23,069 bases of DNA from a virus. A model generated the notes under the pieces. It saw nothing but the letters and a program-made list of their open reading frames with translations, searched no databases and had not been told where the DNA came from. The stretch spans positions 1 through 23,069 of the IMG/VR virus record IMGVR_UViG_3300046782_000487, one strand, 5' to 3'. How positions within the stretch are numbered: the first letter of the stretch is position 1; each line of letters begins with the position of its first letter. This document shows positions 1-23,069 of this stretch, in pieces. A program made the position numbers and the translations under genes.

Positions 1-33
1 GCCGGCAAGCTTCGTCCGAAGCGCGTCGTCCAT
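1..33 (-). CDS. 5' end of an unidentified gene, cut by window edge
   Basis: Eleven codons from an ATG at 33 (MDDALRTKLAG) run off the left edge. The start is supported by the recurring CGTAATAT element seven bases upstream, at the same distance as in several other genes here, and by the stop of the preceding gene at 44-46. Too little is visible to assign a function. Confidence 0.6.
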   Translation of the reverse strand, partial: MDDALRTKLAG

Positions 34-39
34 GAGCCC

Positions 40-50
40 GATATTACGTC
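40..50 (-). promoter_or_regulatory. Start-associated element (GACGTAATATC)
   Basis: Copy of the recurring element, seven bases from TAATAT to the ATG at 33. The TAA is also the stop of the preceding gene. Confidence 0.55.
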
Positions 51-634
51 CGGACGACGCGCCGGTCCGGCCCGATCCGCGCGCCGTGCTTGCGGTACGG
101 GCTCCCGAGCCAGCGCCGCCACTCGCTCAGGGTCGCCGGCCGGTCTCGGCGCTTCGCCCGCCGGCGCCGCGCGAGCTGGCGCCCGGTCATCGTCTCGTAG
201 ATCGGGATGAACTCGCCCCCCACGAGGATCGTCGCCCAGCGGGCCTGCTTCATCGCCGCCGCGCGCGGGATCGTCGGCGTGGCGGTCTTCCCGTCGATCA
301 GCACCACGAAACCGTCCTCGACCCGCCCGCGCCCGCGGCGCCCGACCGCGAGCTGGGCGCGGCGGACCACCTGGACGCGGAGCCCCTGGCGCGTCCGGCC
401 CCGCCAGACCGAGTCCGGGTCCTGGTCGGGGACCTCGCGCGCCAGGTCGTGGATCACGTTCGCGAGGTCGTCGATCTCCTCCGCGTACGCCTTCGCCAGG
501 TGCGGCTTCGCCGAGAGCCGGATCAGGTCGGCCTGGTAGCGGTGCGCCGCGCCGAGCGCCGCCGCCGCCAGTCCCCGGTCCCGGGTCCGCCGCGCCTCCT
601 TCAGCCCGGCCTCGGCGTCGTCGAGCGTCCCCAT
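44..634 (-). CDS. Unknown phage protein, probable head-completion region gene
   Basis: The product is 196 residues and I do not recognise it. The N-terminal half is helical and charged. The middle holds a short beta-rich stretch (FVVLIDGKTATPTIP). A segment GGEFIPIYETMTGRQLARRR leads into a strongly basic C-terminus, which could contact nucleic acid. A GTG at 649 is in frame, but I prefer the ATG at 634: its A is the last base of the TGA of the upstream gene (TGATG coupling), and GGGAG sits eight bases before it. Its place two genes after the capsid gene suggests a head-tail or neck role, which is only inference. Confidence 0.75.
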   Translation of the reverse strand: MGTLDDAEAGLKEARRTRDRGLAAAALGAAHRYQADLIRLSAKPHLAKAYAEEIDDLANVIHDLAREVPDQDPDSVWRGRTRQGLRVQVVRRAQLAVGRRGRGRVEDGFVVLIDGKTATPTIPRAAAMKQARWATILVGGEFIPIYETMTGRQLARRRRAKRRDRPATLSEWRRWLGSPYRKHGARIGPDRRVVRT

Positions 635-909
635 CAGCGGCGCTCCCACGACGGCCAGCCGCCCGCCGGGGACCAGTCGAGGAGCTGCGCCAGCGTCGCC
701 GACGCGCCCCCCCCCAGCTCGAGCCGCTCCAGCCTCCAGACCCCGGTGTCCCGAAAGCTGATGCCGATCGGGGTGACGCCGGGGCGTGGGCTCCTAACCC
801 GCAGGTCGTAGAAGAACCGCCACGCCATCGCGATCGGGTCTGGCGCGTTCGGGAACAGCGTGTCGTAGAGCATCCGGTCGAAGCCCGGCCGGATCAGCGG
901 CTCGTCCAT
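634..909 (-). CDS. Unknown small phage protein downstream of capsid
   Basis: The product is 91 residues, with a Trp/aromatic-rich core (MAWRFFYDLRVRSP, GVWRLERLELGGG). There is no signal peptide or membrane segment and no family I recognise. The ATG at 909 follows the recurring GGCGTAATCT element by eight bases. The gene overlaps the next one by one base (TGATG), so the two are probably translationally coupled. Small proteins here often complete the head or join it to the tail, but nothing in the sequence proves that. Confidence 0.75.
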   Translation of the reverse strand: MDEPLIRPGFDRMLYDTLFPNAPDPIAMAWRFFYDLRVRSPRPGVTPIGISFRDTGVWRLERLELGGGASATLAQLLDWSPAGGWPSWERR

Positions 910-916
910 GCCCGGG

Positions 917-927
917 GAGATTACGCC
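917..927 (-). promoter_or_regulatory. Start-associated element (GGCGTAATCTC)
   Basis: This copy lies in the intergenic gap after the capsid gene, eight bases from TAATCT to the ATG at 909. It does not overlap a stop codon, so it is not a by-product of coding. Confidence 0.6.
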
Positions 928-938
928 GGACGTGCGTC

Positions 939-986
939 GGGCCCGACCTGCCGAAGGGGAAGCGACGGCGGGCCGGGCCCTTTTTT
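939..986 (+). terminator. Hairpin plus T6, oriented for the + strand
   Basis: A 15-base inverted repeat (939-953 with 966-980, about 13 pairs, 12-base loop) is followed directly by six T on the + strand. Read on the minus strand, the direction of all genes here, the hairpin lies just after the capsid stop but has an A-run before it and no U-run after it. It should therefore stop + strand transcripts, or act as a 3' stabiliser for the capsid mRNA. Confidence 0.5.
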
Positions 987-1009
987 GGTTAGGTCTTCGG
1001 GCCGCGGAC

Positions 1010-2389
1010 CTAGGCGGCGTGGCAGACGACGACGGCGCGCTTGTAGGTCGCCTTGGAGCCCGGGCCGAGCTCGTCGGTCGGCACCGGCCAGTCGCCGCTG
1101 ATGCTGTACGACGTGCTGGTCGTCTGCTGCATCTTGTCGATCGGGGCCCGCATGATCAGGCGGACGCCCTCGGTCACGACCTGGATGCCGCCGTTCGTGA
1201 CGGCGAACTCCCCGATCTTGCCCATGATGCCGGCCGCCGAGATGTACTGCGACTCGTCGACGTACTTCTCCTCGATCCAGCCCTGGCCCGTGCAGATCGG
1301 CCGGCGGATGTCGATGCCCGCCCCGTTCGTGAGCTCGAAGCCGTGGGTGTTCGACTTCAGCGGGTTCGGGTTGCAGGTCTGGGTGTTCGGGGCCTCGTTG
1401 TTCCGGTAGAAGACGCCCGACCCGAAGATCGCCAGCGCGAAGCGCCGGTAGTGGACGTAGTCCGGCATCGACTGGTTGAGGCGCTGGAACTCGTTGTCCG
1501 CGAACACCTGCTGCTCGCTCTGCGGGTCGAGGTGCCAGTGATAGAGCCCGTCCTCGTGGGCCGGGACGTTGTTGAAGCGCAGCTGCGCGATCGCGGTCCG
1601 GATGTCGCGGACGGCGAAGACGTCCGAGGCGTCGATCGCGTCGATGTTCGTGCCGCCGCCCGAGTAGATCAGCTGGCTGCGCTTCTCGGTCAGGACGCTC
1701 GAGCGCGACGCAAGGTTCCCAGAGAGCGTCGGCGTGATGGTCAGCGTCCCGCCGTGGATCGGGTCGCCGGCGACGTCAGCGGTGACGGCCGTGACCTGGT
1801 AGGCGGTCGTGGTCAGCCCCGGGATCGTGATGTTGATCGGGTTCGAGGCGCTGACCGGCTGCTGCCGCCCGTTGAAGAGGTTCGTCGTGAACCCCGTGAT
1901 GTTGGCGACGTGGATGGTCGAGGCGCCGCTCGAGGCCGAGGCGTCGGTCACCGTGTTGCCGGCGACGTAAGCGTTGTAGCCCTTGTCGCGGACGACGCGG
2001 TTGATCGACTGGCCGGACTTCATCCCGAGCTGGTGGATGTTCCGGAGGTACTGCGACGCCAGCGCGAGGTAGCTGGTCGGCATGTCGGTGTCGATCGAGC
2101 CCTTCCACTGCTGGGCGGTCGCGTCCCACTGCTCGAAGCTGTAGGTCTCGGCGACGGGGTCGACGCCAGCCTGACCCGGCAGCGTCGTGACCTCCATGAG
2201 GCCCGAGCGCGTGAAGGTCTGGCTCTGCCCGAGGTGGATCGGCCAGAGCTCGCGCATCGCCTCCATCCGGAACAGGAGGTTCGGAAAGAGCGCATCGCGG
2301 TAGACGCGCTGGAGCGTCCGGTCCTGGATGGTCGCCGCGACCGTCGGGTTGAAGGTTACGGGGAGAGAGCCGTCCGGGAAGTTCGCCAT
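1010..2389 (-). CDS. Major capsid protein
   Basis: The product is 459 residues and is probably the main shell subunit with an HK97-like fold. The N-terminus (LQRVYRDALFPNLLFRMEAM) and the segment FTRSGLMEVTTLPGQAGVDP resemble capsid proteins of the broad N4-gp56-like group. Long acidic/aromatic stretches, a near-terminal beta region (GIQVVTEGVRLIMRAPIDKM) and relatively even composition fit a shell protein. Residues about 150-235 are Thr/Ser/Gly-rich and beta-rich and look like an inserted surface domain. It directly follows the putative scaffold gene, the classic order. The ATG at 2389 is preceded by a weak CGAGG. An 81-base leader holds a perfect hairpin and a TCTTGACG box, suggesting separate regulation of this highly expressed gene. 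The exact family is not certain. Confidence 0.85.
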   Translation of the reverse strand: MANFPDGSLPVTFNPTVAATIQDRTLQRVYRDALFPNLLFRMEAMRELWPIHLGQSQTFTRSGLMEVTTLPGQAGVDPVAETYSFEQWDATAQQWKGSIDTDMPTSYLALASQYLRNIHQLGMKSGQSINRVVRDKGYNAYVAGNTVTDASASSGASTIHVANITGFTTNLFNGRQQPVSASNPINITIPGLTTTAYQVTAVTADVAGDPIHGGTLTITPTLSGNLASRSSVLTEKRSQLIYSGGGTNIDAIDASDVFAVRDIRTAIAQLRFNNVPAHEDGLYHWHLDPQSEQQVFADNEFQRLNQSMPDYVHYRRFALAIFGSGVFYRNNEAPNTQTCNPNPLKSNTHGFELTNGAGIDIRRPICTGQGWIEEKYVDESQYISAAGIMGKIGEFAVTNGGIQVVTEGVRLIMRAPIDKMQQTTSTSYSISGDWPVPTDELGPGSKATYKRAVVVCHAA

Positions 2390-2409
2390 TGTGATCGCCT
2401 CGGGTTTGG

Positions 2410-2425
2410 GAGGCTCGCTAGCCTC
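2410..2425 (-). promoter_or_regulatory. Small perfect hairpin in capsid leader
   Basis: A perfect six-pair stem with a four-base loop (GAGGCT AGCG AGCCTC on the minus strand) lies about 20 bases before the capsid start codon. It could stabilise the transcript or mark a processing site. Confidence 0.4.
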
Positions 2426-2460
2426 GGGTGTTCAAACTGTCGCCGAGGACTTACCGCGGC

Positions 2461-2470
2461 GTCAAGAGGG
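2461..2470 (-). promoter_or_regulatory. CCCTCTTGAC box upstream of capsid gene
   Basis: The minus strand reads CCCTCTTGAC, next to the scaffold stop. The same ten bases occur at 4453-4462, and a close relative at 6056-6065. TTGAC resembles a -35 element, but no convincing -10 is seen at standard spacing. Confidence 0.3.
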
Positions 2471-3316
2471 TCAGCCCAGCCCGGGGATGCCGAGGCGGCG
2501 CTTGTGGGCGCGCCACTGGTCCTCGTCCATGTCCATCGCGTCCGGCTTCTTTGGCGGCGTCCCCGGCCGCGCCGGCGTCGGCGTCTCGCCCCCCGGCGCC
2601 GTCGACTCGGGCGGTGCCGTGGTCGGGCGGAGGTCCACGATCGGGGCCCCCTCGCGGAACAGGTACGCGCGCGCCGTGCGCAGCCCGGCGAAGAACCCGC
2701 GCGACTCTGGGATGTCGCCCTTCTTCGGGTCCTGGTTCCGCTTCCAGGCCAGCAGGGCGTCGGTGTAGAGCTTCAGCGCGAAGTCGACGTGCTCCTCGGC
2801 GATCCCGACGGCGAGCGCCTCGTGGCGCATCCCGAGGTTGACGAGCTCGTCGGCGTGCTTCGTCTTCAGCTTCTTGATCTTCTCGCTCTGGCGCTCGACT
2901 CGGCTGGTCTTGTCCTCGAGCTGCCGGCGGAGCTTCTCGTCCGGGTCCTTGCTCGCGCGCGGCGGCGTGGCGGCGGGAGCCGGGGCGCCAGGGGCGGGAG
3001 CGGGAGCGGCGGCCGGAGCCGGTCGCCCGGACAGGGCCGCCTTCGCCTCCTCGAGCGTCATCCCGAGCATCTTGCGGGCGCGGTTCTCGGCCTCGCGGAC
3101 GAGCCGGTCCTTGAAGCCCGGCTGCTTGTGGAACGGCTGCGTGCCTCGGGCCGGCTGCGCGCCCTTGTTCGGCTTCGCGGGCCGGGCGCCCGCGGCGGGC
3201 GGCACGGCACCGGCGCCGGGAGCCGGAGCTCCGGGAGCGGGAGCGGCGGCGGGCGCCGGCGCGCCTGCGGCCGGCGCGGGGGTTCCATCTGGCGGGGTGG
3301 CGGTTGGTTCGGGCAT
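2471..3316 (-). CDS. Putative capsid scaffolding protein
   Basis: The product is 281 residues. The first ~55 are Pro/Ala/Gly low complexity. A charged helical segment follows (FKDRLVREAENRARKMLGM), then a second Pro/Ala linker and a long predicted coiled coil from about residue 120 to 180 (LRRQLEDKTSRVERQSEKIK). The C-terminus is basic and helical (WRAHKRRLGIPGLG). Disordered linkers, a coiled coil and a basic helix, encoded immediately before the major capsid gene, are what many phage scaffolds look like. No protease domain is visible. AAGGAAG lies upstream of the ATG. The function rests on architecture and position, not on a family match. Confidence 0.65.
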   Translation of the reverse strand: MPEPTATPPDGTPAPAAGAPAPAAAPAPGAPAPGAGAVPPAAGARPAKPNKGAQPARGTQPFHKQPGFKDRLVREAENRARKMLGMTLEEAKAALSGRPAPAAAPAPAPGAPAPAATPPRASKDPDEKLRRQLEDKTSRVERQSEKIKKLKTKHADELVNLGMRHEALAVGIAEEHVDFALKLYTDALLAWKRNQDPKKGDIPESRGFFAGLRTARAYLFREGAPIVDLRPTTAPPESTAPGGETPTPARPGTPPKKPDAMDMDEDQWRAHKRRLGIPGLG

Positions 3317-3396
3317 CGGTCGTCTTCCTTTCGTCTCACCGGTACGAAGCCCCGGAGGTGGGCGTCAGACGACGGCGCCGGGCGGCGCCGGGAAAG

Positions 3397-3810
3397 CTAC
3401 GGGCTCTGGCCGATCTCGCGCTGGAGGACGCCCGCGGTCGTGTCCGCGTCCGTCGGGTACGTGAAGCTGGCGGCCGTCACGGCGTCGACCGTGTTGAAGA
3501 GGACCTTCTTGCCGCCGTCCCAGACGCACTCGTTCGGGGCGGGCGTGACCTTCTGGGGACCGGTGATCGGGCCGACGCGGATCAGCTTCTCGTGCACGGT
3601 GCCGGTCTCCGCCGTCGCGAGCGCGCGGAGGAGGCCGTTCGCGCTCGGCTGGTTGGCGAGCGTCGCGACGTTCGTCGTCACGCTGATCGCGCTCTCCGTG
3701 ACGGTCAGCGCCTTGATCAGCATGTTGATGACGTCGCCGAAGGCGAACGATCGGAGGGCGTCCCCGAGGCGGTTCGGGTTATCTTTGTTCAGCTCGACTC
3801 GGATGCTCAT
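3397..3810 (-). CDS. Small structural-type protein, paralog of the 3821-4420 gene
   Basis: The product is 137 residues. It shares with its upstream neighbour an N-terminal motif (NRLGDALRSFAFGDVINML), the segment TTNVATLANQPS and a C-terminal block (CVWDGGKKVLFN, then YPTDADTTAGVLQREIGQ). The shared parts look like a small beta domain after a helical anchor. Position between microproteins and scaffold/capsid suggests a head decoration or fibre protein; that is inference. The start is firm: TAAGGAG, which includes the stop of the neighbour, lies just before the ATG at 3810. Confidence 0.75.
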   Translation of the reverse strand: MSIRVELNKDNPNRLGDALRSFAFGDVINMLIKALTVTESAISVTTNVATLANQPSANGLLRALATAETGTVHEKLIRVGPITGPQKVTPAPNECVWDGGKKVLFNTVDAVTAASFTYPTDADTTAGVLQREIGQSP

Positions 3811-3820
3811 CGTCGTCTCC

Positions 3821-4420
3821 TTACGGGTTCTGCCCGATGTCGCGGTTCAGGACCGAGGCCGTCGGGTCGGCGGCGGTCGGGTAGGAGAAGTCAGCGGTCG
3901 TGACCGCGTCGGCGTTGTTGAACAGGACCTTCTTCTGCCCGTCCCACACGCACTGGCCCGGACCGGGGAGGACCGCTCGCGCGCCCGAGATCGGGCCGAC
4001 GAGGAGCGCCTTCATCCCGGTCGAGGAGCCGGCCGAGGCGACGATGGCGAACGGCTTCGAGCTCGGCTGGTTCGCGAGCGTGGCGACGTTGGCCGTGACC
4101 GTGACGCCGGTCTCCGTCGCGCGCTTGACCGAGAGCGCCGCGGTGCGGAGCTGCGAGAGCAGCGCGTTCATCGCGGCGGCGTCGGTCTTCAGGGCGTTGA
4201 CGAACGTCCGGAGCGCGGCCATCTCCGCCGCCGACGGCGGGTCCGTGAAGGCGCCGAGCGCGGTCCCGACGGTCAGCGTGACCGCCGACCCGATCGTGTT
4301 GCTCTCCGAGGCGATCCCCGAGAGCAGGGTGTTCAGGAGCTCCCCGAGCCCGACCTCCTGGAGCGCGTCCGCGAGCCGGTTCAGGTCGTTCCGGTTCAGG
4401 ATGTCGCGCAGCGTGGCCAT
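3821..4420 (-). CDS. Small structural-type protein, longer paralog of the 3397-3810 gene
   Basis: The product is 199 residues, homologous to the next gene at both ends. The N-terminus is NRLADALQEVGLGELLNTLL. The C-terminal part contains TANVATLANQPS, CVWDGQKKVLFN and YPTAADPTASVLNRDIGQ. Between them this copy carries an extra helical, Ala-rich segment (about residues 40-100, e.g. AAEMAALRTFVNALKTD) that the short copy lacks. Likely a capsid accessory or fibre-type protein by position. I choose the ATG at 4420; upstream lies a CCCTCTTGACG box and no Shine-Dalgarno sequence. Confidence 0.75.
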   Translation of the reverse strand: MATLRDILNRNDLNRLADALQEVGLGELLNTLLSGIASESNTIGSAVTLTVGTALGAFTDPPSAAEMAALRTFVNALKTDAAAMNALLSQLRTAALSVKRATETGVTVTANVATLANQPSSKPFAIVASAGSSTGMKALLVGPISGARAVLPGPGQCVWDGQKKVLFNNADAVTTADFSYPTAADPTASVLNRDIGQNP

Positions 4421-4452
4421 GGGCTTGAGAGTTGACCGGGCGCGGGCCGCCC

Positions 4453-4462
4453 GTCAAGAGGG
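4453..4462 (-). promoter_or_regulatory. CCCTCTTGAC box upstream of the 3821-4420 gene
   Basis: Identical on the minus strand to the ten bases at 2461-2470. It lies about 33 bases before the ATG at 4420, in a short intergenic gap without a Shine-Dalgarno sequence. It could be a -35-like element. Confidence 0.3.
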
Positions 4463-4466
4463 TCGG

Positions 4467-4859
4467 TCAGGTCACGTCGCCGGCGAGCACGTAGGCCACG
4501 TCCCCGGTGCCGACGAGCTGGATGGCCGTGATCTCATCGCCGGGGTTCGGGCTGTGGAACAGGAACTGGCCCGAGACGCTCAGGATCGCGACCCCGAGCC
4601 CGGTCGTGATCTTGAGCTTCATCGTCGCGCCCGAGAGCAGCCGGAGCGCGAAGACGCGCCCGCGGATGATGCCCTCGAACGGCAGGTTGAAGGGCGAGCC
4701 GTCCGAGGACGCGATCGGGATGACGCCGTCCTTCGTCGCGCCGTAGGTCGCGCAGAACGATAGGTTGACCAGCTCCTGGAGCGTGCAGGAGTAGAGCGAG
4801 GGCGTCGCGGGCTGAGAGACCAGCACGCCCGTGAGCTGGACGGTGGTCGACTGCGCCAC
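4467..4859 (-). CDS. Unknown beta-rich phage protein
   Basis: The product is 130 residues, with alternating hydrophobic/hydroxyl residues throughout (GRVFALRLLSGATMKLKITT, AILSVSGQFLFHSPNPGDEI). This is typical of a compact beta-sandwich such as a capsid decoration or stabilisation protein, but I do not recognise the family. Two Cys occur in the N-terminal third. The start is a GTG at 4859, four bases after the stop of the upstream microprotein gene, so translation is probably coupled. Confidence 0.75.
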   Translation of the reverse strand: MAQSTTVQLTGVLVSQPATPSLYSCTLQELVNLSFCATYGATKDGVIPIASSDGSPFNLPFEGIIRGRVFALRLLSGATMKLKITTGLGVAILSVSGQFLFHSPNPGDEITAIQLVGTGDVAYVLAGDVT

Positions 4860-4863
4860 GAGC

Positions 4864-5034
4864 TTAGCCGGTCTTGCTGCCGCCGTCCGAGAGGCCGCCG
4901 AACGGGACGGGCGTGTCCCGCACCGGGTTCAGCTTCGTTCCCCAGGCGTCCGCCTCGGACAGGGGCCTGTGGTCCTTCCCCCGCGCGAGCTCGTCGTCGT
5001 GCTTCTCGTTCGGGTCCGTCGGTCCGCTTTCCAT
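4864..5034 (-). CDS. 56-residue microprotein, duplicated pair member
   Basis: The ORF runs from ATG 5034 to TAA 4864, 56 codons. The peptide contains TDPNEKHDDELARGKDHRP, nearly matching TDPNEARDDERARGKDHQE in the next upstream gene, then NPVRDTPVPFGG. The product is very hydrophilic and probably disordered, without Cys or membrane segments. GGAGG lies about 12 bases before the ATG. Conservation between copies shows that the reading frame is real. Function unknown. Confidence 0.7.
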   Translation of the reverse strand: MESGPTDPNEKHDDELARGKDHRPLSEADAWGTKLNPVRDTPVPFGGLSDGGSKTG

Positions 5035-5059
5035 CGTCGTCCGCTTTCCTCCGGCGTTC

Positions 5060-5221
5060 TCAGCCGGCGTTCGTGATCTTGAACGGGGTCGCCTCGTCCG
5101 GGCCCTTGTTCGAGGCCTCGGTCAGGTTGAACTCCTGATGGTCCTTCCCCCGCGCACGCTCGTCGTCGCGCGCCTCGTTCGGGTCGGTTCCGCCGCTGCT
5201 TCCTGCTTCTCCTGGCGCCAT
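5060..5221 (-). CDS. 53-residue microprotein, duplicated pair member
   Basis: The ORF runs from ATG 5221 to TGA 5060, 53 codons. Its first half aligns with the following gene (DPNE, DDE, ARGKDH). Its end, DEATPFKITNAG, resembles PVREDMPYRITHG at the end of the 5407-5595 product. An AGGGGGACTG sequence before the ATG provides a ribosome site that overlaps the end of the preceding gene. Hydrophilic, charged, probably unstructured; function unknown. Confidence 0.7.
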   Translation of the reverse strand: MAPGEAGSSGGTDPNEARDDERARGKDHQEFNLTEASNKGPDEATPFKITNAG

Positions 5222-5222
5222 G

Positions 5223-5396
5223 TCAGTCCCCCTTCAGGTTGGCCGCCGGCGGCGGTCCGTCGGGCGGGTTCTTCGGATCCGCCGCGTAGTCTGGCTCCCG
5301 AGGCTCGGGGACCATCTGCGGCGTGCCCTCGTCGGCACCGGGGCGGAAGCCCTCGGCGCGGTTGACGGCCAGTGCGATCTCTCTCGGGCTCGGCAT
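5223..5396 (-). CDS. 57-residue Pro-rich microprotein
   Basis: The ORF runs from ATG 5396 to TGA 5223, 57 codons. The product starts MPSPREIALAVNRAEGF and continues as a Pro/Asp-rich tail (NPPDGPPPAANLKGD). GAGGGA precedes the ATG at a good distance, and the stop lies one base before the next ATG. Third codon positions are nearly all G or C, like the neighbours. Part of the microprotein run; function unknown. Confidence 0.65.
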   Translation of the reverse strand: MPSPREIALAVNRAEGFRPGADEGTPQMVPEPREPDYAADPKNPPDGPPPAANLKGD

Positions 5397-5406
5397 CGCT
5401 TCCCTC

Positions 5407-5595
5407 TCAGCCGTGCGTGATCCGGTAGGGCATGTCCTCGCGGACCGGGTTCTCGGGCGAGTCGTCCGAGAGCCCGCCGGACTGCTCCCGCTGCTGCTGG
5501 ATCAGCGTGCTCTTGGACCCCAGGCCCGGGTTCGCCTCGTCGGCGACCGGGCCCGATGGCCAGGGCGGATTCTCGTTGTAGGACTCCGTCGGCAC
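5407..5595 (-). CDS. 62-residue hydrophilic microprotein
   Basis: The product begins MPTESYNENPPWPSG and ends NPVREDMPYRITHG, an end partly shared with the two duplicated microproteins (NPVRDTPVP and ATPFKITNAG). The start is a GTG at 5595 preceded by AAGGGAGG, which overlaps the stop of the upstream gene. Likely an unstructured small virion or assembly factor; I do not recognise it. Confidence 0.7.
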   Translation of the reverse strand: MPTESYNENPPWPSGPVADEANPGLGSKSTLIQQQREQSGGLSDDSPENPVREDMPYRITHG

Positions 5596-5597
5596 GA

Positions 5598-6023
5598 TCA
5601 GCCTCCCTTGCCCCCCCCGTCGCCGCCGCCGCCGCCGCCCTCGTCCTCCTCGTCGTCCTCCTCCTCGGCGTCGTCCTCGTCCTCCTCGTCCTCGTGGCTC
5701 TCCTCGTGCTCGTCGGCGAGCTCGGTCAGCTCCTTCGACTTGTCCTCGGCGTCCTTGATGACCTCCTCGACCTTCGAGGTGAATGACTTGTCCTCCCCCT
5801 CGGTGTCGCGGGCCTCGAGCTCCTCGGCGCCCTCGTCGAGCGCCTTCGCCATCTCGCGCAGGACCTCGCAGCAGTCGCGGGGCTCGCCGCCCTCGTCCTC
5901 CTGCTCGCCGCCGCCGGCGCCGCCGTCATCCTGGCCGCCGCCGTCCGCGCCGCCGGCCTGGCCCTGTCCCTGCCGCTCGGCCCAGCCGACGACATCGTCG
6001 TTCGTGAAGCCACCGTTCGCCAT
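5598..6023 (-). CDS. Acidic, Gly-rich low-complexity protein with WAERQ N-terminus
   Basis: The product is 141 residues from the ATG at 6023; an in-frame ATG at 6035 would add four. The N-terminus MANGGFTNDDVVGWAERQ resembles that of the protein at 16729-17283 (LLRWAERQ), which supports the chosen start. A Gly/Gln/Asp-rich linker follows, then a helical charged segment (CCEVLREMAKALDEGAEEL), then an extremely acidic Glu/Asp tail ending in poly-Gly. Acidic proteins near scaffold genes can be assembly chaperones or DNA mimics; neither is proven. Composition is extreme, so similarity searches must be masked. Confidence 0.7.
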   Translation of the reverse strand: MANGGFTNDDVVGWAERQGQGQAGGADGGGQDDGGAGGGEQEDEGGEPRDCCEVLREMAKALDEGAEELEARDTEGEDKSFTSKVEEVIKDAEDKSKELTELADEHEESHEDEEDEDDAEEEDDEEDEGGGGGGDGGGKGG

Positions 6024-6055
6024 GGTCCCGAGCATGCGGGGGCCGGCGGCGCGCT

Positions 6056-6065
6056 GTCAAGAACA
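6056..6065 (-). promoter_or_regulatory. TCTTGACA box upstream of the acidic-protein gene
   Basis: The minus strand reads TGTTCTTGAC followed by A, giving a perfect TTGACA -35 hexamer about 30 bases before the ATG at 6023. It is related to the boxes at 2461 and 4453. A clear -10 is not visible. Confidence 0.35.
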
Positions 6066-6098
6066 CCGCCCCGGTTGGGTGGTTAGCCCGGCCCGGGG

Positions 6099-6218
6099 TC
6101 AGCCCCTCGTCCGCGAATTGTCCGTCCGGAGGAGGACGGTGGAGCGCGTCGGGCGAGAAGACTTAGAAACCCGACCCCGGGCGGAGGTGGCCGCGGATCC
6201 CCCGTTGCCCCCGAGCAT
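6099..6218 (-). CDS. Possible 39-residue ORF after the PurA-like gene
   Basis: This is the only open frame in the 207-base gap between the PurA-like stop and the acidic-protein gene. It starts at ATG 6218, 16 bases after a GGCGTAATAT element that overlaps the end of the PurA-like gene. The product is Ser/Arg/Thr-rich (SARGRVSKSSRPTRSTVLL). Codon use is poorer than in neighbours, and no relative is known to me. It may be spurious. Confidence 0.3.
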   Translation of the reverse strand: MLGGNGGSAATSARGRVSKSSRPTRSTVLLRTDNSRTRG

Positions 6219-6230
6219 GGCCAGCGCGAC

Positions 6231-7562
6231 CTAGATATTACGCCAGTCGCCGGGGAGCGGGACCGTCCGCCAGTTCTTCTGGTCCGACCGCGGGCCGTTC
6301 GACTCGACGAGGAGCGGGACGCCGAGCTCGATCGACATGTGCTCCGGGGTCCAGAGCCGCTCGGTCACGGGCTGGACGGTGCGGAGGAACTCGCCGACCT
6401 TCTGGCGCGCGGCGAGGTCGCGGACGCCGCGCTGGACGCGGAGCCGCGTCACCCGCCCGAACTCCGAGTCGTAGGCGACGCAGGTGCGGTCGCCGAAGTC
6501 CTGCTGGTCGACGCAGGTGACCGCGAGCGCGTCGACGCCGCCGTCGACGCCGATCGCGTAGCGGGTTAGGACGGCGTCGAACCAGCCGACGCGGAACGGT
6601 CCCTGCCAGCCACCGCCCTCGTTGTGCTCGCCCGCCCGCGGCCCGAGGCCGTTCTCGCTCGGGAATGGTCCCTGGCCGTGGCGGGTCGCGTAGGCCCTCG
6701 TCACGCCGACGGTCTTCAGGTCGCCGCCGACGCCGGCGTTGATGAACACCGCGCGCGCGTTGTCGCCCGTCGTCGTGCTCCACGTCGTGTGGGGGTGGAA
6801 GCCGTGCCACTCGTCCAGGAGGACGCCCTGCGCGCCCTCGAAGACGAGGTTGCCTCCGCGGAGCGTCTCGGCGATCTGGTCCCAGCTCGCGATCCGGATC
6901 CGGCGCCCGACGGTTGCCATGTCCTGGGCGGCGGTCTCCTCGAGCTCCTCGCTGTTCAGCATGGTCATCGCCAGCGCGGCCTCGGCGGTCACGACGCGCG
7001 CCTCGGCCAACAGCTTGGTCGCCTCGGCGGCGCAGTGCTGCCGCGTGAGCCGTAGCCGCCAGCGGATCTCGTGATGGTGCTGAAGGTCGCCGGCGTGGAG
7101 GAGGCAGTCCTTGTCAATCCCCGCGTCGAGAGACTCGCGAACCGCCTCGCCGACGCCGACGCCGCAGGTCCCATGTCGGTCCGCGCCGCGGACGATCTCT
7201 CGGACCTTCGACATCGCGCCGTGGAACGGCGTCGAGACCAGCGCCCGCTCGTCGACCGTCAGAAGCGTTAGCGGGTCTCGGAGGCCCAGGTAACAGAGGC
7301 TGTAGGCCTCCTGGATCATCGCCAGCGGGTCGACGACGACGTCCTTGCTCAGGACCGTCGCGGCGCCGGCGAGCGTCCCGGAGCCCCACTGCGAGAACGT
7401 GTGGTGCCGCCCCTCCGGCGTCACGACGTTGTGGGCGGCCTGGGCGCCGCCGTTGAACCTGACCACCGTCGACGCCCCGGTCTTGCGAACCAGAGCGTCG
7501 ACGATCGTCCCCTTCCCCTCGTCCCCGAACCCGAGCCCGATCACGATCCAGGATGGCTTCAT
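6231..7562 (-). CDS. purA: Adenylosuccinate synthetase-like protein (PurA family, phage type)
   Basis: The product is 443 residues. PurA joins IMP and aspartate with GTP to make adenylosuccinate; phage PurZ does the analogous step on dGMP for 2-aminoadenine DNA. Visible motifs: the N-terminal loop GLGFGDEGKG (Asp14), the His-bearing NGGAQAAHN (His44), STTTGDNA, the strand AYATRHGQGPFPSE, GWFDAVLTRYA, and a C-terminal SNGPRSDQKN resembling the base-binding loop. The catalytic Asp that PurZ replaces by Ser is retained. The aspartate-binding loop, TTGRxRR in bacterial PurA, is replaced by GGWQGPFR. With HTFSQWGSGTL and DRHGTCGVG this points to a divergent PurA-like branch. The start at 7562 follows CGTAATCC by eight bases. 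It is the last gene of the pseudokinase/vWA cassette. The substrate (IMP, dGMP or other) cannot be told here. Confidence 0.88.
   Translation of the reverse strand: MKPSWIVIGLGFGDEGKGTIVDALVRKTGASTVVRFNGGAQAAHNVVTPEGRHHTFSQWGSGTLAGAATVLSKDVVVDPLAMIQEAYSLCYLGLRDPLTLLTVDERALVSTPFHGAMSKVREIVRGADRHGTCGVGVGEAVRESLDAGIDKDCLLHAGDLQHHHEIRWRLRLTRQHCAAEATKLLAEARVVTAEAALAMTMLNSEELEETAAQDMATVGRRIRIASWDQIAETLRGGNLVFEGAQGVLLDEWHGFHPHTTWSTTTGDNARAVFINAGVGGDLKTVGVTRAYATRHGQGPFPSENGLGPRAGEHNEGGGWQGPFRVGWFDAVLTRYAIGVDGGVDALAVTCVDQQDFGDRTCVAYDSEFGRVTRLRVQRGVRDLAARQKVGEFLRTVQPVTERLWTPEHMSIELGVPLLVESNGPRSDQKNWRTVPLPGDWRNI
6234..6244 (-). promoter_or_regulatory. Start-associated element (GGCGTAATATC)
   Basis: This copy lies within the last codons of the PurA-like gene, out of frame with its stop. 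The next ATG (6218) is 16 bases away, so it is either looser in spacing or fortuitous. Confidence 0.4.
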
Positions 7563-7569
7563 GACCGGG

Positions 7570-7580
7570 AGGATTACGTC
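7570..7580 (-). promoter_or_regulatory. Start-associated element (GACGTAATCCT)
   Basis: Copy before the PurA-like gene, eight bases from TAATCC to the ATG at 7562. It lies just after the vWA stop. Confidence 0.55.
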
Positions 7581-8592
7581 AGACCCGCTTCGTCCCCCCC
7601 GCCGATGCGGCCGGCAGGTCGCCGGTGGCCGTCCCGGTCTTCGCGAGATCGCGGCCCGCGCTCTTGGCGTACGGCACGAGCGCGCCCTTCACGGCGGCGG
7701 CGGCGGTGTGGTCGAGCCCGGCCTTCGCCAGGTCGGCCGCGACGTCGTCGAGCCCGCGCCCCTCGCAGACCCCGATCGTCGAGCCGATCAGCTCGGCGAT
7801 GTGGTTCACGTCCCGGAGCATCAGGAACCGCTCCCCGAGGTACTCCTTCCAGAAGGCGAGGTGCTCGGCGTTGTCCGGGTACTGGCCCTGGTTCACGTAG
7901 ACGTGGAAGACCTCGAACTTCTCCTGCGCCGCCGCGAGGATCTCCTTCAGCGTCAGGTCCTTCTCCAGGTCCTCGCCCAGCCACCGCTTCGCGATCGCGC
8001 GCGGCAGGCGCTCGTAGGCCATCTCGTCGCCCATCGTGAACAGGTAGCCCTTCTTGCCGCGCTTCTCGAAGCAGTCCATCGCGACGTGCCGGCTGACCCA
8101 GTGGATCGCCATGTCGTACGACTCGCGCGCCTGGCCGCCGCCGTTCCCCTCCAGGTAGAGCTTCGTCAGCCAGTCGTCCATCTCGAGCCCGGACTCGAAC
8201 TGCCCGACCTGAAGCGGGGCCCGGTCCGAGTAGGCGTCCCCGATCGCCCCGAACATGATCTGGGGGTCCTCGATGTAGCTGTGCGCCGTCAGGAGCCGCA
8301 TCAGCCCGGGGAACTTGTCCTTGTCGAGGGCGAACTGCCTCGGGATGCCCCCCATCGATCCGGTCACGTCGAACAGGATCGCGAGGGCGTTCGAGCGCGG
8401 GTGGGCGTCGCTGTCGCGCGCCTCCCGGAGCTTGATGCTGAGCGGGTCCATCCCGGCCGCGACGACGGCCGCCGCCGACTTCGACGTGAACGATGCCGCC
8501 GCCGCCGCCGCCGGGCCGACGTCGTCGACCAGCTTGGATCGGGTCCCGTACAGGTGCCGTGCCGCCGAGTCGCTGTAGCTGCTGCCTCCCAT
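7579..8592 (-). CDS. von Willebrand factor A (vWA) domain protein
   Basis: The product is 337 residues. An Ala-rich N-terminal region (about 1-65) is followed by a vWA domain. The first strand and metal site are clear: LAILFDVTGSMGG, i.e. Asp75, Thr77 and Ser79 in a DxTxS form of the MIDAS motif. The domain continues through FGAIGDAYSDRAPLQVGQF, the Gly-rich NGGGQARESYDMA and YLFTMGDE. A helical Ala-rich tail closes the protein. vWA domains bind partners through a metal ion and often pair with ATPases or kinases. Here the gene directly follows a pseudokinase gene. GAAGGAG precedes the ATG at 8592. No signal peptide or membrane anchor, so probably cytoplasmic or in the virion. Confidence 0.85.
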   Translation of the reverse strand: MGGSSYSDSAARHLYGTRSKLVDDVGPAAAAAASFTSKSAAAVVAAGMDPLSIKLREARDSDAHPRSNALAILFDVTGSMGGIPRQFALDKDKFPGLMRLLTAHSYIEDPQIMFGAIGDAYSDRAPLQVGQFESGLEMDDWLTKLYLEGNGGGQARESYDMAIHWVSRHVAMDCFEKRGKKGYLFTMGDEMAYERLPRAIAKRWLGEDLEKDLTLKEILAAAQEKFEVFHVYVNQGQYPDNAEHLAFWKEYLGERFLMLRDVNHIAELIGSTIGVCEGRGLDDVAADLAKAGLDHTAAAAVKGALVPYAKSAGRDLAKTGTATGDLPAASAGGTKRV

Positions 8593-8631
8593 GGCGATTC
8601 TCCTTCCGGCCCGAGATTGGGCCTGGGCGGG

Positions 8632-8642
8632 AGTATTACGCC
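8632..8642 (-). promoter_or_regulatory. Start-associated element (GGCGTAATACT)
   Basis: Copy at the end of the pseudokinase gene, about 40 bases before the vWA start. The vWA gene also has its own GAAGGAG ribosome site, so this copy would give a transcript with a leader. Confidence 0.5.
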
Positions 8643-9691
8643 GGGAGCAGCGAGAAGGGCCGGAAGCTCGGCGCCCCGTAGAGGTCGCGGAGGACCGCGT
8701 CGAACCGCTTGTAAACGTCGAGCGCGCTGTCGTACCGGGCCCGCGGGTTCCGCAGGAGGCAGGCCGAGAGCAGGGCGTCGATCTTCCTCGGCAGCGCGCC
8801 GCGGTCGACCAGCGCGGCGGCGATCCGGGCGGCCATGTAGAGGTCCGTGGCGGGCGTCGCCGGCGCCTTCAGCTCGACCTCCGGCGCGTACCAGTCCGCC
8901 CGCGCGCTGACGATCGCCTTGATGCGCTCGCCCGCCGCGACCGAGCAGGACCAGCCGACGAGCTTCGCCCCGTGGTTGTCGGGTCGGATCAGGACGTGCT
9001 CGGGCAGGATCGCGCCGTGGACGAGCCCGTTGGAGTGGACCCACGAGAGGACCTCCAGCATCCGGCGCCACATCCAGGCCATGTCCCGGGGGTCGATCCC
9101 GCGCGGGCGGGCGAGGAGGACGTCGGCGATGGTGTTGGTCTTCGAGAAGAACCCGAAGACGTTCGCTCGCCGCAGCTTGCCGGCGACCTCGATCCGGGCG
9201 CTCTCGACGAGCTTCGGGAGGTAGCGCTGGAAGTTGACGGCCGCCTCGTCCTTCTCGGCCCAGAGCTTCTGGAGGTTCCGCCACTCCGCCGTGGCGAGGT
9301 CCTCGTCGCGCGGATCGCGGAGGAACTTCAGCACCGCGCGCCGGGGCTTGTCGTCCTCGTAGTCCGCGACGTAGACGTCGCACAGGTCGCCGGCCGCGAG
9401 CGGCTGGAGGTTCTTGTAGACGCCGCGCTTCGTCCGGACCTCGACCGAGACCGAGGGCGCCTTCTGGCCCCAGGTCCCCTGCTGGAACTTCCGGTCGGCC
9501 TCGTCCCGGAGCTCGAGGAGGCGCTTCATCCCCTCCGCCGCGCGCGGGCTCGGGTCGTGGTCGGGGTGAAGGATCCGGGCGAGGGACCGGAAGACGGCGG
9601 TCAGCTCGGCCTCGGTCTTGACGGGGCCGAACACGTCCTCCGCGCAGCGCGCGGCCATCACCTTCCCCGCGGCGAGCTCGGCGTCCGTCAT
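8636..9691 (-). CDS. J-domain / protein pseudokinase fusion
   Basis: The product is 351 residues. The N-terminal ~70 resemble a J-domain: helices around the signature His-Pro-Asp at 42-44 (FRSLARILHPDHDP), which in DnaJ proteins stimulates Hsp70. From about residue 95 a protein-kinase fold follows: a degenerate nucleotide loop, the ATP lysine (AVLKF, Lys122), a Glu in the next helix (Glu136), and the helical lobe with YAPE and DLYMAARIAAAL. The catalytic loop reads LVHGAILPEHVLI, so the HRD Asp is Ala227, and the DFG motif reads GWS (246-248). Both catalytic acids are missing, so phosphotransfer is unlikely and a binding or regulatory role is more plausible. The gene follows GGCGTAATAC by seven bases. 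A longer in-frame extension to 9835 overlaps the upstream gene and is rejected. Confidence 0.85.
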   Translation of the reverse strand: MTDAELAAGKVMAARCAEDVFGPVKTEAELTAVFRSLARILHPDHDPSPRAAEGMKRLLELRDEADRKFQQGTWGQKAPSVSVEVRTKRGVYKNLQPLAAGDLCDVYVADYEDDKPRRAVLKFLRDPRDEDLATAEWRNLQKLWAEKDEAAVNFQRYLPKLVESARIEVAGKLRRANVFGFFSKTNTIADVLLARPRGIDPRDMAWMWRRMLEVLSWVHSNGLVHGAILPEHVLIRPDNHGAKLVGWSCSVAAGERIKAIVSARADWYAPEVELKAPATPATDLYMAARIAAALVDRGALPRKIDALLSACLLRNPRARYDSALDVYKRFDAVLRDLYGAPSFRPFSLLPA

Positions 9692-9697
9692 GCGCCG

Positions 9698-9708
9698 AGT
9701 ATTACGCC
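9698..9708 (-). promoter_or_regulatory. Start-associated element (GGCGTAATACT)
   Basis: Copy before the J-domain/pseudokinase gene, seven bases from TAATAC to the ATG at 9691. It overlaps the stop of the Trp-rich protein gene. Confidence 0.6.
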
Positions 9709-10574
9709 CGGGCGTCCTTCGGCCTGTGGTCCTCCGTCGGAGTCCAGCCGCGCCCGCCGTTGCGCCCGCGGTCCCGGAGCTTGCTGGCGACGAACTTGCC
9801 GATGCCCTCCTCCAGCGTCTCGGCCGCGCAGCCAAACCCGTAGCTGGCGTCCTCGCCGCAGTCCCAGGAGTTCTCGCCCTTGCCGGGGAAGGGGACCGGG
9901 TCGCGCTTCATGTCGAGGTCCACGCACACCCAGCGCCGCGCGAAGGGCCACCGGGGCCGCTTGTGGACCCGCTCGAGGACCCGGCCGGTCCCAGCGTAGG
10001 CCCGCTCCGGCATGGGGACGAGGATCGACTTCTCGGCCTCGATCACACGCTCCGAATACTTCGCCTTGCCGAGGAAGGTGTCGAGCGGGTGCCAGGACCC
10101 GTGCCGCCACTTCGGCGTCTTCGAGCTCCACGACATCGGGTCCGTCCAGAGCGCCCACCAGATCCCCCAGTCGTGGATCGAGACGTCGACCTCGCGGTCC
10201 GAGTAGCACTTCGAGATCCGGCCCGACCACCCGTCCCGGTCCTTGTCCGGCAGGAGCTTGCGGGCGAGCCTCGCGAACATCCCGCCCTGCAGCGTCAGGT
10301 AGAACGAGAAGACCCATGGCACCGCGATCGCGAGCTGGACGCCCACGCCGTCGCCCTGCTGCGCCTTGAAGCTCAGGTGGGCGGCGCCGCGCCAGAAGAA
10401 CGCCCACTCCCAGTTGACCGAGATGCCGGGCCGGTACTTGATGCGCTTCTCCTCCTCGCGCGTCCTCGGCTCGGGGCTGTGGAACAGTGTCAGCCACGCG
10501 CGCCCGTGGCGGGCGCCGCCGCCGCGACGAGGGCGCCGCTTGCTGTCGTTCAGGTTCTGCCAGTGGAAACGCAT
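9702..10574 (-). CDS. Unknown Trp-rich protein heading the pseudokinase/vWA cassette
   Basis: The product is 290 residues and not recognised. It begins MRFHWQNLNDSKRRPRRGG (basic) and is rich in Trp and aromatics in a beta-type pattern (ISVNWEWAFFWRGAAHLSF, VSIHDWGIWWALWTDPMSW). The stretch VGVQLAIAVPWVFSFYLTL is hydrophobic but more like buried beta strands than a membrane helix. The C-terminus is charged. The ATG at 10574 follows GGCGTAATAT by seven bases, and the gene ends ten bases before the J-domain gene. Its consistent joining with the next three genes suggests a common process. Confidence 0.75.
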   Translation of the reverse strand: MRFHWQNLNDSKRRPRRGGGARHGRAWLTLFHSPEPRTREEEKRIKYRPGISVNWEWAFFWRGAAHLSFKAQQGDGVGVQLAIAVPWVFSFYLTLQGGMFARLARKLLPDKDRDGWSGRISKCYSDREVDVSIHDWGIWWALWTDPMSWSSKTPKWRHGSWHPLDTFLGKAKYSERVIEAEKSILVPMPERAYAGTGRVLERVHKRPRWPFARRWVCVDLDMKRDPVPFPGKGENSWDCGEDASYGFGCAAETLEEGIGKFVASKLRDRGRNGGRGWTPTEDHRPKDARA

Positions 10575-10580
10575 GCGCCT

Positions 10581-10591
10581 GATATTACGCC
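10581..10591 (-). promoter_or_regulatory. Start-associated element (GGCGTAATATC)
   Basis: Copy before the Trp-rich protein gene, seven bases from TAATAT to the ATG at 10574. It overlaps the MuF stop. Confidence 0.6.
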
Positions 10592-11508
10592 GGGAGCCCG
10601 GCCGTGCTCGGCTGGACCGGCCCCGGCTCGGCGAGCCCGGCGGTCCCCCAGGCCGGCAGCCACGGGATGACGCACTCGCGATCGTTCGGCCTGTTCGGCG
10701 GCTGCATGTACCTGACGACCTTCCCCGTCGGGACGCCGTGGTCGTTCTTGACGACCCAGACGAAGGGCTGGTCGACCGGGACCGTCTGGCCGTTCAGCGC
10801 CTCGCTGTCCTTCCCGGTCCGGTCGTCGAAGGTCGCGACGAGCCGCTTCTGCATCTTCGGCACGGCGGGCCGGAGCTCCTCCATCGACCGCTGGTTGCTC
10901 ACGCCGTAGGTCCAGGACATCTCGGTCCGGACGATCCGCTCCGCCCGCCAGCGCTGCTTCTCGAACAGCCCGGTCGACCCGACCACCCGGTCGACCGCCT
11001 CGTCGACGCCCTCGCCCTGGACGATCGATCTCGCGAGCCCCTCCCGGATCGAGCCGAGCGCCTGGGGCCCGTAGCGCCGCGCCGAGCTCCGGTAGCGGTC
11101 GAGCAGCGTGGGCGCGATCCCGGGGTAGACGTTCCGGACGACGGCGGCCTGAGCGGCCTGGACGACGGGCGTCATCCGGCCGTAGCGCCCCTCCAGCGTG
11201 CCGACCATGTTCGTCAGGTGGCGCGGGGCGAGGTTCCCGGCGACGCGCCCGGTGGCCTGCATGTGGTCGACGAGCCCGGTCTCCAGGCCCCGGATCGCGT
11301 CGGCGACCTGGGCGAGGACGAGCCGGAGGTGCTGGGCCTGGAAGGTCTGGCCCTTGCCGGCGCGCGCGAGGCGGCGGAGCTTGTCCTCGAGATCGACCCG
11401 GGAGTCGGCGTACAGCTTCTGCATCCGGCCGACGCCCCGGACCTCGATCACCCCGAACAGTTGGCGGCGGTGGAGGTCGACGAGCTCGCGGATCAGGGAG
11501 GCGGCCAC
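10585..11508 (-). CDS. Head morphogenesis protein, SPP1 gp7 / Mu F type
   Basis: The product is 307 residues. The C-terminal half carries the family pattern: ERIVRTEMSWTYGVSNQRS, then KRLVATFDDRTGKDSEALNG, then the PP-containing end YMQPPNRPNDRECVIPW. The N-terminal ~150 residues are helical. In SPP1 and Mu this protein binds the portal, enters the head in few copies and affects DNA ejection and head assembly. In most phages the gene sits right after the portal; here about 7 kb separate them. The start is a GTG at 11508. A degenerate form of the start element (GCGTAGTAG) lies upstream. Confidence 0.85.
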   Translation of the reverse strand: MAASLIRELVDLHRRQLFGVIEVRGVGRMQKLYADSRVDLEDKLRRLARAGKGQTFQAQHLRLVLAQVADAIRGLETGLVDHMQATGRVAGNLAPRHLTNMVGTLEGRYGRMTPVVQAAQAAVVRNVYPGIAPTLLDRYRSSARRYGPQALGSIREGLARSIVQGEGVDEAVDRVVGSTGLFEKQRWRAERIVRTEMSWTYGVSNQRSMEELRPAVPKMQKRLVATFDDRTGKDSEALNGQTVPVDQPFVWVVKNDHGVPTGKVVRYMQPPNRPNDRECVIPWLPAWGTAGLAEPGPVQPSTAGLPA

Positions 11509-11517
11509 GCCGCCGAT

Positions 11518-11528
11518 GCTACTACGCG
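11518..11528 (-). promoter_or_regulatory. Degenerate start-associated element (CGCGTAGTAGC)
   Basis: Weak copy before the MuF gene, with G for A at two positions. TAGTAG ends ten bases before the GTG at 11508. Confidence 0.3.
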
Positions 11529-11749
11529 GGGAGGTGACCGACTCGCTGCCGGTAAAACTTCGGGTACTTCCCCGGGCGGCTCAGCGGATCGTAGCCGTCG
11601 ATCTTCGGGGCCAGGTCCAGCGCCGCGATCGCAGTGTCCGCCGCCTCCTCGGTCAGCGCGTAGCCGACGAGCTCCTCCGGGTTCCAGTCGCGGTTCTCCA
11701 GCGAGTCGTAGTCGATCCGCCAGACGAGGTAGACGGGACCGACGCTCAC
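11522..11749 (-). CDS. Unknown 75-residue protein
   Basis: The small acidic protein (MSVGPVYLVWRIDYDSLENR, then EEAADTAIAALDLAPKIDGY) has a likely beta-strand start followed by a helix. The GTG start at 11749 overlaps the stop of the upstream gene by four bases (GTGA), so the two are translationally coupled. No family recognised. Confidence 0.75.
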   Translation of the reverse strand: MSVGPVYLVWRIDYDSLENRDWNPEELVGYALTEEAADTAIAALDLAPKIDGYDPLSRPGKYPKFYRQRVGHLPA

Positions 11750-12000
11750 CCGCCGGCCTCTTTCTTCAGCTCGTCCATCATCTCCCAGGCGAGCTCGGCC
11801 GCCTTCAGGGTGTTCATCGCCAGCTCCTTGGCCTCCTCAGGCTGAGCCACCATCGTCGACGGAAGGCGGACGTCGGCCTCGTACGTGACCCTGCCCTGCT
11901 TCGTGACCCGGCGGGCGCGGGCCTCGGGGCGGACCCGATAGTTGTCGGGGTCTCCGATCTCCTTCGTCCGCTCGACGACCTCGTCCTTGGCGCTCGGCAT
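11746..12000 (-). CDS. Unknown 84-residue charged protein
   Basis: The product is basic at the front (VVERTKEIGDPDNYRVRPEA) and helical at the back (AMNTLKAAELAWEMMDELKK). It is the first protein gene after the tRNA array. Its ATG at 12000 follows GGCGTAATAC by seven bases, although the preceding gene is a tRNA rather than a protein gene. No known domain. Confidence 0.75.
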   Translation of the reverse strand: MPSAKDEVVERTKEIGDPDNYRVRPEARARRVTKQGRVTYEADVRLPSTMVAQPEEAKELAMNTLKAAELAWEMMDELKKEAGG

Positions 12001-12006
12001 GGACCG

Positions 12007-12017
12007 AGTATTACGCC
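12007..12017 (-). promoter_or_regulatory. Start-associated element (GGCGTAATACT) after a tRNA gene
   Basis: This copy lies between tRNA-Thr(GGT) and the ATG at 12000, seven bases from TAATAC to the start. No upstream protein gene ends here, so the sequence is conserved for its own sake. Confidence 0.65.
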
Positions 12018-12021
12018 TGGA

Positions 12022-12092
12022 GCTGGTGGCGGGAGTCGAACCCGCTCCTCCGCCTTACCAAGGCGGCGGTCATCCGATTGACCTTCACCAGC
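12022..12092 (-). tRNA. tRNA-Thr(GGT)
   Basis: Acceptor GCTGGTG/CACCAGC, anticodon loop TTGGTAA on a CCGCC/GGCGG stem, T-loop TTCGACT. Reads ACC. Last tRNA of the array; no encoded CCA. Confidence 0.9.
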
Positions 12093-12094
12093 GT

Positions 12095-12164
12095 GACCCG
12101 GGGCGGATTCGAACCGCCAGACGCTCGCTTAGGAGGCGTGCGCTCGGTCCACTCGAACCGGGTC
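12095..12164 (-). tRNA. tRNA-Arg(CCT)
   Basis: Acceptor GACCCGG/CCGGGTC, anticodon loop CTCCTAA, T-arm GGCGG TTCGAAT CCGCC. Reads AGG. One A-A mismatch in the anticodon stem. Lies between the HNH gene and tRNA-Thr. Confidence 0.85.
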
Positions 12165-12175
12165 CCCCCCCCGCC

Positions 12176-12697
12176 CTACCCCTCCAGGACGTCCGACCAG
12201 TAGCCCCGCCACTCGTCGGGGATCCGGGTCGCGTCCATCTTGACCATGATCGCCGGCAGGATGTGGGGCTTCGTCGGCGACCTGAGCAGCCGCATCCCCG
12301 CCTCCGCCGGCGTCCTGTCCGCCTTCTCGGCGTTGCACGAGACGCAGCAGGTGACGATGTTCTCCCAGCGCGTGACGCCGCCCCTCGACCGCGGCTGGAC
12401 GTGGTCGAACGTCAGGTCCTCGGTCGGGAACCGCCGCGCGCAGTACTGGCAGACGAACCCGTCGCGCGCGTAGATGTTCAGGCGCGAGAACTTCACGCGG
12501 ATCCGGTCGCGCTTGAAGCGACGGAGGATCCGGACAACGCTCGGCATCGGGTAGTCCTGGCCCACGCCCCTGATGGTCCGGTCCCGGCTGTACTCGACGA
12601 CCTCGGCCTTGCCGACGACGACGTCGGACACGGCGCGGTGCCAGTGCTCGACGCGAAGGCGGCGGTAGTCAACGTCCAGGTACAGCACGGCTTCCAT
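12176..12697 (-). CDS. HNH endonuclease inside the tRNA array
   Basis: The product is 173 residues. An N-terminal region (MEAVLYLDVDYRRLRVEHWH) precedes an HNH domain: CQYC, then LTFDHVQPRSRGG, then WENIVTCCVSCNAEKADRTP. It has two Cys pairs for zinc and the Asp-His catalytic core. The layout is common in phage-borne HNH proteins that nick or cut DNA. It separates tRNA-Arg(CCT) from tRNA-Leu(CAG). Homing by such enzymes could have helped move tRNA genes. AAAGGAGG six bases before the ATG at 12697 fixes the start; a longer reading frame to 12844 would run through tRNA-Leu and is rejected. Confidence 0.88.
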   Translation of the reverse strand: MEAVLYLDVDYRRLRVEHWHRAVSDVVVGKAEVVEYSRDRTIRGVGQDYPMPSVVRILRRFKRDRIRVKFSRLNIYARDGFVCQYCARRFPTEDLTFDHVQPRSRGGVTRWENIVTCCVSCNAEKADRTPAEAGMRLLRSPTKPHILPAIMVKMDATRIPDEWRGYWSDVLEG

Positions 12698-12729
12698 CGG
12701 ACCCTCCTTTCTGGATTCTACCTGCGGGT

Positions 12730-12812
12730 GCGAGAGAGAGGAGTCGAACCTCCACGCCCGTTGCGGGCACTGCGGTCTGAACGCAGCGCGGCTGCCATTA
12801 CGCCACTCTCGC
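12730..12812 (-). tRNA. tRNA-Leu(CAG)
   Basis: Acceptor GCGAGAG/CTCTCGC, anticodon loop TTCAGAC, long variable arm (class II), T-loop TTCGACT. Reads CTG. Confidence 0.92.
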
Positions 12813-12818
12813 GATCGT

Positions 12819-12900
12819 GCTCGGAGGGGGAGTCGAACCCCCACGGCCTTTCGGCCACCGGCCTCTCAAACCGGCGTGACTACCATTCCACCACCCGAGC
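12819..12900 (-). tRNA. tRNA-Leu(GAG)
   Basis: Acceptor GCTCGGG/TCCGAGC, anticodon loop TTGAGAG, long variable arm with a GGCC..GGCC stem. Reads CTC. Confidence 0.9.
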
Positions 12901-12904
12901 TCGT

Positions 12905-12976
12905 AGGGGCTTCCGGAATCGAACCGGAGCTTCACCGGGTTTGAGCCGGCGCCGTCTCCACTTGCGGCACGCCCCC
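12905..12976 (-). tRNA. tRNA-Leu(CAA) with short variable loop
   Basis: Anticodon loop CTCAAAC on GCCGG/CCGGT; reads TTG. The D-arm (CAAGTGGAGACGGC) is Leu-like, but the variable region is only about five bases, whereas bacterial Leu tRNAs normally have a long arm. The acceptor has a G-U and a G-A pair. Confidence 0.75.
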
Positions 12977-12978
12977 GT

Positions 12979-13047
12979 ACCGGGGCAGGAGTCGAACCTG
13001 CGTCGACCGCTTATAAAGCGGCTGCTCTCCCGTTGAGCTATCCCGGC
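12979..13047 (-). tRNA. tRNA-Ile(TAT)
   Basis: Anticodon loop TTTATAA on GCCGC/GCGGT, T-arm GCAGG TTCGACT CCTGC. Reads the rare codon ATA directly. The 3' acceptor strand appears one base short. Confidence 0.82.
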
Positions 13048-13054
13048 TCGTCGC

Positions 13055-13125
13055 GCCCCCGAGGGGAATCGAACCCCCCTCGCGCCGTAGACAGCGGCGC
13101 AGCCTCACCAGATGCTTACGGGAGC
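13055..13125 (-). tRNA. tRNA-Asp(GTC)
   Basis: Acceptor GCTCCCG/CGGGGGC, anticodon loop CTGTCTA, T-loop TTCGATT. Reads GAC. Confidence 0.9.
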
Positions 13126-13131
13126 AGGAGT

Positions 13132-13203
13132 GTCCTCGCCCGGACTCGAACCGGGACCTCGGGTTTCGGAGACCCGTGTGGTTTCCCGTTCCACCACGAG
13201 GAC
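13132..13203 (-). tRNA. tRNA-Arg(CCG)
   Basis: Acceptor GTCCTCG/CGAGGAC, anticodon loop CTCCGAA on CGGGT/ACCCG, T-loop TTCGAGT. Reads CGG. Confidence 0.92.
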
Positions 13204-13208
13204 GTCGA

Positions 13209-13280
13209 GCGCCCGGGCGGATTCGAACCGCCAGGTCCCGGCTTAGAAGGCCGGGCGCCGATCCAGCTCGGCACGAGCGC
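13209..13280 (-). tRNA. tRNA-Arg(TCT)
   Basis: Acceptor GCGCTCG/CGGGCGC, anticodon loop CTTCTAA on CCGGC/GCCGG, T-loop TTCGAAT. Reads AGA, a codon expected to be rare in such a GC-rich genome. Confidence 0.9.
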
Positions 13281-13286
13281 GTTGCA

Positions 13287-13366
13287 CCAGGGGCAGGAGT
13301 CGAACCTGCAGTTGCCTTGCGGCGGGTGGTTAACAGCCACCTGGGTTGCCGTTCCCCTCACCCTGG
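13287..13366 (-). tRNA. tRNA-Asn(GTT) with extra arm
   Basis: Anticodon loop CTGTTAA on GGTGG/CCACC; reads AAC. The variable region is about 15 bases and folds as GCC GCAA GGC, giving a class II shape unusual for Asn. T-loop TTCGACT. Confidence 0.78.
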
Positions 13367-13372
13367 TATGGA

Positions 13373-13439
13373 GCTCCTCGTCGGAATCGGACCGACCGGG
13401 CCGAGCTACAAGTCCCGCCCCGAGCCCAGCTCGAGGAGC
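13373..13439 (-). tRNA. Degenerate tRNA, probably tRNA-Thr(TGT)
   Basis: Acceptor GCTCCTC/GAGGAGC and T-arm GTCGG TCCGATT CCGAC are good. The central part is only loosely foldable. The loop CTTGTAG would give anticodon TGT (ACA); a shifted reading TTGTAGC would give GTA (Tyr). Thr is favoured because a normal tRNA-Tyr exists in the array. At 67 bases it is short. Confidence 0.6.
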
Positions 13440-13450
13440 GCGTCCGTTGT

Positions 13451-13522
13451 TGCGGGGGTCGGATTTGAACCGACGTGCTCTGGCTTATGAGGCCAGCGAG
13501 GTAACCCCTCCTCAACCACCGC
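13451..13522 (-). tRNA. tRNA-Met(CAT)
   Basis: Anticodon loop CTCATAA on CTGGC/GCCAG, T-arm GTCGG TTCAAAT CCGAC. CAT could be elongator, initiator or lysidine-modified Ile2; the sequence alone does not decide. The acceptor contains a mismatch. Confidence 0.82.
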
Positions 13523-13540
13523 GATGCTGATGCTACCAGA

Positions 13541-13611
13541 GCTCCCGCCGAGAGTCGAACTCGGTTCTCCGCTTTACGAAAGCGGCGCGTCGCCACCTAC
13601 GCTTCAGGAGC
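13541..13611 (-). tRNA. tRNA-Thr(CGT)
   Basis: Acceptor GCTCCTG/CGGGAGC, anticodon loop TTCGTAA on CCGCT/AGCGG, T-loop TTCGACT. Reads ACG. Confidence 0.9.
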
Positions 13612-13619
13612 ACGATCTA

Positions 13620-13719
13620 GCTCGCGGTTCCCCGGTCGCGCGCCCCGGAAGTCGCCGACGTCACCCACCGTCGGCGGACCGTGTACCCCGGGGCGGAGAT
13701 CGCAGCCGGCTCCGCGAGC
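13620..13719 (-). other. Long three-tier hairpin in a tRNA slot
   Basis: The ends pair over eight bases (13620-13627 with 13712-13719). A middle stem GCCCCGG/CCGGGGC and an inner GCCGACG/CGTCGGC lie within. It occupies one tRNA-sized slot but has no T-loop consensus or anticodon arm. It may be a decayed tRNA or a separate structured RNA. Confidence 0.5.
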
Positions 13720-13731
13720 CTTCCGTCTGGA

Positions 13732-13801
13732 GCATCGTGCGAGAGTCGAACTCGCCTCTCCGGTTTGGAAGACCGGGTCCTAGCCGCTCGGACAACGATG
13801 C
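13732..13801 (-). tRNA. tRNA-Gly(TCC)
   Basis: Acceptor GCATCGT/ACGATGC, anticodon loop CTTCCAA on CCGGT/ACCGG, T-arm GCGAG TTCGACT CTCGC. Reads GGA. Confidence 0.92.
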
Positions 13802-13806
13802 CTAGA

Positions 13807-13877
13807 GCGCCCAGCGAGATTTGAACTCGCCCTTCTGACTTGGCAAGCCAGCGTGCAGCCGTGAACACCTTGGGCGC
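13807..13877 (-). tRNA. tRNA-Gly(GCC)
   Basis: Acceptor GCGCCCA/TGGGCGC, anticodon loop TTGCCAA, T-arm GCGAG TTCAAAT CTCGC. Reads GGC. Confidence 0.92.
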
Positions 13878-13882
13878 GCGGA

Positions 13883-13952
13883 GGACGAGCCGGGAATCGA
13901 ACCCGGGATGCCGGTGTTGCAGGCCGGCGCCTTTCCACTTGGCCACTCGTCC
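13883..13952 (-). tRNA. tRNA-Cys(GCA)
   Basis: Acceptor GGACGAG/CTCGTCC, anticodon loop CTGCAAC, T-arm CCGGG TTCGATT CCCGG. Reads TGC; U33 is in place only for this reading. Confidence 0.87.
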
Positions 13953-13958
13953 GTCGGA

Positions 13959-14042
13959 GGAGAGGGAGCGAGTCGAACGCTCGGGGCCTTGGCCCGGCGG
14001 TTTAGCAAACCGCTCTGGAAAACCGACATCCAGGTCCTCTCC
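13959..14042 (-). tRNA. tRNA-Ser(GCT)
   Basis: Acceptor GGAGAGG/CCTCTCC, anticodon loop TTGCTAA on GCGGT/ACCGC, long variable arm GGGCC..GGCCC. Reads AGC. Confidence 0.93.
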
Positions 14043-14048
14043 GTTCGT

Positions 14049-14119
14049 GCGCGCCGCAGGAATCGAACCTGCTCTCTCCGCCGTGTCGAGGCGACGTCTT
14101 TCCGGTCGACCAGGCGCGC
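14049..14119 (-). tRNA. tRNA-Val(GAC) with C33
   Basis: Acceptor GCGCGCC/GGCGCGC, anticodon stem TCGCC/GGCGG, loop TCGACAC, T-loop TTCGATT. Reads GTC. Position 33 is C instead of the near-universal U. Confidence 0.82.
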
Positions 14120-14121
14120 GT

Positions 14122-14189
14122 AGCTGCGGACGGAGTCGGACCGTCTCGGCCGAGCTTATGAAGCTCGCCTGCCTCCGAGGCTCGCAGCC
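14122..14189 (-). tRNA. tRNA-Met(CAT), second copy
   Basis: Acceptor GGCTGCG/CGCAGCT, anticodon loop TTCATAA on CGAGC/GCTCG. The T-loop is TCCGACT with C at the usual T55. May be Met, initiator or Ile2 (CAT). Confidence 0.82.
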
Positions 14190-14191
14190 GT

Positions 14192-14259
14192 ACCCCCACC
14201 CGGATTCGAACCGGGGACCCTTGGTTCGTAGCCATGGGCGCCATCCGATAGCTGGGGGC
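14192..14259 (-). tRNA. tRNA-Arg(ACG)
   Basis: Acceptor GCCCCCA/TGGGGGT, anticodon loop CTACGAA, T-loop TTCGAAT. Reads CGT; with A34 deaminated by a host TadA it would also read CGC and CGA. Confidence 0.85.
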
Positions 14260-14266
14260 TCGTCGC

Positions 14267-14339
14267 GACCGCTGCGGGATTCGAACCCGCGTTTGCCGGG
14301 TGAAAACCGGCGGGCCTGGGCCAACTAGCCGAAGCGGTC
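14267..14339 (-). tRNA. tRNA-Glu(TTC)
   Basis: Acceptor GACCGCT/AGCGGTC, anticodon loop TTTTCAC on GCCGG/CCGGC, T-loop TTCGAAT. Reads GAA. Confidence 0.93.
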
Positions 14340-14345
14340 AATCGT

Positions 14346-14416
14346 GACCCCGCCGGGAATCGAACCCGGTCCTGCGCCGTGAGAGGGCGCCAACCTAGCC
14401 GGTAGTCCACGGGGCC
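14346..14416 (-). tRNA. tRNA-Glu(CTC)
   Basis: Acceptor GGCCCCG/CGGGGTC, anticodon loop CTCTCAC on GCGCC/GGCGC, T-loop TTCGATT. Reads GAG. Confidence 0.93.
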
Positions 14417-14419
14417 GAA

Positions 14420-14498
14420 GAGGGTGGAAGAATCGAACTCCTGACCCGAAGGTCACGCCGGTTTTCGAGACCAGTTAGGCGCCATGCCACGCACCCTC
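14420..14498 (-). tRNA. tRNA-Ser(CGA)
   Basis: Acceptor GAGGGTG/CACCCTC, anticodon loop CTCGAAA, variable arm TGACC TTC GGGTCA, T-loop TTCGATT. Reads TCG. Confidence 0.9.
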
Positions 14499-14504
14499 TG
14501 CGGC

Positions 14505-14570
14505 GGGCGACCGAGGAATCGAACCTCGCTGGCTGGTTTTGGAGACCGGCCTGATCCCGGATCGTTGCCC
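14505..14570 (-). tRNA. tRNA-Trp(CCA), short D-arm
   Basis: Acceptor GGGCAAC/GTCGCCC with one mismatch, anticodon loop CTCCAAA, T-arm CGAGG TTCGATT CCTCG. The D-arm is compressed to GATC CGG GATC. Reads TGG. 66 bases. Confidence 0.78.
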
Positions 14571-14583
14571 AATGGCCTCCGGG

Positions 14584-14621
14584 GCGCGGCGTAGACGGCC
14601 TGCAGGACGTCAGCGCCGCGC
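14584..14621 (-). other. Hairpin between tRNA-Ala and tRNA-Trp
   Basis: A perfect eight-base inverted repeat (14584-14591 with 14614-14621), 22-base loop, in the only sizeable spacer of this part of the array. No U-run follows on either strand. Confidence 0.4.
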
Positions 14622-14632
14622 ACCCTTCGGGT

Positions 14633-14700
14633 GGAGAGCTCGGGAGTTGAACCCGACCCGCGTTGCTTGCAAGGCATCGCTCCGCCCCGGCGGGCTCCCC
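14633..14700 (-). tRNA. tRNA-Ala(TGC)
   Basis: Acceptor GGGGAGC/GCTCTCC, anticodon loop CTTGCAA, T-loop TTCAACT, short D-arm. Reads GCA; a cmo5U34-class tRNA and the only Ala tRNA in the array. Confidence 0.82.
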
Positions 14701-14709
14701 ATGTTTCGT

Positions 14710-14780
14710 CCGGGCGAGGTGAATCGAACACCCCTGATCCTGCTCCCAAGGCAGGCGGCCAGCCACTGACCCACGCCCGG
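14710..14780 (-). tRNA. tRNA-Pro(TGG)
   Basis: Acceptor CCGGGCG/CGCCCGG, anticodon loop CTTGGGA on CCTGC/GCAGG with G37, T-loop TTCGATT. Reads CCA; cmo5U34-class. Confidence 0.9.
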
Positions 14781-14789
14781 AAAGGTTGG

Positions 14790-14860
14790 GTGGACGACGG
14801 GAATCGAACCCGCCTGGGACTCGGTCACAGCGAGCCGGTCAACCACTGACCCACGTCCAC
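14790..14860 (-). tRNA. tRNA-His(GTG)
   Basis: Acceptor GTGGACG/CGTCCAC, anticodon loop CTGTGAC, T-loop TTCGATT. Reads CAC. Confidence 0.9.
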
Positions 14861-14863
14861 AGT

Positions 14864-14933
14864 TCCCCGAGCTCGACTCGAACGAGCGTCTGCGGTTTCA
14901 AAGACCGCCGTCCTGCCGCTGGACGATCGGGGA
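14864..14933 (-). tRNA. tRNA-Gln(TTG)
   Basis: Acceptor TCCCCGA/TCGGGGA, anticodon loop CTTTGAA on GCGGT/ACCGC, T-loop TTCGAGT. Reads CAA. Confidence 0.93.
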
Positions 14934-14944
14934 TCGTTGCTGGT

Positions 14945-15015
14945 TCCCTCGGCACGATTCGAACGTGCGTTCACGGCTTCAGAGACCGCTGTCCTGCCAG
15001 TTAGACGACAAGGGA
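14945..15015 (-). tRNA. tRNA-Gln(CTG)
   Basis: Acceptor TCCCTTG/CGAGGGA, anticodon loop CTCTGAA, T-loop TTCGAAT. Reads CAG. Similar to its neighbour Gln(TTG), suggesting local duplication. Confidence 0.92.
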
Positions 15016-15017
15016 GT

Positions 15018-15088
15018 AGAGGCGGATGGGGTCGAACCATCGTCGGCCGCTTATCGAGCGGCTGCGCTGACCGTTGTGCTACGCCTCC
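15018..15088 (-). tRNA. tRNA-Ile(GAT) with C33
   Basis: Acceptor GGAGGCG/CGCCTCT, anticodon stem GCCGC/GCGGC, loop TCGATAA, T-loop TTCGACC. Reads ATC. C33 replaces U33. Confidence 0.85.
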
Positions 15089-15097
15089 GTGCTTCGT

Positions 15098-15169
15098 ACG
15101 AGGTGCGGGAGTCGAACCCGCCTGACCGGCGTGTAGGGCCGGAGCCTAGCCGATCGGCTTCAACCTCGC
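15098..15169 (-). tRNA. tRNA-Val(TAC) with C33
   Basis: Acceptor GCGAGGT/ACCTCGT, anticodon stem CCGGC/GCCGG, loop CCTACAC, T-loop TTCGACT. Reads GTA; cmo5U34-class. C33 replaces U33. Confidence 0.85.
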
Positions 15170-15172
15170 GGT

Positions 15173-15244
15173 CGGGGTGGGCGGTCTCGAACCGCCGACC
15201 TCCTGGTCCCGAACCAGGCGCGCTTCCAGCTGCGCCACACCCCG
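15173..15244 (-). tRNA. tRNA-Pro(CGG)
   Basis: Acceptor CGGGGTG/CACCCCG, anticodon loop TTCGGGA on CCTGG/CCAGG, T-loop TTCGAGA. Reads CCG. Confidence 0.93.
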
Positions 15245-15254
15245 ATGCTTTCGT

Positions 15255-15326
15255 GCCCCAGCGCGGGATCGAACCGCGTTCTCCGGTTTTTCAGACCGGC
15301 GCCATCACCAGATCGGCTTCCGGGGC
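15255..15326 (-). tRNA. tRNA-Phe(GAA)
   Basis: Acceptor GCCCCGG/CTGGGGC, anticodon loop CTGAAAA on CCGGT/ACCGG, T-loop TTCGATC. Reads TTC. Confidence 0.92.
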
Positions 15327-15332
15327 AATGTC

Positions 15333-15406
15333 GGCGGGGTGGCTTCCCCGCCGCCTTCATCGTCGACTATTTGGTTGTCAGGGAGCTCGGCGGAGGCGAT
15401 CCGCCG
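15333..15406 (-). other. tRNA-free gap with two hairpins
   Basis: The gap between tRNA-Lys(CTT) and tRNA-Phe holds two short perfect hairpins: GGCGGGG/CCCCGCC at 15333-15352 and CGGCGG/CCGCCG at 15388-15406. No T-loop, no ORF and no U-run are seen. It may be remnants of a lost tRNA or processing signals. Confidence 0.35.
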
Positions 15407-15410
15407 TCGT

Positions 15411-15481
15411 GGGTCCACTCGGAATCGAACCGAGTTCCTCCGGTTAAGAGCCGGGAGCTTCGCCATCAAAGCTTTGGACCC
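15411..15481 (-). tRNA. tRNA-Lys(CTT)
   Basis: Acceptor GGGTCCA/TGGACCC, anticodon loop CTCTTAA, T-loop TTCGATT. Reads AAG. Confidence 0.92.
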
Positions 15482-15497
15482 AAGTGTTTCTCGTCGT

Positions 15498-15568
15498 GAC
15501 CTCTCCGGGAATCGAGCCCGGTTCGCCTGTTTAAAAGACAGGTGCTCATCCGCTAAAGCTTAGAGGTC
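15498..15568 (-). tRNA. tRNA-Lys(TTT)
   Basis: Acceptor GACCTCT/AGAGGTC, anticodon loop CTTTTAA on CCTGT/ACAGG. The T-loop is CTCGATT with C at position 54. Reads AAA. Confidence 0.9.
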
Positions 15569-15570
15569 GT

Positions 15571-15651
15571 GCACCGTCGAGGAATCGAACCTCGCGCGCC
15601 CAATGGCGAACGGTTTACAGCCGTCCTGGAGCCCCAGCTCTCGCCCGGTGC
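15571..15651 (-). tRNA. tRNA-Tyr(GTA)
   Basis: Acceptor GCACCGG/ACGGTGC, anticodon loop CTGTAAA, long variable arm CGCC ATT GGGCG, T-loop TTCGATT. Reads TAC. First tRNA of the array in transcription order, about ten bases after the terminator U-run. Confidence 0.92.
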
Positions 15652-15659
15652 GTTGGAAA

Positions 15660-15697
15660 CGAAAAAAGGGCCGCTCGGTTTCCCGGGCGGCCCTTCG
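15660..15697 (-). terminator. Strong minus-strand intrinsic terminator before the tRNA array
   Basis: On the minus strand a GCGGCCC-type stem (15687-15693 with 15668-15674, extended by A/T pairs, 12-base loop) is followed by six U and CG. It ends about ten bases before tRNA-Tyr, leaving no room for a promoter between them. Confidence 0.85.
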
Positions 15698-15699
15698 TT

Positions 15700-15729
15700 G
15701 GCAACCAACTTCTTTCGTCGTTGGTTACC
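15700..15729 (-). other. Second hairpin upstream of the terminator
   Basis: Ten-base inverted repeat with one mismatch (15700-15709 with 15720-15729), ten-base loop, directly preceding the terminator hairpin in transcription order. It could form part of an attenuator-like or processed leader. Confidence 0.45.
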
Positions 15730-15880
15730 GGGCCGCCCCTCCTCTGGTCCCGAGCTTCGAGGAATACCAGCTCGGGACTGTCGTGGGCTCGGCGTTGCGA
15801 TCCTGGAACATCAACGCGCACGCCGCGACCAGGCCGCGATGGCCTTGCCGCTGAATCGTCGTTGAGAGGTCCCTGCGCAT
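15725..15880 (-). CDS. Possible 51-residue ORF before the terminator
   Basis: The frame runs from ATG 15880 (AGAGGT eight bases upstream) to TAA 15725, just before the terminator hairpins. The product starts MRRDLSTTIQRQGHRG and is not recognised. Most third codon positions are G or C. Against it: a perfect ten-base inverted repeat (15747-15756 with 15769-15778) lies inside the frame, which suggests that this stretch could be structured RNA instead. An alternative frame starting at 15887 would run through the terminator into tRNA-Tyr and is unlikely. Confidence 0.4.
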   Translation of the reverse strand: MRRDLSTTIQRQGHRGLVAACALMFQDRNAEPTTVPSWYSSKLGTRGGAAR

Positions 15881-15933
15881 GGTCCATTACCTCTAGGCGC
15901 GAGTCGGCCCTGCGTCCAGCGAAATCGTCCGGC

Positions 15934-16266
15934 TCAGAGCTTCCGCGTCACGCGCACGCGGAAGTAGCGCCCGACCGGGTAGGTCACGGAGCCGTCGTTG
16001 AACGAGACGAGGAGGAGGCCCGGCTGCGCGTTCTCGACCGCGACCCACTGGTGCTGGACGAAGCCGCCGACCGCGTCGATGACGTCGCCCGCCGCGAGCG
16101 TCGTCACGGAGTGGACGCCGCCGCACCCGTTCTGCGCCTGGACCGTGCAGGTGACCGTCTTGCCCGTCAGGTTCGGCGCGTTGCCGGCCGCGTCGAGGAG
16201 CTGCTTCTGGAGCGGCGGCGGCGAGCTGTCGCCCTGCCCGATGATCAGGTCGTAGCCGTCGGTCAC
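15934..16266 (-). CDS. BppU-like beta-sandwich phage protein
   Basis: The product is 110 residues: IIGQGDSSPPPLQKQLLDAA, then NLTGKTVTCTVQ, then VTTLAAGDVIDAVGGFVQHQ, ending YPVGRYFRVRVTRKL. The pattern (G-D-x-x-P-P-L, a 'DAxGN' turn, 'LTGKTV', alternating strands) matches the immunoglobulin-like fold of the BppU N-terminal family found in baseplate or head-associated phage proteins. The GTG start at 16266 overlaps the HNH stop (GTGA). It is the last clear protein gene before the terminator and tRNA array. Confidence 0.7.
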   Translation of the reverse strand: MTDGYDLIIGQGDSSPPPLQKQLLDAAGNAPNLTGKTVTCTVQAQNGCGGVHSVTTLAAGDVIDAVGGFVQHQWVAVENAQPGLLLVSFNDGSVTYPVGRYFRVRVTRKL

Positions 16267-16724
16267 CGGTCGTCTCCCCGCATCGGCTTCGGCTTCTTGC
16301 CGTCCTCGAGCGCCCGCTCCCGGTCGTGGACGCGGTCGTGGCACGCGGCGCAGATGCAGTGCAGGAACTTGTCGTCCTTCGGGTCGGGGTCGCGCGAGGC
16401 CGCCATGTCCCGCTTGTCCTTCCGCGCCTCGGGGTCCTCGCGGATCTCCTTCGGGTGGCCGCTCTGGTGGTCGAGGTCGAGGTCCTTCTTCGGTGACGGG
16501 CACTTCGGGTTCTCGCAGCGCCACTTCGCCCGGCGGAAGACCTTCAGCGCGGTCCTCGGGTCGATGCCGCCCTTCCCGTCGTGGGCGAGCGTCGCGCCGT
16601 GGGCCTTCGCCTCGCGCTGGATCGTCCGGACGACGTCGGCGCGGCGCTTCTCGCGCGCCTGCTCGCGGGAGACCCCCGCCCGCTTGCGGCGAGCCCAGCC
16701 GACGAGGGCCGATCGCGACGGCAC
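16263..16724 (-). CDS. HNH endonuclease upstream of the tRNA array
   Basis: The product is 153 residues. A basic N-terminus (MPSRSALVGWARRKRAG) is followed by the HNH domain: CENPKCPSP, then DLDLDHQSGH, then LHCICAACHDRVHDRERAL. Zinc-type Cys pairs and the catalytic His are present. The overall shape resembles phage HNH nucleases that sit near packaging genes or act as free-standing homing enzymes. The GTG start follows the upstream stop by a few bases, and the end overlaps the next gene by four bases. The first residues (VGWARRK) recall the WAERQ N-terminus of two other proteins in this window. Confidence 0.85.
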   Translation of the reverse strand: MPSRSALVGWARRKRAGVSREQAREKRRADVVRTIQREAKAHGATLAHDGKGGIDPRTALKVFRRAKWRCENPKCPSPKKDLDLDHQSGHPKEIREDPEARKDKRDMAASRDPDPKDDKFLHCICAACHDRVHDRERALEDGKKPKPMRGDDR

Positions 16725-16728
16725 CGGG

Positions 16729-17283
16729 TCAGCCCTTCAGGTCGGCGAGGGGGAGCAGCTTCCGGCTCTGGGCGCCGTCGCGCCCGAAGGCGTCCTCGGA
16801 GGGGTCGTCGTGGGCCTCGGTGTGCTCGTGCGCGGTCGTCGCGCGCGGGATCATGTGCGAGACCTGCTCCTCGTTCGGGACGAGCTCGTCGAAGTAGGTC
16901 TTGGGGACCTGGCCCGGCATCAGGTTCGGGACCGTCGCCAGCCAGTCCATGTAGGGGTCCTGCGGGACGCCGTCCTTGTCGATGAGGCCGCGGACGAGCT
17001 TGCTGCTGCGCCCCCGGATCGGGATGACGGTCGCGCCCGGACCGGCCGGCTGCTCGTAGCCCGTGGCCGGGTTCGGGGCGTGCATCCGGGCGGGCGCGCC
17101 GCGCGCGGGCTGGGGGGTCGCCATCGCGACGAGGACGAAGCCGTGGACGGGGTCAGGGACGTAGCCGAAGCCCGCCGGCGGGGTCGGGAGGCTGGGGGCT
17201 GACGGCGGCGGGGCCGGCGCCGGCGATCGCTGGCCGCCCGCCTGGCGTTCCGCCCACCGGAGAAGCTGCTCGCGCGTCGGCAT
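16729..17283 (-). CDS. Unknown protein with WAERQ N-terminus and Pro-rich linker
   Basis: The product is 184 residues and not recognised. MPTREQLLRWAERQ is followed by a Pro/Ala/Ser-rich linker (about 18-42). The segment FGYVPDPVHGFVLVAM comes next, and then a charged region with YMDWLATVPNLMPGQ and a His/Asp-rich stretch near the end. The N-terminal motif is shared with the acidic protein at 5598-6023, which supports the start at 17283 although it overlaps the upstream frame by 131 bases. A later in-frame ATG near 17124 would avoid the overlap. A virion-assembly role is a guess based on the shared motif. Confidence 0.7.
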   Translation of the reverse strand: MPTREQLLRWAERQAGGQRSPAPAPPPSAPSLPTPPAGFGYVPDPVHGFVLVAMATPQPARGAPARMHAPNPATGYEQPAGPGATVIPIRGRSSKLVRGLIDKDGVPQDPYMDWLATVPNLMPGQVPKTYFDELVPNEEQVSHMIPRATTAHEHTEAHDDPSEDAFGRDGAQSRKLLPLADLKG

Positions 17284-17677
17284 GCACCAACGTTACCCCC
17301 AGCTCGGCCGCCGCTACAAGCCAGTCCGGCGGCTCAGCCCGGTCGTCGTAGAACAGCTGGGCGTCCGGCTTGCCCGGTAGGGTCCAGGGGAGCAGGAGGT
17401 CCCAGACCCCCTCCAGCTCCAGGAAGGCGCGCATCTCGGCGTAGAGGCCCCAGCCGTGGACGAGCTCGGCGGGCGCGGCGCCGGTCCGCCAGAAGTCCTC
17501 CTCGCCGGCGGAGTCCGCCCCGGGCGCGCAGCGGCGCGAGTGGAGCCAGATCTGGGCGCCGGCGGCGGCGGCGCCCAGGACGAACTCCTTGGCGTGCGGG
17601 CGCCAGCGGAGCGGCGCCTCGAGCTCCACGAGCGTCCCGTCGAAGTCGACCGCGATCGTGATCGGCCGGTCGGTCAT
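17153..17677 (-). CDS. HAD-superfamily hydrolase-like protein
   Basis: The product is 174 residues. Motif I is clear near the N-terminus (TIAVDFDGTLVELE: nucleophile and acid Asp). HAKEFVLGAAAAGAQIWLHS follows as the helix/strand of motif II. FYDDRAEPP is the acidic motif IV near residue 115. Such proteins cleave phosphate esters; phage copies include nucleotide or polynucleotide 3'-phosphatases, but the substrate cannot be inferred. After about residue 132 the sequence turns into Pro/Ala/Gly low complexity because the frame runs 131 bases into the next gene. The true C-terminus may be there or the end may have changed by frameshift. The ATG overlaps the upstream stop (ATGA). Confidence 0.75.
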   Translation of the reverse strand: MTDRPITIAVDFDGTLVELEAPLRWRPHAKEFVLGAAAAGAQIWLHSRRCAPGADSAGEEDFWRTGAAPAELVHGWGLYAEMRAFLELEGVWDLLLPWTLPGKPDAQLFYDDRAEPPDWLVAAAELGVTLVHADARAASPVGGTPGGRPAIAGAGPAAVSPQPPDPAGGLRLRP

Positions 17678-18465
17678 CGCTTCGTCTCCCGTGGTGTCGG
17701 GATGTCAGTCTTCGCAGGGCGGATGAAGGGCGGCTCGGGAATGGCGCGCTCCAGTCCCAGCGCAATCCGTCGGTCACGCTCACCGTCGGAAATGGCCTTC
17801 GCGATTGCCTCCTTTGTCAGCCGTGGTGCCGCCGCAAGTTCCTCGGGGCTGCGCGGCTTCAGGCACTCGGGCGGCTCGGCGGCTGGTTGGGGTGGGGTGG
17901 CCCTGCACGGACACCGCTCGTCGCAGTCCCGCTCGCCATCGTGGAAGTGTTTGCACTCGGGACAGATGTTGTGCGCAGCCACCCTGCTAGGAGTAGGGCC
18001 GCGAAATGCGCCGCTGGCTTCGCTGGCGAGGTTCGTGTCGTCGCTCGCCCCACCCGGAGGGCTGGGGAGGGGGCGGTCGAGCCCGTAATTGGCCACGAAC
18101 GTCCGGATGGGAGCGAGCCAGCAACCGTCGCCGTGTGGGAGGCAGGCGCAGATTTGACAGAGCGTGTCCGTGGCGTCCGTGGTCGGGTCGGCCGGGACTT
18201 CGATGTCGGGATATTCATCGCACACGCGATTGAGCAGCTCCACTGCCCTCCCGAGCCGCCGCTCTGTATCGGAGAGCTGGGAGCGGGCCTCGCGAGCCTC
18301 CAGCGTGAAGCTGGCAGCGGTCTTGGTCATGTCTCCCCATGCCTTCATGTTGGCGGCTGCCTCGGCCTTCGCCGCTTCCAGCTCGGAGCGGAGGCGGGTT
18401 AGCTCGTCGTGAGCATCGGCCAATTCGGCCTCGGCCGCCTCTGCGTCATCAGCGTCCTGGGTCAT
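17674..18465 (-). CDS. Coiled-coil, Cys-rich probable zinc-binding protein
   Basis: The product is 263 residues. The first ~85 form an Ala/Glu/Leu-rich coiled coil (LTRLRSELEAAKAEAAANMK). Two Cys clusters follow: CQICACLPHGDGCW and CPECKHFHDGERDCDERCPC, likely zinc sites. The C-terminus is charged and Pro-rich. No family recognised. Its codon use is visibly less GC-biased than that of the neighbours (more A or T in third positions), hinting at recent acquisition. Both ends overlap neighbours by four bases (ATGA), so it is nevertheless integrated in the operon. Confidence 0.75.
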   Translation of the reverse strand: MTQDADDAEAAEAELADAHDELTRLRSELEAAKAEAAANMKAWGDMTKTAASFTLEAREARSQLSDTERRLGRAVELLNRVCDEYPDIEVPADPTTDATDTLCQICACLPHGDGCWLAPIRTFVANYGLDRPLPSPPGGASDDTNLASEASGAFRGPTPSRVAAHNICPECKHFHDGERDCDERCPCRATPPQPAAEPPECLKPRSPEELAAAPRLTKEAIAKAISDGERDRRIALGLERAIPEPPFIRPAKTDIPTPRETKR

Positions 18466-18836
18466 GAAGGCACCGGGAGGAGGCCGAGCTCGCGGGCCCG
18501 CTCGACCTGGGCGCCGACCGCGCCGGGGATCCAGCGGCGGTAGCCGCAGGTGGTCTCGCCGCAGGGGCAGCCGGAGATCAGGAAGCAGAGCGGGCAGGTC
18601 TCCTCGCCGTTCGCCCCGGGCTGCATGACGCCGAGGCCGGCGGTCTCGAGCGCGCGCACCGTGATCGCGCTCCAGGCCCCGAGGAGCGGCTCGAAGTTCT
18701 CGGCCGGCTTCCGGGTCGGGTCGTCCCGAACCAGCCGCGTGACGACCTCCTCGCCGCCCTTGGCGATGAACCGATCCAGGCCCGCGTCCCTGACCGCGGT
18801 CCGGAGCTCCTCCCAGTGCGCGCCGCAGAACTTCAC
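18462..18836 (-). CDS. Unknown Cys-rich 124-residue protein
   Basis: Starts MKFCGAHWEELRTAVRDAGL and carries CPLCFLISGCPCGETTCGY at about residues 82-100. With the N-terminal Cys/His pair this could bind one or two zinc ions. Similar small Cys-rich phage proteins follow portal genes in some genomes, without known function. The GTG start at 18836 lies eight bases after GGCGTAATAT. The gene overlaps the next one by four bases. Confidence 0.75.
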   Translation of the reverse strand: MKFCGAHWEELRTAVRDAGLDRFIAKGGEEVVTRLVRDDPTRKPAENFEPLLGAWSAITVRALETAGLGVMQPGANGEETCPLCFLISGCPCGETTCGYRRWIPGAVGAQVERARELGLLPVPS

Positions 18837-18843
18837 GGCCTCA

Positions 18844-18854
18844 GATATTACGCC
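18844..18854 (-). promoter_or_regulatory. Start-associated element (GGCGTAATATC)
   Basis: Copy at the end of the portal gene, eight bases from TAATAT to the GTG at 18836. Confidence 0.55.
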
Positions 18855-20617
18855 TTGCCCCCCGCGCCCGCGGCGGCGCCGCGCTCGTTGCCCGGGTCCT
18901 TGACCGGCTTTCCGAACGCCGTGTCACCCGTCGGCGTCCCCTCGGCGAGCGCCCGCTCGGCGTGGACGCCCCCCTGGAAGCCGGCGAGCGCCCGCTCGGC
19001 GTCCTCGTCGCCCTCCTGGCGGGCCTTGGCGACCTCGCCGGCGACGTCCTGGACGCCGTAGATCTCGGCGACCGGGCGCGCGGCGGTCTCCTTCGACACG
19101 AAGCCGGCGGCGTTCGAGGCGGCGGCGTTCGAGATCGTCTTCTGGTTGTCGTCCTGGGTCGGGGCGAAGTAGGGCCCCCACTTCAGCGTGATGTAGCCGC
19201 CCGGGCCGAGCTTGTGGTCCGAGAGCACGTCGAGCATCTTCCCGCCCCTCACGACCTGGGTCGTCTTCGGCGGGAGGTCGAACACGAACTTGCCGACGCG
19301 CCCGTCGGGCAGCTGGATCGTCGCGCCGAGGAAGGTCCGGGCCATCCGCTCGGTCAGCCGCATCAGCCCGATGACGGCCGCGCCGTACTGGCCGCGGAGG
19401 TCGTCGGCGACCTGGAGCATGGGGTCCATCCGGAACTCGATCGCCTTCGCGCTCTGCGCCGCCGCCATCTCCTTGTCGTCGAGGAAGACCGCCCCGGTCA
19501 TGTCGCTGATGTTCTTCTCCAGCTTGTCCGAGAGCTTCAGCGAGACCTCGATCCCCGCGCCGCTCATCTCCATGTACTCGGCCCGCCCGGTCTCGCCGAC
19601 GTGGAGGCTGTTGTCGCTCCCCTTCGCCACGACGCCGCCGGCCGCGCCGGTCGCGGCGATCTTCTTCGTGTCGTAGGCGAGCACCGCCGTCGGGTCGAGG
19701 TTGTTCAGCGCGCCGTAGTTGCACTGGGCGAGGAGGCGGTCGTTGGTGTCGATGCTCTGGTAGGCGCCCTCGCAGTCGGGGTCGCCGTCCATGTCGTTCG
19801 CCTCGGCCGTGTTCTGGATCCAGACGCCCGGGAAGTAGCCGAGCCCGTGCTCGACCTCCATCAGGACGTTCCACTGCTCGGCCGCGTCCTCGAGCTTGGT
19901 GTCCTCGTACACGATGTCGGACTTCTCGGTGATGATCCGCCGGTAGACCCAGTCCACCTGCTTCGTCCCGGCAAACTTGCCCTTCTCGTCCTTGACGTCC
20001 TCCGTCCGCTGGTACCGCCACATGATCAGGAGGCCGCCGAGCAGCCAGCGCCGGCGGTCCTTCCAGACCGGCGTCAGCGTCTTGCTGTTGTGGACCTCGA
20101 ACGAGAACTGGCCGTCGCGGAGGTGGACCGTCATCGCGACGCTCCCCATCCCCCCGCCGAGGTTCCGCGCGCTCCGGATCGCCGGCCAGAACATCGCCGC
20201 CTCGCGGACGGCCTCCAGGAAGGCCTCGGTGTCGGGGTCGCCCTGGACGCGCACCTGGGGCTTCCGGCTCTCCGAGAACAGAAGCCCGGTGTACTTCCGC
20301 GTGATCACCTTCGCCTTGTTCGTCGGCGCCGTCGGCCGCTTGTCGCGCGCGAGGAGCCCGTCGGCCCCGCCGCCGCTCGGGACGAACCCGGCCGGGAAGA
20401 TCGCCTCGGCCGAGATGCTCTCCAGCTGGTCGGCGTTCCGCCCGTTCCAGTCGACCTTCTGGTGCGCGTACTGCTTGCAGCGGAGGAAGGCCTCCTTGCG
20501 GTCGAGCTCCTGCTGCCGGAGCGTGTCGCCGAAGACGGCGTGGGCCTGGAGGAAGGCGACGACGTCGTCCGGCTGCGCGGCCCGGACCGCCGGCGTGCCC
20601 TTGAGGGTTGTGCTCAC
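18848..20617 (-). CDS. Portal protein
   Basis: The product is 589 residues and is probably the dodecameric ring through which DNA is packaged and ejected. Features typical of portals: a helical N-terminus; VITRKYTGLLFSESRKP; a glycine-rich turn before an alternating strand region (GMGSVAMTVHLRDGQFSF) with NSKTLTPVWKDRRRW; a long helical stem region (ISDMTGAVFLDDKEMAAAQS, then EFRMDPMLQVADDLRGQYG); and a late WGPYFAPTQDDNQKTISNAA. Residues after ~540 are an Ala/Gly-rich disordered tail. The start is a GTG at 20617; GGGATAGG lies about 11 bases upstream. The large terminase is not in the window and would be expected further right. Confidence 0.88.
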   Translation of the reverse strand: MSTTLKGTPAVRAAQPDDVVAFLQAHAVFGDTLRQQELDRKEAFLRCKQYAHQKVDWNGRNADQLESISAEAIFPAGFVPSGGGADGLLARDKRPTAPTNKAKVITRKYTGLLFSESRKPQVRVQGDPDTEAFLEAVREAAMFWPAIRSARNLGGGMGSVAMTVHLRDGQFSFEVHNSKTLTPVWKDRRRWLLGGLLIMWRYQRTEDVKDEKGKFAGTKQVDWVYRRIITEKSDIVYEDTKLEDAAEQWNVLMEVEHGLGYFPGVWIQNTAEANDMDGDPDCEGAYQSIDTNDRLLAQCNYGALNNLDPTAVLAYDTKKIAATGAAGGVVAKGSDNSLHVGETGRAEYMEMSGAGIEVSLKLSDKLEKNISDMTGAVFLDDKEMAAAQSAKAIEFRMDPMLQVADDLRGQYGAAVIGLMRLTERMARTFLGATIQLPDGRVGKFVFDLPPKTTQVVRGGKMLDVLSDHKLGPGGYITLKWGPYFAPTQDDNQKTISNAAASNAAGFVSKETAARPVAEIYGVQDVAGEVAKARQEGDEDAERALAGFQGGVHAERALAEGTPTGDTAFGKPVKDPGNERGAAAGAGGKA

Positions 20618-20626
20618 GCCGTCAGC

Positions 20627-20743
20627 CTATCCCGGCGAGCCCAGGGTCCTCAAGACGAGCCGACCGACCCGGCGCCAGAACCCGGGCCCCGCGAGCGGCG
20701 GCGCCGTCGGCTCGGGATCGTCCGGCTGCGGCGTCTCCCGCAT
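20627..20743 (-). CDS. Possible 38-residue ORF before portal
   Basis: The gap between the portal start and the 20806 stop holds one open frame with ATG at 20743 (MRETPQPDDPEPTAPP, ending FWRRVGRLVLRTLGSPG). Codon bias continues upstream of this ATG as far as the previous stop (AEPEIVWLRPTTAPWDGG), so the true start may be a non-standard codon earlier. No ribosome site is evident. The C-terminal helix is basic and amphipathic. Confidence 0.4.
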   Translation of the reverse strand: MRETPQPDDPEPTAPPLAGPGFWRRVGRLVLRTLGSPG

Positions 20744-20805
20744 CCCGGGCAGCCCGCCGTCCCAGGGCGCGGTCGTCGGCCGAAGCCAGACGATCTCGGG
20801 CTCCG

Positions 20806-21228
20806 CTACCGGCGCCGCGCTCTGGTCAGGGCCTCCTTCGGCACCCTCCCCCTCGAGACCGCCACCACCAGCCTGTGGTCGCGCAGGTACTCGTCCAGCT
20901 TCGCCGGCCCCGTCGGGAAGCCCCCCGTCAGGTCCTGGACCGTGAACGCCAGCCGCAGCTTCGTCGATCTCCATTCGCCCTCCAGCTTGCCGTAGGCCCC
21001 GGGCAGCTTCCGGAGCTCGGGGAGCGGGTACCAGCGGAAGCCGTGGTAGAGCAGGCACTGCCGGTAGGGTTCGTCCGTCCGCCCCCCCGCCTGCTCCGCG
21101 AGGAAGTCCCTCTGCTGCGCGAGGTCGAGCTCGGGGCGCGGGTCGCCCTGGCCGAGGTCGACGCCCCGGCGGAGCCGGTCGAGCGTTATCCCGAAGGCCC
21201 CCTCGGCCGCGGTCTGGACGAAGCCCAT
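20806..21228 (-). CDS. Unknown 140-residue protein
   Basis: Begins MGFVQTAAEGAFGITLDRLR, continues with PYRQCLLYHGFRWYPLPELR and ends in a basic tail. The ATG at 21228 shares its A with the upstream TGA (TGATG), which fixes the start; longer frames from 21762 are shadows. Not recognised. Position upstream of portal is compatible with packaging or unrelated accessory roles. Confidence 0.7.
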   Translation of the reverse strand: MGFVQTAAEGAFGITLDRLRRGVDLGQGDPRPELDLAQQRDFLAEQAGGRTDEPYRQCLLYHGFRWYPLPELRKLPGAYGKLEGEWRSTKLRLAFTVQDLTGGFPTGPAKLDEYLRDHRLVVAVSRGRVPKEALTRARRR

Positions 21229-21686
21229 CAGGTCCCGACCCTCTCGTCGGTCCCGTCCCACACGAACTCGCCGTCCGCCCCGACCGGCAGGTGGACCCGG
21301 CAGCCCGCGCAGAAGGTCCCGCCGTAGAAGCTCGGCTCGCGCGCGTAGGTCTCGGCAAGCGCCGGCGCCATCGTCGTCACGGTCCCGCAGCCCTTCCCGA
21401 CCTTGTCGAGCGAGGCCTGCGTCCAGAACCTGCCAACCGCCGCCGCGCCCTCGGGGTAGTCCTCGAACTTGACGTAGCCCTCGGAGTCGTAGCTCCGATG
21501 CTCGTCCTCGGTCAGGTCGCGCACCGGATGCTTCGGCCCGACGATCCCGACGTGCTTGTAGGCGCGGCGGACCGGGCGGACGAACCCCTTCGCGCGCTCC
21601 TCGTCGGACAGAACGAGGTACTCCCTCTGCTGCCCGCTCGGCAGGATGGTCGTGTCGACGCTTCCGGGGTCGGTCTTGAGCGTCAT
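21228..21686 (-). CDS. Unknown 152-residue protein, possibly metal-binding
   Basis: Begins MTLKTDPGSVDTTILPSGQQ. Contains DEERAKGFVRPVRRAYKHVG and near the C-terminus GGTFCAGCRVHLPVGADGEF, with a CxxC that could be half of a zinc site and another Cys at KGCGTVT. Codon bias fits the genome. Start and stop overlap both neighbours by one base (TGATG). I recall similar small proteins as unnamed families in actinobacterial phages, but cannot identify a function. Confidence 0.75.
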   Translation of the reverse strand: MTLKTDPGSVDTTILPSGQQREYLVLSDEERAKGFVRPVRRAYKHVGIVGPKHPVRDLTEDEHRSYDSEGYVKFEDYPEGAAAVGRFWTQASLDKVGKGCGTVTTMAPALAETYAREPSFYGGTFCAGCRVHLPVGADGEFVWDGTDERVGT

Positions 21687-22039
21687 CAGTAGCTTCCCTC
21701 CCGCCGGACCTTCGCCAGCTCGGACAGGAACGAGCGCGCCGCGCGGTCGGGGTCCTCGTCATTGAACCGCATGTGGACGTGGATGTTCTTCGGGTACCGG
21801 GGATCGTCGAACGGGATGAAGGGCGAGCCGTCCGGGATGAGGCGGTTGATCGCCTGCCGGATGTCCGGCCGACCCATGTCGTGGGCGACCATCGCGGCGT
21901 TCGCGAGCGCGGTGTCGCGCCCCTCGTCCCAGGCGGCGCCGCGCCCGAGGGCCCGCCGCCACCAGTTGTCGGCCGCGACGATGCCGGCGGCGGCGATCCG
22001 GACGGCCGCGTCCCGGAGCTCGCGCAGCGACTCGCGCAC
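21686..22039 (-). CDS. Unknown helical 117-residue protein
   Basis: From GTG 22039 the product runs VRESLRELRDAAVRIAAAGI, then DNWWRRALGRGAAWDEGRD, ending IHVHMRFNDEDPDRAARSFL. The front is helical and the end beta/helix. The start lies two bases after the stop of the upstream gene; longer in-frame versions run through that gene and are rejected. Function unknown. Confidence 0.7.
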   Translation of the reverse strand: MRESLRELRDAAVRIAAAGIVAADNWWRRALGRGAAWDEGRDTALANAAMVAHDMGRPDIRQAINRLIPDGSPFIPFDDPRYPKNIHVHMRFNDEDPDRAARSFLSELAKVRREGSY

Positions 22040-22041
22040 GG

Positions 22042-22344
22042 TCAGACCTTCGTGCGGTCGGTGTAGCCGGCCGAGTTGGCGCGGTCCTTGGCGGCCCGCT
22101 CGTGCTCGTTCTGGAAGCCGGGCTTGACGACCTGGAGGATGGTGTAGCCCTCCTTCTCGGCCGCGACGACGTCGGCGTGCTGGGCGGCGGCGTAGGTCCC
22201 CTCGGCGGCGACGTTGATCCGGCGGAAGTCCTCCGGGTTCGCGTTGTGGGGGGCGACGCCGTCCTTGATGAGGACCACGTCCAGGATCTCGTTCCGCGTC
22301 GGACCCCATTCGTCCTCTGGCGGCTTGGCGGTTGGATCAGGCAT
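22042..22344 (-). CDS. Unknown 100-residue protein
   Basis: Begins MPDPTAKPPEDEWGPTRNEI and contains VVLIKDGVAPHNANPEDFRR and AAEKEGYTILQVVKPGFQNE, suggesting a small alpha/beta fold. The ATG at 22344 follows AGGATAGGCGAC, similar to the sequence before the portal GTG. It is 18 bases after the CmoA-like stop. Not recognised. Confidence 0.75.
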   Translation of the reverse strand: MPDPTAKPPEDEWGPTRNEILDVVLIKDGVAPHNANPEDFRRINVAAEGTYAAAQHADVVAAEKEGYTILQVVKPGFQNEHERAAKDRANSAGYTDRTKV

Positions 22345-22362
22345 GTCGCCTATCCTGCGCCC

Positions 22363-23069
22363 TCAGCGGAGCGCGATCCAGCCGCAAAAGTTGAGGTGCC
22401 TCCAGAAGCACTCGACCTCGCGGAAGCCCTCCCGGAGGAGCATCGCGACGTTCGCCCCCTCCGTCTGCGGGACGAGCACCCCCTCGAGCGCGAGCCGCTT
22501 CCGGTCGATCTCCTCCTGCGTGTAGCCGTTCCCCCGCTTGAAGTCGTAGTAGTCGGCGACCAGGAGGTCGTCCGCCCAGCTCGACCCGCCGAGGATCTTC
22601 TCGACCACGAGCATCACGCCGCCGTCGCGGAGCGTCTCGGCCGCCCGCCTGACGACGCGCGCGCGGTGCTCGATCGGGACGAACTGCAGCGTCAGGACCG
22701 ACAGGACGACAGACGTCGCGCTCGCCGGTACCGCCGGGAAGGAGCTCCGGAGGTCGACCTCCTCGATGCGAACGTTCGGCAGGTGCGCGAACCGCTCGCG
22801 CGCCGCCGCCACCATCGGCGGGGAGATCTCGGCCCCGACGTACTCGACGCTGGCGGGCGGGAAGCCGACCTTGTGGGCCGCCATGACCTCCGCGAGCGCG
22901 CCGCCCCGCGAGCAGCCGAGGTCGACGACGATCGATCCCGGGCGGACGTGGCGGGCGGCGATCCCGGCGCAGAGCTGGCGCATCACCGCGTAGCCGGGGA
23001 TCGACCGCCAGAGCATGTCGTCGAAGACCCGGGTCACCTCGCCGTCGAAGGCCCACTTGGAGGGGGCGT
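22363..23069 (-). CDS. cmoA: CmoA-like carboxy-SAM synthase, 5' end outside window
   Basis: The visible 234 codons align along their whole length with E. coli CmoA (247 residues, from memory). CmoA converts SAM and prephenate into carboxy-SAM, the donor used by CmoB to make cmo5U34 in tRNA. Seen here: WAFDGEVTRVFDDM (WTFDERVAEVFPDM in E. coli), RSIPGY, the SAM motif VVDLGCSRGG, LTLQFVPIEHRARV, VVEKILGG, DFKRGNGYTQEEIDRKRLA and a C-terminal FRHLNF-like strand. The Arg in RKRLALEGV corresponds to the one I recall as Arg199, which contacts the carboxylate. A GTG at 23037 is in frame but is not the start, because CmoA similarity continues to the window edge; about 13 residues are missing. The phage also carries cmo5U-class tRNAs. 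Confidence 0.9.
   Translation of the reverse strand, partial: APSKWAFDGEVTRVFDDMLWRSIPGYAVMRQLCAGIAARHVRPGSIVVDLGCSRGGALAEVMAAHKVGFPPASVEYVGAEISPPMVAAARERFAHLPNVRIEEVDLRSSFPAVPASATSVVLSVLTLQFVPIEHRARVVRRAAETLRDGGVMLVVEKILGGSSWADDLLVADYYDFKRGNGYTQEEIDRKRLALEGVLVPQTEGANVAMLLREGFREVECFWRHLNFCGWIALR

Follow-up and report, generated by a model that had tools for sequence, protein, structure and literature searches.

A J-domain pseudokinase, a vWA-fold protein and an adenylosuccinate-synthetase-like (PurA-like) protein are encoded by a three-gene set which occurs in large tailed phages and in hundreds of bacterial genomes, and which has apparently been undescribed until now. The set is discussed here from the window, that is, the whole stretch of 23,069 nucleotides of viral DNA that was analysed. 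The predicted folds and motifs, the gene order, the co-inheritance, the loss of kinase residues with retention of the HPD motif and the PurA catalytic residues, and the adjacency of NrtR-type regulators are directly supported. We tentatively propose that the first two proteins are an Hsp70-recruiting adaptor pair controlling a divergent purine enzyme, all three being products of one operon. Three proteins to which databases give the names hypothetical, kinase and, mistakenly, aminoadenine enzyme thereby become one testable system, and the trio is present in laboratory-tractable settings such as Rhodococcus, Streptomyces relatives and the phages of Mycobacterium smegmatis. No description of the trio was found in the open-access literature.

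Occurrence and Co-Inheritance of the Three Genes

In about 190 Bixzunavirus records and in most of 74 dereplicated viral loci, the genes for the J-pseudokinase, the vWA protein and the PurA-like protein follow one another in this order on a single strand. Of the 74 loci, 62 have the J-pseudokinase and 70 the PurA-like gene, any other family occurring in 19 at most. Cellular loci, 80 in number, were collected by the vWA gene alone, some being truncated at contig ends; the J-pseudokinase was found in 66 of them, the PurA-like gene in 74 and both in 61, the complete loci coming from at least five phyla. The full trio was not seen in roughly one quarter of the cellular loci, some of which are cut by contig ends. 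The same order is the most frequent one in viral (54/77) as well as cellular (55/80) loci, no mixed-strand arrangement was found in either, and the median intergenic gaps in the cellular loci are 12 and -4 bases. Some cellular loci display unusual gene orders, which probably reflect over-long open reading frames in high-GC DNA and were not taken for rearrangements or fusions.

The three genes also appear to be inherited together. Their record counts in Mycobacterium are nearly equal (189, 188 and 189), and the pairwise distance matrices of the three proteins are correlated with r of 0.93-0.95 over 104 loci and 0.90-0.94 over the 43 viral ones, the best of 300 control permutations giving r 0.17. 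The J-pseudokinase is nevertheless dispensable, because phages of Rhizobium and Vibrio keep the vWA and PurA-like genes without it.

J-Domain Pseudokinase

The pseudokinase of the window (8636..9691, minus strand; 351 aa) matches the PHROGs profile phrog_3043, labelled "kinase", with an E value of 9e-40. Structure prediction, one of the checks suggested in the first-pass annotation, gave a kinase fold preceded by J-like helices: the AlphaFold2 model (pLDDT 92.8) is a bilobal protein kinase, with PknA and PknB as the top matches (Z 25.4; rmsd 2.1 across 229 residues to PknA). The motifs read in that annotation are all in place, namely HGA (residues 225-227; 9011..9019, minus strand) for the HRD of active kinases, GWS (residues 246-248; 8948..8956, minus strand) for DFG, a VAIK-type Lys (residue 122, in AVLK) and APE (269-271); TDLY lies at 282-285.

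The J-like domain (residues 1-72; 9476..9691, minus strand), which the same annotation had noticed, is supported by the family profile and the model helices. The helices span residues 3-13, 27-41 and 49-70, and HPD (residues 42-44; 9560..9568, minus strand) is in the loop joining the last two, so the helix II-HPD-helix III arrangement of J-domain proteins is present in model and profile. The window sequence alone matches PF00226 weakly (E 0.006-0.06, under the Pfam cut-off). With a profile built from the N-termini of 44 relatives, solved J domains are hit at an E value of 1.4e-12; 34 of these 44 family members match PF00226 as single sequences, and a relative from a 485-kb phage has a textbook DnaJ domain. 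The J-domain assignment is firm for the J-pseudokinase family as a whole.

Of the 66 viral proteins, 64 have lost the catalytic Asp of HRD, as have all 65 cellular ones and the window protein. HPD is retained in 59 of the 66 viral proteins; in the cellular set, which counts the window protein as well, 63 of 66 have it. The family is an example of a kinase that lost catalysis, retained a chaperone-recruiting motif and changed its partner enzyme.

Four loci have an intact kinase. In all four the slot after the vWA gene is occupied by a pyruvate-kinase-like gene and the PurA-like gene is absent; therefore, J-kinase and vWA protein are regarded as belonging together, whereas the metabolic enzyme that partners them can be exchanged. 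One of these active-kinase relatives (L182) has lost HPD.

vWA Protein and PurA-Like Protein

The second protein (7579..8592, minus strand; 337 aa) matches phrog_2971, a profile of unknown function, with an E value of 1e-54. Its model (pLDDT 87.4) has the vWA domain fold, with Z 15.8 to integrin beta-I, and the metal site of DxTxS type that had been predicted is seen as a MIDAS-type DVTGS (residues 75-79; 8356..8370, minus strand). This motif (DxTGS) as well as D119, E148, G151, G152, E157 and D189 are invariant across 46 relatives. No Pfam vWA model matches the window product, its relatives share no common family in a Pfam search, and no relative was found by sequence search of the PDB.

The third protein (6231..7562, minus strand; 443 aa) matches PF00709 (E 9e-59) and phrog_1211 (E 3e-73). 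D13, K16 and H41 are retained in 127 of 127 aligned proteins, and Q224 and T239 in every row having those columns. On the other side, N38 is changed to Q, T129 to C or V, V273 to H and R305 mostly to F or L, and R303 is deleted. In the aspartate loop of the window protein (Thr300-Thr301, Arg303 and Arg305 in PurA), T300 is W, T301 is Q, R303 is deleted and R305 is F. The alignment thus indicates an enzyme with its catalytic residues kept and its aspartate- and phosphate-binding loops rebuilt. PHROGs and public phage records name this gene 2-aminooxy adenylosuccinate synthetase; about 190 phage records bearing this or a PurA-like annotation can hint at Z-DNA although the defining residue of PurZ is missing. 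As for individual phages, Bxz1 was reported to have an adenylosuccinate synthase homologue and Myrna to lack it (PMC2771037).

NrtR-Type Regulators and NAD

In bacterial loci the trio is usually adjoined by an NrtR-type (ADP-ribose-sensing) NUDIX regulator. The gene is upstream of the J-pseudokinase in 48 of 80 cellular loci; a NUDIX gene lies downstream of the PurA-like gene in Nocardiaceae and Tsukamurella, and Agrobacterium vitis has a divergent NrtR-type gene at its trio locus. NUDIX (PF00293) and NrtR winged-helix (PF21906) matches above the cut-off were obtained in loci L140 and L186 and in the phage locus L043; the neighbour match is weak in L185, and the winged helix was not found in L187. 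A NadV-type gene (PF04095) was found by whole-record search in 7 of 35 phage triad records, which is not above the published background of 22-33% in medium and jumbo phages (PMC9503650). Consequently, a link through NadV in phages was discarded, and the link to NAD rests on the bacterial NrtR-type neighbours.

Proposed Mechanism

In the proposed mechanism, the HPD motif would enable the J domain to bring in DnaK, the Hsp70 of the host, the pseudokinase domain would be a protein-binding scaffold, and the vWA protein would hold an acidic residue of its partner through Mg2+ at the MIDAS. The adaptor may then fold, hold or activate the PurA-like protein, presumably in a physical complex. The PurA-like protein would be GTP-dependent and activate the purine 6-oxygen as PurA does, and its loop residues suggest that it attaches an amine other than aspartate or uses a nucleotide other than IMP. 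An ADP-ribose sensor of NrtR type is likely to control the operon in many bacteria, and the operon therefore probably responds to shifts in the pool of NAD/ADP-ribose or of purine nucleotides; phages may carry it for the same pool during infection. A broader statement, which we consider doubtful, is that bacteria and giant phages share a new machine in which the J-pseudokinase and the MIDAS vWA protein are an Hsp70-linked switch on an exchangeable metabolic-enzyme paralogue making a non-standard purine product upon ADP-ribose or NAD stress. The paralogue in that switch is adenylosuccinate-synthetase-like or, in the active-kinase branch, pyruvate-kinase-like.

Alternative Explanations

The set may instead be a conflict system for defence or superinfection exclusion, in which an invader or an ADP-ribose signal would be perceived by the vWA protein and the J-pseudokinase. 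The PurA-like effector switched by these two would use up or modify a purine nucleotide, and phages would employ the system against competitors or host defence. Its distribution fits this, since the set is on chromosomes, plasmids and phages and the vWA gene is sporadic in hosts (in a sample of 198 genomes of the Actinoplanes class, 14 have it). The PurA-like tree contains 8-10 virus-cell changes, NrtR-type and vWA genes are also found in predicted ADP-ribosylation conflict systems (PMC9503650), and TerY-P-type kinase-vWA triads are antiphage (PMC10889362). However, the Actinomycetota branch of the tree mostly tracks genus lines, no recurrent toxin or nuclease partner was found at viral or cellular trio loci, and PADLOC has no model matching the vWA, PurA-like or Trp-rich proteins and matches the J-pseudokinase by general kinase models only; a conflict system is rather unlikely. 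An enzymatic role of the HGA protein, with AMPylation, glutamylation or a similar chemistry, as in some pseudokinase folds, in place of a dead scaffold, is improbable. The VAIK Lys and the DFG Asp are still present in the majority of cellular proteins (49 of 66 in the set including the window read DWC), so that nucleotide and metal binding may persist, but a viral group of about 294 aa has lost these residues too (SFY) and still keeps the operon, and no conserved catalysis is visible.

It is quite improbable that the PurA-like protein supplies a modified precursor for DNA, the role that PurZ and PurZ0 have for 2-aminoadenine, with the other two proteins accessory to DNA modification. The 2-aminooxy label points that way and the loss of R303 could loosen ribose recognition, but every viral PurZ/PurZ0 has Ser instead of Asp13 (PMC12884076), which is universal here, the NCBIfam PurZ model scores 36 of 300 bits, far under its cut-off, and the set is common on the chromosomes of bacteria, in which one would not expect a substitution across the genome; identity with PurZ was thus rejected. 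Highly improbable is the version of the first-pass annotation, a phage-specific host-takeover or assembly cassette belonging to the head genes and including a Trp-rich protein. Four genes are indeed packed in the window with gaps of 10-43 bases, a Mu F-type head gene lying on one side of them and the capsid genes on the other, and the 9702-10574 product is rich in Trp (18 of 290 residues). Neither outcome named there as refuting, a lack of co-occurrence or of a J or kinase fold, was obtained. The co-occurrence search suggested there showed the trio recurring in viral and cellular loci, so the pairing of J-pseudokinase and vWA protein stands, whereas the Trp-rich gene falls outside the set and the PurA-like gene is the true third member: by phmmer against all viral and cellular loci gathered, the Trp-rich protein was in no other trio locus outside the window's lineage, Bacillus phage BM15 alone having it beyond that lineage. 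Furthermore, the set is placed after terminase and polynucleotide kinase genes in Bixzunavirus, and its frequency on bacterial chromosomes and plasmids argues against a purely host-takeover role.

Comparison with Known Systems

PHROGs lists families 3043 (kinase), 2971 (unknown) and 1211 (2-aminooxy adenylosuccinate synthetase) separately and gives no joint function. With PurA, the PurA-like protein has in common the PF00709 fold, Asp13, Lys16, His41 and Gln224, but it is below all NCBIfam PurA cut-offs, the aspartate loop TTGRRRR being WQG-xFR and TRVG being TRHG. The NrtR-ARG-vWA systems, predicted to counter ADP-ribosylation and described with an ADP-ribosylglycohydrolase and phosphatases (PMC9503650), likewise have a NUDIX-winged-helix regulator beside a vWA gene and occur in actinobacteria and planctomycetes; however, the text of that paper is without adenylosuccinate synthetase, DnaJ or PurA, and no recurrence of an ADP-ribosylglycohydrolase was seen at trio loci. 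TerY-P consists of the TerY vWA protein, a Ser/Thr kinase with a C-terminal zinc ribbon or OB fold and a PP2C phosphatase. PP2C (PF13672) is present elsewhere in the record in both large intact-kinase records, which are giant phages, and in none of 35 pseudokinase phage records; with the HRD Asp lost as described above, membership in TerY-P was rejected, as the first-pass annotation had foreseen from the dead kinase and missing phosphatase. The likeness is that a vWA gene, here with a MIDAS and putative at most as a TerY-family member, adjoins a kinase-fold gene, whereas the present set has a dead kinase, an N-terminal J domain for the C-terminal ribbon or OB fold and a PurA-like protein as its third gene product.

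Gene Content and Distribution of the Set

The window is a viral fragment with a G + C content of about 70%, and the genes under discussion are all on its minus strand, transcribed in the order Mu F-type head gene (10585-11508), Trp-rich gene (9702-10574), J-domain/kinase gene (8636-9691), vWA gene (7579-8592) and purA-like gene (6231-7562). The first-pass annotation had described the Trp-rich, J/kinase and vWA genes as a cassette, which proved to be one gene off: the kinase and vWA genes do recur together, and the missing neighbour is the purA-like gene. Mycobacteriophage (Bixzunavirus) records, about 190 of them, show the vWA gene next to the kinase gene and the purA-like gene after that, either immediately or past one small gene. 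The Trp-rich gene is absent from these sets and from all other fetched loci carrying the triad. Among phages on record the Trp-rich protein has a single relative, from Bacillus phage BM15, where the gene context is different.

A search with a vWA profile matched no fewer than 472 viral contigs and no fewer than 535 bacterial loci, and the 80 top-ranking ones of each kind were read; the set is far more widespread than the phages on record alone. Among 74 dereplicated viral loci the kinase gene is present in 62 and the purA-like gene in 70, and any other gene family in at most 19. The 80 best-matching bacterial loci, belonging to Actinomycetota, Chloroflexota, Bacteroidota, Planctomycetota and Myxococcota, include 66 with the kinase gene, 74 with the purA-like gene and 61 with both. 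The order is kinase, vWA, purA-like on a single strand, with gaps whose medians in bacteria are 12 and -4 bases, and independent RefSeq gene calls for Rhodococcus, Tsukamurella and Agrobacterium plasmids give the same three genes, naming the kinase and vWA genes "hypothetical protein". In addition, the distance matrices of the three proteins correlate at 0.93-0.95 over 104 loci (0.90-0.94 for viruses only; permutation maximum, 0.17), so the three genes travel as a unit, shared genome descent contributing to the correlation. In a quick tree of the purA-like protein with several long branches, viruses and cells are intermixed, with 8-10 changes.

Variants of the set were also seen. In Rhizobium phages, Vibrio phages and one faecal phage, the vWA gene adjoins the purA-like gene and the kinase is replaced by an upstream protein with a Met-rich C-terminus (L008:5376-6167, L010:5246-5965 and L012:4495-5103 among the fetched loci), relatives of which are also found in Roseobacter and Acinetobacter phages. 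The vWA region of a Gemmataceae locus (L101:2437-6933) lies within a 1498-codon open frame, possibly a fusion or an over-long frame, and neither J-kinase nor PurA-like neighbours were found there. Some Bixzunavirus genomes (Cane17, Alice; L002:6074-7891, L003:6110-7894) have in the vWA gene an in-frame intein-like insert, GYC ... SNC, which contains LAGVYDGEG and adjoins the conserved GDE motif; the insert is absent from Tonenili and Dietrick. In some records the vWA gene is annotated as an HNH endonuclease.

Elsewhere in the window, a strongly acidic 145-aa protein rich in Gly and Glu/Asp (5598-6035), without significant family match, is encoded downstream of the purA-like gene. An array of 33 tRNA genes (12018-15651) covers nearly all amino acids; tRNA-Ser was not reported by ARAGORN, and several gaps of 80-115 bases could conceal one. 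The same fragment encodes a methyltransferase (22363-23037) matching phrog_4752, labelled tRNA methyltransferase (E 3e-59).

J-Domain Pseudokinase and vWA Protein

The motifs named in the first-pass annotation are all present in the J/kinase protein, that is, HPD (42-44), HGA (225-227), GWS (246-248), the VAIK Lys and APE, and so is DxTxS (75-79) in the vWA protein. The AlphaFold2 model of the J/kinase protein (pLDDT 92.8) has a kinase fold, matching PknA and PknB with Z 25.4 over 229-230 residues, and its residues 1-70 form helices with HPD in a loop; for the vWA protein (model pLDDT 87.4) the match is to integrin beta-I domains, with Z 15.8 over 194 residues. The J/kinase sequence by itself gives a weak DnaJ match, the N-terminal region of its relatives matches solved J domains with E 1.4e-12, and 34 of 44 relatives match PF00226 individually there. 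Because this 44-member alignment was selected for HPD, HPD frequencies were drawn from separate viral and cellular sets.

The catalytic Asp is present in only 2 of 66 distinct viral kinase-gene proteins and in none of 65 cellular ones. HPD is retained in 59/66 viral proteins and in 63/66 of the cellular set including the window protein; in the latter set HGA occurs in 54/66 and the DFG position is mostly DWC. A group of viral proteins of about 294 aa has lost the VAIK Lys as well. Judged from these residues, the pseudokinase family therefore retains its J domain together with a scaffold, but not ordinary kinase phosphotransfer.

Divergent PurA-Like Enzyme

Across 127 sequences, 54 of them viral and 73 cellular, compared in E. 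coli PurA numbering, Asp13, Lys16 and His41 are kept without exception, and Gln224 and Thr239 in every sequence having the column. Asn38 is replaced by Gln in nearly all, Thr129 mostly by Cys or Val, Val273 by His, Thr300 mostly by Trp or Phe, Thr301 by Gln and Arg305 mostly by Phe; the Arg143 position is not conserved and Arg303 is deleted. If the residues act as they do in E. coli PurA, the enzyme should still carry out the activation chemistry; its aspartate, phosphate and ribose contacts should differ from those of PurA. The public label of the gene, 2-aminooxy adenylosuccinate synthetase, is misleading, because phage PurZ and PurZ0 all have Ser at position 13 (PMC12884076), whereas Asp13 is found in all the purA-like sequences compared.

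Genomic Context and Possible Function

In 48/80 bacterial loci (Actinomycetota) the kinase gene is preceded by an NrtR-type NUDIX-winged-helix gene, and the two often share a few bases. A NUDIX gene directly follows the purA-like gene in Nocardiaceae and Tsukamurella, and in Agrobacterium vitis the NrtR-type gene is divergent to the set. NrtR senses ADP-ribose (PMC9503650). An NrtR-type gene is also near the set in three phage loci, and NAMPT or NADAR genes occur at some; NadV-type genes, in 7/35 whole phage records, do not exceed the background frequency in the literature. Many triads of the 294-aa group are flanked by R2K ATP-grasp (19/74 loci) and RNA-repair type HAD_SAK genes (16/74), for example, L028:4526-5278 and L021:3759-4364.

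The favoured reading is that the J-pseudokinase, which would recruit Hsp70, and the MIDAS vWA protein form an adaptor pair that would act on the divergent purine enzyme, and that in many bacteria ADP-ribose would control the set. What leads from co-occurrence to a complex, Hsp70 recruitment, an altered substrate and a stress response is inference. The main rival is that the set serves defence or superinfection exclusion.

Active-Kinase Relatives and Comparison with TerY-P Systems

Four viral loci (L016/L179, L017/L181, L180 and L182) have HGD with DFG or DYG. The purA-like gene was found in none of their records, and the slot after vWA is taken in all four by a pyruvate-kinase-like protein (mutual identity, 43-81%). 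One of these relatives (L182:7024-8001) keeps the J-like N-terminus without HPD, which is opposite to the pattern in the pseudokinase branch. Both large active-kinase records (485 and 392 kb) have a PP2C gene (PF13672), against 0/35 pseudokinase records (one-sided p 0.0015, close to a single event as the branch is probably one lineage). The other two active-kinase records, of 64 and 124 kb, are possibly fragments.

No description of the J-pseudokinase, vWA and purA-like combination was found in the searchable literature. Because the active-kinase relatives tie the set to vWA-kinase systems, it is placed among them and is not categorically new; a simple reading is that a TerY-P-like set of active kinase, vWA and phosphatase is the ancestor or co-descendant of the phosphatase-less one. 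The likeness to TerY-P lies in the kinase-fold gene with vWA, to which the active-kinase branch adds PP2C in its two large records, whereas the pseudokinase set differs in having no phosphatase and a purA-like enzyme as partner.
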